A DNA stretch of 64,000 nucleotides from contig NZ_VHIB01000001.1 of the NCBI RefSeq assembly GCF_008087345.1, forward strand, positions 1,054,001 through 1,118,000. Reading direction: 5' to 3'. Shown in pieces: positions 1-64,000 of the stretch. Below the pieces are notes generated by a model, which ran no database searches, was not told where the DNA came from, and was given only the letters and a program-made list of their open reading frames with translations. Every line of letters begins with the position of its first letter. Position 1 is the stretch's first letter. This DNA is from Nocardioides caldifontis. Lineage in GTDB: Bacteria > Actinomycetota > Actinomycetes > Propionibacteriales > Nocardioidaceae. The translations under genes and the position numbers were made by a program.

Positions 1-1
1 C

Positions 2-358
2 GAGCGGCGCGCCGCCGGGATGACCGCCTCGGCGTGGAAGACCTCGGCCGGGGCCGCGGCGCGCGTGCCGGTCGCGCAGGCGGTGAACCTCACCCGGCAG
101 CTGAAGGCCTACCAGGACGCCGGCTGCATGGTGGTCGGACTGGCCGCCGACGGCGACGTCTCGCTGCCCGACCTCGACCTCGCCGACGGCCCGCTCGTCC
201 TCGTCGTCGGCTCCGAGGGCGACGGGCTCTCCCGGCTCGTCGCCGAGACCTGCGACCAGCTGGTCTCGATCCCGATGGTCGACGACCTCGAGTCGCTGAA
301 CGCCGGAGTCGCGGCCGGGATCGCGCTCTACGCGATCGCGGAGAAGCGCCGGGGCTGA
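2..358 (+). CDS. rlmB: TrmH/SPOUT-family rRNA 2'-O-methyltransferase, C-terminal part (RlmB-like)
   Basis: The frame is open from the left edge of the window, so the start lies outside; only about 118 C-terminal residues are visible. They carry the SPOUT (trefoil-knot) SAM-binding motifs of the TrmH family: a [12 protein letters not shown] glycine-rich motif followed by SIPM...[14 protein letters not shown]. The upstream [19 protein letters not shown] segment is typical of RlmB, which 2'-O-methylates a guanosine in 23S rRNA (G2251 in E. coli). In actinobacteria rlmB usually sits beside cysS/ispF; that side is not visible here. The family is clear; the exact rRNA target is inferred. Confidence 0.85.
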
Positions 359-400
359 GGCTGGGGCCGCAAAACCCCATGGTGCCCTGGGAAACCGGTG

Positions 401-448
401 CTCCCCACAGGTCGCAGTCGATGGGAAGCACCAGGTTCCTGTGGGGAG
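401..448. terminator. Inverted repeat after the rlmB-like gene, probable terminator
   Basis: CTCCCCACAGG at 401-411 is perfectly complementary to CCTGTGGGGAG at 438-448, an 11-bp stem around a 26-nt loop, 42 bp after the methyltransferase stop codon. There is no T-tract, as is common in high-GC actinobacteria. The large loop makes a protein-binding or regulatory role possible too. Confidence 0.4.
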
Positions 449-513
449 TGGCTCGCGTCACCGCCGGAACCGGTTCTCCAGCAGGCCGGTGAGGGTGATA
501 CTGGGTCGCGTTC

Positions 514-527
514 TTACCGACCGGTAA
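514..527. promoter_or_regulatory. Palindromic operator candidate upstream of acyl-CoA dehydrogenase
   Basis: TTACC-GACC-GGTAA is a perfect 5-4-5 inverted repeat that ends 16 bp before the ATG of the acyl-CoA dehydrogenase at 544. Such sites are typical of TetR-family fatty-acid regulators. The position overlaps the likely transcription or translation start. No regulator gene is adjacent, so the protein that binds is unknown. Confidence 0.4.
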
Positions 528-543
528 CCAGCGAGGTGTCCCC

Positions 544-1689
544 ATGCGGCGTTCGATCTACGACGAGGACCACGAGGCCTTCCGGAGCTCGGTTCGCGAG
601 TTCCTGGAGCGCCAGGTCACCCCGCACCTCGAGGAGCACCAGCGGGAGAAGCAGATCCCGCGGGAGTTCTGGATCGAGGCCGGCAAGCAGGGGTTCCTCG
701 GGCTCGAGATCCCCGAGCAGTACGGCGGCTCCGAGGCCGGTGACTACCGGTTCAACGCGGTCCTCACCGAGGAGCTCGCGAAGGTCAACATGGCGCTCCC
801 GTCGTGCGTAGGGATCCACTCCGACATCGTGGCGCCCTACCTCGTGCACCTCACCACCGAGGAGCAGCGCGAGCGGTGGCTCCCCGGCTTCTGCTCCGGC
901 GAGCTGCTGACCGCGATCGGGATGACCGAGCCCTCCGGCGGCTCCGACCTCGCGGCGCTGAAGACGACCGCGACGCAAGATGGGGGCGACTACGTCCTCA
1001 ACGGGTCGAAGACGTTCATCACCAACGGCTACTCCGCCGACCTCGTGGTCGTGGCCGCGCGTACCTCCCCGGAGAAGAAGGCGCGCGGCATCTCGCTCTT
1101 CGGCGTCGAGGCGACCATGGAGGGGTTCTCCCGCGGCCGCAAGCTCGACAAGGCCGGCCAGGACGAGTCCGACACCGCCGAGCTGTTCTTCGAGAACGTC
1201 CGGGTCCCGGCGGCCAACCTCATCGGCGAGCTCGACCAGGGGTTCATCCACATGATGACCTGGCTGCCGCAGGAGCGGCTCGGGTCGGCGATCACCAACA
1301 TCAGCCACGCGGCGCAGATCCTCGACGAGACGATCGCCTACATCAAGGAGCGCAAGGCGTTCGGACAGCCGGTCGGCTCCTTCCAGCACAACAAGTTCCT
1401 CGCCGCCGAGCTGGTCACCAAGGTGGAGATGGTGCAGTCGTACGTCGACGCCGCGGTCATGCAGCACACCGAGGGGAAGCTGACGCCGATCGACGCGGCG
1501 AAGGTCAAGTGGATCTCCGCCCAGGTGCAGAACGAGGTGCTCGACCACTGCGTGCAGCTGCACGGCGGCTACGGCTACATGAACGAGTACCGCGTCACCC
1601 GCGCCTGGCGCGACGCCCGCGTCACGAAGATCTGGGCCGGGTCCAACGAGATCATGAAGGAGCTCATCGGTCGCGACCTGGGACTCTGA
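544..1689 (+). CDS. Acyl-CoA dehydrogenase
   Basis: A 381-residue FAD flavoprotein of the acyl-CoA dehydrogenase family, the usual length. It would oxidise an acyl-CoA to the trans-2-enoyl-CoA and pass electrons to ETF. Seen in the sequence: the N-terminal helical domain, the first family signature AIGMTEPSGGSDLAAL near residue 125, and the C-terminal QLHGGYGYMNEY...IWAGSNEIM block, with Glu369 in the position of the catalytic base. The ATG at 544 has a GAGG Shine-Dalgarno stretch and gives the full N-terminus. The 3' end overlaps the convergent ABC permease gene by 26 bp. Chain-length or branched-chain specificity cannot be read; a TetR-like palindrome upstream hints at induction by a lipid or amino-acid catabolite. 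Confidence 0.92.
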   Translation: MRRSIYDEDHEAFRSSVREFLERQVTPHLEEHQREKQIPREFWIEAGKQGFLGLEIPEQYGGSEAGDYRFNAVLTEELAKVNMALPSCVGIHSDIVAPYLVHLTTEEQRERWLPGFCSGELLTAIGMTEPSGGSDLAALKTTATQDGGDYVLNGSKTFITNGYSADLVVVAARTSPEKKARGISLFGVEATMEGFSRGRKLDKAGQDESDTAELFFENVRVPAANLIGELDQGFIHMMTWLPQERLGSAITNISHAAQILDETIAYIKERKAFGQPVGSFQHNKFLAAELVTKVEMVQSYVDAAVMQHTEGKLTPIDAAKVKWISAQVQNEVLDHCVQLHGGYGYMNEYRVTRAWRDARVTKIWAGSNEIMKELIGRDLGL

Positions 1690-2287
1690 CCGCGTCCCAC
1701 GGGTCGCGCAGGGCCAGGGCGAGCACGGCCGCGGCGAGCACCAGCACCGCGACCCAGCGCAGCATCGTGGCCTCCCACGGCGGGCCCCACGGCTGGGCGT
1801 CGACGAGCACCCACCCGTGCGGCACCTGGCGGACGAGCACGGCGAGGACGACCACCCCGATCACCGCGGGGTACGCCGGCATGGCGAGCCCGCGTGCCCG
1901 GAGCACCGCCCCGAGCGTGGCGCCCAGCAGCGTGAACCCGAGGAGCTCGACGCCCAGCAGGGACAGCGGGAGCCACGGGTTCCGGTGGTCGGCCACGAGC
2001 ACCGCGGCGAGCACGACGGGGACGGTGAGCGCGGCAGCCACGCCGAGCCGGGCCGCCGTACGGAGGGAGCGCGGGTAGGGCGACGCGGCCGCCACCTCGG
2101 CGCCCGGGTCATCGGTGGCGCCGGCCAGCGCGCAGGCGGCGAGGACCGCGACGCCGTGCACCACCTGGGCTCCGTGGGTGTCCTGCCACGGCACGGTGGC
2201 GGCGACGAGGAGCAGCGCGACGCCGAGGGGGGCGAGGACGGGTGGGCGGCGGACCGCCAGCCACGACGCGGCGAGCAGCGGGCTCAC
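1664..2287 (-). CDS. ABC transporter membrane protein (second permease)
   Basis: About 207 residues starting from the GTG at 2287, which overlaps the stop of the upstream permease in a GTGA junction. The sequence is strongly hydrophobic with about six predicted membrane segments, separated by short Arg-rich loops, and shares the phrase AAASPYxxRxL with the membrane domain of the zf-HC2 protein at 3944-4774. It has no enzyme motif. Position as the last gene of the sigma/anti-sigma/ATPase/permease operon supports a role as a membrane partner of the ATPase at 3087-3947. The substrate is unknown. Confidence 0.7.
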   Translation of the reverse strand: MSPLLAASWLAVRRPPVLAPLGVALLLVAATVPWQDTHGAQVVHGVAVLAACALAGATDDPGAEVAAASPYPRSLRTAARLGVAAALTVPVVLAAVLVADHRNPWLPLSLLGVELLGFTLLGATLGAVLRARGLAMPAYPAVIGVVVLAVLVRQVPHGWVLVDAQPWGPPWEATMLRWVAVLVLAAAVLALALRDPWDAVRVPGRDR

Positions 2288-3090
2288 GGCAGCTGGGCCA
2301 ACCCGCCGACGAGCGCGACCCCGACGGACACCAGGCCGAGCGCGACCGCGGTGCCCTTCCGCTCCGCGACCCGGACCACCGCGGCCGCGAGCGCCATGCC
2401 GCAGAGCCCGACGAGGTAGAGCTGGTGCCACGCGGCCGACCCCGGGTGCAGCCCCACCCAGACCGAGCCGTCGAAGGGGCCCCAGTCGACCCAGAACATC
2501 GCGGTGCCGAACAGCGCGGCCGCCCCCTGCTCGGCGATCGCCATGTGCACGACGACCAGGGCCACCATCGTGACCACCGGCGCGAGCAGCGTAGGGGCCC
2601 AGACCCCGACCATGGTGCCGAGCAGGCAGGCGCCGAGCACCGTCAGGGGCCCCTGCACCACGTGCCAGACCGTCGGCACCTCGGCGAAGTAGTCGCCCGC
2701 AAGAAGCACCGTGAAGAGCGCCGTGTTGAGCACGAGGCAGAGAGCCGCGGGGACGAGCGCCGCGAGCGCGAGCGCCCACACCTGCTCCTCCCGGCGGGCC
2801 GGGACCGCCGACAGCAGGTCGAGGCTGCCGGCCCGCCGGTCGCGGGTGACGACCATGTGCGCGGCCAGCACCGCCGGGATCCCCGGGAAGAAGCTGATGC
2901 TCGCCGTCACCATCTCGTAGGCCTGCACGACCGTGATGCCCTGGAAGAACGACGACGTGGAGCCGGCGACGAAGAACGCGGTGGCGAGCAGCATCACCGG
3001 GTGGAGGACGAGCCGTCGCGCCTCGCCGAGGGCGAGCTGCGGCACGACCCCCCGCCGCGGCACGGCCGGGGACAGCGCGACCGCGGTCAT
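2284..3090 (-). CDS. ABC transporter permease (first permease)
   Basis: A 268-residue polytopic protein with about six or seven membrane segments, no signal peptide and no catalytic motif. Its start at 3090 overlaps the stop of the ABC ATPase gene by four bases (ATGA), and its stop overlaps the next permease start, so the genes are translationally coupled. The organisation (one ATPase followed by single-domain membrane proteins) is that of ABC-2-like exporters or membrane-stress modules. Substrate unknown. Confidence 0.75.
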   Translation of the reverse strand: MTAVALSPAVPRRGVVPQLALGEARRLVLHPVMLLATAFFVAGSTSSFFQGITVVQAYEMVTASISFFPGIPAVLAAHMVVTRDRRAGSLDLLSAVPARREEQVWALALAALVPAALCLVLNTALFTVLLAGDYFAEVPTVWHVVQGPLTVLGACLLGTMVGVWAPTLLAPVVTMVALVVVHMAIAEQGAAALFGTAMFWVDWGPFDGSVWVGLHPGSAAWHQLYLVGLCGMALAAAVVRVAERKGTAVALGLVSVGVALVGGLAQLP

Positions 3091-3947
3091 GCCGCCTCCC
3101 CGAGCGCGTCGGGGCCGAGCAGGAGCAGGTAGGCGTCCTCGATGCGGGGCGCGACGAGCGCGGCGCCGGGCGGCGGGTCGCCGACGTGGTGGTACGTGCC
3201 CCCGGAGAGCCGCCAGACCGCCCGGGCGCGCGGGTCGCGGGTGGTGGCGTGCCAGACCCGTCCGTCGGCGAGCGCGGTGAGCTCCTCGACGGTGCCGGCG
3301 AAGAGCGAGCGTCCGCGGTTGACCACGACCACGTGCGAGCAGACCGCCTCGACGTCCTCGGTCTGGTGGGTCGAGAGCACCACCGTCCGGCCGTGACCGG
3401 CCTCGGAGACCAGGTCGCGGAAGCGGATCCGCTGCTCGGGGTCGAGCCCGACGGTCGGCTCGTCGAGCACCAGCAGCTCCGGGGTGCCCAGCAGCGCCTG
3501 GGCGAGCCCGAGCCGGCGGCGCATGCCGCCCGAGAGGGTGCGCACCTTGCGGGTGGCGACGTCGCCGAGCCCCACGAGGTCCAGGACGCGGCGCACCTCG
3601 TCGTGGCGGCGGCGGGCGTCGACGTGCTCCTTGAGGACCGCGACGTAGTCGACGGCCTCGAAGGCGGTGAACCCGCCGTGGAACCCGGCGTCCTGCGGGA
3701 GGTACCCCAGCGACCGGCGGACCCGGAGCCGCCCCTCCGGCCGGCGGAGGTCCTCGCCGAGCACGCGCAGCTCGCCGGCGTCGTACGGCGTCGTGGTGGC
3801 GAGCACCCGGAGCAGCGTGGTCTTGCCCGCCCCGTTGGGGCCCAGCAGCCCGGTGACGCCGGGGTGCACGGTCAGGTCGAGCCCGTCGAGGGCGCGGAGC
3901 CTGCCGTAGCTGCGGACGAGGCCGGACGCCTCGATGGTCGGGTTCAT
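3087..3947 (-). CDS. ABC transporter ATP-binding protein
   Basis: A 286-residue nucleotide-binding subunit. Walker A GPNGAGKTT lies near residue 35, the ABC signature LSGGM near residue 140, and Walker B LLVLDEP with the following H-loop STHQTEDVE further on. The C-terminal 80 residues form the extension common in ABC-2 exporter ATPases. The ATG at 3947 overlaps the stop of the zf-HC2 protein by 4 bp. With the two downstream permeases it should form an exporter or membrane-remodelling ABC system controlled by the sigma/anti-sigma pair upstream. Substrate not determinable. Confidence 0.9.
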   Translation of the reverse strand: MNPTIEASGLVRSYGRLRALDGLDLTVHPGVTGLLGPNGAGKTTLLRVLATTTPYDAGELRVLGEDLRRPEGRLRVRRSLGYLPQDAGFHGGFTAFEAVDYVAVLKEHVDARRRHDEVRRVLDLVGLGDVATRKVRTLSGGMRRRLGLAQALLGTPELLVLDEPTVGLDPEQRIRFRDLVSEAGHGRTVVLSTHQTEDVEAVCSHVVVVNRGRSLFAGTVEELTALADGRVWHATTRDPRARAVWRLSGGTYHHVGDPPPGAALVAPRIEDAYLLLLGPDALGEAA

Positions 3948-4774
3948 GCCGTTCTCCTGGGGTTCAACGTGAGGTCGTGGCGGTGACGGACGAGGACCGT
4001 CGCGGCGACCGCGAGCGCCGCGAGGCTGACGAGCTGGACGAGGGTGCCGTGCTCGAGGAGCAGCGGCCGGTCGGCCGCCGCGCGCCACCCGACGAGCGCC
4101 GTCCACGCGGCGGCGAGCACGGTCGCGGTGGTCAGCGGCGGGAAGCGGCGGGCGGCGGCGAGCACCCCGGCGCTCATCGCGAGGCCGGGGAGCAGCCAGC
4201 CGAGGCTGGTGCTGGCGTCGCCGGGGAGGAGCGGCGCGACGGCCGCGGCCGGCAGCAGCGTGGTCGCCAGCACGAACGCCGTGCGGGCGGCGAGCAGCCG
4301 CACCAGGGAGTACGGCGACGCCGCCGCGATCTCGAGGGCCGGGTCGAACCGCTGGCCGAACGCGAGGGCGACCCCGGCCAGCGGGAGCACCGGCGCGAGC
4401 GCCACGAAGACCACGACGCCGCGGGGTGAGGCGTGGCCGGCGAGCAGCGCGAGGAGGAGCACGACCAGCACCGAGAGCAGCCAGGCGCCGCGCAGGGTCG
4501 GAGTCGCAGCCACCAGCCGGGCCGTCGGGCCGCTGGTGCCGAGGGCGCGCAGCACCCGCTCGAGCAGCCCCGTGCGGGGCGCCTGCACCTGCTCGACGAT
4601 CCGTGCCCAGACCGCGTCCAGCCGCGTCGGGTCGGCGTGGAGGAGGGCCCGGCAGGACGGGCAGCCGACGAGGTGCTGCTCCACCGAGGCGGCGAGCACC
4701 CCCGCGACCTCGCCCCGCTCGTAACGGCCGGCGAGCTCGTCGTCGAGGTGCCATGAATCTGTCGGTGCGCTCAT
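3944..4774 (-). CDS. Zinc-finger (zf-HC2) membrane protein, anti-sigma-like
   Basis: 276 residues. The N-terminal region holds an H-x3-C-x2-C zinc-binding motif (VEQHLVGCPSCRALLHAD), the hallmark of zf-HC2 anti-sigma factors. After residue ~75 it has about six hydrophobic membrane segments resembling an ABC-2 permease. It thus looks like a fusion of an anti-sigma zinc finger and a permease-like domain. The start overlaps the ECF sigma gene stop by 4 bp and its own stop overlaps the ATPase start, so sigma factor, this protein and the transporter are one translation unit. Inference: it holds the sigma factor at the membrane and senses the state of the transporter. Confidence 0.78.
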   Translation of the reverse strand: MSAPTDSWHLDDELAGRYERGEVAGVLAASVEQHLVGCPSCRALLHADPTRLDAVWARIVEQVQAPRTGLLERVLRALGTSGPTARLVAATPTLRGAWLLSVLVVLLLALLAGHASPRGVVVFVALAPVLPLAGVALAFGQRFDPALEIAAASPYSLVRLLAARTAFVLATTLLPAAAVAPLLPGDASTSLGWLLPGLAMSAGVLAAARRFPPLTTATVLAAAWTALVGWRAAADRPLLLEHGTLVQLVSLAALAVAATVLVRHRHDLTLNPRRTA

Positions 4775-5409
4775 GCCAGCTCCTTCCGGAGAGCCTGTCG
4801 CGCCCGCATCATGCGGGTCTTGACGGTGCCGGGGCGCAGCCCGAGCAGCTGCGCGGCCTCCCGGGTGGTGAGCCCGTCCAGCACGGTCGCCTGCACGACC
4901 GCGCGGAGCTCGGGCGAGAGGCGGGCGAGGGCGCCCGCGAGGTCGCCGTGCTCGACGCCGAGCAGCACGCGCTCCTCCGCGGACTCGACGGGGCCGAGGT
5001 CGGGCTCCTCGATGCGGTAGGCCAGCGGCGGGCGGCGGCGCAGGGCGTCGACGAGGCGTCGGACCGCGATCCCCCAGAGCCAGGCGGCCGGATCGCCGCT
5101 GCCGCCGTACTTCCCGGCGCTGCGCCAGACCGCGACGAAGGTGTCCTGGAGGACCTCGTCGACGACCCCCGGGTCCGCGCAGCGGCGGGCGAGCCGGGCG
5201 CTCAGCCACGCGGCATGGCGGCGGTAGAGGGTCTCCAGCGCCTCCGTGCTGCCGTCGGCGACGCGCGCGACCAGCTCGCGGTCGTCCGGCTCCTGGCCCG
5301 GCTGCTGGCCCGGCTGCTGGCCCGGCTGCTGGCCCGGCTGCTGGCCCGGCTGCTGGCCCGGCTGCTGGCTCTGCACGGGGGTCACTCTGCCGTCTGTGCC
5401 GTCGCGCAC
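4771..5409 (-). CDS. ECF-type RNA polymerase sigma factor with Gln-Pro-Gly repeat N-terminus
   Basis: 212 residues if started at the GTG at 5409, one base after the stop of the SOD-like gene (a GTG at 5454 would overlap that gene by 44 bp). Region 2 (ALETLYRRHAAWLSARLARR...VVDEVLQDTFVAVWRSAGKY) and region 4 helix-turn-helix (LTTREAAQLLGLRPGTVKTRMMRARQAL) are both intact. The N-terminus is odd: seven near-identical QQPG units encoded by 12-bp direct repeats, low complexity and probably disordered, a stretch that could slip in length. It should direct polymerase to its own operon and be held by the zf-HC2 protein. Confidence 0.88.
   Translation of the reverse strand: MRDGTDGRVTPVQSQQPGQQPGQQPGQQPGQQPGQQPGQEPDDRELVARVADGSTEALETLYRRHAAWLSARLARRCADPGVVDEVLQDTFVAVWRSAGKYGGSGDPAAWLWGIAVRRLVDALRRRPPLAYRIEEPDLGPVESAEERVLLGVEHGDLAGALARLSPELRAVVQATVLDGLTTREAAQLLGLRPGTVKTRMMRARQALRKELA
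5287..5370. repeat. 12-bp tandem repeat, seven units, inside the sigma factor gene
   Basis: The + strand shows cggctgctggcc repeated head to tail: five perfect units at 5299-5358, a variant unit before (5287-5298) and one after that differs in its last base (5359-5370). On the minus strand it encodes (QQPG)n. Units of 12 bp keep the frame, so copy-number change would alter protein length but not break it. Confidence 0.95.
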
Positions 5410-5410
5410 G

Positions 5411-5968
5411 TCAGAACTCCACGTCCAGGCAGGCGAGCGCGTCCCCCGCGACACCGGCGCGCGGCCCCGGCTGGAGCCCGGTCGAGGTGAAGTCCTCGTG
5501 GAGGACGACGGACCCGGGGCGGCGGTGGGGCGGGAACTGCCAGGTCACCCGGGCCGTCGAGCTCCCCGCGCCGGACGCGTCGGTCTCGACGTCGAGCCAC
5601 ACCTCGTTGTGCCGGTTGGCGTAGCGCGGGGTGGAGACGAGGTCGGGGTCCGGCGGCACCACGTTCTGGTACGTCGGTCCGGCGTCCTCCGGGGACGACC
5701 CGCAGGAGCCCTCGTGCACGTGCGCGCCGTACACCGTGCCGGGGCGGAGCCCCTCGACGCGCAGCACGACGGTGGTGCGGCCGGTGGCGTCGTACTCCGC
5801 GGTGACGACCGCCTCGGCCTGGGCCGGCACGACCTCGGACCAGCGCACCAGCGGCCCCGCGCTGCGGACGTGGTCCGAGCCGGCGATCGCCGGGGACGCG
5901 ACGAACATCGCCACGGCGGCCACCCCCGCGACGAGCGGGAGGTGCCGGAGGAGGGCGGTACGACGCAC
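5411..5968 (-). CDS. Exported Cu/Zn superoxide dismutase-family-like protein, metal site incomplete
   Basis: 185 residues with an N-terminal signal peptide (Arg-rich start, hydrophobic core, cleavage near AIA-GS at residue 29). The rest follows the SOD_Cu fold: HxH copper pair (His83, His85), conserved Cys89 and Cys180 that would form the disulfide, a His at 157 and the closing ACLDVEF strand. The position expected to hold the copper/zinc-bridging His appears to be Thr99 in AGPTYQN, so a normal Cu/Zn site is doubtful. It is the first gene of the sigma/anti-sigma/ABC operon (one base between its stop and the sigma start). It may be an extracytoplasmic metal-binding or CHRD-like protein rather than an active dismutase. 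Confidence 0.65.
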   Translation of the reverse strand: MRRTALLRHLPLVAGVAAVAMFVASPAIAGSDHVRSAGPLVRWSEVVPAQAEAVVTAEYDATGRTTVVLRVEGLRPGTVYGAHVHEGSCGSSPEDAGPTYQNVVPPDPDLVSTPRYANRHNEVWLDVETDASGAGSSTARVTWQFPPHRRPGSVVLHEDFTSTGLQPGPRAGVAGDALACLDVEF

Positions 5969-6067
5969 GAGGGCTCCTGGGTGGGAGGGACTGTCACCCC
6001 CTCTGTCGCACGGAAGGCCCCGATCGGTTCACACGAACTTCGCGAGGGCTCGGACCCGGACCTCTTG

Positions 6068-6820
6068 TCAGCCGGCGTCGAACGACGCGGCCTCGAGCAG
6101 GGAGGGGCCGTACCAGGTGAGCAGCCGGCCGCTGACCAGCCGTGTGGGGCGGGTGAACGCCTCGGGGCCGTCGTCCTCGGTGAAGACGTAGGGCTCGTCG
6201 GGGAGGAGCACCAGGTCCACGTCGTCGCGGTCGACCTCCTCGAGCGCCACCTTGGGGTAACGCTCCTCGTGCGCCCCGAAGACGTTGTCGTAGCCGAGCC
6301 GCCGCAACAGGTCACCGGTGAAGGTGGACCGCCCGACCACCATCCAGGGGTCGCGCCAGACCGGCACCGCGACGCGGGCGCGGACCGGCGGCACCGGCCG
6401 GTCCCAGGCGGCGCGGGCCTCGGCGAGCCAGGGCGGCACCCCCCAGCCGAGCGCCACCTCGAAGAGCCGGCTCATCGACGTCAGCGCCTCGGGCACCGTC
6501 TCGATCCGGGTGACCCAGACCGCGACGCCCGCATCGGTCAGCCGGCGGACGTCGAGCTCGCGGTTCTCCTCCTGGTTGGCGACGACGAGGTCGGGCGCGA
6601 GGTCGACGATCCGGCGCACGTCGGGGTTCTTCGTGCCGCGGACCCGGGTCACGTCGAGGTCGGCGGGGTGGGTGCACCAGTCGGTGGCGCCGACCAGGGC
6701 TTCCGGCCGGGTGGCGGCGAGCGCCTCGGTGAGCGACGGGACGAGCGAGAGGACCTTCGCCGCCTCGTGCGGGACGGGAACCTTTCGTCCCAGGTCGTCG
6801 GGTACGTCGGGCCTCGGCAT
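6068..6820 (-). CDS. Helical-backbone metal receptor (BtuF/cobalamin-binding-like) without signal peptide
   Basis: 250 residues from the ATG at 6820 (an in-frame ATG at 6850 also exists). The fold matches type III periplasmic binding proteins: VLSLVPSLTEAL near the start, LVGATDWCTHP, DLVVANQEENR, and the long connecting helix region around residue 130. BtuF-like proteins carry vitamin B12 or haem/siderophore to an ABC importer, but this one has neither signal peptide nor lipobox and has no permease or ATPase beside it. A cytoplasmic ligand-binding role is more likely. Ligand unknown. Confidence 0.75.
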   Translation of the reverse strand: MPRPDVPDDLGRKVPVPHEAAKVLSLVPSLTEALAATRPEALVGATDWCTHPADLDVTRVRGTKNPDVRRIVDLAPDLVVANQEENRELDVRRLTDAGVAVWVTRIETVPEALTSMSRLFEVALGWGVPPWLAEARAAWDRPVPPVRARVAVPVWRDPWMVVGRSTFTGDLLRRLGYDNVFGAHEERYPKVALEEVDRDDVDLVLLPDEPYVFTEDDGPEAFTRPTRLVSGRLLTWYGPSLLEAASFDAG

Positions 6821-6873
6821 GCCGCCCAATCTAGGCATGCCCCGAGCCACCCGGCAGGAGCAGACTGCCGTGG

Positions 6874-7905
6874 GTGGGGAGGAACGTGGGGGCGAAGGTG
6901 TCGATCGACGAGGCTGCCCGGCAGCCGATCTTCTGGGCCGACACGTCGGTGGCCGCCGTCGTGGCGCCGGCGCCGTCGGGGCCGGAGCACCAGCCCGTGC
7001 GCGTGCACTCGCTGGCCGACCTCGTCGACGCGTTCGGCGCGGTCGAGGAGTCGCCGCTGGGGCGCTCGGTCGGTGACTTCCTGCTCAACGGCGGCCAGGT
7101 GGTGCTGGCGGTGCGGGCCGAGGACGGCGCCGCGGCGCTGGCGGCCCTGGAGGAGGGGCCGTCGTTCCAGCTGCTGGTGGTCGACCCGGCCGTGCTGGAG
7201 GGCAGGTACGCCGACGCGCACACCCTGTGCGAGCGACGCCGGGCGTTCCTGGTGGCCGACGCGCTGCCGGGTGGCGTCCTGCCGCCCGGGCTCGGCGCGA
7301 ACGCCGCGGTCTACCACCCCCGGCTCGTCGGTCAGGACGGGCTGGAGCGCCCGGCGGCACCCTCGGTGGCCGGGGTGTACGCGCGGACCGATGCCAGCCG
7401 GGGCGTCTGGAAGGGGCCGGCCGGGACCACCGCGCAGCTGCTCGGCGGGGTCCGCGTGGCGCAGCAGCTGACGGAGCGGCAGATGGTCGCGCTGGGTGCC
7501 CGGCAGGTCAACGCGTTGCGGCCGATGCCGGACGGCTCGACGGTGGTGTGGGGTGCACGGACCGCGGCGTCGGACCCGGAGTGGAAGTACGTCAGCGTCC
7601 GGCGGCTGATCCTCTTCCTCGAGGAGTCGCTGCAGCAAGGTTTGCAGTGGGCGGTCTTCGAGCCCAACGACGAGGAGCTGCGGACGCGTGTCTGCTCCGA
7701 CGTCCAGGCGTTCCTGCACCGGCTCTGGCACGAGGGGGCCTTCCCAGGGGCCAAGCAGGAGGAGGCGTTCTTCGTCCGGTGCGACGAGACGACCACTTCG
7801 CCCGAGGAGCTGGCCGAGGGGCGGCTGGTATGCCTGGTCGGTGTGGCCCCGATCCGGCGCGGTGAGTTCACCACGGTGCGGATCCCGTTCGTGACCGGCG
7901 GCTGA
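6874..7905 (+). CDS. Orphan phage tail sheath-like protein
   Basis: 343 residues from a GTG at 6874 (other GTGs at 6886 and 6898 are possible). The C-terminal half reads as the tail sheath C-terminal domain of contractile phages and injection systems: VWKGPAGT near residue 172, the helix LTERQMVALGARQVNALRPMPDGSTVVWGARTA, then KYVSVRRLILFLEESLQQGLQWAVFEPNDEELRTRV and the closing strand VCLVGVAPIRRGEFTTVRI. The N-terminus keeps a short DTSVAAVV element like the start of sheath proteins. It is shorter than usual sheaths (about 400-550 residues) and no tube, baseplate, spike, AAA ATPase or capsid gene lies nearby in the window. It may be a domesticated remnant or a structural protein with another job. 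No signal peptide. Confidence 0.75.
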   Translation: MGRNVGAKVSIDEAARQPIFWADTSVAAVVAPAPSGPEHQPVRVHSLADLVDAFGAVEESPLGRSVGDFLLNGGQVVLAVRAEDGAAALAALEEGPSFQLLVVDPAVLEGRYADAHTLCERRRAFLVADALPGGVLPPGLGANAAVYHPRLVGQDGLERPAAPSVAGVYARTDASRGVWKGPAGTTAQLLGGVRVAQQLTERQMVALGARQVNALRPMPDGSTVVWGARTAASDPEWKYVSVRRLILFLEESLQQGLQWAVFEPNDEELRTRVCSDVQAFLHRLWHEGAFPGAKQEEAFFVRCDETTTSPEELAEGRLVCLVGVAPIRRGEFTTVRIPFVTGG

Positions 7906-7941
7906 GGCCGGACATTCCGTGCCCGCAGTGCTCGCTCAGTT

Positions 7942-7979
7942 CGAACGGCACCCGACGTGGCCGGCGGAGGTGCCGTTCG
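7942..7979. terminator. Bidirectional terminator hairpin
   Basis: CGAACGGCACC (7942-7952) pairs perfectly with GGTGCCGTTCG (7969-7979), an 11-bp stem with 16-nt loop, in the gap between the convergent tail-sheath-like gene (stop 7905) and the thioredoxin/NHL gene (stop 8002). Confidence 0.6.
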
Positions 7980-8001
7980 GACTGGACGGGACGCCGCGAG
8001 G

Positions 8002-9798
8002 CTAGTCCGAGCGGCCGGAGAGCGGGAGCGCGAGCACCGCTTCGCCGGAACGAGTAACCCGGACCGGCACGCCCCAGTCCTGCTGGTGCAGGTGGCACGC
8101 CGCACCCTCGCCGCCACCCTCGTCGCAGGAGGCCGCGCGGGCCGCGACGTGCAGGACCCCGTCGCCCACCGACGGGTCGAGCACGAGCCGGCGGCGCAGC
8201 TCGGTCGTGCGTCCCTCGCCCTCCCGGAGCAGCGCCGGCGGGGTCGCGCTGACCACGAGCTGGGACGGCGGGCCGAACCGGTCGTCGACCTTCTGGCCCG
8301 GTGGCGGCTGGAACTCCACGACGAGCTCCACCTCGGCTGCGACGTCGGTCACCGGCCGGTGGGTGCGGTGCTCGAAGCCGTCGGCGGTGGCGACGCCGGC
8401 CAGCGGCACCCGGGTGAGCCGGTGGGCCGCGGACTCGACGACCACGAGGGTGTCACCGTCCACGACCGCACCGCTCGGTTCGGCCAGCCCGGTGGCCAGG
8501 GTGGTCACCTCGTCGCCGGCCACGCGTCGTACGGCGCCGTTGTAGGTGTCGCAGACCGCGACCGAGCCGTCGGGGAGCACGGTGACGCCGAGCGGGTGCT
8601 GGAGCAGCGCGTCGGCCGCCGGCCCGTCGCGGAACCCGAAGTCGAAGAGCCCCGTGCCGACCGTCGTGAGCACCTGCCCGTCCTCGACGCGCCGCAGGCT
8701 CGAGGTCTCGCTGTCGGCGAGCCAGAGCCGGTCGCCGTCGGCCGCCAGCCCTGAGGTCTGCGCGAACCACGCCCCGGCGAGCGGTCCGTCGAGCAGCCCC
8801 TCGTTGGTGGTGCCGGCGGCGACGCCGACCGAACCCGAGAGCGGGTCGAACGTCCAGAGCTGGTGGAGCCCCGCCATCGCGACCCAGACCCGCTCCTTCC
8901 ACCAGGCGACGTCCCAGGGGCTCGACAGCGAGTCGGAGGGCTGCGGGCCGGGGAAGAGCTGGCGGCCGTCGCCGGCGAGGGTGCGCACGTGGCCGTCGTC
9001 CAGCCGGACGCCCCGCAGCGCGTGGTTGACGGTGTCCGCGACGACGACGTCGTAGCCGACCGTGGCCGCGAGGTCGGGCGGGAGCAGGCAGAGCCCGTTG
9101 GGTTCGCTGAACCGGGCCGTGCCCGCGTCGCCGTCGACGAGCCCGCGCTCGCCCGAGCCGATCCGGCGGACCAGTGTCTCCGCGTCGTCGGCGAGCTCGA
9201 CCAGCGAGTGGTGGCCGGAGTCCGCGACCAGGAAGCCTCCGTCGGGCAGCCGCACGGCCTTGGCCGGGAACCGGAGGTCGCCGGCCTCGACCGGCGGTGG
9301 GACGTACGGCGAGGTGCCGGGCTGCAGGACGCCCCGCTCGCGGTACCTCTTCCGTGTCCCGGCGACCAGCGCGTCGATGGCGTGCACGTGCCCCTCGCCG
9401 GCGTACTGCGCGAGGACGTAGCCCTCCGGGTCGACCAGCACGAGCGTCGGCCAGGCGCGGGCGGTGTAGGCCTGCCACGTGACGAGCTCCGGGTCGTCGA
9501 GCACCGGGTGGGCCACCTCGTAACGCTCGACGGCCGCGGCGAGTGCGTCCGGGTCGGCCTCGTGGACGAACTTGGGGGAGTGGACGCCGACGACGACCAG
9601 CTCGCCGTCGTACTTCTCCTCGAGCGGGCGCAGCTCGTCGAGCACGTGGAGGCAGTTGACGCAGCAGAAGGTCCAGAAGTCGAGCAGGAGGTACCGTCCG
9701 CGGAAGTCGCCGACCTCGAAGGAGCGGCCGTCGGTGTTCAGCCAGCCACGTCCACGGAGCTCGGGGGCGCGGACACGGGCGCGGCGGGTGTCGGTCAC
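8002..9798 (-). CDS. Thioredoxin-like domain fused to NHL-repeat beta-propeller
   Basis: 598 residues from the GTG at 9798. Residues 10-150 form a TlpA/thioredoxin-like domain with FWTFCCVNC (redox pair Cys46/Cys49, an extra Cys45) and the cis-Pro motif AWPTLVLVD. Residues ~190-500 contain repeated NHL-type blades (GGFLVADSGHHSLVELADD, YDVVVADTVNHALRGVRL, GSVAVCDTYNGAVRRV). A C-terminal beta domain of about 110 residues follows. The architecture matches the NHLRC2-like family conserved from bacteria to vertebrates. There is no signal peptide, so it should be cytoplasmic. The exact role is not known; a thiol-disulfide function coupled to the propeller is plausible. Confidence 0.88.
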   Translation of the reverse strand: MTDTRRARVRAPELRGRGWLNTDGRSFEVGDFRGRYLLLDFWTFCCVNCLHVLDELRPLEEKYDGELVVVGVHSPKFVHEADPDALAAAVERYEVAHPVLDDPELVTWQAYTARAWPTLVLVDPEGYVLAQYAGEGHVHAIDALVAGTRKRYRERGVLQPGTSPYVPPPVEAGDLRFPAKAVRLPDGGFLVADSGHHSLVELADDAETLVRRIGSGERGLVDGDAGTARFSEPNGLCLLPPDLAATVGYDVVVADTVNHALRGVRLDDGHVRTLAGDGRQLFPGPQPSDSLSSPWDVAWWKERVWVAMAGLHQLWTFDPLSGSVGVAAGTTNEGLLDGPLAGAWFAQTSGLAADGDRLWLADSETSSLRRVEDGQVLTTVGTGLFDFGFRDGPAADALLQHPLGVTVLPDGSVAVCDTYNGAVRRVAGDEVTTLATGLAEPSGAVVDGDTLVVVESAAHRLTRVPLAGVATADGFEHRTHRPVTDVAAEVELVVEFQPPPGQKVDDRFGPPSQLVVSATPPALLREGEGRTTELRRRLVLDPSVGDGVLHVAARAASCDEGGGEGAACHLHQQDWGVPVRVTRSGEAVLALPLSGRSD

Positions 9799-9835
9799 GC
9801 CGGTGTCAACGCGGTAGGACGGCGACGTCTTCCCC

Positions 9836-10525
9836 TCAGCTGCCGGAGGTCGCGGCCGTGGTGGTCGCCGCGGTGATCGCCACCATGACCGCGGCGTTCA
9901 TCGAGTCCACCGCGGAGCGGACCGCGGCCGACGCCCAGTCGCCCTCGGAGATCCGCTTCGCGTTGGCGGTCATCTCCTTCTTCGACAGCCCGACCGCCTC
10001 CGGCGAGAAGGTCTTCGGCACTGCTCGCACGGCATGGAGGAGTGCGACGAGGGCACCTGTGCGCTCGTCACCGGCCAGCCCGGAGCGGAGCGCGGACTCG
10101 ATGCGCGACCGTGTCTCACGCTCGTGCTCGGCGTCCTCCGCTGGCCAGCGGGAGTGGGGGAACAACCCCAGGAACTTGCCCCTCTCCTCACGGAGGATCC
10201 CCTTGTCGACGAGCTCCCTCAGGAGGCTGGCGCGGAGCTTCCCGCCCAGCTTGCCGAGCGCGGCGCCCGGCTTCTTGCCGCCGAGCCGGGCTACCTTCTC
10301 CAGCGCCTCGTCGAGCAGCGGATCCCCGGTCGGGGTGGCGTCCGTGACGACGAGCCGCCCCTCCTTCACGTCGGCGCCGGGGCCGGCGACGTCGATCCGT
10401 CCCCGGAGGGTCAGGTCGATGAGCATCGCGCCGGCCAGGACAGGCTCGATCTCCGTGCCGGAGACGGCGAGCCGGCCGCTGTCGTCGTCGGTCAGCAGGA
10501 GCAGCAGGTCCTCTGCGAGCAGCAT
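9836..10525 (-). CDS. GPP34/GOLPH3-like phosphoprotein
   Basis: 229 residues starting LLAEDLLLLLTDDDSG, the classical opening of GPP34 (Golgi phosphoprotein 3) family members. The pattern AGAMLIDLTLRGRIDV and DPLLDEAL...LLRELVDKGILREE supports the assignment. In eukaryotes GOLPH3 binds PI4P and glycosyltransferases; in actinobacteria the family is common but poorly understood. It has no membrane segment or signal peptide, so it is cytosolic or peripheral. The C-terminal Ala/Thr tail (AITAATTTAATSGS) is low complexity. It is alone in its transcription unit. Confidence 0.88.
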   Translation of the reverse strand: MLLAEDLLLLLTDDDSGRLAVSGTEIEPVLAGAMLIDLTLRGRIDVAGPGADVKEGRLVVTDATPTGDPLLDEALEKVARLGGKKPGAALGKLGGKLRASLLRELVDKGILREERGKFLGLFPHSRWPAEDAEHERETRSRIESALRSGLAGDERTGALVALLHAVRAVPKTFSPEAVGLSKKEMTANAKRISEGDWASAAVRSAVDSMNAAVMVAITAATTTAATSGS

Positions 10526-10620
10526 GGCTCGACCTTAGCCACGATCGGAGGGAGCCCGGCCGGCCTGCGCGGGGCGCATCTGCCACGTCGTGGGCCTGGT
10601 CCCGGAGGTACCCTCCGCAC

Positions 10621-11250
10621 GTGGAGATGGTGCATGCCGCCGCGACGGTCGCGGCCGTCTGCCTGGTGGCGATGATGGTCCCCGGCCCCGACGTGCTGGT
10701 GGTGACCAACCGGACGATCACCGGTGGGCGGCAGTCCGGGGTGCAGGCGGCCCTCGGGGTCGTGGCCGGGAACGTCGTCTGGGCGACCGTCGCGCTGCTC
10801 GGCGCCACGGCGGTCTTCGAGCTGTTCCCGACGTGGTACCTGGTGTTCAAGGTCGCGGGCGCGGCGTACGTGGTCTACCTCGGCGTGCAGATGATCCGCG
10901 CCGCGCGGGACCCGCTCGGCACCACGGTGGTCACCCGCGGCACGCGCGCGTCGTTCCGGACCGGCCTCGTCACCTGCCTGGCCAACCCGAAGGCCGCGGT
11001 GTTCTACGCCTCGATGCTGACCTCCATCGCCCCGCGCCACCCGAGTCCTGGGCTCTTCCTCGTGCTCCTCGCGACGATCACCACGGTCGCGGTCCTGTGG
11101 TTCTGCACCGTGGCGGTCGGGCTGTCGACGCCGCGGGCCAGTGCGTTCCTCGAGCGGTGGAAGGCGCGGATCGAGACGGTGTCCGGGGCGCTGTTCGTCG
11201 GGCTCGGCGCGTGGCGGCTCGTCGAGGACGTCCGCCACGCGCTGCGCTGA
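10621..11250 (+). CDS. LysE-family translocator (amino-acid/metabolite exporter)
   Basis: 209 residues, six predicted membrane segments. The first loop MMVPGPDVLVVTNRTITGGRQSGVQAALG carries the PGPD motif and the Gly-rich stretch of LysE/RhtB exporters. TCLANPKAAVFYASML and the C-terminal helix GALFVGLGAWRLVEDV also match. Started at the GTG at 10621; the ATG at 10627 is an alternative. It faces the MMPL gene, with only 3 bp between the stop codons. Substrate (an amino acid or homoserine lactone-like compound in known members) cannot be inferred. Confidence 0.88.
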   Translation: MEMVHAAATVAAVCLVAMMVPGPDVLVVTNRTITGGRQSGVQAALGVVAGNVVWATVALLGATAVFELFPTWYLVFKVAGAAYVVYLGVQMIRAARDPLGTTVVTRGTRASFRTGLVTCLANPKAAVFYASMLTSIAPRHPSPGLFLVLLATITTVAVLWFCTVAVGLSTPRASAFLERWKARIETVSGALFVGLGAWRLVEDVRHALR

Positions 11251-11253
11251 GCC

Positions 11254-13341
11254 CTACTCGGTCCGGATCGCCGGCGTCCGCTGCAGCCAGCGCGGCGCCC
11301 ACCAGGCCCGCTCGCCGAGGAGCCGCAGCACGGAGGGTACGACGAGGCAGCGGATCACCACCGCGTCCAGGAGCACCGCCGCCGCCAGCCCGAGGCCGAA
11401 CTGCTGCAGCATCCGGTCGGGGGCGAGCACGAAGGCGCCGAACACCACGACCATGATCGCGGCGGCGGCCGTGATCACGCTGCCGGTCGTCGCCAGCCCC
11501 TCGCGGACCGCGGCCACGGCGTCGCGGGAGCGCTGCCACTCCTCGTGCATGCGCGAGACCAGGAACACCTCGTAGTCCATCGACAGCCCGAAGACGACCG
11601 CGAACATCATCACCGGCACGTAGGCCTCGATCGGCCCGGGCTGCGCCCCGAACCGGCCGTCCTGGAAGACCAGCACCATCACTCCGAGCGCGGCGCCGAT
11701 CGACAGCAGGTTGAGGACCGCTGCCTTGACGGCGATCGCCACGGAGCGGAGGACGAGGAGCAGCAGCAGCGCCGAGAGCCCCACGACGACCGCGACGAAC
11801 AGCGGGAACCGCTCGGCCACCTCGTCGGAGAAGTCGATCGTCGCGGCGGTGGAACCACCGACCAGCGTGCCCTCCGGCAGCTCGTCACGCAGCCGCTCGA
11901 CGAGGTCGGCGGTCGCCTCGTCCTGCGGCGAGGTCGTCGGGAACGCGAGGCTGGTGTGGAGGGCGCCGTCGCCGGACGGCTGCGGCGGCGTGGCCGTGGC
12001 CACCCCCTCGGTCTCGCCGAGCTGGTCGAAGGCCGCCCGTGCCTCGGCGGCCTCGCCCCGGGTCACGACCACCAGCGGACCGTTGGCGCCGGGGCCGAAC
12101 GCGTCGCTGATCAGGTCGTACCCCTGGCGCGTGGTGGTGCTCGGGTGGTCGTTGCCGGCGTCGGCGAAGCCGAGCTGGAGCCCGAGCGCGGGCAGGCAGA
12201 GCGCCACCACGGCGACGCCGCCGGACAGCAGCACGGCCCAGGGTCGGCGGTGGACGACGCCGGCCCAGCGCCGCCAGGCGTGGCCGCTGGGACGACGCCG
12301 CTTCGCTGCGTGCTTCCGGATGCTGCGCTCGAGCCGGGGGCCGAGCACCGTCAGCAGCGAGGGGAGCAGCGTCAGCGACGCCAGCATCGTCATCAGCACG
12401 GTGAGCGTGACGGCGAACGCGACGCCCTCGAGGGCGCTGATCCCCAACGTGTACAGGCCGAGCAGTGCGATCACGACCGTGGCCCCGGCGAAGAGCACCG
12501 ACCGGCCGGCGGTGTCCAGGGCGGTGCGGGTGGCGCGGTCCCGGTCGGCGCCGTCGAGCAGCTCGGAGCGGTACCTCGCGAACACCAGCAGGGCGTAGTC
12601 GATCCCCACGCCGAGCCCGACGAGCACCAGCATCGGCGCGGTGTAGTCCGGGATCGTCGTGAGGTGGGAGGCGAGCCCGACCACCGCGATCGTCGTCCCG
12701 ACGGCGAAGAGGGCGGTGACGAGCGGGAGCGAGGCCGCGAGCAGCGAGCCGAACAGGAACATCAGGATGACCAGCGCCGCCAGCATCCCGGCCCCTTCGG
12801 CGCCGCCGCCGGCCTCGCTCTCCTGCACCTCCCGCACGGCGTCGCCGGTGAGCTCGACGCGCATGCCGTCGCCGTCGTGCTCGAGCGCCGTGTCGACGAT
12901 GGCCCGCTTGTCGTCGGTGGGGACGAACCCGGCCTGGTCGTCGAGCACCACCGTGACCAGCCCGACGGTGCCGTCGGGGGAGACCGTGCCGGCGTCCGCG
13001 GCAGGCGGTTGCACCGCCTCGACGTGGTCGAGGGCGGCGAGGTCGTCGACGAGCGGCCGGAGCCCCGCCTGGGCGACGCCTCCCTCGGCCTGCACCACCA
13101 CGGTCACCGTGTCGCCGCGCTGCTCGGGGGCGTGCTCGGCGAAGGAGTCCAGGACCTGCTGCGTCTCGGTGCCCGGGAGTGCGAAGTCGTTGCGGTAGTC
13201 GCTGCCTACCGCGGTCGAGACCGCGGTGGTGCCGGCCAGGGTGACCAGCCACAGGGTGAGCGCCACCCAGTGGTGGCGCTGGGACCAGGCGGCCAGCCGG
13301 GTCATGGCGGTGTCGGGTCGCTCCGACGTGAGGGTGTGCAT
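11254..13341 (-). CDS. MMPL/RND-family transporter
   Basis: 695 residues from the ATG at 13341 (ATG at 13305 also possible). It has about twelve membrane segments in two halves, each preceded by a large periplasmic domain: GTETQQVLDSFAEHAP in the first and DAGNDHPSTTTRQGYDLI in the second. The membrane motifs GVGIDYALLVFARYRSEL and FGLSMDYEVFLVSRMHEEW contain the Asp-Tyr pairs that carry protons in MmpL proteins. Such proteins export lipids, siderophores or drugs across the membrane. It is divergent from a PadR repressor gene 69 bp away, which likely controls it. Confidence 0.92.
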   Translation of the reverse strand: MHTLTSERPDTAMTRLAAWSQRHHWVALTLWLVTLAGTTAVSTAVGSDYRNDFALPGTETQQVLDSFAEHAPEQRGDTVTVVVQAEGGVAQAGLRPLVDDLAALDHVEAVQPPAADAGTVSPDGTVGLVTVVLDDQAGFVPTDDKRAIVDTALEHDGDGMRVELTGDAVREVQESEAGGGAEGAGMLAALVILMFLFGSLLAASLPLVTALFAVGTTIAVVGLASHLTTIPDYTAPMLVLVGLGVGIDYALLVFARYRSELLDGADRDRATRTALDTAGRSVLFAGATVVIALLGLYTLGISALEGVAFAVTLTVLMTMLASLTLLPSLLTVLGPRLERSIRKHAAKRRRPSGHAWRRWAGVVHRRPWAVLLSGGVAVVALCLPALGLQLGFADAGNDHPSTTTRQGYDLISDAFGPGANGPLVVVTRGEAAEARAAFDQLGETEGVATATPPQPSGDGALHTSLAFPTTSPQDEATADLVERLRDELPEGTLVGGSTAATIDFSDEVAERFPLFVAVVVGLSALLLLLVLRSVAIAVKAAVLNLLSIGAALGVMVLVFQDGRFGAQPGPIEAYVPVMMFAVVFGLSMDYEVFLVSRMHEEWQRSRDAVAAVREGLATTGSVITAAAAIMVVVFGAFVLAPDRMLQQFGLGLAAAVLLDAVVIRCLVVPSVLRLLGERAWWAPRWLQRTPAIRTE

Positions 13342-13362
13342 CTCGGCTCCACAAGTAGAGAG

Positions 13363-13402
13363 GCTACGTATAGCGACACAACGTAACGTGCCTACGTGTA
13401 GG
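13363..13402. promoter_or_regulatory. Shared MMPL/PadR control region with two palindromic sites
   Basis: Two short inverted repeats lie in the 69-bp divergent gap: GCTA-CGTA-TAGC at 13363-13374 and CCTAC-GT-GTAGG at 13391-13402. The core CTACGT occurs in both. They are good candidates for the PadR operator. TAGGCT at 13398-13403 is placed 7 bp before the padR ATG (13411) with no Shine-Dalgarno sequence, which suggests leaderless padR mRNA. Confidence 0.5.
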
Positions 13403-13410
13403 CTGTCTAC

Positions 13411-13731
13411 ATGAAAGCCGATGCCCTGCGCGGTCACCTCGACGCGATGCTCCTGGCGGTGCTGGAGGGCGAGCCGTTGCACGGCTACGCGATCATCGAG
13501 GCGCTCGCCCTGCGCAGCGGCGGCGAGCTCGACCTCCCGACCGGCACGGTCTACCCGGCGCTCCGCCGGCTCGAGGCCGCCGGATACCTCGACAGCTCGT
13601 GGTCCGAGGCGGCCGGGCGGAAGCGCCGCACGTACCGGCTGTCGCGGGCGGGACGGAAGGTCCTCGCCGAGAAGCGGCAGGAGTGGAAGGCGTTCTCGAC
13701 GGTGGTCGACGGTGTCCTGCGGCCAGGCTGA
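13411..13731 (+). CDS. PadR-family transcriptional regulator
   Basis: 106 residues, the short PadR-s1 type. The winged helix is visible: LRGHLDAMLLAVLEGEPLHGYAIIEAL, then LPTGTVYPALRRLEAAGYLDSSW with the recognition helix and the wing SEAAGRKRRTYRLSRAGRKVL, ending in a short dimerisation helix. The ATG at 13411 lacks a Shine-Dalgarno stretch and is probably leaderless. It lies opposite the MMPL transporter and before a gene with the permease-prefix domain, the usual partner of this PadR subtype. Expected role: a ligand-responsive repressor of the MMPL gene and its own unit. Confidence 0.92.
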   Translation: MKADALRGHLDAMLLAVLEGEPLHGYAIIEALALRSGGELDLPTGTVYPALRRLEAAGYLDSSWSEAAGRKRRTYRLSRAGRKVLAEKRQEWKAFSTVVDGVLRPG

Positions 13732-13786
13732 GACCAGGGTGATCCCCGATGGTGCAAGGGCGGTGCCGTGGGGCACCGTGGTGCCC

Positions 13787-14458
13787 GTGACCGAGGAGTA
13801 CCTCCGCCGGCTCGACGCGACGCTCGTCGGGCCGAGACGGGTGCGCCGCGAGCTGGTCCGCGAGGCGGGCGACCACCTCGAGGACGCCACGGACGCCTAC
13901 GTCGAGGCCGGCTACGCGCCGGACGAGGCCGCGGCGCTGGCGGTCCGGGACTTCGGGACCGTCGAGGAGGTCGCGCCCGGCTTCCAGGAGACGCTCGCGG
14001 TCGCCGCCTCCCGCCGTACGGCGGTGTGGCTGGTGCTCGCCGTCCTCATCCAGCCGTTGGCCTGGGACGGAGGGCTGGACCTCGCCGCCGGCGGCCCTGC
14101 CCCGGAGGGGTGGCTCTACCGGGCGCTGGACGTCGGGGTCGAGGCCGGCGGAGGGGTCGCCGTGCTCGGCACGTTGCTGACCCTGATGGCCACCGGGGTC
14201 GGGAGCCGCTGGGTGCGCGACCGGCACCGGCTCGCCCGCCGGGTCGGGATCCTCGGGGCCGCCGTCGCGGGGGTCGTGGTCGCCGAGGGGTTGCTGATGA
14301 CCGCGCTCTACGCGCCGGCCACGGCGTCGACATGGGCATTCGTGGTGGCGTTGCTCGTCGTGCCGTTCGGCGTCGCCGCGGCGTCTGCCCGTCGCACCTT
14401 CGCGGCCGCGACCGCCGCGGCCTTCGAGCCGGCGCTCAGTCGAGCACCGTCAGCGTGA
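13787..14458 (+). CDS. Membrane protein with permease-prefix domain, PadR partner
   Basis: About 223 residues if started at the GTG at 13787 (VTEEYLRRLDATLVGP), the form seen in relatives; an upstream in-frame GTG at 13739 is possible. Residues 1-70 form the permease-prefix (DUF1700-like) helical domain VRRELVREAGDHLEDATDAYV...AALAVRDFGTVEEVAPGF. Four hydrophobic segments follow. Proteins of this type sit directly after PadR genes and are thought to act with them in membrane-stress or efflux control; direct function is unknown. A perfect palindrome GGGCACC-GT-GGTGCCC at 13771-13786 ends right at the start codon and could hide it. Its 3' end overlaps the convergent DUF1905 gene by 23 bp. Confidence 0.72.
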   Translation: MTEEYLRRLDATLVGPRRVRRELVREAGDHLEDATDAYVEAGYAPDEAAALAVRDFGTVEEVAPGFQETLAVAASRRTAVWLVLAVLIQPLAWDGGLDLAAGGPAPEGWLYRALDVGVEAGGGVAVLGTLLTLMATGVGSRWVRDRHRLARRVGILGAAVAGVVVAEGLLMTALYAPATASTWAFVVALLVVPFGVAAASARRTFAAATAAAFEPALSRAPSA

Positions 14459-14732
14459 AGGTGGCGGTGTCGCCCGGCTCGACGTCCTCCTTGCGGCGCA
14501 CCGCCTTCTTGACCGGCAGCACGTAGCTCCCGGCCTCCTTGGAGGGGAACAGGCTGGTCGACCACTCCGAGGAGCCGCAGCGCACCGAGACCCGGACCGA
14601 CCCGAAGGCGCGCGGCGGGCTCGAGAGCTCCTCGTCGATCGCGTCGCTCACCTCCGGCGGGAGGGTCACGAAGACCCAGGAGTCCGGCTGCTCCTCGCGC
14701 CACGCGTGGAGCCGACCCTCGAACGAGTGCAT
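14436..14732 (-). CDS. DUF1905 domain protein
   Basis: 98 residues, all of it the small beta-barrel DUF1905 domain: FEGRLHAWREEQPDSWVFVTLPPEVSDAI at the start, the SVRVSVRCGSSEWSTSLFPSKEAGSYVLPVKKAVRRKE core and the GDTATFTLTVLD closing strand. It is cytoplasmic, with no catalytic motif known. The gene ends inside the convergent permease-prefix gene. Function unknown. Confidence 0.85.
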   Translation of the reverse strand: MHSFEGRLHAWREEQPDSWVFVTLPPEVSDAIDEELSSPPRAFGSVRVSVRCGSSEWSTSLFPSKEAGSYVLPVKKAVRRKEDVEPGDTATFTLTVLD

Positions 14733-14763
14733 GCCGCGGACGCTAGCGGCTGGGACCGACTGT

Positions 14764-15204
14764 TCAGGGTGCCCAGAGCTCGGCGACCTTGCGCAGCGCC
14801 TCCGGGTAGCCGGCGACGCCCTTCCCGATCACCGCGGCGTCGGCGACCAGCGAGACGTACGAGCGGTGCCGGAACTCCTCGCGGGCGTGGATGTCGGAGA
14901 TGTGCACCTCGACGACCGGGGCCTCCACCACCGCGAGCGCGTCCATGATCGCGATCGAGGTGTGGGTGTAGCCGCCGAAGTTCCCGACCACCGCCGCCCC
15001 GGTCTCGAACGCCTCGTGGACCCAGTCGATGAGCTGGCCCTCGTGGTTCGACTGCCGGCAGTCGACGGTCAGGTCGAGACGCTCACCCTCCTCCCGGCAC
15101 ATCCGCTCCACGTCGGCCAGCGTCGCGGTGCCGTAGACGGCGGGGTCGCGGCGGCCGAGGAGGTTCAGGTTCGGGCCGTTGAGGACGAGGACGGTGCGGC
15201 TCAC
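14764..15204 (-). CDS. aroQ: Type II 3-dehydroquinate dehydratase
   Basis: 146 residues, the usual size of the dodecameric type II enzyme, which dehydrates 3-dehydroquinate to 3-dehydroshikimate in the shikimate pathway. Landmarks: LNGPNLNLLGRRDPAVYG (substrate Asn, Arg and the catalytic Tyr on the flexible lid), CRQSNHEGQLIDWVHEA, GNFGGYTHTSIAIMDAL and VEVHISDIHAREEFRH with the catalytic His. The GNFGG sequence and the late AAVIGKGVAGY segment differ from the more usual NPGA or NAGG and GVIxGLG forms, so it is a divergent member. It lies apart from other aro genes, just after the sirtuin gene, and may be one of two copies in the genome. Confidence 0.9.
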   Translation of the reverse strand: MSRTVLVLNGPNLNLLGRRDPAVYGTATLADVERMCREEGERLDLTVDCRQSNHEGQLIDWVHEAFETGAAVVGNFGGYTHTSIAIMDALAVVEAPVVEVHISDIHAREEFRHRSYVSLVADAAVIGKGVAGYPEALRKVAELWAP

Positions 15205-15211
15205 GCCCCCG

Positions 15212-16084
15212 TCATACCAGGGTCCAGCCGGGGTGGGTCACGAACTCGCTGGTGCCGTGGTGGAGCTTGACCGTCGCCAGGGGGTCGCCGCGGGTGGCGC
15301 CGCGGTTCACCACCACCACCGGCTTGCCCTGCTTGGCCGCGTGGCGGACGAACCGCAGCCCGGACATCACGGTGAGCGACGAGCCGAGGACCAGCAGTGC
15401 CGGGGCGGCGTCGACCATGTCGTAGCACCGCTGCACCCGCGGCTTCGGGACGTTCTCGCCGAAGAAGACCACGTCGGGCTTGAGCACCCCGCCGCACGGA
15501 CAGCGGGGTACGACGAACCCGGAGGTCTCGTCCACCTCGACGTCACCGTCGGGGCGCACCGGGGCGTCGGCGTGCCGCTCGCGCCACCCGGGGTTGAGCC
15601 GCTCCATCTCGGCCTGCACGCGCGCCCGCGAGCTGACCTCACGGCAGCCGAGGCAGACCACCTCGGCGATCCGGCCGTGGAGCGCGACGAGGTTGCGGGA
15701 GCCGGCCTCCTCGTGGAGCCCGTCGACGTTCTGGGTGATCACCCCGGAGCAGAGCCCGGCGGCCTCGAGGCTGGCGAGCCCGCGGTGGCCGTCGTTGGGC
15801 ACGGCGCGGTGCATCCGCCCCCAGCCGAGGTGGGCGCGGGCCCAGTACCGCTGCTGCGCCTCGGGGCCCGAGACGAGCTCCTGGTAGGTCATCGGGGTGC
15901 GGTCGACCGACCCCGGGCCGCGGTAGTCGGGGATGCCGGAGTCGGTGCTCATCCCGGCCCCGGTGAGTGCCACGAAGGTCGTGCCCCGGAGGAGCGTGAC
16001 CGCCGCCTCCACGGCCGTGTCGACCACCGGGCCGACCGCCGGGCCGACCACCGAGCCGACCGCCGTACCGTCCTGCACCGTCAC
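15212..16084 (-). CDS. Sir2-family NAD-dependent protein deacylase (sirtuin)
   Basis: 290 residues from a GTG at 16084. Sirtuin motifs are complete: LTGAGMSTDSGIPDYRGPGS (NAD binding), TQNVDGLH, the catalytic His in LHGRI, the zinc cysteines CLGC and CPCG, and GSSLTVMSG. It should remove acetyl or other acyl groups from lysines using NAD. The first 25 residues are odd: GTAVGSVVGPAVGPVVDTAV is encoded by 12-bp tandem repeats (16021-16068) that lie outside the fold. The 3' end is 7 bp before the aroQ start, so the two are likely co-transcribed. Confidence 0.92.
   Translation of the reverse strand: MTVQDGTAVGSVVGPAVGPVVDTAVEAAVTLLRGTTFVALTGAGMSTDSGIPDYRGPGSVDRTPMTYQELVSGPEAQQRYWARAHLGWGRMHRAVPNDGHRGLASLEAAGLCSGVITQNVDGLHEEAGSRNLVALHGRIAEVVCLGCREVSSRARVQAEMERLNPGWRERHADAPVRPDGDVEVDETSGFVVPRCPCGGVLKPDVVFFGENVPKPRVQRCYDMVDAAPALLVLGSSLTVMSGLRFVRHAAKQGKPVVVVNRGATRGDPLATVKLHHGTSEFVTHPGWTLV
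16021..16068. repeat. Four 12-bp tandem repeats at the sirtuin N-terminus
   Basis: Four units of the form cgaccRccgggc (16021-16032, 16033-16044, 16045-16056, 16057-16068) with one or two changes each. They encode a Val/Gly/Pro low-complexity extension on the minus strand. Confidence 0.8.
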
Positions 16085-16123
16085 CCCGTCGAGAGTACGG
16101 GGCAGCCCCTCACCCGCGAGCGG

Positions 16124-16294
16124 TCAGCGGAGGTCGGGGTCGCCGCCCAGCCGCTGGTTGAGGTCCTTCAGCTGGGCGGCCATCACGTCGAGCCGGCCGT
16201 TGTTGGTCTTCTGCAGCTCGGCCAGCACCTCCGCGAGCAGCCGGTTGGTCTCGGTCAGCAGCTCGGTCAGCGCGTTGAGGCCGGGCAGTGCCAT
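16124..16294 (-). CDS. Small coiled-coil protein, unknown function
   Basis: 56 residues: an ATG at 16294 preceded by TAGGAG 5 bp upstream, a strong ribosome site that decides this start over the longer frame. The sequence is almost one amphipathic helix with leucine heptads (LNALTELLTETNRLLAEVLAELQ) and a second LDVMAAQLKDLNQRL, so it probably forms a coiled-coil dimer. It lies 22 bp after the stop of yajQ on the same strand and is likely co-transcribed. I do not recognise a family. Confidence 0.7.
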   Translation of the reverse strand: MALPGLNALTELLTETNRLLAEVLAELQKTNNGRLDVMAAQLKDLNQRLGGDPDLR

Positions 16295-16316
16295 GGGGCT
16301 CCTAGGGGAGAGGCGG

Positions 16317-16808
16317 TCAGCGGTAGTTGGTGAACTGCACCGCGAAGTCGTAGTCCTGCGCCTTGACCAACGCGATGACCGCCTGAAGGTCATCGCGCTT
16401 CTTCGAGGAGACCCGGAGCTCGTCGCCCTGGACCTGGACCTTGACGCCCTTCGGCCCCTCGTCGCGGATCAGCTTGCCGACCTTCTTGGCGTCCTCGGAG
16501 GTGATCCCCTCCTTGAGCGCGACGCTGATCTTCGTCTCCTTGCCGGACTGCCGCGGCTCCCCGGCGTCGAGGATCTTCAGGCTCTGGTCGCGCTTGACCA
16601 GCTTCTCCTTGAACACGTCGAGCACCGCCTTGGCGCGCTCCTCGGCGTTGGCGGAGATCTCGATCGCCTTCTCCCCGGACCACCTGATCTCCGCGCCGGT
16701 GCCCTTGAAGTCGTAGCGCTGGGCGACCTCCCGGGCCGCCTGGCTCAGGGCGTTGTCGACCTCCTGGCGGTCGATCTTGCTGACGATGTCGAACGACGAG
16801 TCGGCCAT
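16317..16808 (-). CDS. YajQ-family cyclic-di-GMP/nucleotide-binding protein
   Basis: 163 residues, the standard length of the family. It opens with the diagnostic [20 protein letters not shown] and continues with [12 protein letters not shown] and the C-terminal [15 protein letters not shown]. YajQ proteins are small two-domain ferredoxin-like folds; some bind cyclic di-GMP and work with transcription factors, others bind nucleotides. The ATG at 16808 is chosen because the longer open frame runs toward the tRNA gene. A GGDEF protein is encoded at 29477-30322 in the same window, but no direct link is shown. Confidence 0.92.
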
Positions 16809-16905
16809 GGCGGCGAGGTCCTCCCGGGATTCGGTCGTGCGAGGCTGCTGCGCTATCCTTTCGTCTCGTTGCCCGGGGCTCAACAGCGGGTCCGGGGGCG
16901 ACGAC

Positions 16906-16986
16906 GGCAGGTTGTCCGAGCGGCCAATGGAAGCGGACTGTAAATCCGTCGCGAAAGCTACGCAGGTTCGAATCCTGCACCTGCCA
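16906..16986 (+). tRNA. tRNA-Tyr (GTA)
   Basis: Acceptor stem GGCAGGT (16906-16912) pairs with ACCTGCC (16979-16985), discriminator A at 16986; CCA is not encoded. The anticodon loop CTGTAAA has GTA at 16940-16942. A long variable arm follows, as in bacterial tRNA-Tyr, and the T arm CAGGTTCGAATCCTG is intact. Confidence 0.95.
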
Positions 16987-16998
16987 CCGAACGCCCGA

Positions 16999-17030
16999 GG
17001 GCCCGGGACACCCGCAGGTGTCCCGGGCCC
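16999..17030. terminator. Strong hairpin terminator after tRNA-Tyr
   Basis: GGGCCCGGGACACC (16999-17012) and GGTGTCCCGGGCCC (17017-17030) form a perfect 14-bp stem with a 4-nt loop. It lies 12 bp after the tRNA and 25 bp from the convergent formamidase large subunit stop, so it can serve both strands. Confidence 0.8.
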
Positions 17031-17055
17031 TGGTGCGTCCCGGCCCGTCAGCCGG

Positions 17056-19383
17056 TCAGGAGACCAGCTCCTCGACCGGCCCGTCCCCCGCGAAGCGGCG
17101 GAGCAGGTTCGCCGTCATCTTCGAGACGTTGTTGTCGCCGTCGTTGTAGGGCAGGCTGCCGCACCAGGTCATCGAGCCGGCGCTGAACACCGCCCCGCCG
17201 TTCGGGGTGGTGAAGTACACCAGGTCCGCGCGGACCTTGGGGTGCTCGATGCCGTTCATCCCGGCGTGCGGGAAGTACTGCTCCTCCGGCACCAGGACGG
17301 CGTTCACGCTGTGGCCGTGGGAGCTGGCCAGCAGCATCGCGTGGGGCGGCGTGCCGAGGGCGAGGTCGTAGATGTCCATCTCCAACCCGGCCGCCCCGCC
17401 GTTGACCAGCCCGAAGTCGCCGATCATCTCGTCGGCCCCGATGCCGTCGAAGATCCACGCCAGCCGCTCGTCGCGCGCGTCGGGGAGCTGGACGTAGCCG
17501 GTGGAGACGTCGAGCCCGTGCGAGCTCATCCCGACGCCCCACTGCTTCTGCGGGGCCCGGCCCCGCTGCCGCCAGATGCCACCACGCTCGGGGGAGAACT
17601 CGTGGTAGTACTCGCCCGGGTTCGCCCGCCACGCCTGGGTGCCGAGCTCGCCCTTGCGGACCTCGATCATCCACGGCTTGTCCGGGTGCACGGTGGTGAC
17701 CCAGATGAACCCGTTGCCGGCGAGGTACATCCCGCGACCGCCGTCGGCGAGGTAGTCCTCCCAGGCGTCCATCATCTTCGCGCTGTAGTACTCCGGGTGC
17801 GTGCCGGTGACCACGACGTTGTACCTGCCCAGCAGCTCGGCACCCTCGGCGTCGAGGTCGTGGTCGGTGATCACGTCGTACTCGAACCCCAGGTTGTCCA
17901 TCCACCCGAGGAGCTGGAGGTCGGCGGGGAACTGCCACGCGGAGCCGAACTCGTGGCGGTAGCCGGGACGCATGCTGAGGATCGGACGGCGCCACGAGCT
18001 GTACTGCACGCCGCGGCCGTCGACGTGGTAGTCGTACGTCGAGAGCCCGTAGGGCCCCGAGCTCTCGTTGAGCTCGATGTCGCTGTCGTCGATGCTGGTG
18101 AAGACGCCCATGACGGCCTGCGCCGTCGCCGCGCTCTGCATGTCCTGGCTGTTGGCATAGGCCAGGTAGCTGAGCGTGGGCGCCAGCATCGCGATCTTCG
18201 CGGTGGCGGTGCCCCGCGGCGGGACCACGAAGAACGGGATCTGGTCCTCGTGCTCCCCGGCCTTCACGACCAGCGCGTAAGCGCCGCTGCGCAGCCCCTC
18301 GGGAACCTGCAGCACCAGCGGGTTCGTCCAGCGGCAGTCGTCGAGCGAGTCGTCGTGGAACCAGATCGCGCCGTACTGCTCGGGGCAGTGGAGGTAGTTC
18401 TCCTCCTGGCCCTCCCAGTTCCACCCGGTCATCGCCCGGTCGGGCTGGTTGACGCAGCGTCCGTCGAGCCCGTTGCCGGCAGCGTCGGTGACCACGTCGG
18501 TGGCCACGCCGCGCTTGGTGATCTGGGCGCTGAAGTCCCAGTGCGCCAGCAGGGCCGCACCCGACGGCGTGCCGCCGTCGTGGAGCGCCGCGCGGGCGCC
18601 CCCGGAGACCGCGCCCGCCAGCACCTTGGGGGAGTCGATCTTGCCGTTGAAGGTGCGCGTGACCCATGCACGGCCGTCGGCGACCTCCTCGGTGAGCCCG
18701 GCGATCACCACCGGCGCCGTCGCTACGGCCACGGACGCCTGGGCCTGGGACGAGGCCGACGAGTCCGAGTCGAGCGGGGCGACCAGGCCGAGCCGGCTGT
18801 TGTACCGGTTCACGCGGAGCCGCTGCTCGACGAAGAGCGTGCCGGCGGCCGGGTCGAACCCGGCGACGACCGAGTAGAACACCGACGCGAAGAGACGGCG
18901 GTCGCTGCGGACCTCGGCGCGGGCCCCCTTGCCATCGGCGACGACGAAGGTCGGGTAGCCGTCCTCGATGGTGAGCGCCCAGCCGGCGCCCTCGGCCTCG
19001 TTCCAGCGGCTCAGCACCGCCTGGCTCTTCATCGGCGTGGTGGCGAGCACGAACGCCTGGACGGTCAGACCGTCGGTGCCGGCGAGCGCACCCTGGTCGT
19101 CGGGCACCTCGACGAAGGCGCCGACCTGGGTGCGCTGGGGGAACGACTCGTGGGTGCCGTTGACGTTCGCCTCGACCGGCTCCATCAGCAGGTAGTCCTG
19201 GTGGTAGGCGTCGGTGAAGCGCGGCCGCCCGCCCTCGGTCGCGGCGTTGTCGTTGCCGTGGCTGAGCCGGACGAGCTGCGTGGTGCAGGTGACCGGCTCG
19301 TCCGTGCTGAGGTAGAAGCTCAGCGACTCGCCGGGGCGGACGTTGGGCTGGTCGCAGTAGCCGCGGACGTAGACCCTAGACAT
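17056..19383 (-). CDS. N,N-dimethylformamidase-like large subunit (copy A)
   Basis: 775 residues, close to the 762-residue heavy chain of known dimethylformamidases, which hydrolyse DMF to dimethylamine and formate with a mononuclear iron held by two Tyr and one Glu. Those residues are visible with the expected spacing: Tyr409 (SYLAYANSQ), Tyr450 ([10 protein letters not shown]) 41 residues later and Glu531 (GTHPEYYS) 81 residues after that. The N-terminal 300 residues form a lectin-like beta domain; the C-terminal half is amidohydrolase-like with ending [20 protein letters not shown]. There is no signal peptide. The start overlaps the small subunit gene by 8 bp. The true substrate may be another N-alkylformamide or amide. 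Confidence 0.85.
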
Positions 19384-19774
19384 TCTTGTCCTCCTCGGTC
19401 AGGTGGGTGTCGAGCCCGTGGACGGCGAGCCGCTGCAGGAACGCGGCGTGGATCGCCGCTCGCTCGGTCGGGTAGGTCGTCTCCTCGAGGAAGACCGGAG
19501 CCTCGCCGCGCGGGGTCATCAGCGCGAGGCCGTACTCGTCGTACGGCTGGCGCAGGTGGACGAAGGGCTTGCGCTCCATCGGGGCCGCGGGCCCGCGGAC
19601 GAAGTTGAGGACGAGGTTCAGCTCGTGGCTGTGCGGACCGCGCGGGTTCTCGCGGTGGGCGGCGACGAGTTCGGAGGTGACGAGCGGACGCAGGGCCTCC
19701 ACGCGCCGGCGGCGGAACTCCTGCATCCAGTCCTCCGACTTGTCGCGGTAGGTCGTGGGGTCGGTCAACGGCAA
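19376..19774 (-). CDS. N,N-dimethylformamidase-like small subunit (copy A)
   Basis: 132 residues when started at the TTG at 19774, which has AGAGGAG six bases upstream and aligns with MPYTDP of copy B; this equals the 132-residue light chain of known dimethylformamidases. A longer frame from an ATG at 19810 is not favoured. The protein is helical and charged (SEDWMQEFRRRRVEAL, FVHLRQPYDEYGLALMTPRG, ETTYPTERAAIHAAFLQRL) and mirrors copy B along its length. In the enzyme the light chain packs on the heavy chain and is needed for activity. It lies 118 bp after the PucR gene on the same strand. Confidence 0.82.
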   Translation of the reverse strand: MPLTDPTTYRDKSEDWMQEFRRRRVEALRPLVTSELVAAHRENPRGPHSHELNLVLNFVRGPAAPMERKPFVHLRQPYDEYGLALMTPRGEAPVFLEETTYPTERAAIHAAFLQRLAVHGLDTHLTEEDKNV

Positions 19775-19833
19775 GGGCTGCTCCTCTGCTCGGGGATGAG
19801 GTAGCGGCAACGATGGAAGGCCCCGCAGGGCGC

Positions 19834-19851
19834 GTCACCGTGCTCGGTGAC
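19834..19851. promoter_or_regulatory. 7-4-7 inverted repeat between PucR and formamidase operon A
   Basis: GTCACCG (19834-19840) and CGGTGAC (19845-19851) around TGCT form a perfect hairpin or operator in the 118-bp gap upstream of the small subunit. It could end pucR transcription or bind a regulator. Confidence 0.4.
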
Positions 19852-19868
19852 CAGAACCGCGGCGCTCC

Positions 19869-19885
19869 TTGTGCCGCGTGCACAA
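19869..19885. promoter_or_regulatory. TTGTGC-N5-GCACAA palindrome, candidate PucR operator A
   Basis: TTGTGC (19869-19874), CGCGT, GCACAA (19880-19885): a perfect 6-5-6 inverted repeat about 95 bp upstream of the formamidase A small subunit start. The core GTGC-N5-GCAC recurs at 21264-21276 in the control region of operon B. Confidence 0.45.
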
Positions 19886-19892
19886 AGGTGCG

Positions 19893-21188
19893 TCAGAGCC
19901 AGGCGTCGATGAGCAGCGCCGAGGAGAGCTCGTGCTCGGGGAGCTGCAGGGGGCGGCCCAGCTCCGCCTCGACCCGGCGGAGCCGGTAGGCGACGGTGTT
20001 GCGGTGCACCCGCAGGGCCGCTGCCGCGCGGCTGTGGCTGCCGCTCTCGGCGAGGAAGACACGGAGCGTCTCGCGGAGGGTGCGGGCCGCCGAGGTGTCG
20101 GCCGCCAACCCGCGCAGTCGGGTGGCGATGAACCGCCGGGCGCCTGCAGGATCGGCGAGCAGCAGCGCCGCGAGCCCGGCTTCCTCCTGGGTGTGCACCG
20201 TGGGGGCGGGGAGCCCGGCCGAGACGACGGCCGACTGGAGGCGCCGGGCGTCGAGGATCCCGTCGCGGAACCCGGTCTCGTGGACCGCCGGCGCGGACAC
20301 CGCGAGGTGCAGCCGCGGGAGCGCCGGCTGGCGCAGCACCCGCAGGAGCCGGCCGCGGAGCTCCGGGGAGAGCTCGACCGGACGGGACGTCCAACCCCAC
20401 ACCTCGCTGGGGCCGTGGGACAGCGCCAGCCGGTCGCCGTGGCCGAGCACCGCGTGCACGTCCTCGGCGGTCCGCAGGAGCTCGGTCCGCAGGTCGAGCG
20501 GTGACTCCGGTGCCCACAGCACCCAGGCCCGGTGCGGGTCGTGGAGGGCGAAGTCGAGGGCTCGCCGGGTGGCGGCGGTGACCGGCTTGCCGTGCACGAC
20601 CTCGAGGGCCGCGGCGGTGCGGGACCTGACCCGCGAGCCGAAGAGCTCAGCCGCCTCGGCCTCGTAGTGCTCGGCGACCCGCTGGGCGGCCCGGTCGAGG
20701 TAATTGAACGTCGCCGCGTGCAGCCAGGCGCCCACCTTCGCGACGTCGACACCCTCGCCGGCGTGCAGGGCGACGGCGGGCTGCACCCACCGGTGCCAGA
20801 TCATCGCGTGGCCGACGTAGTAGATCCGGGTCAGCACGCTGACCGGCACGCGCTGGTGCACCATCTTGCGCGGCCACACCAGGGCGCTCGGCGGGGGCTC
20901 GACCACGCTGGGCACGAGCCCGCCGGCGACCATCTGCCACATCGTGCGCAGGTTGTCGGTGATCGACGCCCGCAGCGCGGTGTGCTCGGTCTGGTCGTCC
21001 GGCAGCTCCGGGAAGACCTGCAGCAGCCAGTCGAGCAGGCTGTCGGTGATGTCGCCGTTGCGGATCGTGAGGACGCCGGCGATCTCCCCGCACAGCGCCT
21101 TCTCCGCCGGGTCGACCAGCTCGGGGACGAGCTCGGCCTGGACGAGGTGACCTGCCATCGGCGCGGGGCTCGGCTCGAGGACGTGCAC
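19893..21188 (-). CDS. PucR/CdaR-family transcriptional regulator (formamidase unit A)
   Basis: 431 residues from a GTG at 21188 with AAGGAG upstream. The C-terminal 60 residues hold the PucR helix-turn-helix: FLAESGSHSRAAAALRVHRNTVAYRLRRVEAELGRPL. The central part is the GGDEF-like PucR middle region. The N-terminal half, with PPPSALVWPRKMVHQRVPVSVLTRIYYVGHAMIWHRW, is shared with the second regulator at 24174-25535 and probably senses the inducer. It is co-oriented with formamidase A and divergent from formamidase B, so it can control both. Family members are mostly activators of purine, amide or amino-acid breakdown genes. Confidence 0.9.
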   Translation of the reverse strand: MHVLEPSPAPMAGHLVQAELVPELVDPAEKALCGEIAGVLTIRNGDITDSLLDWLLQVFPELPDDQTEHTALRASITDNLRTMWQMVAGGLVPSVVEPPPSALVWPRKMVHQRVPVSVLTRIYYVGHAMIWHRWVQPAVALHAGEGVDVAKVGAWLHAATFNYLDRAAQRVAEHYEAEAAELFGSRVRSRTAAALEVVHGKPVTAATRRALDFALHDPHRAWVLWAPESPLDLRTELLRTAEDVHAVLGHGDRLALSHGPSEVWGWTSRPVELSPELRGRLLRVLRQPALPRLHLAVSAPAVHETGFRDGILDARRLQSAVVSAGLPAPTVHTQEEAGLAALLLADPAGARRFIATRLRGLAADTSAARTLRETLRVFLAESGSHSRAAAALRVHRNTVAYRLRRVEAELGRPLQLPEHELSSALLIDAWL

Positions 21189-21263
21189 TGGCGCTCCTTC
21201 CGGAAGCTCCCCGTCGACGGAGGCCAGAAACTACCGGCGCCTCCGGGGGTCGACAACGAAAGT

Positions 21264-21276
21264 GTGCGAGCCGCAC
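21264..21276. promoter_or_regulatory. GTGC-GAGCC-GCAC palindrome, candidate PucR operator B
   Basis: The site lies in the 219-bp divergent gap between pucR (start 21188) and formamidase B (start 21408). It shares TGTGC-N5-GCAC with the site at 19869-19885. The rest of the gap is GC-rich and shows no clear sigma-70 boxes. Confidence 0.45.
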
Positions 21277-21407
21277 GCCCCCGGCGGCGGAGGCTGGGCG
21301 GCGCGCACCGTGCGGCCGGGAAAGTGCGGCGGCCGCGCCCCGCCGCCCTACCGCCGGTGGGGCTGCCGCTGCCAGCCTCGCAGCCCCACCGACCGAGGGG
21401 AGGGACC

Positions 21408-21812
21408 ATGCCCTACACCGACCCGTCCCAGCTGAGGGACCACAACGAGGACTGGCTCGACTACTACTACCGGCGGCGCGGGAGGGACATCCTCGCCCTC
21501 GTCGACGACGAGCTGATCGCCGAGCACGAGCGCAACCCCGAGCAGTTCGAGGGGATGCACAGCAAGCGGCTCCAGGAGGTGCTCAACCACCTCCGCGCGC
21601 TGCCGGTGATCGGCAAGACGTTCGCGTACGCCGTCGAGCCGTACCGCAAGTACCGGCTCGGGATCGTCACCGCCCGCGGCACCGAGTGCGACTGGGTCAG
21701 CGACGAGACCTACCCGGACGAGAAGTCCGCCGTGCACGCCATCTTCCTGTACCGACTCGACGAGCTGCGCCGGAAGGTCGGCGCGGACACCACCGAAGGA
21801 GCGACCCGCTGA
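21408..21812 (+). CDS. N,N-dimethylformamidase-like small subunit (copy B)
   Basis: 134 residues, ATG at 21408 with a GAGGGGAGGG ribosome site. MPYTDPSQLRDHNEDWLDYYYRRRGRDIL at the start and TYPDEKSAVHAIFLYRLDELRR near the end align with copy A across the whole length, although identity is moderate, so the two copies are old paralogues or were acquired separately. Known dimethylformamidase light chains are 132 residues. The stop TGA shares its last base with the ATG of the large subunit, so translation is coupled. Confidence 0.85.
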   Translation: MPYTDPSQLRDHNEDWLDYYYRRRGRDILALVDDELIAEHERNPEQFEGMHSKRLQEVLNHLRALPVIGKTFAYAVEPYRKYRLGIVTARGTECDWVSDETYPDEKSAVHAIFLYRLDELRRKVGADTTEGATR

Positions 21813-24103
21813 TGTCCCGCCTGCGCCTGCGTGGCTACACCGACGTCCCGAGCTACGAGCCCGGCCAGCGGGTCAAGGTCCACGTCTCCGCCGACGACCC
21901 GGGCAGCTACACCGCCGAGGTCGTGCGGCTCCTCAACGGCGACCAGCACCCCGACGGCCCCGGGCCGCGGGAGGAGGTCGTCGAGACCGCGGCCAACGGC
22001 AGCTATCCCGCGCGCTGGCAGCGCACCCAGTCCGGCGGGTACGTCGAGGTGCCGGACCCGGACGGCGTGCTGGCGCCGTCGGGCAGCTTCTCGGTGCACG
22101 TCTTCCTCAGCTCGATGGTCCCGACCCGCGGACGCCAGGCGGTGGTGTCCCGGTGGGACGACGCGACGTCCACCGGATGGAGCCTCGAGGTCGGCGAGGA
22201 GGGGGCGCTCCGGTTCGTGGTCGGTGACGGCTCGGGCGGGACGGCCTCGGTCACCAGCGAGCGGCGGCTGTTCGCGGACACGTTCTACTCCGTCACCGCC
22301 ACGTACGACGCCGACGCGGGGACCCTCGTGCTCGTCCAGAAGTCGGTCGTCGGCAGCACCAACGGGCGCTTCGGCAAGGTGTTCCCGATCGACTCCGACA
22401 CGGCCGTCACGGCGCCGGCCACCGTCCGACCCGCGGCTGCCGCCGTCCCGTTCCTGGTGGCCGGTGTGGCGGAGTCCGCCCCCGGCGAGGACGGCCGCAC
22501 CTGGGTGGTCGCCTGCTTCAACGGGAAGATCGAGGCGCCGACCCTCCTCGCCGGCGCGGTCACCTCCGACGACGCCGCGGTCCTCGACACCGGGGCACTG
22601 CCCGAGGGGCGGGACGTCATCGCCCGCTGGGACTTCGCCGAAGGGTTCACCAAGCAGGGGCTGGAGGACGACGTCATCCACGAGGTGGGTGGCGCCGGGC
22701 TCGACGGCTTCACGGTGAACCAGCCCGACCGGGCGATGACCGGCTGGAACTGGCAGGGCATCGAGGAGGTCTTCAAGTACTGCCCCGAGGAGTACGGTGC
22801 GATCTGGTTCCACGAGGATTCCCTCGACGACTGCCGGTGGGAGCCCGACTTCGAGGTCCCGCTCCCCGACGACCTCCCCAGCGGTTGCTACGCCGTGCGG
22901 CTGACCCAGGGCGAGGCCGTCGACTGGGTGCCGTTCTTCGTGCGGCCGAAGGCGGGGACGGCCACCGCGAAGATCCTGCTGCTGGCTCCGACGTACAGCT
23001 ACCTGGCGTACGCCAACAGCCAGGTCATGCAGAACGCGCCCACCGCGCAGGCGATCATGGGCCACTTCACGACGCTGGAGGAGATCGACCTCGAGCTCAA
23101 CGAGAACAGCGGCTACGGGCTCTCGACGTACGACTACCACGTCGACGGCCGGGGGTGTCAGTACTCCAGCTGGAAGCGGCCGATCCTCAACATGCGTCCG
23201 CGCTACACCCACGAGTTCGGGACGGTGTGGCAGTACCCCGCCGACCTCCAGCTGGTCGACTGGCTGACGACCATGGGCTTCGAGTTCGACGTCGCCACCG
23301 ACCACGACCTTCAGGAGCAGGGGGTCGACCTGTTCAAGCGCTACAACGTGGTGCTCACCGGGTCGCACCCCGAGTACTACTCGCGCCAGATGATCGATGC
23401 CTGGGAGAGCTACCTCGCCGACGGCGGCCGCGGGATGTACCTGGCCGGCAACGGGATGTACTGGATCGCCTCGCCGCACCCGCAGAAGCCGTGGCTCGTC
23501 GAGATCCGCAAGGGCGAGCAGGGTGACCAGGCGTGGCGCGCCCGTCCGGGGGAGTACTACCACGGGACGTCGGGCGAGCGGGGCGGGCTGTGGCGGATGC
23601 GCGGTCGTGCCTCGGCCAAGACGTGGGGCGTCGTCTACACCTCGCACTGCCTCGACGTCGGCTTCGGCTACGTGCCGATGCCGGACGCCCAGGACCCCAA
23701 GCTGGCCTGGATGTTCGAGGGCATCGAGCCGGGCGAGGAGATCGGTGACTTCGGGCTGGTCAACCAGGGTGCCGCCGGTATCGAGGTGGACCGCTACGAC
23801 CAGTCCGCCGGCACCCCGCCGAACGCCTACCTCGTCGCCAGCTCCTACAGCGAGAGCAACAACTGGGTGCTGGTGCCCGAGGAGAACTACTTCGCGTTCC
23901 CCGGGATGTTCGCGCCGGAGCACCCGATGGTGAAGGGGGACATCGTCTACTTCTCCACCTCCAACGGCGGCGCGATGTGGAGCGCCTCCTCGATGGCGTG
24001 GTGCGGCAGCCTGCAGTACGAAGGCTGCGACAACAACGTCTCGCGGATGACCGCGAACGTGCTGCGGTACTTCGCGCAGGACGGGGAGCTGCCGGAGATC
24101 TGA
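21812..24103 (+). CDS. N,N-dimethylformamidase-like large subunit (copy B)
   Basis: 763 residues, one more than the known 762-residue heavy chain. Iron ligands expected from the family are in place: Tyr400 (YLAYANSQ), Tyr440 (STYDYHVDG) and Glu521 (GSHPEYYS). The nearby TDHDL and MYLAGNGMYW segments match copy A. The N-terminal half is a beta-rich lectin-like domain (SVHVFLSSMVP, ERRLFADTFYSVTATYDADAGTL). GAAGGAG at 21795-21801 serves as ribosome site. The reaction would be hydrolysis of a small N-substituted formamide to formate and an amine; amine-oxidising genes are not present nearby. The residue numbers of this copy sit closest to those recalled for the Paracoccus enzyme, so it is the better candidate for a true DMFase. 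Confidence 0.87.
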   Translation: MSRLRLRGYTDVPSYEPGQRVKVHVSADDPGSYTAEVVRLLNGDQHPDGPGPREEVVETAANGSYPARWQRTQSGGYVEVPDPDGVLAPSGSFSVHVFLSSMVPTRGRQAVVSRWDDATSTGWSLEVGEEGALRFVVGDGSGGTASVTSERRLFADTFYSVTATYDADAGTLVLVQKSVVGSTNGRFGKVFPIDSDTAVTAPATVRPAAAAVPFLVAGVAESAPGEDGRTWVVACFNGKIEAPTLLAGAVTSDDAAVLDTGALPEGRDVIARWDFAEGFTKQGLEDDVIHEVGGAGLDGFTVNQPDRAMTGWNWQGIEEVFKYCPEEYGAIWFHEDSLDDCRWEPDFEVPLPDDLPSGCYAVRLTQGEAVDWVPFFVRPKAGTATAKILLLAPTYSYLAYANSQVMQNAPTAQAIMGHFTTLEEIDLELNENSGYGLSTYDYHVDGRGCQYSSWKRPILNMRPRYTHEFGTVWQYPADLQLVDWLTTMGFEFDVATDHDLQEQGVDLFKRYNVVLTGSHPEYYSRQMIDAWESYLADGGRGMYLAGNGMYWIASPHPQKPWLVEIRKGEQGDQAWRARPGEYYHGTSGERGGLWRMRGRASAKTWGVVYTSHCLDVGFGYVPMPDAQDPKLAWMFEGIEPGEEIGDFGLVNQGAAGIEVDRYDQSAGTPPNAYLVASSYSESNNWVLVPEENYFAFPGMFAPEHPMVKGDIVYFSTSNGGAMWSASSMAWCGSLQYEGCDNNVSRMTANVLRYFAQDGELPEI

Positions 24104-24120
24104 CGGTGGTCCGACAGCAC

Positions 24121-24167
24121 TGACCGGCCGGGGTCCCGCTCCTCGTGGGCGGGGCCTCGGCCGGCAG
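24121..24167. terminator. Bidirectional terminator between formamidase B and PucR-2
   Basis: GACCGGCCGGGGTCCCGC and GGCGGGGCCTCGGCCGGC form a long imperfect stem around TCCTCGTG between two convergent stop codons (24103 and 24174). Confidence 0.6.
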
Positions 24168-24173
24168 TGGCGC

Positions 24174-25535
24174 TCAGCCGCGCGAGGTCGCCGACGGCAG
24201 CCAGTCGAGGATCAGCAGCGCGGCCGCCAGCTCCGGCTCGCTCGAGGTCACCGGCCGGCCGAGCTCGGCCTCGCAGCGGCGGATCCGTTGGAGCACGGTG
24301 TTGCGGTGCACTCCGAGCGCGGCGGAGGTGCGCTGGAAGCTGCCGGCGTGGGCCAGGAAGGTGCGCAGCGTGGTCAGCAGCGTCGCGTCGCGCTCGCCCG
24401 ACGCGGCGAGCGACCCGAGGTGGCGCCGGGCGAAGCGGCGCGCGTTCGGCGGGTCGGCCACCAGCAGGGCCGCCAGGCCGGCCTCCTCGCTGGTCATCAC
24501 GTTGGTGGTCAGCCCCTCCGCGCGGTCCATGGCGGCGCGCAGGGCGCGGGCCTCGTCGTGGCCGTCGCGGAACCCGTCGACGCCGGTGTCGGGGGTGGCG
24601 ACCGCGAGCCGGGGGAGCCGCCTGGTCACCGTGGCGGCGCGGTCGGCGTCCGCGGGCAGCCCCAGCAGCCGGGCGAGCTTGTCCGTCGCGAGCGGGCCGG
24701 TGGCGGGGGCGCCGGTCCAGCCCCACACCTCGGTCGGGCCGTGGCGGGTGGTCAGCCGGGGCGCCGACCGGCCGCCGAGCAGTGCGTGCACCCCCTCCGC
24801 GAGCGAGGGAAGCACCGGTCCGAGGTCGGCGGCCGTGGGCGGCAGCCAGAGGACCCACGCCCGGTGCCGCTCCCCGACGGGGAACCGGACCGTCCGCTCG
24901 ATCGCCGGCGTCAGCCGGGCGCCGGCCAGCAGGTCGCGGACGGCCGCCTGCAGCGCGCGGTCCTCGGAGCCGGAGAGCTCCATCCGCTCGGCGTGGTACT
25001 GCTCCGCGACGCGGAGCGCGGCCTGGTCCAGGTAGGTGAAGGCGAGGCTGTGGAGGCGCGCCGAGACGACGGTCGTGTCGAAGCCCTCGGCGGCGAGCTC
25101 CACCAGCCGGGGGTGCACCCACCGGTGCCAGATGTTCGCGTGGCCGACGTAGTAGACCCGCATCAGGGTGCCGAGCGGCACCCGGGCGCGGATCAGCTTC
25201 CGGGGCCACAGCAACGCGTTGGGCGGCGGATTGACGTCGGAGGGCTCGAGGCCGTGGGCGACCATCGACCACATCGTCACCATGTTGTCGTGGACCGAGC
25301 TCCTGAGCGCGGCCACGTCACCGGTGGGCGGTCCGACGCGCGGGAAGAGCTCGACGATCCCGTTGACGACGTCCTCGGTCATCGCCGGGACCTGCTCGCC
25401 GAGCCGCCGGCCGACGAGCTTCACCAGCTCCGCCTCCTGCGGGCTGACGGACCGCGGCCCCAGGTCGAGCTCGCTGCCGCCCCAGGTCTCGCGGACCGTG
25501 ACCGCGGCGGAGGGACGCGCCTGCTCGAGGGTCAT
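24174..25535 (-). CDS. PucR/CdaR-family transcriptional regulator (formamidase unit B)
   Basis: 453 residues, ATG at 25535 behind GGAGG. The C-terminus has the PucR helix-turn-helix FLAHAGSFQRTSAALGVHRNTVLQRIRRCEAELGRP. The N-terminal sensor half shares PPNALLWPRKLIRARVPLGTLMRVYYVGHANIWHRWVHP with the regulator of unit A, so regulator and enzyme appear to have been duplicated together. Here the gene is convergent with its formamidase operon rather than upstream of it. It is divergent from the MFS gene at 25694 and might also control it. Inducer unknown. Confidence 0.9.
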   Translation of the reverse strand: MTLEQARPSAAVTVRETWGGSELDLGPRSVSPQEAELVKLVGRRLGEQVPAMTEDVVNGIVELFPRVGPPTGDVAALRSSVHDNMVTMWSMVAHGLEPSDVNPPPNALLWPRKLIRARVPLGTLMRVYYVGHANIWHRWVHPRLVELAAEGFDTTVVSARLHSLAFTYLDQAALRVAEQYHAERMELSGSEDRALQAAVRDLLAGARLTPAIERTVRFPVGERHRAWVLWLPPTAADLGPVLPSLAEGVHALLGGRSAPRLTTRHGPTEVWGWTGAPATGPLATDKLARLLGLPADADRAATVTRRLPRLAVATPDTGVDGFRDGHDEARALRAAMDRAEGLTTNVMTSEEAGLAALLVADPPNARRFARRHLGSLAASGERDATLLTTLRTFLAHAGSFQRTSAALGVHRNTVLQRIRRCEAELGRPVTSSEPELAAALLILDWLPSATSRG

Positions 25536-25693
25536 GAGCGGGGCCTCCTGCGGTGCGACGGCCCCTGAATGCTCTGCGACTAGAGGTTTGACGTCAAGGG
25601 AGCCGACCGGGACCCGGACGGCCGCCCCCCGCCGTGGACCAGCGGACTACCGTGGAGCCGGCCCGCCCGGTGCGGCGGGCGGGAGGAGAGCAC

Positions 25694-27028
25694 GTGCCGC
25701 GTCCGGAGGTGGCGGTCGGTTCGCGGCGCGCCTGGCTGATCTGGGGCGTCGCGCTGGCGGTGTACCTGCTCGCGGTGTTCCACCGCAGCTCGCTCGGCGT
25801 CGCCGGGCTGCTCGCGTCCGAGCGGTTCGACATCTCCGCCACGCAGCTGTCGCTCTTCTCGGTGCTCCAGCTCTTCCTCTACGCCGGCATGCAGATCCCG
25901 GTCGGCGTGCTGCTCGACCGGTTCGGCGCGCGGGTGATGCTGCTCGGCGGCCTCGCGATGATGAGCGCCGGGCAGCTGCTCTTCGCCTTCACCACCTCGT
26001 TCCCGGCCGCTGTCGGGGCCCGGGCCGTCGTCGGTGCCGGCGACGCGATGGTCTTCATCAGCGTCGTCCGGCTGATCGGGCTGTGGTTCCACACCCGCCA
26101 GGCCTCGGTGGTCACCCAGGTCACCGGCCCCGTGGGCCAGCTCGGCGCGGTCGCCGCGGCCACCCCGCTCGCCATCGCGCTGCGCGAGCTCGGGTGGACG
26201 ACGACCTTCGCCGTCACCTCCTCGATCGGGGTCGTGCTGATGGTGGTCACCGCCCTGACGGTCCGCTCCTCGCCGTACGCCGACGACGGGGTGGCCGAGA
26301 TCAGGCTGGCCGCCCTCGCCCGCTCGGTGCGCTGGGTCTGGGGCAACCCGGGCACCCGGCTCGGGATGTGGTCGCACTTCACCGGTCAGTTCTCGATGAC
26401 GGTGTTCGGGCTCCTCTGGGGCGTCCCGTTCCTCGTCGAGGGCGAGGGGCTGAGCACCGACGCGGCGTCGAACCTCCTGGTGGTGATGGTCCTCTCCGGG
26501 CTGGTCAGCGGGGTGGCGCTCGGGTCGTTCGTCGCCCGCCACCCCTTCCAGCGGTCGACGACGGTGCTCGGCGTGGTCGCCGCGATCGTGGTGACCTGGA
26601 CCGTCGTGCTGCTGTGGCCGGGGCAGGCGCCGTTGTGGATGCTCGTCCTGCTGGTCTGTGTGATGGGCGCAGGCGGCCCCGCGTCGATGGTCGGGTTCGA
26701 CCTCACCCGCAGCTTCCACCCCACGGAGGCGACCGGGCGAGCCAACGGCATCGTCAACGTCGGCGGCTTCGCGGCCTCGCTCGTCACGCTGCTGCTGATC
26801 GGCGTCGTGCTGGACCTGCAGTCGCCGGACGGCGCGCACGACCTCGGCGACTTCCGGTGGGCGATGGCGGTGCAGTACTTCGTCTGGCTCCTCGGCGCTG
26901 TCCAGATCGTCCGGTTCCGCCGCAAGGCGATCGCGCACCTGCGCCGGGTGCACCCGGGCGCGGTGGAGACGCTGAAGCGCGGCGAGCCCTTCGTGCACCC
27001 GGGGTTCCACGAGCGCGAAGGGGTCTGA
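25694..27028 (+). CDS. MFS transporter
   Basis: 444 residues from the GTG at 25694, with GGAGGAG seven bases upstream. It has twelve predicted membrane helices; the loop GVLLDRFGARVMLLGG between helices 2 and 3 is the MFS signature motif. LTRSFHPTEATGRANGIVNVGGF in the second half is typical of the nitrate/sugar-like MFS subgroup. Its place beside the formamidase units suggests it may move an amide, amine or another small metabolite, but direction and substrate are not visible. The 3' end is 6 bp from the convergent TetR gene stop. Confidence 0.88.
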   Translation: MPRPEVAVGSRRAWLIWGVALAVYLLAVFHRSSLGVAGLLASERFDISATQLSLFSVLQLFLYAGMQIPVGVLLDRFGARVMLLGGLAMMSAGQLLFAFTTSFPAAVGARAVVGAGDAMVFISVVRLIGLWFHTRQASVVTQVTGPVGQLGAVAAATPLAIALRELGWTTTFAVTSSIGVVLMVVTALTVRSSPYADDGVAEIRLAALARSVRWVWGNPGTRLGMWSHFTGQFSMTVFGLLWGVPFLVEGEGLSTDAASNLLVVMVLSGLVSGVALGSFVARHPFQRSTTVLGVVAAIVVTWTVVLLWPGQAPLWMLVLLVCVMGAGGPASMVGFDLTRSFHPTEATGRANGIVNVGGFAASLVTLLLIGVVLDLQSPDGAHDLGDFRWAMAVQYFVWLLGAVQIVRFRRKAIAHLRRVHPGAVETLKRGEPFVHPGFHEREGV

Positions 27029-27034
27029 GCCCCC

Positions 27035-27685
27035 TCAGCGGTGCATCGCGATGTACGCCGAGGTGGCGGCCGTGACCAGCTGGGCGGGCGTGGCCTCCAA
27101 CCCCCCGTCGAGCCAGGCGGTCACGAGCTCGGCCATCCCCCCGACGAAGAGCAGCCCCGCCAGCTCGCCGTCGGCGACGGCCCGGTCCCGCCCGTACAGC
27201 TCGCGCGCCTCCTCGGCCGCCAGGTGCGCGAAGTGGCGGAGCAGCGCGGCGCGCCGGGGCCGCAGCGCCGGGTCGGCCGCGGCCTCGACGATCGCCACCC
27301 GCCCCTTGCGCGGGTCCTCGACCACGAGGCCGACGAAGGCCTCGACCGACGCGCGCACCCGGGCGGCCGGGTCGTCGCCTGCCGCGTCGGCCGCCGCGGT
27401 AGTGCGCTGCTCGACCTCGGTGGCGACGGCGTCCACCACCGCGACCAGCGCCTCGTCGAGCGAGCGGAAGCTCTCGTAGAAGTAGCGCTCGGTCAGCCCG
27501 GCCCGCTGGCAGACCCGGGTCATCGTCACCGGGGTGGCCGGGTCGGCCCAGACGTCAATAGTGGCCTCGAGCAGCCGGGCCCGCCGCTCGGCGGTGCGCT
27601 CGGCAGCGGTCATCCCCCGGTAGGTGCCGGACGGCCCCGACCGGCCCGACCGGCCGGCCTGCCCCGTCCCCGTCTGCCCCGCCAC
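27035..27685 (-). CDS. TetR-family transcriptional regulator
   Basis: 216 residues from the GTG at 27685, preferred because related regulators carry a TYRGxxAAERxAERR lead-in before the first helix; an internal ATG at 27613 would give 192. The DNA-binding domain reads ERRARLLEATIDVWADPATPVTMTRVCQRAGLTERYFYESFRSLDEALVAVVD. A Gly/Ser/Arg-rich tail precedes it. The ligand domain is helical and Ala-rich. It is divergent from the SDR gene, and a perfect 18-bp palindrome lies at the SDR promoter, so it most likely represses the SDR gene. Confidence 0.88.
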   Translation of the reverse strand: MAGQTGTGQAGRSGRSGPSGTYRGMTAAERTAERRARLLEATIDVWADPATPVTMTRVCQRAGLTERYFYESFRSLDEALVAVVDAVATEVEQRTTAAADAAGDDPAARVRASVEAFVGLVVEDPRKGRVAIVEAAADPALRPRRAALLRHFAHLAAEEARELYGRDRAVADGELAGLLFVGGMAELVTAWLDGGLEATPAQLVTAATSAYIAMHR

Positions 27686-27812
27686 CGCGTCATCGTGGCA
27701 CAGGTGGCGCCGCGCGCCAGGTCGTTGACCGGGGCCCTGTCGAGCGCCGCGTGGCCGCCCCTGACGACGAGGATGCGGGTCCGGCCGGTGGAGGCGCCCG
27801 CCCGCCTGACCC

Positions 27813-27858
27813 TTGACAGCCGCGACCGCCGCCGCAAGAGTGACAGGACGCCCTGTCA
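27813..27858 (+). promoter_or_regulatory. SDR promoter with TetR operator palindrome
   Basis: TTGACA at 27813-27818 is a consensus -35 box; the -10 at 27836-27841 (AAGAGT) is weak. The perfect 7-4-7 palindrome TGACAGG-ACGC-CCTGTCA at 27841-27858 starts at the -10/transcription start and would block polymerase when bound by the adjacent TetR protein. Confidence 0.65.
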
Positions 27859-27877
27859 GAAGGTGGGAGGAAGCCCC

Positions 27878-28729
27878 ATGTCCCGTGACGTCGCCGGCCT
27901 GTCCCTGATCGTGACGGGAGGCGCCCGGGGGATCGGCCGGGCCACCGTCGAGAGGTTCGCCCGCCTCGGCGCTCGGGTCGCGGTCGGCGACCGCGACGTC
28001 GAGCTCGCCCGCGAGGTCGTCGCCCCGTTCGGCGGCCGCGCTGCCGCCGCCCGCCTCGACGTCACCGACCCGCAGTCGTGGCGCGACTTCCTCGAGGAGG
28101 TCTCCGCGCTCGGGCCGTTCGACGTGCTGGTCAACAACGCCGGGATCATGCCGCTCGGGTCGGTGCTCAAGGAGCCCGACGGCGTCACCCGGGCGATCAT
28201 CGACGTCAACGTGCACGGCGTCATCAACGGCACGAAGGCGGTGGCGCCCGGGATGGTGGAGCGGGGCAGCGGCCACGTCGTCAACGTGGCCTCGGCGGTC
28301 GGCCGGGTCGCAGTCGCCGACGGAGCGACGTACTCCGCCTCGAAGTTCGCCGTCGTCGGGTTCAGCGAGGCGACGCGAGCCGAGCTCGCCCCGCACGGAG
28401 TCGACGTCACCGTCGTGCTCCCGACCGTCGTGCAGACCGAGCTCGCGGCCGGCGTCCCGGCGGCCCGTGGCGTCAAGCCGGTCACGGCCGAGGACGTCGC
28501 CGAGGTCATCGAGGAGGCGGTCCGCAAGCCGCGCCCCGAGCTCTGGGTGCCCCGCTGGACGCAGGGGCTCACCAAGGTGACGCAGGTGCTTCCCCGGGTC
28601 GTGCAGCAGGGGATGGCGAAGCTGACGGCCGCCGACACGATCCTCGCCTCGGCGGACCCGGCTGCGCGCGCGGCGTACGGGGAGCGGGCGCGGCGGCCCA
28701 CCGAGCACACCGAGCCCTCCGGGTCCTAG
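27878..28729 (+). CDS. Short-chain dehydrogenase/reductase (SDR)
   Basis: 283 residues with the classical SDR pattern: the cofactor motif TGGARGIGR near residue 13, LDVTD, NNAG, the catalytic Ser in NVASAVGR and YSASK with the active Tyr and Lys. The Asp in VAVGDRD at the end of strand 2 suggests NAD rather than NADP. The C-terminal 60 residues (LWVPRWTQGLTKVTQVLPRVVQQ) extend beyond the minimal fold. ATG at 27878 behind GGGAGG. It is under the TetR operator above. Substrate unknown. The stop lies 3 bp from the stop of the convergent acetoacetate-decarboxylase-family gene. Confidence 0.9.
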   Translation: MSRDVAGLSLIVTGGARGIGRATVERFARLGARVAVGDRDVELAREVVAPFGGRAAAARLDVTDPQSWRDFLEEVSALGPFDVLVNNAGIMPLGSVLKEPDGVTRAIIDVNVHGVINGTKAVAPGMVERGSGHVVNVASAVGRVAVADGATYSASKFAVVGFSEATRAELAPHGVDVTVVLPTVVQTELAAGVPAARGVKPVTAEDVAEVIEEAVRKPRPELWVPRWTQGLTKVTQVLPRVVQQGMAKLTAADTILASADPAARAAYGERARRPTEHTEPSGS

Positions 28730-28732
28730 CCC

Positions 28733-29409
28733 TCAGACGGGGAGCGCCTCCTCGAAGGTGGCGACCATGTGCTCGTTCCACGTCGAGAGCACGGCCGGGG
28801 CCGGCAGCCCGAGGCCGCGCAGCTCCTTGGCCCACGGGTGCTCGCCGAGCTCGAGCTCGACCCCTTCGGGTCCGAGCGCCAGCCCGGCGCCGCTGCCGCC
28901 CTGGGTGAAGCGGGTGCAGTGCAGCCGCCCGTCCTTCAGCGTGTACGACGCGTTGGTCAGCGGCGCCATGTGGTCCACGCCGTGGCGGGGGACCCGGAGC
29001 CGCAGGACCAGCTCGCCCCCGACGTGCAGGGCAACGGTGAGGCTGGTGTCGGTGTAGTCGAAGGAGAGCTCCTCGACGCTCTTCGGGAACCCCCACACCT
29101 CCCGCCCGGCGGCGCAGGTGAACTCGCCGTCGACCGGTAGCCGCAGGATGAAGGTGCCGTCCTCGCCGCCCGCACGCGGTCGCACGAACGCGATGAGCCC
29201 GACCCGAGGTAGCCCCCGAGGTCGTTGTCGCGGTAGTCCACCGCCGCGACCGCGAACTGGGCGCGGCCGGAGGTGCTCTGGACCACCTCGACGGTGTCGG
29301 TGGGGAGGAGCGCCTGCAGCGCGGCTGCGTCGACCTCCCAGATGACCGTGGCGGCCGCCGCGTCGCGGACCTCCACCGGCGGCGTGACGTCGCGCCCCTG
29401 CACCAGCAT
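28733..29409 (-). pseudogene. Acetoacetate decarboxylase-family protein, frameshifted
   Basis: The N-terminal part (MLVQGRDVTPPVEV... to VDYRDNDLGGY) is read in one frame from the ATG at 29409, and the rest (VGLIAFVRPRAGGEDGTFILRLPVDG to the stop) in another, so one base is missing near 29205-29220 (minus strand ctcgggggctacctcgggtc). Joined, the product would be about 225 residues. The family opening AVDYRDNDLGGY...VGLIAFVRP and GREVWGFPKSVEEL with the Schiff-base-type Lys region are clear. Either the gene is recently broken or the G-run was misread in assembly; flanking sequence shows no other decay. Confidence 0.75.
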
Positions 29410-29476
29410 GCGCTGCTCCGTCCAATTCGGTCCGTCAGCCGTCGCTCACTATCCCGAGGGGGCCCGAGGGCGTCAA

Positions 29477-30322
29477 GTGCGTCCGGATGGGAATAGGTGC
29501 ACCGTTGGTCAGGGGTGGTCCGACGCCTTTCCGGAGGCGGTGTGGCGTGAGGCGTTCCGTCAGGCGAGCGTGGGGCTCGCGCTGCTCGACCCTGCGGGTG
29601 AACCGGTGGCCACCAACCCCCACCTCGACGCCCTGCTGGGGCCCGGCGGCACCGGGCTGATCTGCCGCGCGGTCAAGGAGCGGCTGCCGGAGAGCGGGGA
29701 CGCGCCGGTGACCGTGCCGCTCGACGAGCGGATCGCCGCGAAGGTCGAGCGGGTCGAGCACGCCGACGGTGCCTGCTACTTCCTGCTCTACGTCGCCCCG
29801 CCCGCCGGCAACGACCACCTCACCGGGCTCGCCGGCCGCGACCGGCTGCTCGCCGAGCTGCTCCGGCTGCTCGGGCGGCGCGCGCGGCGGGACGTCCAGC
29901 TGGTGATGGTCGACCTCGACGGCTTCAAGAAGATCAACGACCGGCACGGCCACGTCGTCGGCGACGAGGTGCTGATGGCGGTGGCGGACCGGCTCGGCTC
30001 GACGGTCCGGCCGGAGGACCTGGTGGCCCGGTGGGGCGGCGACGAGTTCGTGGTCCTGCTCGACGACCCCGCCGAGGAGGGTGGCGCGGCGGTGTGCCGG
30101 CGGGTCCGGGAGGCGTTCACCACCCCGATCACGACGCGCGTCGGGCCGCTCGCCGTCCGGGCGTCGTGCGGCTGGGTGCAGGCGCGCGACGGCGAGGCGC
30201 CCACCGAGCTGCTCGACCGCGCCGACCGCGAGATGTACGGCGAGAAGCGGCGCCGGCGCCGGTCCCCGCGGATCGTGGAGCAGCGGGGGACCGACGCCGT
30301 GCCGGTGATGAGAGGTCGTTGA
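29477..30322 (+). CDS. PAS-like/GGDEF diguanylate cyclase
   Basis: About 281 residues from a GTG at 29477 with GAGGG six bases before; other starts (GTG 29540) are possible. Residues 25-105 resemble a PAS fold (FRQASVGLALLDPAGEPVATNPHLDALLG). Residues 115-270 are a GGDEF domain with LTGLAGRDRLLAEL, VDLDGFKKINDRHGHVVGDEVL and the intact active-site RWGGDEFVVLL. It should make cyclic di-GMP from two GTP. No membrane segment, so a soluble sensor. The I-site RxxD five residues before GGDEF is not evident. The stop is 3 bp from the stop of the convergent phosphodiesterase gene. Confidence 0.88.
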   Translation: MRPDGNRCTVGQGWSDAFPEAVWREAFRQASVGLALLDPAGEPVATNPHLDALLGPGGTGLICRAVKERLPESGDAPVTVPLDERIAAKVERVEHADGACYFLLYVAPPAGNDHLTGLAGRDRLLAELLRLLGRRARRDVQLVMVDLDGFKKINDRHGHVVGDEVLMAVADRLGSTVRPEDLVARWGGDEFVVLLDDPAEEGGAAVCRRVREAFTTPITTRVGPLAVRASCGWVQARDGEAPTELLDRADREMYGEKRRRRRSPRIVEQRGTDAVPVMRGR

Positions 30323-30325
30323 CGG

Positions 30326-32572
30326 TCAGCCGGAGGCGGCAACCCCCAAGCCGGGGTGGTCGCTGAAGAACCCGTCCATCCCGGCGTCGAGGAAGACCCG
30401 GATCTCGCCGGCCAGGTCGCCCTGCTCCGCCGGCCCTCCGGCGCTGCGGAAGTCGACCGGGAGGAACTGGTTCTCGGCGCGGAAGGTCCACCCGTGCACC
30501 GTCAAGCCGGCCCGGTGCGCGTCGGCGATGACCGATGTCGGCTCACCCAGGGTGCCGTCCGGGTCGCGGGGGATCATCACGTCCTTGCAGGCCCCCAGCG
30601 CGTCGGCGTACCTGGCGATCCCCCTCAGTCCTGCCCGCGTCACGAGGTCCTCGTAGCGGCGCGGGTCGCCGGCGGCGACCAGGTCGTATGGCGCGCCGGA
30701 GCAGTTGACGAGCTGCGCGATGGTGATAGGGGTCCTGCGCGCGAGCTCGCGCAGGTTGCTCGTCTCGAAGCTCTGGATGATCACCGGAGCGCGCTTCCCT
30801 GCCATCCCGTTGCGGCGCAGCTCCGCGAGCAACGGCTCCTCCAAGGACAGCCCGGCATCGTCGAAGTAGGTCGGGTGCTTCGTCTCCGGGTAGACACCGA
30901 CCTCCTTGCCGTCGCAGGTGCGTGAGTGCCGGGCCAGGTCGAGCACCTCGTCGAAGGTCGGCACCTGGTAGCGGCCGTCGAAGGCGGTGTTGCCCGGACG
31001 GACAGCGGGGATGCGCTCCTTCGCACGGAGCGTGCGGAGCTCCGCGAGCGTGAAGTCCTCGGTGAACCACCCCGTCACCTGCACCCCGTCGATGGTCTTG
31101 GTCGTACGGCGGTCGGCGAACTCGGGATGGTCGGCGACGTCCGTCGTGCCGCCGATCTCGTTCTCGTGGCGCGCCACCAGCACGCCGTCCTTGGTCGAGA
31201 CCAGGTCCGGCTCGATGTAGTCGGCGCACTGCAGGATGGCCTGCTCGTAGGCCGCCAGGGTGTGTTCGGGCCGGTGGCCGCTCGCGCCGCGGTGGGCGAC
31301 GACAGTCGGGCCCGCACTGGCCGGGCGGAGCTTCCGCAGCTCGACGACGGCCATCTCGGTGTCGTCGGGCGTGCCCGGGATGCGTGCGCTGTTGCCGGGG
31401 TAGTTGTTGTCGTTGCCGATGAGCAGCCGGCCGCCCTCCAGCAGCAGGACGGTCTCGAAGGACTGCACCGGGAGCGACCACGACGCCCCGGTGCCGTAGC
31501 CGGTCCCCTCGCCGATGCCGTAGGGGTTCGCGATGCCGAGGGCGTCGAGCACGAGTTCCTTCTCGACGTAGCCCTCGCGGTCACGTCGCGCCAGGTCCAC
31601 TTCGTAGACGCGCTTGGTGACCGACGCCGGGCCCTCGAAGTCGTCGCGCTCGATGAGCAGCATGCGGCGGTTGCCCGTCATGAACGCGTCACCGATGACG
31701 TTCGCCTCCTGGTCTGTCTCGTAGGCCCAACGCTTGGCGGTGTACTTCCCTCGGCGGGTGTCGAACTCGTGGATCCAACGGCGCCGCTTCTGCGGGTCGT
31801 CGGCGAGCGCGCCCTCGACGACCGGGTAGAGGTAGCGGCCGCTCTTGCTCGCTGCCATCGCCTCGAACCCGCGGCTCGAGCCGACGCGTGGCTCCTCGCC
31901 GGGCTTCAGGTAGGGATTGGCGGGGGACTTGCCGACCGGGAAGGGGACCGGCGCCTGGAGCAGCTTGCCGGTGCGGTCCACGTGCAGCAGGAAGGGCCCG
32001 AACTCCTCACCGATCCAGAAGCTGCCGTCCTCGGCGCGGACGATCGACTCGATGTCGAAGTCGCCACCCGTGAGGAGCCTTTGCTTGCTGTCTCCGTTGA
32101 CGATGGGGAAGTCGATGCGGCGGTCTGGGTCGCGCAGCGACAGGTGGCGCAGCACCTCGATCTCGCCCCTGCCCCCCGTGCGCGTCTCCCACCGCGGCTC
32201 CACCAGGTAGACCCGGAGCAGGAAGTCGGCGGAGTTGCCCTTGGCGCCGAAGCCGTTGTCGGGCATCGCCCAGTAGGTGCCGTCGCCGTTGTCGACCATG
32301 CCGGAGAAGCCGGGGACGACCTGGCCGGGGAACGGGCCGTTGCGCCCGTTCGCCGGCGTCGCCTGGCTCCCGGAGGGCGGACCCTCCTCCAGGTGGTCGG
32401 CCGACAGGGTGGCGCGGGCGACCAGGGTGGGTCGGGTCGGAGGGTCGCCGTGGCCTCCCGGCCCACCGGGCGCCGCCGACGCGGAGGGCAGTCCGGAGGG
32501 AGACCAGGTGGGGGCGAGCAGGGCCGCGGCGACCGCCGCGGAGAGGATGAGGGGTGTTCGTGCGGTTCGCAT
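30326..32572 (-). CDS. Secreted esterase-like/phytase-like domain fused to glycerophosphodiester phosphodiesterase
   Basis: 748 residues from the ATG at 32572. A signal peptide (MRTARTPLILSAAVAAALLAP...ASAAP) directs export. Residues ~50-430 form the esterase-like-activity-of-phytase beta-propeller (GFSGMVDNGDGTYWAMPDNGFGAKGNSADF, IGEEFGPFLLHVDRTG). Residues ~440-745 are a GDPD TIM barrel with VVAHRGASGHRPEHTLAAYEQA, the EPDLVSTKDG metal ligand segment and the second catalytic His in ARHENEI. It should release phosphate-linked alcohols from extracellular glycerophosphodiesters or phytate, a phosphate-scavenging role. GC content falls slightly and codon choice is looser than in neighbours. No pho box was recognised upstream. 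Confidence 0.88.
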   Translation of the reverse strand: MRTARTPLILSAAVAAALLAPTWSPSGLPSASAAPGGPGGHGDPPTRPTLVARATLSADHLEEGPPSGSQATPANGRNGPFPGQVVPGFSGMVDNGDGTYWAMPDNGFGAKGNSADFLLRVYLVEPRWETRTGGRGEIEVLRHLSLRDPDRRIDFPIVNGDSKQRLLTGGDFDIESIVRAEDGSFWIGEEFGPFLLHVDRTGKLLQAPVPFPVGKSPANPYLKPGEEPRVGSSRGFEAMAASKSGRYLYPVVEGALADDPQKRRRWIHEFDTRRGKYTAKRWAYETDQEANVIGDAFMTGNRRMLLIERDDFEGPASVTKRVYEVDLARRDREGYVEKELVLDALGIANPYGIGEGTGYGTGASWSLPVQSFETVLLLEGGRLLIGNDNNYPGNSARIPGTPDDTEMAVVELRKLRPASAGPTVVAHRGASGHRPEHTLAAYEQAILQCADYIEPDLVSTKDGVLVARHENEIGGTTDVADHPEFADRRTTKTIDGVQVTGWFTEDFTLAELRTLRAKERIPAVRPGNTAFDGRYQVPTFDEVLDLARHSRTCDGKEVGVYPETKHPTYFDDAGLSLEEPLLAELRRNGMAGKRAPVIIQSFETSNLRELARRTPITIAQLVNCSGAPYDLVAAGDPRRYEDLVTRAGLRGIARYADALGACKDVMIPRDPDGTLGEPTSVIADAHRAGLTVHGWTFRAENQFLPVDFRSAGGPAEQGDLAGEIRVFLDAGMDGFFSDHPGLGVAASG

Positions 32573-32639
32573 GGCGACGATCCAAGGGAGCGCTGCCCAC
32601 CTGGGCCGGTCCCGCCACCGACGAGAGGGTGACAGCGCG

Positions 32640-33602
32640 ATGAACAGTGGGACGCGACGCGACGCCGGCGTGCTGAGGATCGGCGGCATGCTGTCCTCCC
32701 TGGCCGAGCGGCTCGACACGACGTACGGCGCGGTGGAGCTGCCGACCGACGACGACGTGAGCGAGGCCCTGGCGACTCACGGGCCGGGTGCCCGGGTGCT
32801 CGTCGTGTCCTACGGCCACCCCGTCGGGCGGCCCTTCCTCGAGGCGTTGCCCGACCTCGAGGCCGTCGTCAACTTCGGAGTCGGCTACGACAACATCGAC
32901 GTGGCCGCCGCACACGAACGAGGGATCGTCGTCGGCAACACGCCGGACGTGCTGAACGACAGCGTCGCCGAGCTGACCGTCGGACTTCTCCTCGACGTGC
33001 TGCGTCGGATGTCGGCGGGCGACCGCTACGTGCGTGCCGGCCGCTGGGAGAGCGGTGTCGCGTTCCCGCTCGCCCGCCAGCTCGCCGGCCGACGTGTCGG
33101 CATCGTCGGGATGGGTCGGATCGGGGCCGCGGTCGCACGCCGGCTGGAGCCGTTCGGCTGCGAGATCGGCTACCACAACCGGCGCGAGGTCGACGCGTCC
33201 CCGTACCGCTTCTTCGACTCCGCGCTCGCCCTCGCCGAGACCTCGGACGCGCTGGTCGTGCTCGCCCCCGCGACCCCCGAGACCCGCCACCTCGTCGACG
33301 CCGACGTGCTCTCCGCGCTGGGTCCCGACGGGGTGCTGGTCAACGTCGCGCGGGGCTCGCTGGTCGACGAGTGCGCGCTGCTGGAGGCGCTCCGGGCCGG
33401 GACCATCGCCGGCGCCGGGCTGGACGTCTACGCCGACGAGCCCCGCGTGCCGTCGGAGCTGTGGGAGCGTGATGACGTGGTGCTCCTGCCCCACGTCGGA
33501 AGCGCCACCCGTGAAGCCCGGGAGGCGATGGCCGGACTCGTGCTCGACAACGTCGAGGCGTTCCTGGCGTCCGGGTCGCTGGTGACTCCCGTGGAGGGAT
33601 GA
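32640..33602 (+). CDS. D-isomer-specific 2-hydroxyacid dehydrogenase
   Basis: 320 residues. The NAD-binding domain contains GRRVGIVGMGRIGAAVARRLEPFG, and the catalytic set is present: Arg in NVARGSLVD, Glu in DVYADEP and His in LLPHVGSATREAR. The substrate domain has NFGVGYDNIDVAAAHERGIVVGNTPDVLNDSVAE, typical of the hydroxypyruvate/glyoxylate reductase branch. The start is uncertain; ATG at 32640 is chosen, GTG 32670 and ATG 32688 are alternatives. Its stop overlaps the start of the next gene by 4 bp, so the two form an operon. It may reduce glyoxylate or another 2-oxoacid. Confidence 0.9.
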   Translation: MNSGTRRDAGVLRIGGMLSSLAERLDTTYGAVELPTDDDVSEALATHGPGARVLVVSYGHPVGRPFLEALPDLEAVVNFGVGYDNIDVAAAHERGIVVGNTPDVLNDSVAELTVGLLLDVLRRMSAGDRYVRAGRWESGVAFPLARQLAGRRVGIVGMGRIGAAVARRLEPFGCEIGYHNRREVDASPYRFFDSALALAETSDALVVLAPATPETRHLVDADVLSALGPDGVLVNVARGSLVDECALLEALRAGTIAGAGLDVYADEPRVPSELWERDDVVLLPHVGSATREAREAMAGLVLDNVEAFLASGSLVTPVEG

Positions 33603-34462
33603 GAGAGATGGTGGCACGGGTGGGCGGGGTCGCCTACGACGTCGTGGGACGAGGCGAACCTGTCCTGCTCCTGCACGGCGGGTCGGGCAGACGGCAGTGG
33701 TTCGACGCCCTGAGCGAGCTGCTCGCCGAGGAGTTCCGGATGCTCCGTGTGGACCTGCCGGGCCATGGGGAGTCCGACCACACCCCGGGGCACTACCGGC
33801 TGGACGACTCGGTGGACGCGCTGCTCGGCGTGCTCGAGGTGGCCGGGGACGGACCGTGGTGGGTCGTCGGCCACTCGCACGGCGCCCACGTGGGGCTGGT
33901 CCTCGCCGCCCTGTACCCGGAGATCGTCAGGGGTCTGGTGATCGGCGACGCCCCGCTGGGCAAAGCACGGATGCGTCAGCACCAGAGCTCCACCGCGCGG
34001 ATGAACCGTGGCTGGCGTCGGCTCACCGACCCGGAGCTCAGCCATGAGGACGTGCTGAGGGGGTTCCTCGCTCTCGAGGTGGAGACGGCGGACGGGAGCG
34101 TGTCGGTGGATCGGTTCTTCGGTGCCGACCACCCGTACGTGCACGAGATGGTCGCCTGCCTCGAGCGCCACGACGGAGACTTCCTCGACGCAGTGCTCGA
34201 GCGGTTCGACGACACCTACCGGTGCCTCGACGAGGCCCTGCTGCGGAGGGTCCGGTGCGAGGTGGCCCTGCTCAGGGGTGACCCGGCGGCGGGCGGCCTG
34301 GTGCAGGACGACGACGAGGCGTACCTGCTCCGGAACATCCCGCAGGCCCGTGTCCTCCGGTTGAGAGGGGTCGGCCACGGCCTCCAGCTCCAGGACCCGC
34401 ACCAGGTGGCGGATGCGCTGCGACAGGTGCTTGGCACGGGTGCAGGACGCGTTCCAGACTGA
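33599..34462 (+). CDS. Alpha/beta hydrolase
   Basis: 287 residues of the alpha/beta-hydrolase fold: oxyanion-hole HGGSG near residue 24, the nucleophile elbow VGHSHGAHVG with catalytic Ser near residue 99, and the C-terminal catalytic His in LRGVGHGLQL. No signal peptide, so cytoplasmic. The ATG overlaps the hydroxyacid dehydrogenase stop. Substrate unknown; an ester or lactone whose product is a 2-hydroxyacid would suit the operon, but this is inference. Confidence 0.85.
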   Translation: MREMVARVGGVAYDVVGRGEPVLLLHGGSGRRQWFDALSELLAEEFRMLRVDLPGHGESDHTPGHYRLDDSVDALLGVLEVAGDGPWWVVGHSHGAHVGLVLAALYPEIVRGLVIGDAPLGKARMRQHQSSTARMNRGWRRLTDPELSHEDVLRGFLALEVETADGSVSVDRFFGADHPYVHEMVACLERHDGDFLDAVLERFDDTYRCLDEALLRRVRCEVALLRGDPAAGGLVQDDDEAYLLRNIPQARVLRLRGVGHGLQLQDPHQVADALRQVLGTGAGRVPD

Positions 34463-34466
34463 CCCG

Positions 34467-35033
34467 GTGACGGAGCTCCTCGTCCTGCACCACGCGCTAG
34501 GGCTGACCGAGGGCGTGCGGTCCTTCGCGGCGGCGCTCGAGGATGCGGGCCACACGGCGCGGGTCCCCGACCTCTACGACGGGCTGACCTTCGCCGACCT
34601 GGCCTCCGGCGTCGCGCACGCCGAGGTGCTGGGGTTCGAGGAGGTCGTGCGGCGCGGCGAGGCGGCGGCCGAGCCGCTGTCGGACGCCTTCGTCCCGATC
34701 GGCTTCTCGCTCGGGGTCATGCCGGCGCAGAAGGTCGCCCAGACCCGCCGCGGGATCCTCGGGGCGGTCTTCGTGCACTCCGCCGTCCCGCCCGCCGCGC
34801 TCGGGGGCACGTGGCCGGGCGGGCTCCCGCTGCAGATGCACATCAGCGAGGGCGACGAGGACGTCCCGGTCTGCCAGGAGCTGGCCGCCGAGCGCGGCGC
34901 CGAGCTGTGGCTCTACCCCGGGTCGGCGCACCTCTTCGCCGACCCGGGCTCCGGTGAGTACGACGACGAGGCGGCCCGGCTCCTCCTCGAGCGCGTGCTG
35001 GAGTTCCTCGACCGGGTCGGCGGACCCCGGTGA
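34467..35033 (+). CDS. Dienelactone hydrolase-family protein
   Basis: 188 residues from the GTG at 34467, 4 bp after the previous stop. It has the compact DLH fold: ELLVLHHALGLTEGVRSFAAAL, nucleophile elbow PIGFSLGVMPAQK with Ser in place of the Cys of true dienelactone hydrolases, and the final His in YPGSAHLFAD. The Ser form is common in actinobacterial relatives of unknown substrate. Likely co-transcribed with the alpha/beta hydrolase. Cytoplasmic. Confidence 0.82.
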   Translation: MTELLVLHHALGLTEGVRSFAAALEDAGHTARVPDLYDGLTFADLASGVAHAEVLGFEEVVRRGEAAAEPLSDAFVPIGFSLGVMPAQKVAQTRRGILGAVFVHSAVPPAALGGTWPGGLPLQMHISEGDEDVPVCQELAAERGAELWLYPGSAHLFADPGSGEYDDEAARLLLERVLEFLDRVGGPR

Positions 35034-35039
35034 GCCCGG

Positions 35040-35942
35040 TCAGGCGCGGGTGATCGCGACCAGCCGGTGGGACTGGCCCACGGAGCCGGCGGCCGCGCGG
35101 CAGGTGAGCTGCCGCCGCTCCCCGAGGTCGGTGTGCACCCGCACCCGCCACCGTTCACCGTCGACCTCGAAGACCGCGTCGGACCGGGTCGCGTGCCGGT
35201 GCAGTCCGACGAGCGCGAACGGGGCGGTGGTGTCGATGTCGAGGTGGCGGCGGAGGTACACCTCGGCGGCCTGGGCGAAGAACGGGTAGGCGCACCGGCC
35301 CCGCAGGTGGTCGAGGTCGAGCCGCCCCGACAGGTGCCGGGCGGCGAACCCGGCGGCGTCCTCCGGCTCGAGGCGCCCGTAGTAGAGCCCGTCCGGGAGC
35401 ACCAGCACGTTGCCGGCGAACCGGTCCCCGCCCATGTGCGAGACCTCCCAGGTGTGCTCGGGCGCCGCCTCGGCCAGCGCCGCGCACAGCGGCCGGCCGC
35501 GCTCGGCGCAGCAGGCGTCGTGACGGCCGTGCGTGCAGACCGCGAAGAGCGGCTGGTCCCACGCGGGCAGCCCGGGGGAGCGGCCGTCGCCGAGCCCCTC
35601 GAGCTCGAGGTCGAGCACCCCGGTGACGTCGTCGAGCAGGGCGCTCTGCGTCCAGGGCCGGTCGGTGTGGACGTACGCCGCGAAGACCCGCACCGGCCCT
35701 GCTGCGGACCGGCCGGGCCGGCGGACCAGCAGGGGCCGGACCCGGTTGTGTCGTTCCAGCGACAGCAGCCGCTCCTTCACCTCGTCCGGGAGCCGGCTGT
35801 CCGGCACGGCGTCGACCCCCCAGGGGCCCGGCGCCTCGACCAGCAGGAAGGCGCGCACGGTCGAGGCGGTGCCCTCCAGCGGCTCGCCGAGCGCCCGGCT
35901 CGCCCCCGAGCACCGGTACGCCGGAGCGGGGTCAGCGGTCAC
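35040..35942 (-). CDS. Sucrase/ferredoxin-like (thioredoxin-fold 2Fe-2S) protein
   Basis: 300 residues from a GTG at 35942. The family name comes from an old annotation; the conserved core is a thioredoxin-like ferredoxin with FAVCTHGRHDACCAERGRPLC (clustered Cys), EVSHMGGDRFAGNVLVLPDGLYYGRL, and an N-terminal YRCSGASRALGEPL. An iron-sulfur cluster is expected. The C-terminal 75 residues add a small beta domain (RWRVRVHTDLGERRQL). Its start overlaps the stop of the cupin oxygenase by 11 bp, so it is translated with it and may supply electrons or protect that enzyme. It is the last gene of the peptide cluster. Confidence 0.82.
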   Translation of the reverse strand: MTADPAPAYRCSGASRALGEPLEGTASTVRAFLLVEAPGPWGVDAVPDSRLPDEVKERLLSLERHNRVRPLLVRRPGRSAAGPVRVFAAYVHTDRPWTQSALLDDVTGVLDLELEGLGDGRSPGLPAWDQPLFAVCTHGRHDACCAERGRPLCAALAEAAPEHTWEVSHMGGDRFAGNVLVLPDGLYYGRLEPEDAAGFAARHLSGRLDLDHLRGRCAYPFFAQAAEVYLRRHLDIDTTAPFALVGLHRHATRSDAVFEVDGERWRVRVHTDLGERRQLTCRAAAGSVGQSHRLVAITRA

Positions 35943-37062
35943 GGGCGATCCGGAGCAGCCCCTCGCGCACGAGGCGGCGGACCACGACGAGCCGGCTTCC
36001 CTCGTCGAGCCACGGCGCCAGCTCGCCGACGGTGAACGAGGGGTGGTCGCGCACGAACTCCAGCGGCGCGCGGAGCCGGGCCGGCATCCGGAGCTGCCGG
36101 TCGCCGAGGAGCACGACGAGCCGCTCCGCCTCCTCGCGGAGCACGCACGCCGACGTCGGCCGGCGCTCGACGCGCGTGGCGTCGTCGAGGTCCGCGAGGC
36201 CGACGAGGTCGACGAGCCCGCCGGCCAGGACAGGGGTCCGGTCGGTGAGGAACCGGGTCGCGTGCGCGGTCGCGAACAGGTCGGGGTCGGCGTCGGCCAG
36301 CTGCCGGGCCAGCCCGTCGAGCCGGGTGCCGAGGGCCGCGGAGAGCGTCGCCGGGTCGTCGAGGAAGCCGGCCGGCAGCGGGGCGTCGTACTCCTCCTCG
36401 GCGAGCAGCCCGTCGATGACCGACCGGAGCGCCTGGCGCCAGGTGACCTGGTTGATGCCGAGGGTCACGTGGAGGGAGGTGACCTCCTGGCTGCGGGCGG
36501 AGTGCGGGGTGCCGGTCGGGAGGTACATCGACAGCCCCGGCTCGAGGAGCACCTCGCGCTCCTGGTCGCCCTCGACGATCTCCCACAGCTTGTGCCCGTG
36601 GGTCTGGAAGACGAAGACGTCGTGGGTGTCGCTGTGCCGGGCGAACCCCTGCGACCCCGGCGGGGTGAGGTACGCGTTGGCCTGGCACGGGTGGCCGAGC
36701 TCGAGCTCCAGGGCGCGGACGAGCTCGGTCAGCGGGGGCCAGTAGCGGTGCAGCCCCTGGAGGACCACGGTGGCGCCGCCGTCGAACAGCGCGAGCACCT
36801 TGCGGCCGTCGACGAGCCCGGTGAGCGGGGCGCCGGCGAGCGTGGCCGACCGGGTGAACTGCGACGACGGCAGGACCGTGCCGTCCTGGACGACCCGGAG
36901 CGCCGGGGTGCGCAGCGCCGACGAGGTCAGCAGCCGGTCGACGTCGTCGAGGGAGAGCAGACCGACCAGCCGCTCGGGGTCGGTGTGGTGCAGGTGGACG
37001 TGGGACGCCCAGACCTTCTGCGCGAAGGTCTGGGCGTCACCGCTGAGCAGGTCGAGGGCCAC
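35932..37062 (-). CDS. JmjC/cupin-fold 2-oxoglutarate-dependent oxygenase
   Basis: 376 residues; the only reasonable start is the GTG at 37062, 11 bp after the repeat-peptide stop. The cupin/JmjC core has the metal triad: His143 and Asp145 in GFARHSDTHDVF and His187 in PTGTPHSARS, with the sheet segment HGHKLWEIVEGDQE between. The sequence resembles the ribosomal-oxygenase branch (YcfD/NO66) that hydroxylates protein side chains, with a C-terminal winged-helix-like half (FTVGELAPWLDEGSRLVVVRRLVREGLLRI). It is coupled to a 78-residue Asp-rich peptide before it and a ferredoxin-like gene after it. Inference: it hydroxylates that peptide or a ribosomal protein. It lacks a signal peptide. Confidence 0.85.
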   Translation of the reverse strand: MALDLLSGDAQTFAQKVWASHVHLHHTDPERLVGLLSLDDVDRLLTSSALRTPALRVVQDGTVLPSSQFTRSATLAGAPLTGLVDGRKVLALFDGGATVVLQGLHRYWPPLTELVRALELELGHPCQANAYLTPPGSQGFARHSDTHDVFVFQTHGHKLWEIVEGDQEREVLLEPGLSMYLPTGTPHSARSQEVTSLHVTLGINQVTWRQALRSVIDGLLAEEEYDAPLPAGFLDDPATLSAALGTRLDGLARQLADADPDLFATAHATRFLTDRTPVLAGGLVDLVGLADLDDATRVERRPTSACVLREEAERLVVLLGDRQLRMPARLRAPLEFVRDHPSFTVGELAPWLDEGSRLVVVRRLVREGLLRIARDR

Positions 37063-37073
37063 GCGGTGGCCCG

Positions 37074-37310
37074 TCAGGCGTCGGTGCCGTCGGCGTCCCC
37101 GCCGTCCGAGGAGTCGCCGTCGGTCGTGTCGGTGGAGTCGCCGTCGCCCGAGCCGCCGTCGGTGCCGTCCGCGTCGCCGCCGTCCGTGCCGTCGGCGTCG
37201 CCGCTGTCGGTGCCGTCGGAGTCGCCGAGCCCCATCTGCGAGGGCCCGTCGGGGCCGCCCGTGGTCTCGATGTCCTCGTCGCTGACCGGCTCGTTGGGAG
37301 TGGTGGTCAT
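37074..37310 (-). CDS. 78-residue Asp/Gly/Thr repeat peptide, possible modified-peptide precursor
   Basis: ATG at 37310 with AGAGGAG seven bases before, a strong ribosome site. The first 27 residues (MTTTPNEPVSDEDIETTGGP and on) look like a leader; residues 28-78 are built from about six GDxDGTD-like units (GDSDGTD, GDADGTD twice, GDGDSTD, DGDSSD, GDADGTD). There is no Lys, Arg, Cys, His or aromatic residue and the net charge is very negative. The next gene, 11 bp on, is a JmjC/cupin oxygenase, which makes a ribosomally made, post-translationally hydroxylated peptide an attractive idea. Alternatively the DxDGxD units bind calcium, as in thrombospondin-type-3 repeats, and the protein is a small acidic Ca2+ binder. 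I do not recognise a described family. Confidence 0.75.
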   Translation of the reverse strand: MTTTPNEPVSDEDIETTGGPDGPSQMGLGDSDGTDSGDADGTDGGDADGTDGGSGDGDSTDTTDGDSSDGGDADGTDA

Positions 37311-37436
37311 GACGCTCCTCTCTGGGATGGGCGGCGCGGGGTGCGCCGACGTACGGGGGACTTACCCAGGAGTCTGGCAGCCAAGCGGCTCCCCGGACAG
37401 GGTCGACGAGCGGCCGCGGGCGGGCGCGGCGACGGG

Positions 37437-38144
37437 TCAGAGGCTGCGGCGGCGCAGGTGCACGACGGCGCCGGACTCGCCGACGCGGTGGCCGAGCACC
37501 TCGAGCTCGAGCGCGGGGTCCTCCACCTCGCGCTCGACCGCGCGCACCTGGTCGACCCCGGCCACCTGGAGCAGGGCGGCGCCCCAGGGGAGGAGGTGCT
37601 CCCCGGTGACCCGGAGCGCCGTGCGGACCAGGTCGAGCCCGTCGGTGCCGCCGTCGATCGCGTGCAGCGGGTCGTCGGGGTGGTTGCCGCAGTCGTCGCT
37701 GGGAACCCACGGCGGGTCGGCGATCACGAGGGCGAAACGCTCCCGCGGGTCGAGGCACCGCTCCATCGGGGCGCAACGGATGTCGACCTGCTGCGAGAGC
37801 TGGGCGTGCTGGGCGTTGAGCCCGGCGTAGCGGCAGGCCACCTCGTTGCGGTCGACCATCAGCAGCCGCCGGTCGCTGCCGAGGACCGCCCGGAGCCCGA
37901 TGTGGCCGACCCCGGCACACAGCTCGAGCACGTCGCCGGCGGGGAGGGAGGGGAGCAGCTCGCGCGCCCAGTCCGACTGGAGCACGGTCCACGGCCGGGG
38001 GCGGAGCACGCGCTCGTCGAAGGCGACCGCCAGCCCGCCGAAGTCGGTGATCTCCGTGACCGGTGCGACGATCCCCGTCGTACGGTGTGCGGCCGGGCGC
38101 ATCGCACTCCTGCTGTGCAGCACCCTGACGTCCTCGACGGTCAC
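37437..38144 (-). CDS. SAM-dependent methyltransferase (small-domain/PrmC-RsmC-like)
   Basis: 235 residues from a GTG at 38144 (ATG at 38102 possible). The SAM motif VLELCAGVGHIGLRAV is near residue 72, the acidic ribose loop VDRNEVACRYAGLNA follows, and motif IV reads IADPPWVPS, an (N/D)PP(Y/W) motif found in N-methyltransferases acting on protein Gln/Asn or rRNA bases. It is upstream of, and on the same strand as, the repeat-peptide cluster with a 126-bp gap. It might modify the peptide, or be independent. No membrane or signal sequence. Confidence 0.8.
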   Translation of the reverse strand: MTVEDVRVLHSRSAMRPAAHRTTGIVAPVTEITDFGGLAVAFDERVLRPRPWTVLQSDWARELLPSLPAGDVLELCAGVGHIGLRAVLGSDRRLLMVDRNEVACRYAGLNAQHAQLSQQVDIRCAPMERCLDPRERFALVIADPPWVPSDDCGNHPDDPLHAIDGGTDGLDLVRTALRVTGEHLLPWGAALLQVAGVDQVRAVEREVEDPALELEVLGHRVGESGAVVHLRRRSL

Positions 38145-38317
38145 CCCGCGCCTCCTGTCCGGGGTCCCGGACGGACACCCGGGCGCTTCCTACCCCCGGC
38201 GCAGCGGCGGGAACCCTCGCGCCCGGCAACCCGGGGCCGGGCACGGTGATGCAGCCCACGGCCCCGTGCCCGAAAAATCCGTCGCCGGAGCGGCGTGCCC
38301 TCGCCTACTCTTCGGTG

Positions 38318-39868
38318 GTGTCTACAACCGTTGAACCAGAAGCGCAAGAGGCTTCCGACAAGCTCGACCGGGGAGTGCTCGTCATCGCGGGCGTCGTCGT
38401 CCTCGGCGCGATCATGTCGATCCTCGACATCACCGTCGTCTCCGTCGCGCTGGAGACCTTCCAGCGCGAGTTCGACGCGACCTCGGCGCAGGTCGCGTGG
38501 ACCATGACCGGCTACACCCTCGCGCTGGCCAGCGTCATCCCGCTGACCGGCTGGGCGGCCGACCGGTTCGGCACCAAGCGGCTCTACCTGCTCGCGGTGC
38601 TGTTGTTCACCGCCGGCTCGGTGCTGTGTGCGGTCGCCGACACGTTGAGCATGCTGGTCGCCTTCCGCGTCATCCAGGGGTTGGGCGGCGGCATGCTGAT
38701 GCCGCTCGGCATGACGATCCTTACCCGCGCCGCAGGCCCGGACCGGGTCGGGCGCGTGATGGCGGTCCTCGGCATCCCGATGCTGCTCGGCCCGATCTTC
38801 GGCCCCATCCTCGGCGGCTGGCTGATCGACGTCGCCTCGTGGCACTGGATCTTCCTGATCAACCTGCCGATCGGTATCGCCGCGCTCGTCTACGCCGCGA
38901 TCGTGCTCCCGAAGGACCACGTCGAGCCGTCGGAGACCTTCGACTTCGTCGGGATGCTGCTGCTGTCGCCGGGGCTCGCCGCCTTCCTGTACGGCGTCTC
39001 GACGATCCCTGAGACCGGCACCCTCTGGGACGCCGAGGTGATCGTGCCGATGCTCCTCGGAATGGTGCTGATCGTCTCGTTCGTGCCCTGGGCGCTGCGG
39101 GCCGGCAACGTGCACCCGCTGGTCGAGCTGCGGCTGTTCAAGAACCGCGACATGACCGTGGCCGTGATCTCGATGATGCTGTTCGCGATCGCGTTCTTCG
39201 GGGCCAGCCTGCTGTTCCCGCTGTACTTCCAGCAGGTCCGCGGCGAGGACGCCCTCGGTGCCGGCGTCCTGCTCGCCCCCCAGGGTGTCGGTGCGATGGT
39301 GACGATGCCGATCGCCGGTGCGCTGGCCGACCGGATCGGCCCCGGCAAGATCGTGATGACCGGCATCGCCACGATCACCGTCGGGATGGCGGCGTTCACG
39401 CAGATCAGCGACACCACGTCGTACCCGTACCTGCTCGGGGCGCTGTTCGTCATGGGGCTCGGCATGGGCGCCACGATGATGCCGATCATGGCCGCCGCGC
39501 TGGCGACCCTGACCGCCCACAACACCGCCCGTGGGTCGACGCTGCTGAACATCACCCAGCAGGTCGCCGCGTCGATCGGGACCGCGCTGTTCTCGGTGCT
39601 GCTGACCAACAACGTCAAGGACACCGACTTCGGCACGTTCGTCGGGCTGCGGTCGCAGCTCGAGACCCTGTCGGGCGGCCAGCTGGAGAAGGCCCAGCAG
39701 CAGCTCGCGGTGCTCGCCGAGAAGGTCCCGGCCCAGCTGGCCGACTCCTTCGCCTCGGTCTTCGTGGTCGCGACGGTCCTGGTGGCGATCGTGCTGGTGC
39801 CGGCGTTCCTCCTGCCGCGCCACAAGACCGACAAGCCGGTGGACCCGAGCCTGATGGCCGGCCACTGA
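38318..39868 (+). CDS. DHA2-family MFS multidrug exporter
   Basis: 516 residues from the GTG at 38318. Fourteen membrane helices are predicted, the number of the DHA2 (EmrB/QacA) family. Motifs: LDITVVSVALETFQREF (family motif D1), GWAADRFGTKRLYLLAV (motif A), GGGMLMPLGMTILTRAAGPDRVGRVMAVLGIPMLLGPIFGPILGGWLID (motif C, the antiporter motif). It likely exports drugs or metabolites with proton exchange. It is followed by a perfect hairpin terminator. Divergent from the methyltransferase gene across 173 bp in which no operator was recognised. Confidence 0.92.
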   Translation: MSTTVEPEAQEASDKLDRGVLVIAGVVVLGAIMSILDITVVSVALETFQREFDATSAQVAWTMTGYTLALASVIPLTGWAADRFGTKRLYLLAVLLFTAGSVLCAVADTLSMLVAFRVIQGLGGGMLMPLGMTILTRAAGPDRVGRVMAVLGIPMLLGPIFGPILGGWLIDVASWHWIFLINLPIGIAALVYAAIVLPKDHVEPSETFDFVGMLLLSPGLAAFLYGVSTIPETGTLWDAEVIVPMLLGMVLIVSFVPWALRAGNVHPLVELRLFKNRDMTVAVISMMLFAIAFFGASLLFPLYFQQVRGEDALGAGVLLAPQGVGAMVTMPIAGALADRIGPGKIVMTGIATITVGMAAFTQISDTTSYPYLLGALFVMGLGMGATMMPIMAAALATLTAHNTARGSTLLNITQQVAASIGTALFSVLLTNNVKDTDFGTFVGLRSQLETLSGGQLEKAQQQLAVLAEKVPAQLADSFASVFVVATVLVAIVLVPAFLLPRHKTDKPVDPSLMAGH

Positions 39869-39887
39869 CGGGCAGGCCCTGTCCCCG

Positions 39888-39921
39888 GGACGCCCCACGA
39901 GCGGTTGCTCGTGGGGCGTCC
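39888..39921 (+). terminator. Terminator of the DHA2 exporter gene
   Basis: GGACGCCCCACGAGC (39888-39902) and GCTCGTGGGGCGTCC (39907-39921): a perfect 15-bp stem with a GGTT loop, 20 bp after the stop codon. Confidence 0.85.
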
Positions 39922-39949
39922 GTCGTCTCCGGGCAGGTTCCGAGGGGCT

Positions 39950-40210
39950 CACACCGGGCGCCGTCGTCTCGCAGCACCTCGTCGACTTCCACGTCGCGCT
40001 CGCCCGCGGCGGCGTCGGGATGACGACGTTGGCGTACGTCGCGGTCTCCCCCGAGGGGCGCACCCACCGCGACCAGGTCTACCTCCGCGAGGCCGCGCTC
40101 CCGGGGCTGCGCCGGCTGACCGACGCCGTGAAGCCGAGGGAGCCGCGGTGGCCGCGCAGATCGGCCACGCCGGCCCCGTCGCCAACGGCCGCTCCAACGG
40201 CGTCCAGGCG
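39950..40210 (+). pseudogene. Fragment of an Old Yellow Enzyme-type NADH:flavin oxidoreductase
   Basis: About 85 residues of the N-terminal part of an OYE-family enzyme remain: HLVDFHVALARGGVGMTTLAYVAVSPEGRTHRDQ...LRRLTDAV, then, after a one-base deletion near 40133, AEGAAVAAQIGHAGPVANGRSNGVQAIAP in the next frame. There is no plausible start and the sequence ends abruptly where the next fragment begins. Both the frameshift and the truncation show a dead gene. Confidence 0.75.
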
Positions 40211-40910
40211 ATCGCGCCGACGGTGTCATCCCGACGAGCTGGTCGACCGGCTCGTCGACGCCGGGCGCCGCGGAGGAGCGTCGTTGTTCGGCAACGGCAC
40301 CGACCCCGGCTTCGCCAACGACGTCCTGCCGCTGGCCCTCACCTCGCTGTCGCAGCGGATCGACGAGGTGCGCTGCTCCGAGATCGCCGACTACTCGACC
40401 TACCACCAGCCGTTCGTCAACGCGGAGCTGTTCGGGTTCGGCAAGCCGGTGGAGGAGGTGCCGCCGCTGTTCGCCGGCGGGATCCTGACGATGGCGTGGG
40501 GGTCGGTGGTCCGGGTCATCGCGGTCGGGCTGGAGCTGACCCTCGACGAGCCGCTGGGGGAGACCGTCGAGCTCGCCGTCGCCGAGGCGGACGTGGAGAC
40601 CGTCGACGGCGTGCTGCCGAAGGGCTCCCGCTGCGGCGTGCGGTTCGAGGTGGTCGGCTGCGTCGACGGCGTGCCGCGGGTGGTGCTCGAGCACGTCACC
40701 CGTACCCACCCCTCCCAGCGCCCGGACTGGCCGCAGCCCGCCGGCGGCGCCGGTTGCTACCGGGTCGAGGTGAAGGGCGAGCCGTCGATGACCCTCGACC
40801 TCGCGCACCACGGCGAGCACGGCGACCACAACGTGTCCGGGATGATCGGCACCGCCGTGCGGCTGGTGAACGCCGTCGAGGCCGTCGTCGACGCCGAGCG
40901 GGGCTGGTGA
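40211..40910 (+). pseudogene. C-terminal part of a dihydrodipicolinate reductase-like NAD(P)H-dependent enzyme
   Basis: From HPDELVDRLVDAGRRGGASLFGNGTDPGFANDVLPLALTSL to the stop, 230 residues match the catalytic/C-terminal half of the DapB-like oxidoreductases common in mycobacteria and nocardioforms (SEIADYSTYHQP, YRVEVKGEPSMTLDL, GDHNVSGMIGTAVRLVNAV). The N-terminal Rossmann domain is missing and is replaced by the OYE fragment, with the junction near 40205-40220. The frame is open back to 40020, so a chimeric 296-residue product could be made, but it would lack a nucleotide-binding domain. Confidence 0.75.
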
Positions 40911-40931
40911 CCGCGCGGGAGCTGCCGCTCG

Positions 40932-41627
40932 TCACCGGGCGGGGGCTGGTGCCCCGCCCGCGTTGAGCCGGTCGGCCGCCCGGCGCACCGACGGGGGCAC
41001 GTCGACACCGTCCCGCACGTCGGGAGAGGGCTGCGGCTCGCCGGCGACGGTCGACAGCGGCAGGATCCCGGCCCACACCGACCGGGGCTCGACGTCGTCG
41101 GGATCCACCTCGGGCGGCCCCGCGGCGACCTTGACGCTCGCCCGCTCCAGCGACACCCGCAGCACCATCGTCGCCGCGAGCTCCTTGACGGTGCTGGCCC
41201 GCACCTCCGCCGTACGGTCGCAGAAGAGGTGGTCCGACAGGACCGTCAGCGCCCGCTCCTTCTCCTCCGGGGGCACGACCTCCGCGGTCCCGTGCACCAC
41301 CGCGGAGCGGTACCGCATCGAGGAGTCGAACGTCGTCCGCGCGTACACCAGCCCGTCGAGGTGGGTCACCGTCACGCACACCGGCTCCCCGGCCGCCAGC
41401 CGCATCAGCCCCGACCCCGTCGAGCCGTGCAGCAGCAGGGTGTCGCCGTCCCGCGCGCAGGCGAACGGGAGCACCAGCGGCAGGCCGTCACGAACGACGC
41501 CGACGTGGGCGACGAGCGCCTCGTCCAGCACCGCGTGCAGGGCAGCGCGCTCCGTCACCTGGCGCTCGGACTCGCGCCGGATCCGGGTGGTGGCGTCGAC
41601 CGGCAGCGGCGTCGTGACGTCCGTCAT
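40932..41627 (-). CDS. Pyridoxamine 5'-phosphate oxidase-family flavin-binding split-barrel protein
   Basis: 231 residues from the ATG at 41627. The split beta-barrel is seen in RESERQVTERAALHAVLDEALVAHVGVVRDGLPLVLPFACARDGDTLLLHGSTGSG, followed by VTHLDGLVYARTTFDSSMRYRSAVVHGTAEVV. This pattern is close to NimA-like and F420/FMN-binding members rather than PdxH. It probably binds FMN or a deazaflavin and reduces a small substrate; the substrate is unknown. The Pro-rich C-terminus (PSPDVRDGVDVPPSVRRAADRL) is less conserved. It diverges from the MBL gene with a 39-bp gap. Confidence 0.82.
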   Translation of the reverse strand: MTDVTTPLPVDATTRIRRESERQVTERAALHAVLDEALVAHVGVVRDGLPLVLPFACARDGDTLLLHGSTGSGLMRLAAGEPVCVTVTHLDGLVYARTTFDSSMRYRSAVVHGTAEVVPPEEKERALTVLSDHLFCDRTAEVRASTVKELAATMVLRVSLERASVKVAAGPPEVDPDDVEPRSVWAGILPLSTVAGEPQPSPDVRDGVDVPPSVRRAADRLNAGGAPAPAR

Positions 41628-41666
41628 GGCGTCACCTTCCCACGCCACGACACCGCGCCAGGCAGG

Positions 41667-42725
41667 ATGGCGGACGTGAGCCGCACCGACCTCCCGAACT
41701 TCGGGTCCGACCCGCACTGGACCGACCCGACGCCCGAGGAGGTGGTCCCGGGGGTGCACCGGGTGCCGCTCCCGCTGCCGATGGACGGGCTGCGCGCGGT
41801 CAACGTCTACGTGATCGAGACCGACTCCGGGTTGACCTGCATCGACGGCGGCTGGGCGGTCGCGGAGTCCCGCACGCAGCTCGAGACGTCGCTCAACGCG
41901 ATCGGCCACCGGCTCGAGGACATCACCCGCTTCCTGGTCACCCACGTCCACCGCGACCACTACACGCAGGCGGTGGCCGTCCGCGCCGAGTTCGGGCGGG
42001 CGACGGTGGAGCTCGGCATCGGGGAGAAGCCGAGCATCGACATGTTCCACAGCCCCGAGCTCGACAGCGACCCGACCGTCGACCGGCTCCGGGTCGCCGG
42101 CGCCCACGACGTCGCCGACCGGTGGCACGCGATGTTCGCGGGGCGTGACCTCGAGCTGGCGCAGTGGGCCGCCCCGGACCGCTGGCTCGACGGCGAGCAC
42201 GACATCGAGGTCGGCGACCGCGTGCTCCGCGCCGTGCCCACCCCCGGCCACACCGCCGGCCACTTCGTCTTCGCCGACGAGGCCGAGGGGGTCCTGTTCG
42301 CCGGCGACCACGTCCTGCCCACGATCACCCCCTCGGTCGGCTTCGAGCTGGTCTTCGCCGACGACCCGCTCGGCGACTTCCTCGGCTCGCTGCACCGGGT
42401 CCGCGAGCTGCCGGACCTGCGGCTGCTGCCCGCCCACGGCGCGGTGGCCGAGAGCTCGCACCAGCGCGTGGACGAGCTGTTGGCGCACCACGACCACCGG
42501 CTGGACCTCTGCATCGCCGCCGTCGACCCGGCCGGCTCCTCGGCGTACGACGTGGCCCAGCGGCTCACCTGGACCCGCCACGAGCGGCACTTCGACGAGC
42601 TCGACGTCTTCAACGGCGCGATGGCCACGATGGAGACGCTGGTCCACCTCGACCTGCTGGTCCGCCGGGGCCGGCTGAGCGTGGACGAGGTCGACGGGGC
42701 CCGGGTCTACCGCCCGCTGCCCTGA
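41667..42725 (+). CDS. MBL-fold metallo-hydrolase
   Basis: 352 residues from the ATG at 41667. Metal ligands of the metallo-beta-lactamase fold are intact: THVHRDHY (HxHxDH), the later His in VPTPGHTAGHFVF, Asp in LFAGDHVLP, and the last His in LLPAHG. An additional helical C-terminal domain of ~90 residues with a winged-helix look (QRVDELLAHHDHRLDLCIAAV...LVHLDLLVRRGRLSVDEVDG) is typical of the LACTB2/glyoxalase-II-like subgroup. Probably hydrolyses a thioester or ester. It shares a short divergent promoter region with the split-barrel gene. Confidence 0.88.
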   Translation: MADVSRTDLPNFGSDPHWTDPTPEEVVPGVHRVPLPLPMDGLRAVNVYVIETDSGLTCIDGGWAVAESRTQLETSLNAIGHRLEDITRFLVTHVHRDHYTQAVAVRAEFGRATVELGIGEKPSIDMFHSPELDSDPTVDRLRVAGAHDVADRWHAMFAGRDLELAQWAAPDRWLDGEHDIEVGDRVLRAVPTPGHTAGHFVFADEAEGVLFAGDHVLPTITPSVGFELVFADDPLGDFLGSLHRVRELPDLRLLPAHGAVAESSHQRVDELLAHHDHRLDLCIAAVDPAGSSAYDVAQRLTWTRHERHFDELDVFNGAMATMETLVHLDLLVRRGRLSVDEVDGARVYRPLP

Positions 42726-42839
42726 GCATCCGGACCGCAAAGTTCCGGTGCTGGACCAGGTCGAACGGCACCGGGTTGGGCGCGTGGAGGTGCGTCCGGA
42801 ACTGATCCAGCGGCGGCCTCGACCATCCGGGCCCGCTGA

Positions 42840-42866
42840 TGTCACAGATCCGGGACGGCCGGTGTC
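42840..42866 (+). promoter_or_regulatory. ECF41-type promoter
   Basis: TGTCACA (42840-42846), a 16-bp spacer and TGTC (42863-42866) lie 31 bp before the AhpD-like gene. From memory, ECF41 promoters have TGTCACA at -35 and CGTC at -10 with this spacing; here one base of the -10 differs. The downstream pair is exactly an ECF41 sigma gene and its usual target. Confidence 0.7.
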
Positions 42867-42897
42867 TCCATGGCGAACCGACCCACAGGAGGACACC

Positions 42898-43494
42898 ATG
42901 ACCACCACCCAGCACCCCACCGACGTCGACGCCGCCCGTCGCGAGGCCGCCCGGGTCCCGCTCGAGGTCCCGCCGACGCTGTTCGGCCGGGCGATGGCGT
43001 GGTACTCCCGCCGCGCGTACGGCGACGTGCTCGACACCGGGCTCGCCCTGCTCCACAACCGCAAGGTCCTCAAGGCGGTGATGGGGTTCGAGCGCCGGGT
43101 CGCCGGCTGGAAGGCCCTCGACGCCGACCTGAAGACCCTGGCCCAGATGGCGTCGGCCGCGGCGATCGGCTGCAGCTGGTGCGTCGACTTCGGCTGGTAC
43201 GCCGCGCACAGCGAGGGGCTCGACGTCAGCCGCCTCGAGGAGGTTCCGCGGTGGCGCGAGTCCGACGTGTTCACGCCGCTCGAGCGCGACGTCATGGAGT
43301 ACGCCGAGGCGATGACCGCCACCCCGCCCGAGGTCACCGACGAGCTGGCCGGCCGGCTGCGCGACGCCCTCGGTGACGAGGCGTTCGTGGAGCTGACCAT
43401 GATGGTGGCCGTGGAGAACGAGCGCTCGCGGTTCAACAGCGCCCTCGGCCTCACCAGCCAGGGGTTCAAGGACCGCTGCGAGCTGCGTCGGTGA
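42898..43494 (+). CDS. Carboxymuconolactone decarboxylase/AhpD-family protein (ECF41 target)
   Basis: 198 residues, ATG at 42898 behind AGGAGG. The helical AhpD core contains the redox motif GCSWCVDFGWYAAH (Cys92, Cys95), as in alkylhydroperoxidases that use a CxxC pair. It lies directly before, and overlaps by 4 bp, an ECF41 sigma factor gene. In many actinobacteria ECF41 factors sit with such COE genes (carboxymuconolactone decarboxylase, oxidoreductase or epimerase) and drive them. Role: probable peroxide or thiol-dependent redox protein; substrate unknown. Confidence 0.9.
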   Translation: MTTTQHPTDVDAARREAARVPLEVPPTLFGRAMAWYSRRAYGDVLDTGLALLHNRKVLKAVMGFERRVAGWKALDADLKTLAQMASAAAIGCSWCVDFGWYAAHSEGLDVSRLEEVPRWRESDVFTPLERDVMEYAEAMTATPPEVTDELAGRLRDALGDEAFVELTMMVAVENERSRFNSALGLTSQGFKDRCELRR

Positions 43495-44381
43495 CGGGGG
43501 ACCACGTGGAGCAGGGGACCGACGCCTTCGCCGAGCACCGCTCGCTGCTGTTCACGGTCGCCTACGAGATGCTCGGCAGCGCCGCCGACGCCGAGGACGT
43601 CGTCCAGGAGTCGTGGGTGCGGTGGTCGGAGGTCGACAAGGCCCGGGTGCGCGACCCCCGCGCGTACCTCGTCCGCATCGTCACCCGGCAGGCGCTCAAC
43701 CACCTGCGCACGCTGGAGCGACGGCGGGAGCGGTACGTCGGCCCCTGGCTGCCCGAGCCGCTGCTCACCGCGCCCGACGTGGCCGACGACGTCGAGCTCG
43801 CCGACTCGGTGTCGCTGGCGATGCTCGTCGTGCTCGACACGTTGAGCCCGCTCGAGCGCGCGGTCTTCCTGCTCCGCGAGGTCTTCGGCTTCGGGTACGA
43901 CGAGGTGGCGGAGGCGACCGGCCGGAGCACGGCGGCGGTCCGCCAGCTGGCGCACCGGGCCCGCGAGCACGTGCAGGCCCGCCGTCCCGGCACGATCCCG
44001 GCCGGTGAGCTCGAGAAGGTGACCACGTCGTTCTTCGCCGCGGCCGCGACGGGCGACCTCCAGCAGCTGATGGACCTCCTCGCTCCTGACGTCGTGCTGC
44101 TCTCCGACGGCGGCGGCAAGGTGAAGGCGGCGCTGAACCCGATCCGCGGCGCGGAGAAGGTCGCCCGGTTCCTCCTGGCCGTCACGCCCACGGGCGCGCA
44201 GGCCGAGGTCGACGTCCTCGCGGTCAACGGGGCGCCGGCGCTGGTCGTCCGCATCGACGGCCGCATCGACACGGTGGCGACCGGGGTGATGGCCGACGGG
44301 CGGATCGCCGAGCTGCTCGTCGTCCGCAACCCCGACAAGCTGCGGCGGCTCGAGGAGGAGCACCACCTCAGCCGCCGGTGA
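43491..44381 (+). CDS. ECF41-group sigma factor with SnoaL-like C-terminal domain (SigJ-like)
   Basis: 296 residues from a GTG overlapping the AhpD-like stop. Region 2 (AFAEHRSLLFTVAYEMLGSAADAEDVVQESWVRW) and region 4 (TLSPLERAVFLLREVFGFGYDEVAEATGRSTAAVRQLAHRAREHV) are followed by a ~110-residue SnoaL-like domain. The three ECF41 motifs are present: WLPEP (86-90) between regions, DGGGK (206-210) and NPDKL (280-284). In this group the fused C-terminal domain replaces a separate anti-sigma factor. It should activate the promoter at 42840 and thereby its own gene. The signal is unknown. Confidence 0.93.
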   Translation: MTGDHVEQGTDAFAEHRSLLFTVAYEMLGSAADAEDVVQESWVRWSEVDKARVRDPRAYLVRIVTRQALNHLRTLERRRERYVGPWLPEPLLTAPDVADDVELADSVSLAMLVVLDTLSPLERAVFLLREVFGFGYDEVAEATGRSTAAVRQLAHRAREHVQARRPGTIPAGELEKVTTSFFAAAATGDLQQLMDLLAPDVVLLSDGGGKVKAALNPIRGAEKVARFLLAVTPTGAQAEVDVLAVNGAPALVVRIDGRIDTVATGVMADGRIAELLVVRNPDKLRRLEEEHHLSRR

Positions 44382-44424
44382 GACACCCCGCGCACCCAGA
44401 AGGCCCGCGGTGTAGGTTCGGCTC

Positions 44425-44520
44425 CGAACGACAGGGGAGCGCCACCGGGCGCTGAGAGTGCGGGAACGGCCGCAGACCCTCGAACCTGCTCCGGCTAGCA
44501 CCGGCGAAGGAAGTCGAGCT
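44425..44520 (+). ncRNA. TPP riboswitch (THI element)
   Basis: The thi-box core is easy to read: ACAGGGGAGC...GCTGAGAGTGCGG (44431-44463), then CCGCAGACCCTCGAACCTG (44470-44488) and the closing GCGAAGGAAGT. The AACCTG and CTGAGA elements that bind thiamine pyrophosphate are exact. Downstream, CCCGCG-CACG-CGCGGG (44524-44539) and CTCCC...GGGAG around the ribosome site GAGGAA could switch translation of thiB. It controls the thiBPQ operon, off when TPP is plentiful. Confidence 0.95.
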
Positions 44521-44568
44521 CTTCCCGCGCACGCGCGGGACCCTCCCAGAGGAACCGGGAGACGAACC

Positions 44569-45627
44569 ATGAAGCTGAGGACGACGGCCCTGCTCGGCAC
44601 CACGGCACTGCTGGCGGTCGCCGGGTGCTCGGTGACCGGCGGGTCCGAGGACGACAGCGCCACCGACGACACCACCGTCACCCTGCTGACCCACGACTCC
44701 TTCGCGCTCCCCGACGAGCTGCTCGCGGAGTTCGAGGAGCACAGCGGCCTGACGCTCGAGGTGGTGCGCAGCGGGGACGCCGGCTCGCTCACCAACCAGC
44801 TCGTGCTGAGCAAGGACGAGCCGGTCGGCGACGCGGTGTTCGGCATCGACAACACCTTCGCCAGCCGGGCGGTCGACGCCGGTGTGCTGGCGGAGCACGT
44901 CCCGGACGAGCTGCCGGGCTCGGCCGCCGACCACGCCCTCGACGGCGACGGCGCCGACCGGTTGACGCCGGTCGACTGGGGCGACGTCTGCGTGAACGTC
45001 GACGACACCTGGTTCCGCGAGAACGACGTGCCGGCGCCGAAGACCCTCGACGACCTCACGGAGCCGGCGTACCGCGACCTCTTCGTCACCCCGGCGCCGA
45101 ACAGCTCGTCGCCCGGGTTCGCCTTCCTGCTCGCCACCATCGGGGAGTACGGCGAGGACGGCTGGCAGGAGTACTGGCAGCGGCTCGTCGACAACGGCGT
45201 CCGTGTCGTGGCCGGCTGGACCGACGCCTACGAGGTCGACTTCACCGCCGGTGGTGGCGGGGGCGACCGCCCGATCGTGCTTTCGTACAACTCCTCGCCG
45301 CCGTTCACGATCCCCGAGGGGGGCAAGCGGCCCACGACGAGCGCGCTGCTCGACACCTGCTTCCGCCAGGTGGAGTACGCCGGGGTGCTCGAGGGTGCCG
45401 ACAACCCCGAGGGGGCCCAGGAGGTCGTGGACTTCCTCGTCTCGCCGGAGGTCCAGGCGGCCCTGCCGGACTCGATGTACGTCTTCCCGGTCGACGACTC
45501 CGTCGAGCTGCCGCCGCTCTGGGCGAAGTGGGCCGAGCCGGCGCCGGCGCCGGTCGAGGTCGACCCGGAGGCGATCTCCGAGCACCGCGAGGAGTGGCTC
45601 CGCGAGTGGAGCGACGTCACGAGCTGA
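44569..45627 (+). CDS. thiB: Thiamine ABC transporter substrate-binding lipoprotein
   Basis: 352 residues with a lipoprotein signal (lipobox LAVAGC, Cys20). The body matches thiamine-binding ThiB/TbpA: LTHDSFALPDELLAEFEEHSGLTLEVVRSGDAG, FGIDNTFASRAVDAGVL, NVDDTWFRE and VLSYNSSPPFTIPEGG. It catches thiamine or TPP outside the membrane and passes it to ThiP. First gene after the TPP riboswitch; the permease gene starts 13 bp after its stop. Confidence 0.95.
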   Translation: MKLRTTALLGTTALLAVAGCSVTGGSEDDSATDDTTVTLLTHDSFALPDELLAEFEEHSGLTLEVVRSGDAGSLTNQLVLSKDEPVGDAVFGIDNTFASRAVDAGVLAEHVPDELPGSAADHALDGDGADRLTPVDWGDVCVNVDDTWFRENDVPAPKTLDDLTEPAYRDLFVTPAPNSSSPGFAFLLATIGEYGEDGWQEYWQRLVDNGVRVVAGWTDAYEVDFTAGGGGGDRPIVLSYNSSPPFTIPEGGKRPTTSALLDTCFRQVEYAGVLEGADNPEGAQEVVDFLVSPEVQAALPDSMYVFPVDDSVELPPLWAKWAEPAPAPVEVDPEAISEHREEWLREWSDVTS

Positions 45628-45640
45628 CACGGGGACGACG

Positions 45641-47287
45641 GTGAGCGGGAAGCGGTACGTCGCGGCCGGGGTGGCCGCGGGCGCCGTGCCGCTCGCCGTC
45701 CTCCTCGTCTTCTTCGTCGTCCCGCTCGCCGGCATGCTCGAGCGGGGCTTCGTCGTCGACGGCCGGCTCGACCTCGGTCCGGCCCTCTCCACGCTCGGCC
45801 GGAGCCGGGTCCTCGGTGCGCTGTGGTTCACGCTCTGGTCCGCGACGGTCGCGACGGCGCTGACGCTGCTGCTCGGCGTACCGACCGCCTATGCCCTGCA
45901 CCGGCTGGCGGTCCCGGGTCGACGGGTCCTGCGCGCGGTGGTCACCGTGCCGTTCGTGCTGCCCACGGTGGTGGTCGGTGTCGCCTTCCGCACGCTGCTC
46001 GCGCCGTCGGGGCCCCTCGGCTTCCTCGGCCTGGACGGCACCCCCACCGCCATCGTCGCCGCGCTGGTCTTCTTCAACGTCTCGATCGTGGTCCGCACCC
46101 TCGGCCCGTGGTGGGACTCCCTGGACCCGCGCCGGGCGCAGGCTGCGGCCGCCCTCGGCGCCTCGCCGCTGCAGGTGCTCCGGACCGTCACGCTGCCGGC
46201 GATGCTGCCGCCGGTGCTGTCGGCGGCCAGCGTGGTGTTCCTCTTCTGCGCCACTGCCTTCGGTGTCGTGCTGACGTTGGGCGGGGTGCGGTACTCCACC
46301 GTCGAGACCGAGATCTACCTGCTCACCACCCAGTTCCTCGACCTGCCGGCCGCAGCCGCCCTGTCGGTGCTCCAGCTGGTCGTGGTGGTCGGGCTGCTGA
46401 CGGTGTCGGGCCGCGCGCGCCGCCACCGCGAGCAGCCCCTCGACCGCCTGCGCACGACGCGCGCCCGGCGGGCGACCAGGTCCGACCTCCTCGTCCTCGG
46501 GGTGACCACCCTGACCGTCCTGCTGGTGCTCGCGCCGGTGGCAGCTCTCGTGGCGCGGTCGTTCCAGGCCGACGGCGAGTGGTCGACCGCCCACTACCGC
46601 GCGCTCGGCGACGCCGACGCGGGCTCCGGCGCGGCCGTCCCGGTGACGACCGCGCTCGCCAACTCGCTGCGGGTCGCGGTCGACGCCACGGTGCTGGCGC
46701 TCGCGCTCGGGGTGGTCGTCGCGGTGCTGGTCACGCGGCGGGCCACCCGGCCGTCCGCACGGCGGGCCCTCGCGCTCTTCGACGCGGCGTTCATGCTCCC
46801 GCTCGGCGTCTCGGCGGTGACCATCGGCTTCGGGTTCCTCGTCGCCCTCGACGAGCCGCCCCTCGACCTTCGGGGGAGCCCCTGGCTGGTTCCGGTCGCG
46901 CAGGCGATGGTCGCCCTGCCGCTGGTGGTGCGGGCGCTGGTGCCGGTGCTGCGGAGCGTCGACGACCGGCAGCGGCAGGCGGCGGCCTCGCTGGGGGCGG
47001 GCCCGTTCCGGGTGCTGGCCACCATCGACCTCCCGGTCGCCTGGCGGCCGGTGCTCGCCGCAGCCGGGTTCGCCTTCGCGGTCTCGTTGGGGGAGTTCGG
47101 CGCAACGAGCTTCCTCGCACGCCCCACGACCCCGACGCTCCCGGTGCTGATCTACGACCTGATCGGGCGGCCGGGCGGCGACGCGTTCGGGGCCGCCCTG
47201 GCTGCCTCGGTCCTGCTCGGTGCGGTCACCGTCGCGGTCACCGCCGCCGTCGAACGGCTCCGCGTGCCCGGTGTGGGAGCGTTCTGA
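45641..47287 (+). CDS. thiP: Thiamine ABC transporter permease (two-copy fused)
   Basis: 548 residues, GTG start at 45641. It is a tandem permease of about 12 membrane segments with two EAA loops: DPRRAQAAAALGASPLQVLRTVTLP in the first half and DDRQRQAAASLGAGPFRVLATIDLP in the second, each of which contacts the ATPase. This fused form is typical of ThiP. Part of the TPP-riboswitch-controlled thiBPQ operon; the next gene starts one base after its stop. Confidence 0.94.
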   Translation: MSGKRYVAAGVAAGAVPLAVLLVFFVVPLAGMLERGFVVDGRLDLGPALSTLGRSRVLGALWFTLWSATVATALTLLLGVPTAYALHRLAVPGRRVLRAVVTVPFVLPTVVVGVAFRTLLAPSGPLGFLGLDGTPTAIVAALVFFNVSIVVRTLGPWWDSLDPRRAQAAAALGASPLQVLRTVTLPAMLPPVLSAASVVFLFCATAFGVVLTLGGVRYSTVETEIYLLTTQFLDLPAAAALSVLQLVVVVGLLTVSGRARRHREQPLDRLRTTRARRATRSDLLVLGVTTLTVLLVLAPVAALVARSFQADGEWSTAHYRALGDADAGSGAAVPVTTALANSLRVAVDATVLALALGVVVAVLVTRRATRPSARRALALFDAAFMLPLGVSAVTIGFGFLVALDEPPLDLRGSPWLVPVAQAMVALPLVVRALVPVLRSVDDRQRQAAASLGAGPFRVLATIDLPVAWRPVLAAAGFAFAVSLGEFGATSFLARPTTPTLPVLIYDLIGRPGGDAFGAALAASVLLGAVTVAVTAAVERLRVPGVGAF

Positions 47288-47288
47288 G

Positions 47289-48335
47289 ATGCCCGACGCC
47301 GGCCTCGAGGTCACCGACCTCACCGTCACCTTCGAGCGCACGAAGGCGGTCGACGACGTGACCCTCGCGCTCCCGGAAGGCGAGGTGCTCGCGGTGCTCG
47401 GCCCCTCCGGCTGCGGGAAGTCGACGCTGCTCCGGGCGGTCGCCGGGCTCGAGCGCCCCTCTGCGGGACGCGTCCGGTTCGGCGGGGAGGACGTGACCGG
47501 GGTGCCGACCCACCGCCGCGGGTTCGCGCTGATGTTCCAGGACGGCCAGCTGTTCCCGAACCTCGACGTCGCCGGCAACGTCGCCTACCCGCTCCGGCTC
47601 CGCCGGGTGCCGCGCGGCGAGCGCCGGCGGCGGGTGGCCGAGCTGCTCGAGCTGGTCGGCCTCGCCGGACAGGGCGAGCGGCGGCCGACCACCCTGTCGG
47701 GCGGAGAGCGTCAGCGGGTCGCGCTGGCCCGTGCGCTCGCCGTGCACCCACGGCTGCTCCTCCTCGACGAGCCGCTCTCCGCTCTGGACCGGGGGCTCCG
47801 CGAGCGGCTCGCGGCCGACCTCCACGACATCCTGCGCGCCGAGCGGACCACCGCGGTGCTGGTGACCCACGACCACGACGAGGCCTTCGCGGTCGCGGAC
47901 CGGCTCGCCGTGATGCGGGCCGGCCGGCTCGTCCAGCAGGGCACGCTGGAGGAGGTCTGGCGCCACCCGGCCGACGCGGACACCGCGAGGTTCCTCGGCT
48001 ACGCCGCGGTCGTCGACCGGTCCGCGGCGGAGGTGCTCCTCGCGGGGGCAGCGGACGGCGACGGCCGGCTCGCCCTCCGTCGCTCCGCCCTCCGGCTCGA
48101 CCCGGAGGGTGCGGTCCACGGGCAGGTGACCTCCGCCCGGGTCACCGCCGAGCTCACCCGGCTCGTCGTCGCGGTCGACGGCGTGCCCAGCGTCGACGAG
48201 CTCGACGCGGTGGCCGGGCTCGACGTCGCCGTACGGGCGGGGCAGCGGGTGCGGCTCCGGGTGGACCCGACGCGGACGGCACCCGTCGGCCGTCCGTCGG
48301 ATCCTCCTGCCGACCGATCCGGGGCTCCGCTGTGA
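47289..48335 (+). CDS. thiQ: Thiamine ABC transporter ATPase
   Basis: 348 residues. Walker A GPSGCGKST, signature LSGGERQR, Walker B LLLLDEPLSALD and the H-loop VTHDHDEA are complete. The 100-residue C-terminal part is a TOBE-like domain (RLALRRSALRLDPEG...VRLRVDPTRTAPVG), longer than in E. coli ThiQ. It powers thiamine uptake with ThiB and ThiP. Third and last gene of the TPP-controlled operon. Confidence 0.93.
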   Translation: MPDAGLEVTDLTVTFERTKAVDDVTLALPEGEVLAVLGPSGCGKSTLLRAVAGLERPSAGRVRFGGEDVTGVPTHRRGFALMFQDGQLFPNLDVAGNVAYPLRLRRVPRGERRRRVAELLELVGLAGQGERRPTTLSGGERQRVALARALAVHPRLLLLDEPLSALDRGLRERLAADLHDILRAERTTAVLVTHDHDEAFAVADRLAVMRAGRLVQQGTLEEVWRHPADADTARFLGYAAVVDRSAAEVLLAGAADGDGRLALRRSALRLDPEGAVHGQVTSARVTAELTRLVVAVDGVPSVDELDAVAGLDVAVRAGQRVRLRVDPTRTAPVGRPSDPPADRSGAPL

Positions 48336-48414
48336 CCACCGCCATAGGGCCGTACGGCGAGCGGGCGGCCGCGCCCCGCCGGGACGGCGTCCGGGTTCCC
48401 TAGACTGTCCCGTC

Positions 48415-49518
48415 ATGAGCCGGTCGACGTCGAGCGTGGCCCCCGAGGCGCCGCCCGCCGTCAAGCCGCGGCCCGCCTACGGGATGCTCGTCGGGGTCGC
48501 CGTGGTCACCGGCCTGGTCGCCGTCGTGGTCTCCCAGGCGCTCGACGAGCGGCTCCGCGACCCCGAGGGGTTCCTGGGCCCTGCCTGGTTCCGGCTGCCC
48601 GCGATGGTCCTCGGCGCCTTCCTGATCGACGTCGTCCCGCGCTCCCTGTGGCGCGCGCGGCACCGGATGCGCTCGGTGCTCGACGAGGCCCGCACGCTGG
48701 TCCGTGAGCACTGGACCAAGGAGCGCATCGCCTGCGTCGCGATCGGGCTGACCAGCTTCTACGTCACCTACGTCGGCTACCGGAACCTCAAGAACTACCT
48801 GCCGCGGTTCTACGACTCGATGCAGGACCCGCTCCTGCACAAGCTCGACCTCTGGCTCTTCTTCGGCAACGAGCCGGCGACGGTGCTCCACAACATCCTG
48901 GGCCAGACCTGGGCGGCGCACTTCTTCGCCTTCATCTACCTGCTCTACCTGCCGCTGGCCCCGCTCACGGTCGTCACCTGGCTGGTGTGGTCGCGGAACA
49001 TCACCTACGGCTACTGGTACGCCACCACCAACTGCCTCACGTGGGCGCTCGGGACGATCAGCTACTACATGATCCCGACGATGGGGCCGATCTTCTGGTA
49101 CCCGTGGCTCTACCGGGACCTCGAGGAGACCGGTGTCACCGACCTCCAGAACTCCCTGTGGAACGGGCGCCAGGACGTCCGGTTCCCGCTGAACCCCTTC
49201 AGCGACTCGATCCAGAGCGTCGCCGGCTTCGCCTCGCTGCACACCGCGCTCACGCTGGCGATCGCCCTCTGCGCGCACTACACCGTCCGCAACGCGCTCA
49301 TCCGCTGGTCGGCCTGGACCTTCTGCGTGCTGACCATGATCTCGACGCTCTACTTCGGCTGGCACTACGTCGCCGACGTCTTCGGCGGGATCGTCATCGC
49401 GGTGCTCTCGGTGTGGCTCGGCGGCATCGCCACCGGTCAACGGTTCGAGCGGTGGGGGCTCCGATCACACCCGACCACCAGCTCCTCCGCCGTACCTCTC
49501 GAGGAGACCGAGGGCTGA
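48415..49518 (+). CDS. PAP2-family phosphatase, membrane-bound (inositol phosphorylceramide synthase-like)
   Basis: 367 residues with about six membrane helices. The PAP2 active-site elements are SVAGFASLHTALT (motif 2, with SxH) and FGWHYVADVFGG (motif 3, catalytic His); the first motif is degenerate (KNYLPRFYDSMQDP, LLHKLD). The arrangement with a long first loop resembles the AUR1/inositol phosphorylceramide synthase-like PAP2 subgroup, which handles phospholipids. It may remove or transfer phospho-groups from lipid carriers such as polyprenyl phosphates or phosphatidate. Single-gene unit. Confidence 0.85.
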   Translation: MSRSTSSVAPEAPPAVKPRPAYGMLVGVAVVTGLVAVVVSQALDERLRDPEGFLGPAWFRLPAMVLGAFLIDVVPRSLWRARHRMRSVLDEARTLVREHWTKERIACVAIGLTSFYVTYVGYRNLKNYLPRFYDSMQDPLLHKLDLWLFFGNEPATVLHNILGQTWAAHFFAFIYLLYLPLAPLTVVTWLVWSRNITYGYWYATTNCLTWALGTISYYMIPTMGPIFWYPWLYRDLEETGVTDLQNSLWNGRQDVRFPLNPFSDSIQSVAGFASLHTALTLAIALCAHYTVRNALIRWSAWTFCVLTMISTLYFGWHYVADVFGGIVIAVLSVWLGGIATGQRFERWGLRSHPTTSSSAVPLEETEG

Positions 49519-50034
49519 CTGACCGTCGGGGAGCGCCCGGTGGACCCGGCATTTTCCCCTTCGAATCCGCTCTCGGCTCCCTTTCCATACGGGCCGATTG
49601 GGGTATGCTCCGACTATCCGGAGATCCGGGGGGGTCTCCACCGAGCAGAGCGGGACCAGCTCGAGCAGCTGGTTCGAGAGGAAGTGAGTCGGGGGTCCGT
49701 ATCCCACCCCTCGTCGTTCAGTCCCACGCACTGCTCAGGGTGCTGTCCTAGCCTCCCAATGGGACAGAACCCAGAGGTCCCGTCCGAGCCTCCCAATCGG
49801 GCGGGACCTCATCCATTTTTCTGGCGTGACCACTCCGCCGGCCTCGCGGCGCGCCTGCCCGGCGCGTCCACCGCTACGTCCGCGCGCCGAAGTTACACTG
49901 GTGTAGTTCGTCAACCCGACACGCCGTGGATTCGAGAAAATCTTGAGAAAGTTGTTCCGTCTGTGACTCCTGAGCACTAACGTGACGTCGACCAGCCGCC
50001 GGGGAAGCGGCTGGTACCACGCCGAGAGGGAGTC
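49519..50034. other. 516-bp intergenic region: candidate structured RNA, terminator and promoter of the cell-wall hydrolase gene
   Basis: No protein gene is credible here: open frames lack family features, ribosome sites and codon bias. The left half contains a candidate RNA (49604-49820, listed apart). The right half is the AT-richest stretch of the window and should hold the promoter of the NlpC/P60 gene. It contains TACAC-TG-GTGTA at 49894-49905, a TetR-like palindrome, and the hairpin ACCAGCCGC/GCGGCTGGT (49992-50016) just before the ribosome site GAGAGGGAG. A full ydaO (c-di-AMP) riboswitch core was looked for and not found. Confidence 0.7.
49604..49820 (+). ncRNA. Candidate structured non-coding RNA with intrinsic terminator
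   Basis: TATGCT at 49604-49609 could be a -10 box. The sequence after it can fold: GAGCAG (49643-49648) with CTGCTC (49731-49736) and, further inside, GGGAC (49652-49656) with GTCCC (49721-49725), enclosing a perfect hairpin ACCAGCT-CGAGC-AGCTGGT (49655-49673). The decamer GCCTCCCAAT is repeated at 49751 and 49788. It ends with a 13-bp stem AGGTCCCGTCCGA/TCGGGCGGGACCT (49775-49809) followed by TTTTT (49816-49820), the only classical U-tract terminator seen in the window. No known RNA family was recognised. It could also be a long 3' UTR of the PAP2 gene. Confidence 0.4.
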
Positions 50035-51459
50035 ATGCGATCCACGGAGCCCCGTGCCGGGCGAGCTGTCCGCCGCCCGGTCCCGGCCGGTTCCGCGGTC
50101 GCCCCTCGAGGTTGGCGCCGGGCCCTGGCCACGCTCACCGGGCTGGCCACCGGCCTGGCCACCGCGCTCGCCCTCCTCGTGACCCCGACCGCGCTCGCCG
50201 CCCCCGGTGACGGGTCGGACGACGGCGCGGGCGGCTCGGACAGCTCGGTCCCGACCCGCCGCGACGTCGAGCGGGCCCGGGAGCGGGCGTCGGAGGCTGC
50301 CTCCGACGTCGCCTCCGTCCAGGCGCTGCTGGCCCGCGCCGACGCCGAGCTCGAGGCCGCCTCGATCCGGGCCGCCCAGGCCTACGAGGCCTACAACGGC
50401 GCCCGCTGGGAGCTCGGGCAGGCGGAGAAGGCGCTCCGGCAGGCCCGCCAGGAGGCCCGGACCGCCGACCGCAGGGTCGCCGGCCAGCGGCAGCGGCTCG
50501 CCGTGCTCGTGGCCTCGACGTACGAAGGGGGCGGCGGGCTGACCACCGTCGACGCCGTCCTCGGCTCCGAGGGGCCCGAGGGGCTGATGAGCAGGCTGCT
50601 CAGCCACGAGGGCGCGTCGTCGTCGCTCGACGCGCAGTACCAGCGGTTCACCGCCGTCTCCGCCCTCGCCGACGCCTTCCGCGCCGGGGCCGGGGAGGCG
50701 CTCGAACGGCAGCGCGCGGCGACCGAGGCCGCCGAGGAGTCGCGCCGGGCGGCAGAGGCGGCCGCGGCGGACGCGCAGGCCACCGCCACCGCGGTCGCAG
50801 CGGAGAAGGACCGGCTCGTCGCCCGGCTGGCCGAGCTCGAGGGCATCTCGGTGAAGCTCGCGCGGAAGCGGCAGCAGGCGCTCGAGGAGCAGGCCCGCGA
50901 GGCCGCCGCGCTCGAGGCCGAGAAGGAGGCCCGCCGGCAGGCCCGGCGTGAGGCCCGCCGCGAAGCCGGTTCTGAGCAGCCGACCGCCCCCGCGCAGGAC
51001 GAGCGGCAGGGCTCCGACCCCGCGCCGGACCCTGAACCTGAACCTGACCCTGCGCCGGACCCGGCGCCCGAGCCGCCGTCCGCCCCGCCTCCCGCCGGGG
51101 GCGCATCGAAGGTGCTCGCCTTCGCGCGCGCCCAGCTGGGCGAGCCCTACGTCTGGGGTGCGGCCGGCCCGACGTCGTGGGACTGCTCCGGCCTCACCAT
51201 GCGGGCGTGGCAGCAGGCCGGGGTCTCGCTCCCGCACTACTCGGTCGCGCAGTACGACGCCACCACGCCGATCTCGTCGTCCGACCTCCGCCCCGGCGAC
51301 CTCGTCTTCTGGGGGTCGAGCAGCGACCCGGGGTCGATCCACCACGTGGCGCTCTACCTCGGCGACGGGATGATCATCCATGCGCCGCGGACCGGGCGGC
51401 CGGTGTCCATCGACTCGATGTACTACTGGGTGCCGCCGAACTTCTTCGGACGTGTCTGA
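50035..51459 (+). CDS. NlpC/P60 peptidoglycan endopeptidase with coiled-coil domain (RipA-like)
   Basis: 474 residues. A signal peptide ends near TALAAPG (residue ~56). Residues 75-315 are a long coiled coil rich in Ala, Arg and Glu, followed by an acidic Pro linker (DPEPEPDPAPDPAPEPP). The C-terminal NlpC/P60 domain has Cys384 in WDCSGL, His437 in IHHVALYLG and a third His in IIHAPR, so it should be active in cutting peptide stems between D-Glu and the diamino acid. Such proteins separate daughter cells and are held off by their coiled-coil part. The start is the ATG at 50035 behind GAGAGGGAG. Regulation: see the preceding intergenic region. Confidence 0.92.
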   Translation: MRSTEPRAGRAVRRPVPAGSAVAPRGWRRALATLTGLATGLATALALLVTPTALAAPGDGSDDGAGGSDSSVPTRRDVERARERASEAASDVASVQALLARADAELEAASIRAAQAYEAYNGARWELGQAEKALRQARQEARTADRRVAGQRQRLAVLVASTYEGGGGLTTVDAVLGSEGPEGLMSRLLSHEGASSSLDAQYQRFTAVSALADAFRAGAGEALERQRAATEAAEESRRAAEAAAADAQATATAVAAEKDRLVARLAELEGISVKLARKRQQALEEQAREAAALEAEKEARRQARREARREAGSEQPTAPAQDERQGSDPAPDPEPEPDPAPDPAPEPPSAPPPAGGASKVLAFARAQLGEPYVWGAAGPTSWDCSGLTMRAWQQAGVSLPHYSVAQYDATTPISSSDLRPGDLVFWGSSSDPGSIHHVALYLGDGMIIHAPRTGRPVSIDSMYYWVPPNFFGRV

Positions 51460-51512
51460 CCAGCCACCTGCCGGATGGTTTGGACGAGCGACCAAGACGA
51501 CAACATGTCGGC

Positions 51513-53459
51513 ATGGCAGCTGACACCGATGTGGCCGCGGACGTCCGGGTCGACGTCGCCGCGCTGACCTCGCTCCTCGACGGCCGCTACCGGGGCGTCC
51601 GGGAGTCCGTCCGCAAGAACCTCGCCGAGCGCAGCCACGTGCTCCGGCTCGCCGAGACGCTGAGCACCGAGGAGTACCGCGAGCTGGTCAAGGACCAGGT
51701 GGTCGAGCTCGCCGCGACCGGCCAGACCGGCTACGGCTTCCCGAAGGAGTACGGCGGCGGTGGCGATATCGGCGCCTCCGTGGCGGCGTTCGAGACCTCG
51801 GCCTTCGGGGACCTGTCGGTCGTCGTGAAGCTCGGGGTCCAGTTCGGGCTGTTCGGCGGCGCGATCCTCCAGCTCGGCACCAAGCGGCACCACGACGAGC
51901 TGCTCGAGCGCACCATCACCGGTGAGGTCATGGGCTGCTTCGCCATGACCGAGACCGGCCACGGCTCCAACGTCCAGGCGATCGGGACGACCGCGACCTA
52001 CGACCCTGCCACGCAGGAGTTCGTGATCCACACACCCGACGATTCTTGTCGCAAGGACTACATCGGCAACGCAGGCATGCACGCGCACTACGCGGCTGTC
52101 TTCGCCCAGCTCGTGGTGGGCGGCGAGCGGCGCGGCGTGCACGCGCTCGTCGTCCGGCTGCGGGACGACGACGGCACCGTCCGGCCGGGGATCCGTATCG
52201 AGGACTGCGGCCGCAAGATCGGGCTCAACGGCGTCGACAACGGCCGGATCTGGTTCGACCAGGTCCGGGTGCCGCGCGAGGCGCTGCTGGACAACTACGC
52301 CACGGTCTCCGAGGACGGCGTCTACTTCTCCGAGATCGAGAACCCAGACCGGCGGTTCTTCACGATGCTCGGCACGCTGGTGCAGGGGCGGGTCTGCGTC
52401 GGCGGCGCCGCCGTCAACGCCGCGAAGGTCGCGCAGGTCATCGCCGTGCACCACGCCGTCCGGCGCCGTCAGTTCGGCTCGCCGGGGACGGACCAGGAGG
52501 AGCTCCTCCTCGACTACGGCCAGCACCAGCGGAGGCTCCTGCCCGCGCTGGCCCGCACGTACGCCCTGCACTTCGCGCAAGAGCGCGTCGCCGCCGACCT
52601 GCACCGCGTCTTCTCCGACCCGGAGAACTCCTCCGAGCGGCGCCGGAGGGCGCTCGAGTCGCGCGCCGCGGCCACCAAGGCGCTCGCGACCTGGCACGCC
52701 AGCCGGACCATCCAGGAGTGCCGCGAGGCCTGCGGTGGCGCCGGTTACCTGTCGATCAACCGGTTCGACGCGCTGCGCGCCGACACCGACGTCTTCACGA
52801 CCTTCGAGGGCGACAACACGATCCTGCTCCAGCTCGTCGCGAAGGGGCGGCTCACCGACCTCCGCGACGACTTCGGGGCGCTCGACCAGCTCGGCACCGC
52901 GCGCTACGTGGCCGGGATCGCCCTGGAGACCGTCGTCGAGCGCACCGCGATGCGCCAGCTGCTCGAGCGGCTGCGGGACGCCGTCCCCAACCGTGCCGAG
53001 GGCGACCCGGACGCCGGGCTGCTCGACCCGGCGTGGCAGCTGTCGATGTTCCGGTGGCGCGAGGACCACATGACCCAGTCGGTCGCGCGCCGGATCCAGA
53101 ACGGCGTCACCCGCGGCGGCGACGCCGTCGAGGTCTTCAGCCGCGCGCAGGACCACGTGATCGCGTCGGCGTGGGCGCACGCCGAGCGGCTGGTGCTCGA
53201 GGCGTTCCTGACCAAGCTCGACAACATGCCGGACGGCACGAACCGCCAGGTGCTCAACATGGTCTGCGACCTGTTCGCCCTGTCCGCGATCGAGCAGGAC
53301 CGGGCCTGGTTCCTCGAGCACGGCCGGCTCTCGACCCAGCGGTCGAAGGCGATCACCTCGATGGTCAACGAGCTGTGCCGCAAGCTCCGGCCGCACGCGG
53401 TCGACCTGGTCGACGCGTTCGGGGTGCCGCGCGAGATGCTCCGCACGGACCTGTTCTGA
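51513..53459 (+). CDS. Acyl-CoA oxidase/dehydrogenase-family protein
   Basis: 648 residues, the length of acyl-CoA oxidases rather than of the ~380-residue dehydrogenases. FAD-binding signatures are visible: MGCFAMTETGHGSNVQAI, KIGLNGVDNGRIWFDQVRVPREALLDN and ECREACGGAGYLSINRFDALRADTDVFTTFEGDN, in which Glu of TFEGDN is the likely base. An extra ~200-residue C-terminal helical domain (HVIASAWAHAERLVLEAFLTKL, LSAIEQDRAWFLEHGRL) follows. It would start beta-oxidation of a fatty acyl-CoA with oxygen as acceptor, or act as a dehydrogenase. ATG at 51513. It is convergent with the pyrophosphatase gene. Confidence 0.9.
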   Translation: MAADTDVAADVRVDVAALTSLLDGRYRGVRESVRKNLAERSHVLRLAETLSTEEYRELVKDQVVELAATGQTGYGFPKEYGGGGDIGASVAAFETSAFGDLSVVVKLGVQFGLFGGAILQLGTKRHHDELLERTITGEVMGCFAMTETGHGSNVQAIGTTATYDPATQEFVIHTPDDSCRKDYIGNAGMHAHYAAVFAQLVVGGERRGVHALVVRLRDDDGTVRPGIRIEDCGRKIGLNGVDNGRIWFDQVRVPREALLDNYATVSEDGVYFSEIENPDRRFFTMLGTLVQGRVCVGGAAVNAAKVAQVIAVHHAVRRRQFGSPGTDQEELLLDYGQHQRRLLPALARTYALHFAQERVAADLHRVFSDPENSSERRRRALESRAAATKALATWHASRTIQECREACGGAGYLSINRFDALRADTDVFTTFEGDNTILLQLVAKGRLTDLRDDFGALDQLGTARYVAGIALETVVERTAMRQLLERLRDAVPNRAEGDPDAGLLDPAWQLSMFRWREDHMTQSVARRIQNGVTRGGDAVEVFSRAQDHVIASAWAHAERLVLEAFLTKLDNMPDGTNRQVLNMVCDLFALSAIEQDRAWFLEHGRLSTQRSKAITSMVNELCRKLRPHAVDLVDAFGVPREMLRTDLF

Positions 53460-53524
53460 CCGCATCGGCGCGCCACGAGGGGCGGCTCAACACTCCCTGA
53501 CGCGCGCGATAGGAGGGACGGGGG

Positions 53525-54046
53525 TCAGTGGGCGTGGCCCGACTGACCCTTGTTCGCCTCCTCCTCCTTGAACCGCTCGAAGGAGGCGCGGACCTCGGCC
53601 TCGGCCTCGGTGCGGCCGACCCACTCCGCGCCCTCGACCGACTTGCCGGGCTCGAGGTCCTTGTAGACCTCGAAGAAGTGCTGGATCTCGAGCCGGTCGA
53701 ACTTCGACACGTGGTCGATGTCGCGGAGGTGCTCCAGCCGCGGGTCGGTGGCCGGCACGCACAGCACCTTGTCGTCGCCGCCGGCCTCGTCGGTCATCCG
53801 GAACATGCCGATCGCGCGGCACTTGATGAGGCAGCCGGGGAAGGTCGGCTCCTGGAGGATCACCATCGCGTCGAGAGGGTCGCTGTCGAGACCGAGGGTG
53901 TTCTCGATGTAGCCGTAGTCGGCGGGGTACTGCGTCGAGGTGAACAGCGTCCGGTCGAGGCGGATGCGCCCGGTCTCGTGGTCGACCTCGTACTTGTTGC
54001 GCTGCCCCTTCGGGATCTCCACCAGGACGTCGAACTCCACAGTCAT
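53525..54046 (-). CDS. ppa: Inorganic pyrophosphatase
   Basis: 173 residues, hexameric-type length. The signature DSDPLDAMV and the substrate residues [17 protein letters not shown] and [12 protein letters not shown] are intact. It hydrolyses pyrophosphate to phosphate in the cytoplasm and pulls biosynthetic reactions forward. The start is the ATG at 54046 ([17 protein letters not shown]); a GGAGG is very close before it. It is divergent from dacB, the usual arrangement at the head of this actinobacterial block. The His/Glu-rich tail ([17 protein letters not shown]) is an ordinary variable end. Confidence 0.96.
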
Positions 54047-54181
54047 CCTCCAGCAGGTCGGGGTCGGCCGTTCTCGGCGCAGGTCGTGTCGCAGGCGCCG
54101 TACGCACGCAAGGGTGCCCCCGGCCGCGTCGGCTAGTCTCCCGCAGAATCCGCGCACCTCCTAACCGGAAGGGGACCGGGC

Positions 54182-55639
54182 ATGCCCGAAGGTGACCGAC
54201 CCCACTCCCGGAAGGGGTGGCGCCGGGTCCTCCGCCCGAACCTCCGGGTCGCCGGCACGGTGCTCGTGGTCCTGGTCCTGGTGGCCGCCGGAGCGGCGTA
54301 CTGGCTCGACCTCGGCGCCCGCTGGGGGATCAGCCCCGACCCGGTGGGCGACCCGGCCGCGGTGCCGCCGCCCCCGGGGCTGGAGCTGCCGGAGCCCGAG
54401 CCGGCCGCGCCGGTCGCCCAGCAGCTGCCGAGCTCGGCGGTCGACGCCCGCGCGGTCCGCGACGCCCTCGGCCGGCTGCCGAAGGACCGCCGCATGGGGC
54501 GGCGCTTCGCCGTCGTGGTCGCGGACGGGACCGGCCGCCCCGTCGTCGACCTCGGGCCCGACGTGGTCATCCCCGCCTCGACGCTGAAGATCCTCACCTC
54601 CGTCGCCGCCGTCGAGGTGCTCGGGCCGGAGCACCGGTTCACCACGTCGACCACGCTCTCCGGCGACCGGCTCACGCTCGTCGGCGGCGGAGACCCGCTG
54701 CTGGCGCGCCGGGCCGACCCGGACGAGTACCCCGCCGAGGCCGACCTCGCCACGCTCGCCCGTCGGACCGCGGCGGCGCTGCGCGCCGAGGGGCGCTCGC
54801 GGGTGCGGCTCAGCTACGACACCTCGCTGTTCAGCGGGCCGTCGGTGAACCCGCGCTGGGAGCCGGGCTACGTGCCGAGCGAGGTCAGCCCGGTCGTCGC
54901 GCTCTGGGCCGACGAGGGCGAGCCGGCGCCGGGCGAGGACCGGGCCGGCGACCCGGCGGTGGACGCCGCGCGCGCCTTCGTCGCCGAGCTCCGCGCCCAG
55001 GGGATCACGGTCCGCGGGCGGCCGCGGCCGGGCGCCGCGCCGGCCGGCGGCGAGCAGCTCGCGACGGTGGAGAGTGCCGAGCTCGTCGAGGTCGTCCAGC
55101 ACCTGCTGGAGACCAGCGACAACAACGTGACCGAGGTGCTCGCCCGCCACGTCGCGATCGGGCGGGGCAGCCCGGGCAGCTTCGTCGACGGCGCGCGCGA
55201 GGTCACCGCGGTCCTCGACGAGCTGGGGATCGACACCCGCGGCATGCGGATCCACGACGGCAGCGGCCTGTCGCGGCACAACCGGGTGCCGGTGCAGACC
55301 CTCGTCGAGGCCCTCGCCACCGCCGCCGACCGCGAGCACCCCCTCCTCGGCGGGGTCGTCGAAGGGTTCCCCGTCGCGGGCTTCACCGGCTCGCTGTCCT
55401 ACCGCTTCTCCACCCTCGACGGACGGGCGGAGCCCGGCCTGGGCCGCGCCCGCCTCAAGACCGGCACGCTGACCGGCGTCCACGGGTACGCCGGCGTGGT
55501 GGTCGGCCGGGACGGGTCGGTGATGTTGCTGGTGGCCGTCGCGGACCGCGTCCGCCCGCCGCAGACGCTCTTCGCCCGCGACCAGCTCGACCGGGTGGCC
55601 GCGGCCCTCGCGGGCTGCGCCTGCCACGCCGCCGGCTGA
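54182..55639 (+). CDS. dacB: D-alanyl-D-alanine carboxypeptidase/endopeptidase (PBP4, DacB)
   Basis: 485 residues with an N-terminal membrane anchor (residues 23-42) in place of a cleaved signal. Penicillin-binding motifs are SxxK at Ser133-Lys136 (PASTLK), SDN at 312-314 (TSDNNV) and KTG at 426-428 (LKTGTL). It trims or cuts peptidoglycan stem peptides outside the membrane. In actinobacteria it lies beside ppa and before the DUF2342 metalloprotease and tilS, as here. Confidence 0.95.
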   Translation: MPEGDRPHSRKGWRRVLRPNLRVAGTVLVVLVLVAAGAAYWLDLGARWGISPDPVGDPAAVPPPPGLELPEPEPAAPVAQQLPSSAVDARAVRDALGRLPKDRRMGRRFAVVVADGTGRPVVDLGPDVVIPASTLKILTSVAAVEVLGPEHRFTTSTTLSGDRLTLVGGGDPLLARRADPDEYPAEADLATLARRTAAALRAEGRSRVRLSYDTSLFSGPSVNPRWEPGYVPSEVSPVVALWADEGEPAPGEDRAGDPAVDAARAFVAELRAQGITVRGRPRPGAAPAGGEQLATVESAELVEVVQHLLETSDNNVTEVLARHVAIGRGSPGSFVDGAREVTAVLDELGIDTRGMRIHDGSGLSRHNRVPVQTLVEALATAADREHPLLGGVVEGFPVAGFTGSLSYRFSTLDGRAEPGLGRARLKTGTLTGVHGYAGVVVGRDGSVMLLVAVADRVRPPQTLFARDQLDRVAAALAGCACHAAG

Positions 55640-55663
55640 CGGGGTCGTGCGTACGCTCGCCCC

Positions 55664-56734
55664 ATGAGCAGCAGCGGGCAGATGGTCGACTGGAACCTGG
55701 CCGTGGCCACCGCCACCCGGATGGCCGGCCAGGGGCCGGACGTCTCGCGCGCCGAGGCCGACGAGGTGGTCGCCGAGCTGCGTGAGGGCGCGGCCCGCTC
55801 GACCCCGCTGGTGCGGGAGTACACCGGCCTCACCGCCGAGGCGGGCACCGCGCCCGTGCTGGTGGTCGACCGTGGCGGGTGGATCCAGGCGAACGCCGAC
55901 GCGTTCTCGCAGGTCATGGGGCCGGTCGTCGAGAAGCTCCAGCAGCGCAAGGGCGCCCCGAGCGGGCTCACCGAGCTGGTCGGCTCACGCGTGACCGGGC
56001 TCGAGGCCGGGGCGCTCCTCGGGTTCCTGGCCGGCAAGGTGCTCGGCCAGTTCGACCCCTTCCACACTCCCGGCGACGGCTCCTCCGACATCGGCAGGCT
56101 GCTGCTGGTCGCCCCCAACATCGTCCAGGCCGAGCGCGAGATCGGCGCCGACCCCACCGACTTCCGGCTCTGGGTCTGCCTCCACGAGGAGACCCACCGG
56201 GTCCAGTTCACCGCCGTGCCGTGGATGCGCGACCACCTCCAGTCCCAGATCGACCTGCTCGTCGACGGCGTCGAGGTCGACCCCGGGAAGCTGGCCGCGA
56301 TGCTCGGCGACGCGGTGAAGCGCGCCGGTGACCTGGTGACGGGGCGCGGCGAGGCCAGCCTGATCGACCTGTTCGCGACCCCCGCGCAGCGCGAGGTCAT
56401 CGACCGGGTCACCGGCGTGATGTCGCTGCTCGAGGGCCACGCCGACGTCGTGATGGACGGCGTGGGCCCGACCGTCATCCCGTCGGTCAAGGAGATCCGG
56501 GCCAAGTTCAACCGCAGGCGCAAGGGCGCCGGCTCCCTCGACCGGCTGCTGCGGCGGCTGCTCGGGCTGGACGCCAAGATGGCGCAGTACCGCGACGGCG
56601 CGCACTTCGTCCGCACCGTCGTCCGCGACGTCGGCATGGACGGGTTCAACAAGGTGTGGGTCGAGCCGGACCACCTCCCCAGCAAGGAGGAGATCGCCGA
56701 GCCGCTCGCCTGGGTCCGACGGGTCCACGGCTGA
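55664..56734 (+). CDS. Zinc-dependent metalloprotease of the DUF2342 (F420-biosynthesis-associated) family
   Basis: 356 residues. The metalloprotease motif HEETH sits at His174-Glu175-His178 (CLHEETHRVQF), and a further Glu-His pair in LLEGHADVVMDG (near residue 265) could complete the metal site. The N-terminal WNLAVATATRMAGQGPDVSRAEADEVV is typical of the family. It is cytoplasmic or peripheral with no signal peptide. The family is nearly always between dacB and tilS in actinobacteria, as here, but its substrate is unknown. The link to coenzyme F420 is only from genome association in some taxa. Confidence 0.9.
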   Translation: MSSSGQMVDWNLAVATATRMAGQGPDVSRAEADEVVAELREGAARSTPLVREYTGLTAEAGTAPVLVVDRGGWIQANADAFSQVMGPVVEKLQQRKGAPSGLTELVGSRVTGLEAGALLGFLAGKVLGQFDPFHTPGDGSSDIGRLLLVAPNIVQAEREIGADPTDFRLWVCLHEETHRVQFTAVPWMRDHLQSQIDLLVDGVEVDPGKLAAMLGDAVKRAGDLVTGRGEASLIDLFATPAQREVIDRVTGVMSLLEGHADVVMDGVGPTVIPSVKEIRAKFNRRRKGAGSLDRLLRRLLGLDAKMAQYRDGAHFVRTVVRDVGMDGFNKVWVEPDHLPSKEEIAEPLAWVRRVHG

Positions 56735-56738
56735 CGGC

Positions 56739-57749
56739 GTGGGACCGGATCCTGCGGTCGCCGCGGTCCGCCTCGCCGTACGCCGGGAGCTGGAGGGGCA
56801 CGAGGGCGACGTTCTGGTGGCGTGCTCGGGCGGCGCGGACTCCCTCGCTCTGCTCGCCGCCACGGTCTTCGAGACCCGTCGCACCGGCCGCCGTGTCGTC
56901 GGGGTGACCGTCGACCACGGGCTGCAGGAGGGCTCGGCCGAGCATGCGACCGCGGTCGCCGGCCTGATGGCGCGGCTCGGCGTCGACGAGACGATGACGG
57001 CCCGGGTGCGCGTGGACGCCCCGGGCATCGGCCCCGAGGCCGCCGCGCGCCAGGCGAGGTACGCCGCGCTCGGGCAGGCCGCCGCACACCTCGGGGCGCC
57101 GCTGGTGCTGCTCGGCCACACCGCCGACGACCAGGCCGAGACGGTGCTGCTCGGGCTGACCCGCGGCTCCGGGGGCCGGTCGATCGCCGGGATGCGCCGC
57201 CGGTACGTCGAGGGTGGCGTGGCGTTCGTCCGCCCGCTGCTCGACGTCACCCGCGCGCAGACCGAGCAGGCGTGCCGGGCCGAGGGGATCGAGCCCTGGC
57301 AGGACCCGCACAACCACGACCCGCGGTTCACCCGCTCCCGGCTGCGCCACCGCGTGCTGCCGGTGCTCGAGGAGGAGCTCGGCCCCGGTGTCTCCGCCGC
57401 GCTGGCCAGGACCGCGGACCTGCTGCAGCAGGACGTCGCCGCCCTCGACGAGCTCGCCGACGAGCTCCACCGCGCGGCCCGGACGGCCGACGGCGGCCTC
57501 GACGTGGCCTCCCTCGCCGCCGCGCCCGTCGCGCTGCGCACCCGGGTGCTCCGCGCCGCCGCGGTCGGGGCCGGCTGCCCGTCGTCCGAGCTGTTCCGGG
57601 TGCACGTCGAGGCGCTCGCCTCCCTGGTGCCCCGGGGGAGGGGCCGCGAGGTGCAGCTCCCCGGCCACGTGTCGGCCGCCGTCGACGGCGACGGCACCCT
57701 CCGGTTCCGGAGCACCCGTCCGGGCGCCGGGGACGGTGTGGCAGGCTGA
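56739..57749 (+). CDS. tilS: tRNA(Ile)-lysidine synthetase
   Basis: 336 residues. The ATP-PP motif SGGADS is at residues 30-35, and the tRNA-binding signature [21 protein letters not shown] lies at ~125-145. It attaches lysine to C34 of the CAU tRNA so that it reads AUA as Ile. Essential in almost all bacteria. It has the shorter actinobacterial C-terminal region. It begins 4 bp after the metalloprotease stop and ends 5 bp before hpt, so it is part of the operon. Confidence 0.95.
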
Positions 57750-57754
57750 CCGCC

Positions 57755-58306
57755 GTGGACGCTGAGCACGTGCCGGGCGAGCTGGTCGACATCCTCTACA
57801 CCGAGGAGGACATCCAGCGACGGCTGGCGGAACTGGCCGCCGAGATCGAGCGTGACTACGCCGGCCAGGACGTCCTCCTGGTGGGGGTCCTCAAGGGCGC
57901 GGTGATGGTGATGGCCGACCTCGCCCGGGCGCTCGGACGCCACGTCGAGATGGACTGGATGGCGGTCTCGTCGTACGGCTCGGGGACGAAGTCCTCCGGC
58001 GTCGTGCGGATCCTCAAGGACCTCGACACCGACATCAACGGCCGCCACGTGCTGATCGTCGAGGACATCATCGACACCGGGCTGACGCTGTCGTGGCTGG
58101 TCTCGAACCTCCGCTCGCGCGGCCCCGCGTCGGTCGAGATCTGCACCCTGCTGCGCAAGCCTGACGCGCTCCAGATGACGGTCGACGTGAAGTACGTCGG
58201 CTACGACATCCCCAACGCCTTCGTCGTGGGCTACGGCCTCGACTACGCCGAGAACTACCGCAACCTCCGTTCGATCGGCACCCTGGCCCCCTCGGTCTAC
58301 TCCTGA
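57755..58306 (+). CDS. hpt: Hypoxanthine phosphoribosyltransferase
   Basis: 183 residues from a GTG at 57755. The PRPP-binding motif [14 protein letters not shown] and the flexible loop [11 protein letters not shown] are intact, along with [15 protein letters not shown]. It converts hypoxanthine or guanine plus PRPP to IMP or GMP (purine salvage). It lies directly between tilS and ftsH, the classical order. Confidence 0.95.
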
Positions 58307-58370
58307 CAACGGCCGCGGTCAGGTGCGCGCGAAGCGGCGGGATCCGCTGCGTGTCCGTTGCCGCTCCCGT

Positions 58371-58383
58371 GTAACGTCGTTAC
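58371..58383. promoter_or_regulatory. Palindrome in the hpt-ftsH gap
   Basis: GTAAC-GTC-GTTAC is a perfect 5-3-5 inverted repeat 46 bp before the ftsH ATG, in the 123-bp gap that should contain the ftsH promoter. It may be an operator. Confidence 0.35.
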
Positions 58384-58429
58384 CCATCGAGGTTCATCTG
58401 GCAGGAGGGCGGGGCACGGGCCCCGGTAC

Positions 58430-60448
58430 ATGGACGTGAAGCGCATCATCCGCGGTCCCTGGTTCTGGATCGTCGTCGCGGTGGTCGGCGTGCTGGTGGC
58501 GCTGCAATTCCTCGCCCCCAACGGTGGCTACGACGAGGTCGACACCGCCGAGATCACGAAGTTCATCAAGGACGGCGACGTCAAGGAGATCACCTTCGTC
58601 GACGGTGACCAGGAGATCCGCGCGACGCTGAACGGCGACGACGAGCGCAAGGTCACCTCGCAGTGGGTCGCCGGCCAGCAGGAGCCGATCGTCGCCCTCG
58701 CCCAGGAGCAGTTCGAGGCCGGCAACATCGAGCACGTCGACTCCGAGAACCCGCAGCCGAGCCTGCTCGGCCAGCTGCTGGTGAGCATCATCCCCTTCGT
58801 CATCATCATCCTCCTGTTCCTCTTCCTGATGAACCAGGTGCAGGGCGGCGGTGGCCGGGTCATGCAGTTCGCCAAGTCGAAGGCGAAGCTGATCAGCAAG
58901 GACATGCCGAAGACGACGTTCGCCGACGTCGCCGGCGCCCAGGAGGCGATCGAGGAGCTCGGCGAGATCAAGGAGTTCCTCCAGGAGCCGGCCAAGTTCC
59001 AGGCCGTCGGCGCCAAGATCCCCAAGGGCGTGCTCCTCTACGGCCCGCCCGGCACGGGCAAGACGCTCCTCGCCCGCGCGGTCGCCGGTGAGGCCGGCGT
59101 GCCGTTCTACTCGATCTCCGGCTCGGACTTCGTCGAGATGTTCGTCGGTGTCGGCGCCTCGCGCGTCCGCGACCTCTTCGAGCAGGCGAAGGAGAACGCC
59201 CCCGCGATCGTCTTCATCGACGAGATCGACGCCGTCGGCCGTCACCGCGGCGCCGGCATGGGCGGCGGCCACGACGAGCGCGAGCAGACGCTGAACCAGC
59301 TGCTCGTCGAGATGGACGGCTTCGACGTCCGCGGCGGCGTCATCCTCATCGCGGCGACCAACCGCCCCGACATCCTCGACCCGGCGCTGCTCCGCCCGGG
59401 CCGCTTCGACCGGCAGATCCAGGTCGACGCCCCCGACCTCGAGGGGCGCCACAAGATCCTCCAGGTGCACGCCCGGGGCAAGCCGATGGAGCCCGGCATC
59501 GACCTGATGTCGGTGGCCCGCCGCACCCCCGGCTTCACCGGTGCCGACCTGGCGAACGTCCTCAACGAGGCCGCGCTGCTCACCGCCCGCGCCGGCCAGA
59601 AGATGATCGACGCGGCCGCGCTCGACGAGGCGATCGACCGCGTGATCGCCGGCCCGCAGCGGCGCACCCGGCTGATGAGCGAGAAGGAGAAGCTCATCAC
59701 CGCCTACCACGAGGGCGGCCACGCCCTCGTCGCCGCGGCGCTCCCCGGCACCGACCCGGTGCACAAGGTGACGATCCTGCCGCGCGGCCGGGCGTTGGGC
59801 TACACGATGGTGCTGCCCGACGAGGACAAGTACTCCCAGACCCGCTCGGAGATGCTCGACAAGCTCGCCTACATGCTCGGCGGGCGCGCTGCGGAGGAGA
59901 TGGTCTTCCACGACCCGACCACCGGCGCCGGCAACGACATCGAGAAGGCGACGTCGCTCGCCCGGGCGATGGTCACGCAGTACGGCATGACCGAGCGGCT
60001 CGGCGCGATCCGGCTCGGCGACTCCAACGGCGAGCCGTTCCTGGGTCGCGACCTCGGCCACACCCGCAACTACTCCGAGGACGTCGCCGCGATCGTCGAC
60101 GAGGAGACCAAGAAGCTCCTCGCCAACGCCCACCAGGAGGCCTTCGACATCCTCCAGGAGAACCGCGACGTGCTCGACGCGCTCGTGCTCGCGCTGCTGG
60201 AGAAGGAGACCCTCGACAAGGAGCAGGTGGCCGCGGTCTTCGCGCCGCTGCGCCGCCGTCCGGTGCGCCCGGCGTGGACCGGGTCGCCCACCCGTGAGCC
60301 GTCGCCGATCCCGCCGGTCGACGTGCCACCGCGGGCCGCCTCCAACGGCACCCGCGCCGAGGAGCCGACGGGGACCACGATCATCACCCCGCCGTCGTCC
60401 GGCGGGGACATCCACGGCACCCCGCCCCCGGCCGGCCCGGCCGCCTGA
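58430..60448 (+). CDS. ftsH: ATP-dependent zinc metalloprotease FtsH
   Basis: 672 residues, one N-terminal membrane helix (residues 9-27), a second helix at ~118-140, then the AAA+ domain with Walker A GPPGTGKT (205-212), Walker [12 protein letters not shown] and the SRH arginines (LRPGRFDRQ), followed by the protease domain with HEGGH (His427-Glu428-His431). It degrades misfolded and regulated membrane proteins in an ATP-driven hexamer. A Pro/Thr-rich tail ([18 protein letters not shown]) extends past the usual end. The ATG at 58430 follows a leader with a palindrome and is preceded by GCAGGAGGG. Followed by folE. Confidence 0.97.
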
Positions 60449-60466
60449 GGGGCTGACGACGGCCTG

Positions 60467-61081
60467 ATGACGATCGACAAGGTGACGGTCCCGTCCTACG
60501 ACGACGTGCCGGAGTTCGACCACGCCCGTGCCCAGGCGGCCGTGCGCGAGCTGCTCATCGCGATGGGGGAGGACCCAGACCGCGACGGGCTGCTCGACAC
60601 CCCGGCCCGGGTCGCGCGCTCGTTCGAGGAGCTGGTCGCCGGGATCCGGCAGCGTCCCGAAGACGTGCTGGCCACCACCTTCGAGCTCGGCCACGACGAG
60701 ATGGTGCTGGTCCGCGACATCGAGCTGTGGTCGCTCTGCGAGCACCACCTGGTGCCGTTCACCGGGGTGGCGCACGTCGGCTACATCCCTGCCGAGAGCG
60801 GCCGGATCACCGGGCTCTCCAAGCTCGCCCGGCTCGTCGACGTCTACGCCCGGCGGCCGCAGGTGCAGGAGCGGCTGACCACCCAGATCGCCGACTCGCT
60901 GATGGAGATCCTCGACCCGCGCGGCTGCATCGTGGTGGTCGAGGCCGAGCACCTCTGCATGACGATGCGCGGCGTGCGGAAGATGGGCGCGAAGACGATC
61001 ACCTCCGCGATCCGCGGCATCATGCACAACGCGGCGACGCGCAGCGAGGCGATGAGCCTCATCATGCACGGCACCAGGTGA
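60467..61081 (+). CDS. folE: GTP cyclohydrolase I
   Basis: 204 residues. Zinc ligands Cys91, His94 (LCEHHLVPF) and Cys164 ([10 protein letters not shown]) are in place, with [20 protein letters not shown] between. It converts GTP to 7,8-dihydroneopterin triphosphate, the first folate step. It starts 18 bp after ftsH and leads the fol gene group. Confidence 0.96.
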
Positions 61082-61113
61082 GCCGCCACTCTCCGGACGA
61101 CTAGGGTCGCCCC

Positions 61114-61980
61114 GTGCACGGACAGCCGGAGCGGTACGTCGAGGGGCTGCCCCGTCCTGGCCGCTGCCTGGTCATGGGGGTCCTCAACGTCACCCCCGAC
61201 TCCTTCTCCGACGGCGGCGACTACCTCGACCGCGACGCCGCCGTCCACCACGGGCTGGCGCTGCGCGGCCACGGCGCCGACCTCGTCGACGTGGGCGGGG
61301 AGTCGACCCGCCCCGGCGCCGAGCGGCCGTCGGAGGTCGAAGAGCTCCGGCGGGTGCTCCCGGTCGTCGCCGCCCTCGTGGAGGAGGGGCTGGTCGTCTC
61401 CGTCGACACCATGCGCGCCTCGGTGGCCCGTGCGGCCGTCGAGGCAGGGGCCCGGATCGTCAACGACGTCTCCGGCGGGCTCGCCGACCCGGCGATGCTG
61501 GCGACCGTCGCCGAGCTCGACGTGGCCTACGTGCTGATGCACTGGCGGGCCCACTCGGTGACCATGCAGCAGCACACCGACTACGACGACGTCGTCGAGG
61601 ACGTCGCCGACGAGCTCTCCCGCCAGCTCGACGCCGCGGTCGCCGCCGGCGTCGCGTCAGAGCGGATCGCGATCGACCCTGGGATCGGCTTCTCGAAGAC
61701 CGCCGACCAGAACTGGGAGGTCCTCGCGCGGCTCGACCGGCTCCACGCCCTGGGGCGGCCGGTGCTGGTCGCGACGAGCCGCAAGCGGTTCCTCGGTCAC
61801 CTCCTCGCCGACGAGGACGGCACGTTGCGGGCGCCGAAGGAGCGCGACGCGGCGACGTCGGCGACCAGCGCGCTCGCGGCTGCCGCCGGGGCCTGGTGCG
61901 TCCGGGTGCACGACGTCCGCAGCTCCGCCGACGCCGTCCGGGTCGCCGCCCGGTGGCGCCCGGGGAACGCGGATGGCTGA
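61114..61980 (+). CDS. folP: Dihydropteroate synthase
   Basis: 288 residues from a GTG at 61114. Signatures: MGVLNVTPDSFSDGG (pterin and pyrophosphate loop), GGESTRPGA, VSVDTMRASVA, IVNDVSGG and IAIDPGIGFSK; SRKRFLG near the end. It joins the pterin to p-aminobenzoate and is the sulfonamide target. The stop overlaps the start of the NTF2-like gene by 8 bp. Confidence 0.96.
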   Translation: MHGQPERYVEGLPRPGRCLVMGVLNVTPDSFSDGGDYLDRDAAVHHGLALRGHGADLVDVGGESTRPGAERPSEVEELRRVLPVVAALVEEGLVVSVDTMRASVARAAVEAGARIVNDVSGGLADPAMLATVAELDVAYVLMHWRAHSVTMQQHTDYDDVVEDVADELSRQLDAAVAAGVASERIAIDPGIGFSKTADQNWEVLARLDRLHALGRPVLVATSRKRFLGHLLADEDGTLRAPKERDAATSATSALAAAAGAWCVRVHDVRSSADAVRVAARWRPGNADG

Positions 61981-62395
61981 CCGGGGGACGCCCGACGAGC
62001 GGGCCGCGGTGCTGGCGACCCACGAGGCCTTCTACGCGGCCGTGGAGGCCGGCGACCTCGACCGGCTCGAGGAGCTGTGGACCGAGGAGCCGGACTCGGT
62101 GTGCGTGCACCCGGGGGCGCGGCCGATCCACGGCACCGCGGCGGTCCTGCGCAGCTGGGCGGTGGTCATGGCGACGCGGGAGTACGTCCAGTTCTTCCTC
62201 ACCGACGTCGAGGTGACCGTGGCTGACGACGTGGCCGTCGTCACGTGCACGGAGAACGTCCTCACCGGTGAGGGCGGCGCGAGCACGGCGTTCCAGGGCG
62301 GACGTGGCCAGGCTCTCACCGCCTTGCGGCGTACGAGTGGGGGTTGGCGGTTGTGGTTGCACCAGTCCACGCCGGTAGGGTCAGAACCCATATGA
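61973..62395 (+). CDS. NTF2/SnoaL-like protein inside the folate operon
   Basis: 140 residues, starting 8 bp before the folP stop and overlapping folB by 4 bp, so it is clearly part of the operon. The cone-like alpha+beta barrel is seen in HEAFYAAVEAGDLDRLEELWTEEPDSVCVHPGARPIHGTAAVLRSWAVVM and ALRRTSGGWRLWLHQ. No catalytic residue assignment is possible. It might act on or bind a pterin, or be a later insertion that is kept by coupling. It sits where the canonical folP-folB-folK order would have no gene. Confidence 0.88.
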   Translation: MADRGTPDERAAVLATHEAFYAAVEAGDLDRLEELWTEEPDSVCVHPGARPIHGTAAVLRSWAVVMATREYVQFFLTDVEVTVADDVAVVTCTENVLTGEGGASTAFQGGRGQALTALRRTSGGWRLWLHQSTPVGSEPI

Positions 62396-62811
62396 CCGAG
62401 ACGACGCCCGACCCGACCGCGGCGGCGACGCCCGTGGGGGCGCAGCGCCTGCTCGACCGGCTGAGCATCACCGGCATCGAGGCGTTCGGCCACCACGGTG
62501 TGTTCGACTTCGAGCGCCGTGACGGCCAGCCGTTCGTCGTCGACCTCGTGCTCGGGGTCGACACGCGAGCGGCTGCCGCCAGCGACGACCTCGAGGACAC
62601 CGTCGACTACGGCGCGCTCACCACGCGCGTCAAGGAGGCCGTGGAGGGCGACCCGGTCGACCTCGTCGAGACGGTCGCCCAGCGGGTCGCGGACGTCTGC
62701 CTCGCCGACGACCGGGTCGGCTGGGCCGAGGTGACCCTGCACAAGCCGCAGGCGCCGATCGACGCGACGTTCACCGACGTGGCGCTCACGATCCACCGGA
62801 GCCGCGGGTGA
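62392..62811 (+). CDS. folB: Dihydroneopterin aldolase
   Basis: 139 residues. LSITGIEAFGHHGVFDFERRDGQPFVVDLVL, with the His-Gly and conserved Glu of FolB, and VDYGALTTRVKEAV fit the family; LHKPQAPIDATFTDVALTIHR is the C-terminal signature containing the catalytic Lys. It cleaves dihydroneopterin to 6-hydroxymethyl-dihydropterin and glycolaldehyde. The N-terminal 20 residues (TTPDPTAAATPVGAQRL) are an extra flexible tail. Confidence 0.95.
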   Translation: MTETTPDPTAAATPVGAQRLLDRLSITGIEAFGHHGVFDFERRDGQPFVVDLVLGVDTRAAAASDDLEDTVDYGALTTRVKEAVEGDPVDLVETVAQRVADVCLADDRVGWAEVTLHKPQAPIDATFTDVALTIHRSRG

Positions 62812-62866
62812 GCGGCGCGCACCCGCGCCGCCCGACCTGCCGCCCACACCGACGAGGGGAGCCCCA

Positions 62867-63436
62867 ATGACCGAGACGCCCAACCCCCACCTGGTCGATG
62901 CGGACACCCTGACCGGTGAAATGCGCCCGATCCGCCGCTGTGTGGTGTCCCTCGGCTCCAACAAGGGCGACCGGATGGCGAAGCTGCAGGGAGCGGTCAG
63001 CTCCCTCAAGGACACCCCGGACGTCTGGGTGACCGAGGTGTCGCCCGTCTACGAGACCGAGCCGGTCGACGCCCCCGAGGGCTCCGAGCCGTTCCTCAAC
63101 TGCGTGGTGCTGCTCGACACGACGCTCTCGGCGCACGTCCTGCTCGAGCGCGCCCTCGCGATCGAGTCGGCCTTCGGCCGGCAGCGCGGCACCGTCCCCA
63201 ACGCCCCGCGCACCCTCGACGTCGACCTCATCGTCGTCGGCGACCGCCGGGCCGACGACGAGAGCCTCACGCTCCCGCACCCGCGGGCCCACGAGCGGGC
63301 CTTCGTCCTGGCGCCCTGGCACGACCTCGACCCGGAGGCGGAGATCCCCGGCGTGGGACCCGTGGCGGAGCTGCTGGAGCAGGTCGGCCGCGACGGCATC
63401 GAGCGGCGCGACGACCTGGTCTTCGAGCAGCCCTGA
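62867..63436 (+). CDS. folK: 6-hydroxymethyl-7,8-dihydropterin pyrophosphokinase
   Basis: 189 residues. VVSLGSNKGDRMAKLQGAV at the start, SPVYETEPV, and the HPPK signature RTLDVDLIVVGDRR with the Mg-binding Asp pair. It activates the pterin for FolP. It has a ~25-residue N-terminal extension before the core. The start ATG at 62867 follows GAGGGG after 55 bp of spacer. Confidence 0.95.
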   Translation: MTETPNPHLVDADTLTGEMRPIRRCVVSLGSNKGDRMAKLQGAVSSLKDTPDVWVTEVSPVYETEPVDAPEGSEPFLNCVVLLDTTLSAHVLLERALAIESAFGRQRGTVPNAPRTLDVDLIVVGDRRADDESLTLPHPRAHERAFVLAPWHDLDPEAEIPGVGPVAELLEQVGRDGIERRDDLVFEQP

Positions 63437-63452
63437 CGGCACCCGCCCCGAC

Positions 63453-63962
63453 GTGGTCCCCCCGCTGCCCGGCCCTCCGGAGGAGGACGAGGCACCGCAG
63501 CGCCCCGAGGGTCGGCTCCGCACGACCCGGCCCGGGCTGCTGGTCGGGCTCTTCCTGGCCGGCGTGGTCGTGGGCCGGCTCGTGCGGCCGCTCGCGGCCA
63601 CCTGGGAGCTGACCGCCCCGCGGGTCACCTGGGTCCAGGGGGCGGTGCTCTACCTCGCCGCGACCATCCTCTTCGCCGTCGCCCGGGCCACCCACGTCGC
63701 GGTGCACCAGCGGCGCGAGCGGCTCCTCCCGCACCAGGCGGTGAACCGGCTGGTGCTGGCCAAGTCGTGCGCGCTGACCGGGGCCGCGGTCGCGGGCGGC
63801 TACGTCGGCTACGCCCTCGGGTGGGTCGGCGCGGGCGCCGAGCTCGCCCGGGAGCGCGTCGTGCTCAGCCTGGTCGCCGCCCTCGGCGCCGCGCTCGTCG
63901 CCGTGGGTGCGCTGCTGCTGGAGCGCGCGTGTCGGGTCCGGGACGACGACGAGGCCCACTAG
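63453..63962 (+). CDS. DUF3180 membrane protein
   Basis: 169 residues, GTG start at 63453. Four membrane segments: LLVGLFLAGVVVGRLV, VLYLAATILFAVARATHV, SCALTGAAVAGGYVGYALGWV and VVLSLVAALGAALVAVGALLL. The core NRLVLAKSCALTGA is characteristic. This family follows folK in most actinobacteria; function unknown. Confidence 0.88.
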   Translation: MVPPLPGPPEEDEAPQRPEGRLRTTRPGLLVGLFLAGVVVGRLVRPLAATWELTAPRVTWVQGAVLYLAATILFAVARATHVAVHQRRERLLPHQAVNRLVLAKSCALTGAAVAGGYVGYALGWVGAGAELARERVVLSLVAALGAALVAVGALLLERACRVRDDDEAH

Positions 63963-63972
63963 CCTCGAACCC

Positions 63973-64000
63973 ATGCGCACCCCCGCTCGCCGCCGTCAGC
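63973..64000 (+). CDS. Start of a gene cut by the window edge
   Basis: An ATG at 63973 opens MRTPARRRQ... and continues past the end of the window. Only nine residues are visible. It may be the next gene of the block; too short to name. Confidence 0.25.

Follow-up and report, generated by a model that had tools for sequence, protein, structure and literature searches.

A candidate actinobacterial cassette combining an aspartate-repeat peptide, a ROX-type JmjC oxygenase and a Suc_Fer-like protein

What might a short, acidic repeat peptide do when it is encoded directly ahead of a JmjC oxygenase? The question is raised by three reverse-strand genes in a 64,000-nucleotide stretch of the Nocardioides caldifontis genome (the window), whose features are collected in Table 1. 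The layout given in a preliminary description agrees with the coordinates: an 11-bp gap separates the peptide gene from the JmjC gene, which overlaps the Suc_Fer-like gene by 11 bp, and the 78-residue reading frame has both an ATG start and a strong ribosome site. The accompanying estimate of "about six imperfect" repeat units is fair, since the GDxDGTD pattern occurs at the DNA level four times in the peptide gene and at a single other place in the 4.8-Mb genome. G+C at the three codon positions of the peptide gene is 0.69, 0.60 and 0.99. A methyltransferase gene further upstream (37437–38144, reverse strand) was rejected as a fourth member, its matches lying barely above the cut-off and the gene not being a general neighbour elsewhere.

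Table 1. Features of the peptide–oxygenase locus, in window coordinates
Feature	Position	Strand	Basis
Acidic repeat peptide, 78 residues, type I, putative substrate	37074–37310	−	ATG start; counterpart position in 167/178 homologous loci
Ribosome-binding site GAGGAG of the peptide gene	37315–37320	−	Read from sequence
Leader motif VSDEDIETT, peptide residues 9–17	37260–37286	−	Motif in 129/131 type I and 12/33 type II peptides
Repeat core, peptide residues 29–78, units GDxDGTD and GDSTDTTDGDSSD	37077–37226	−	Asp spacing in the family
JmjC (cupin) oxygenase, ROX type, GTG start	35932–37062	−	PF08007; model; invariant ligands
Iron ligands of the JmjC oxygenase	His143 36636–36634, Asp145 36630–36628, His187 36504–36502	−	
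RRE-like C-terminal region of the JmjC protein	35935–36174	−	DSSP on model; RRE order as described in passages of PMC12710340
Suc_Fer-like protein (thioredoxin-fold ferredoxin family), GTG start	35040–35942	−	PF06999
SigB-type promoter-like site	37362–37386	−	GCTTGG (37386–37381), 13-bp spacer, GGGTAA (37367–37362)

Homologous loci were collected by similarity to the JmjC protein of the window, in a sample that leans to Nocardioidaceae: 181 proteins, non-redundant at 99.5% identity, of which 178 had readable upstream DNA and three (L038, L073, and L091) were set aside at contig ends. A script counted 166 loci with a repeat peptide directly upstream of the JmjC gene; inspection by eye removed a false case (L134) and an acidic, non-repetitive one (L125), and added L238, L088, and L075, giving 167 of 178. 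In a fixed composition test, a small ORF of the required kind lay upstream of 163 of the 178 JmjC genes under strict settings and 166 under loose ones, versus 1 and 10, respectively, of 571 control ORFs from the same loci (at least 200 amino acids, on the same strand as JmjC and more than 1 kb from its start). Peptide and oxygenase thus form a conserved pair across actinobacteria, and the observation that the preliminary description thought would speak against their link, an oxygenase commonly found without the peptide, is not what this JmjC clade presents (11/178). The JmjC paralogues without peptide counted as outside the family are L136, L138–L142, L247, L248, and L134; L136 adjoins a TfuA-like gene. 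Two types of peptide, I and II, match two clades of the JmjC tree (drawn without L140 and L247), the exceptions being L115 within the type I clade and L125 within the type II clade, both lacking a repeat peptide. Among the sampled genomes of the host's family, the peptide is adjacent to JmjC and on the same strand in 53 of the 56 with a peptide match. Matches away from JmjC make up 4 of 59 rows, three of them weak (E 6e-4 to 7e-3) and the fourth a second copy on another contig of genome G166 (E 1e-4). Distant JmjC matches were also seen on 24 plasmid records, all below 60% identity, with 34.8–37.1% for those listed.

The third gene, for a Suc_Fer-like protein, adjoins JmjC in 152 of the 159 peptide-bearing loci with a verdict and in none of the 11 JmjC loci without peptide; seven peptide-bearing loci (L084, L087, L085, L074, L128, L137, and L119) have room for it but no recognisable copy. 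The window protein belongs with PF06999, the family of yeast Apd1 and Aim32, by a match well above the curated cut-off (E 1.1e-18; 68.4 bits vs. 34.9). In 147 aligned homologues, Cys11, Cys136, Cys144, Cys145, His169, Asp173, and Cys281 are conserved at 98% or more, and the spacing His169-x-x-x-Asp173 is found in at least 99%, whereas the histidine pair of Apd1 and Aim32 has the form HxxxH. Because an Asp-rich peptide sits directly before an oxygenase, usually together with an iron–sulphur-type protein, across actinobacteria, the arrangement suggests an undescribed peptide-hydroxylating cassette. Pfam, NCBIfam, and the open-access literature gave no name for it, one 2025 paper mentioning bacterial JmjC homologues in RiPP-like contexts. 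Neither Pfam nor NCBIfam has a model for the window peptide or for its homologues from L133, L096, L043, L119, and L146, and a single match of a daptide model, to the L119 peptide, was discarded as below threshold (15.8 bits, cut-off 25). For the JmjC family, NCBIfam has no fitting model, those for 3-hydroxyanthranilate dioxygenase matching weakly and in no more than 3 of 28 proteins.

The oxygenase matches JmjC_2 (PF08007, E 1.3e-18), and the ligands His143, Asp145, and His187, correctly read as intact from the start, are invariant in 28 aligned homologues; the protein thus has the double-stranded beta-helix and HxD…H iron triad of the JmjC family. NO66 superimposes on the predicted model (pLDDT 93.6) over residues 1–375, with a Z-score of 27.2 and an rmsd of 5.6 for 359 aligned residues, and the model has the full-length ROX architecture including the C-terminal winged helix; the NO66 profile matches as well (E 2.4e-26). 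By its model, the window oxygenase is a full-length homologue of NO66/MINA53. With NO66 (RIOX1), MINA53 (RIOX2), and YcfD it shares the whole fold (JmjC, helical, and winged-helix parts) and the HxD…H ligands. According to PMC6006756, the known substrates of these enzymes are ribosomal proteins, modified at His or Arg, whereas the probable substrate here is the co-encoded Asp-repeat peptide. The full-length fold, together with the fact that this is the sole JmjC_2 match in the host genome, would also suit a ribosomal oxygenase of the lineage that acts on a ribosomal protein as its relatives do, the unmodified peptide serving as a co-expressed inhibitor, decoy or stabiliser. We regard this as distinctly improbable: the peptide is co-encoded almost throughout (167/178 loci), its core is built of many similar units, and the JmjC match is missing (at E 1e-15) from 94 of 197 sampled genomes of the host's family, so that the enzyme is not a housekeeping one there. 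To our knowledge, no substrate has been assigned to this clade of bacterial NO66-like JmjC proteins; we consider the repeat peptide very probably to be that of the window enzyme.

Which residue would be modified? Asp is found in all 164 peptides, while Thr is absent from the last 36 residues in 6 and reduced to none or one in 36, which makes Asp the better guess. Ser is absent in 16 of the 164. The same counts weaken Thr or Ser as the sole target, and only weaken it, since no peptide lacks both; on balance we lean somewhat toward Asp. Its spacing departs strongly from chance: 91.5% of steps from one Asp to the next span 2–3 residues, compared with 37% in shuffled sequences, and adjacent Asp account for 1.5% compared with 31% (L134, L125, L074, and L042 being left out of this set and of the length comparison below). 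The absence of Lys, Arg, Cys, His, and aromatic residues that had been pointed out for the window peptide is real there, and is not a property of the whole family.

DxDxDG is a calcium-loop motif, which the DADGTD units resemble, and type I cores are 30% Asp. The peptide could on these grounds bind calcium unmodified through DxDGxD units, the competing explanation of the preliminary description, with the oxygenase directed at something else. The motif is, however, not kept: type II repeats, which go with the same enzyme family, contain no DxDGxD and show a spacing between Asp that is mostly 4 or at least 8 residues, and several type I members, L084 and L119 among them, lack it as well. Calcium binding by DxDGxD as a family-wide function is therefore disfavoured; it would also leave the tight link between peptide and oxygenase unexplained, and we hold it to be highly improbable. 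The peptide may still bind metals in general.

The further suggestion of a RiPP locus fits one half of the family better than the other. In type I peptides (129/131) a conserved leader precedes a fast-changing repeat core, close relatives keeping the leader and altering the number of repeats: among 67 close pairs (JmjC identity of at least 84%), peptide length is equal in only nine and core length varies in 58. The leader–core layout fails to extend to most of type II, where the leader motif is missing in 21 of 33 peptides. On the enzyme side, DSSP gives an RRE-like order of strands and helices at residues 307–366 of the JmjC model, plus a short additional strand at 342–344, when compared with the order described in passages of PMC12710340. 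These passages place beta3-alpha3 RRE-like folds on JmjC (PF08007) proteins of fish and algae and their closest bacterial homologues in RiPP-like contexts; the homologues meant may include the present family, the likeness being one of description alone, as the passages give no peptide, bacterial family or Asp repeat. An artificial fusion was modelled with a strand in the leader, at residues 15–18 (pLDDT about 59–70), and a disordered core; confidence in this model is low (mean pLDDT 76.2, pTM 0.55, with lower values for the other models), and it gives no interface.

A precedent for such chemistry exists in the biphenomycin type of RiPP. The parts of PMC12707348 and PMC12257519 that deal with them present BipG, BpmG, and PbsQ as JmjC or cupin hydroxylases, and the former describes JmjC hydroxylation of a RiPP precursor by BipG; common to these clusters and the cassette are a JmjC-family hydroxylase and a co-encoded precursor peptide. 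Compared by description rather than by sequence, BipG modifies one Orn among many other modifications, whereas the cassette has an Asp-repeat core and no other general modifying enzyme. Type I layout, rapid repeat change, RRE-like domain, and biphenomycin precedent could together be accommodated by a secreted natural product, hydroxylated under guidance of the leader, which enzymes encoded elsewhere would then remove before export. We consider this unlikely in view of the leader gaps in type II, the surroundings of the cassette, and its promoter. Among ORFs of at least 110 amino acids around the 167 loci (flanks mostly 1.5–4 kb), neither a protease nor a transporter is a general neighbour, one cluster resembling ABC-transporter ATPases being present at nine.

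The promoter-like site of the window is the only match there, on either strand, to the two-box pattern GCTTGG-N13-GGGTAA. Its sequence conforms to the SigB type (GTTT/GNNT-like −35, GGGTA(C/T/A/G)-like −10, 12–15 bp between hexamers), and among the S. coelicolor SigB-type promoters in PMC8346170, SCO1566p reads GCTTGG-N13-GGGTAG. The host genome encodes a SigBFG-type sigma factor. Across 88 homologous Nocardioidaceae-like upstream regions, GGGTA[ACT] occurs in 45 (shuffles: mean 4.05, maximum 10), a −35-like box emerges at a fixed distance, and the most frequent 7-mer is an AGGAGGA-type site near −10. Other type I loci (5/39) and type II loci (2/33) show no enrichment of the promoter motif. 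To judge from these upstream regions, the Nocardioidaceae operon is probably under stress control through a SigB-type promoter. What stands of the RiPP proposal is thus the conserved peptide–oxygenase pair and the type I leader with its variable core; in its strict form it is weakened by the want of a general protease or transporter, the type II leader gaps, and the stress-type promoter often found in Nocardioidaceae. Instead of a secreted RiPP, the product may be a peptide that remains intracellular.

We therefore favour, as the probable reading, a three-gene cassette in which the ROX-type JmjC enzyme hydroxylates Asp of the co-encoded peptide. Where a leader exists, its acidic motif would probably dock on the JmjC enzyme, plausibly as a strand added to the RRE-like C-terminal domain, and the disordered core would be fed through the active site. 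There the Fe(II)/2-oxoglutarate oxygenase would hydroxylate many core Asp, most likely at the beta-carbon, with the Suc_Fer-like protein probably keeping the active-site iron reduced or supplying iron. The product would be a very hydrophilic, polyhydroxylated polyanion, which might for example buffer metals or act as a disordered, protective peptide. Given the SigB-type promoter in Nocardioidaceae and the lack of any exporter or protease as a general neighbour, a role inside the cell under stress is the likeliest, and we put it forward tentatively. A wider proposal, which we find rather doubtful, would make these ribosomally made peptides an intracellular stress class spread through the whole phylum: Asp-repeat polyanions, multiply Asp-hydroxylated by their own NO66 relative through its RRE-like domain, that chelate metals or protect as disordered polymers. 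If true, it would point to a shared ancestry of human NO66 and MINA53 with peptide-modifying enzymes, and to a kinship between their winged helix and leader-recognition domains.

In well over 100 sampled genomes the gene adjoining JmjC encodes its probable substrate, a peptide whose small size would permit a direct test by mass spectrometry. Confirmed hydroxylation of Asp at many sites would represent a peptide modification of a new kind and could supply beta-hydroxy-aspartate polymers; it would also link a stress-type promoter with a modified, disordered peptide, and would bear on the question of a common origin of ribosomal oxygenases and RiPP recognition domains.

The best-supported reading of the cassette is that its JmjC enzyme would act as a dedicated protein hydroxylase on its own co-encoded peptide, and the repeat peptide is very probably the JmjC substrate. 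In the window, the gene order, the 11-bp gap between peptide and JmjC genes and the 11-bp overlap of the JmjC and Suc_Fer-like genes are as the preliminary description gave them. The peptide gene, with a GAGGAG site and a G+C of 0.99 at third codon positions, has a product that fits no Pfam or NCBIfam model, while the genome-wide search gave one match each to JmjC_2 and Suc_Fer-like, both at the cassette. Long antisense ORFs cross the locus and look like by-products of high-G+C codons. Separately, one ORF of the window combines a phytase-like esterase domain with a glycerophosphodiester phosphodiesterase domain.

Features of the cassette locus and a further ORF in the window
Feature	Position	Strand	Remarks
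SigB-type promoter-like site	37362–37386	−	GCTTGG-N13-GGGTAA; ahead of operon; only two-box match in the window on either strand
Repeat peptide gene	37310–37074	−	78 residues; first of three genes
JmjC oxygenase gene	37062–35932	−	376 residues; GTG start; Pfam JmjC_2, E 1.3e-18
Suc_Fer-like gene	35942–35040	−	300 residues; Pfam Suc_Fer-like, E 1.1e-18
Phytase-like/phosphodiesterase ORF	30326–32719	−	797 residues

JmjC homologues were taken from 46 loci on genome contigs, 57 of 396 genomes across the phylum (E 1e-10) and 103 of 197 Nocardioidaceae genomes (E 1e-15), and were reduced at 99.5% identity to 181 proteins, 178 of them with readable upstream DNA. Co-occurrence of peptide and oxygenase across actinobacteria, proposed earlier as a check, was borne out: an Asp-rich repeat peptide lies directly upstream of JmjC in 167/178 loci (a script count of 166, minus two and plus three after inspection by eye). 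A fixed composition test, identical for JmjC loci and controls (other long ORFs from these loci), was passed by 163/178 loci versus 1/571 controls in its strict form, and by 166/178 versus 10/571 in its loose form. For scripted peptides, the median gap to JmjC is 3 bp, with at most 50 bp in 156/164 and overlapping genes in 40/164. Suc_Fer follows downstream in 152 of the 159 peptide-bearing loci where its presence can be judged (eight more end too early) and in 0/11 JmjC loci without peptide. Seen in reverse, the peptide match adjoins a same-strand JmjC gene in 53 of the 56 Nocardioidaceae genomes that have such a match. Clustering of 3,282 neighbouring ORFs from 167 loci (164 with scripted peptide, three at contig ends) left JmjC (159 loci), Suc_Fer (149) and antisense frames as the only general clusters; after these, the largest sense-strand clusters reach 13 and 9 loci, the smaller of which by eye looks like ABC-transporter ATPases, and no further general sense-strand neighbour was found within flanks of mostly 1.5–4 kb. 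At locus L136 (genome G547), a distant JmjC paralogue without an Asp-repeat peptide adjoins a TfuA-like gene (PF07812, E 9.8e-29), perhaps another JmjC-linked peptide-modification locus.

The peptides fall into type I, with units such as GDADGTD and GDATDTTDGDAS, and type II, with units EGPADGG...DGGADGGA. A maximum-likelihood tree was computed for 81 JmjC proteins: its 17 type II rows all sit in one clade (support 100/99) and its 53 type I rows all sit in another (83/85), a clade that also holds two contig-end rows; seven label changes are needed, versus 26.2 with shuffled labels. The node joining the two types has a support of just 82/81, and the doubtful L134 and six more rows that have no peptide lie outside both clades, several on long branches. 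Markedly different units occur within the type I clade at L084 (GAGDAAGDG), L087 (SADGTDQGVTGGTYGPRDA) and L119 (PTEDDENLDAPGEHSQDTGDE). Also in that clade, the peptide of L217 (G028) has a leader and a core, EGPADSVEG...DGVDGDGSDGDATD, that seems to lie between the two types, and the long-branch L115 (G564) has neither repeat peptide nor Suc_Fer match. L125 (G335), in the type II clade, is without Suc_Fer match and has an acidic, non-repetitive ORF in place of the peptide.

The JmjC model, built from 28 homologues in which the iron ligands are invariant, has a mean pLDDT of 93.6. Its best match among solved structures is the ribosomal oxygenase (ROX) NO66 (residues 1–375, Z 27.2, 359 residues, rmsd 5.6), followed by MINA53 (Z 26.1), YcfD-like enzymes (18–19) and B. 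subtilis YxbC (17.8); the profile search matched NO66 at E 2.4e-26 and YcfD at E 1.1e-8. Characterised ROX enzymes hydroxylate the side-chain β-carbon within a bound peptide stretch. Across 129 type I peptides, 91.5% of Asp-to-Asp steps span 2 or 3 residues, against 37% after shuffling, and directly neighbouring Asp make up 1.5% of steps, against 31%; in 94% of type I cases Asp precedes G, A, S or T. Such spaced, seldom doubled Asp flanked by small residues would suit repeated engagement of a ROX-type site. The last 36 residues contain Asp in 131/131 type I and 33/33 type II peptides, Thr in 128/131 and 30/33, and Ser in 117/131 and 31/33; at most one Thr is present in 36/164, and none of the 164 is without both Thr and Ser there. 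The L084 peptide has 22 Asp, one Thr and one Ser past its leader. Of the two hydroxylation targets first guessed, Asp or Thr, we therefore lean somewhat towards Asp as the best common one, because it occurs in this stretch of all 164 peptides, and Thr as sole target is unlikely, being absent or scarce in some.

Among 67 pairs of JmjC proteins at least 84% identical, just nine have equal-length peptides, and leaders are near-identical in the 25 pairs listed of the 67. The leader motif is found in 129/131 type I peptides and in just 12/33 of type II, which counts against a leader being required everywhere. An artificial peptide–enzyme read-through fusion, modelled from the 14 rows with compatible frames, gave a leader block at pLDDT 59–70 with a strand at residues 15–18, a core near 30 and a weaker overall model (pLDDT 76.2, pTM 0.55), at most hinting at leader docking on JmjC. 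The C-terminal domain of the modelled JmjC enzyme is RRE-like (RRE, RiPP recognition element), its structural elements following the order set out in PMC12710340. That paper reports RRE-like folds on JmjC proteins from fish and algae and places their closest bacterial homologues in RiPP-like contexts. JmjC hydroxylation of a RiPP precursor is likewise already known from BipG, a γ-Orn hydroxylase (PMC12707348) to which the cassette enzyme can be likened; PMC12257519 covers two relatives, PbsQ and BpmG. The cassette itself was not found in the open-access literature searched.

In the Suc_Fer-like protein, Cys11, Cys136, Cys144, Cys145, His169, Asp173 and Cys281 are conserved in at least 98% of 147 homologues, and His169-x-x-x-Asp173 in at least 99%. 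Apd1/Aim32 have an HxxxH histidine pair, whereas here the second His is replaced by Asp, possibly an unusual cluster ligand set. The protein could keep the JmjC iron ferrous.

Upstream of type I peptide genes, GGGTA[ACT] occurs in 45/88 Nocardioidaceae-like regions (shuffles: mean 4.05, maximum 10; reverse strand: 7), and alignment on it reveals a G[TG]TT-like box, not selected for, starting mostly 19–20 bases upstream. The S. coelicolor SigB-dependent promoter SCO1566p is given as GCTTGG-N13-GGGTAG (PMC8346170) and the SigB-type −10 as GGGTAC/G (PMC3184153); a SigBFG-type sigma factor scores above cut-off in the genome. Other type I loci (5/39, shuffles up to 5) and type II loci (2/33, shuffles up to 2) show no enrichment of the motif, so the stress control that these sequences suggest for the cassette would be limited to Nocardioidaceae. 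A secreted natural product is an improbable outcome of the cassette; an intracellular stress role for its product is tentatively proposed.
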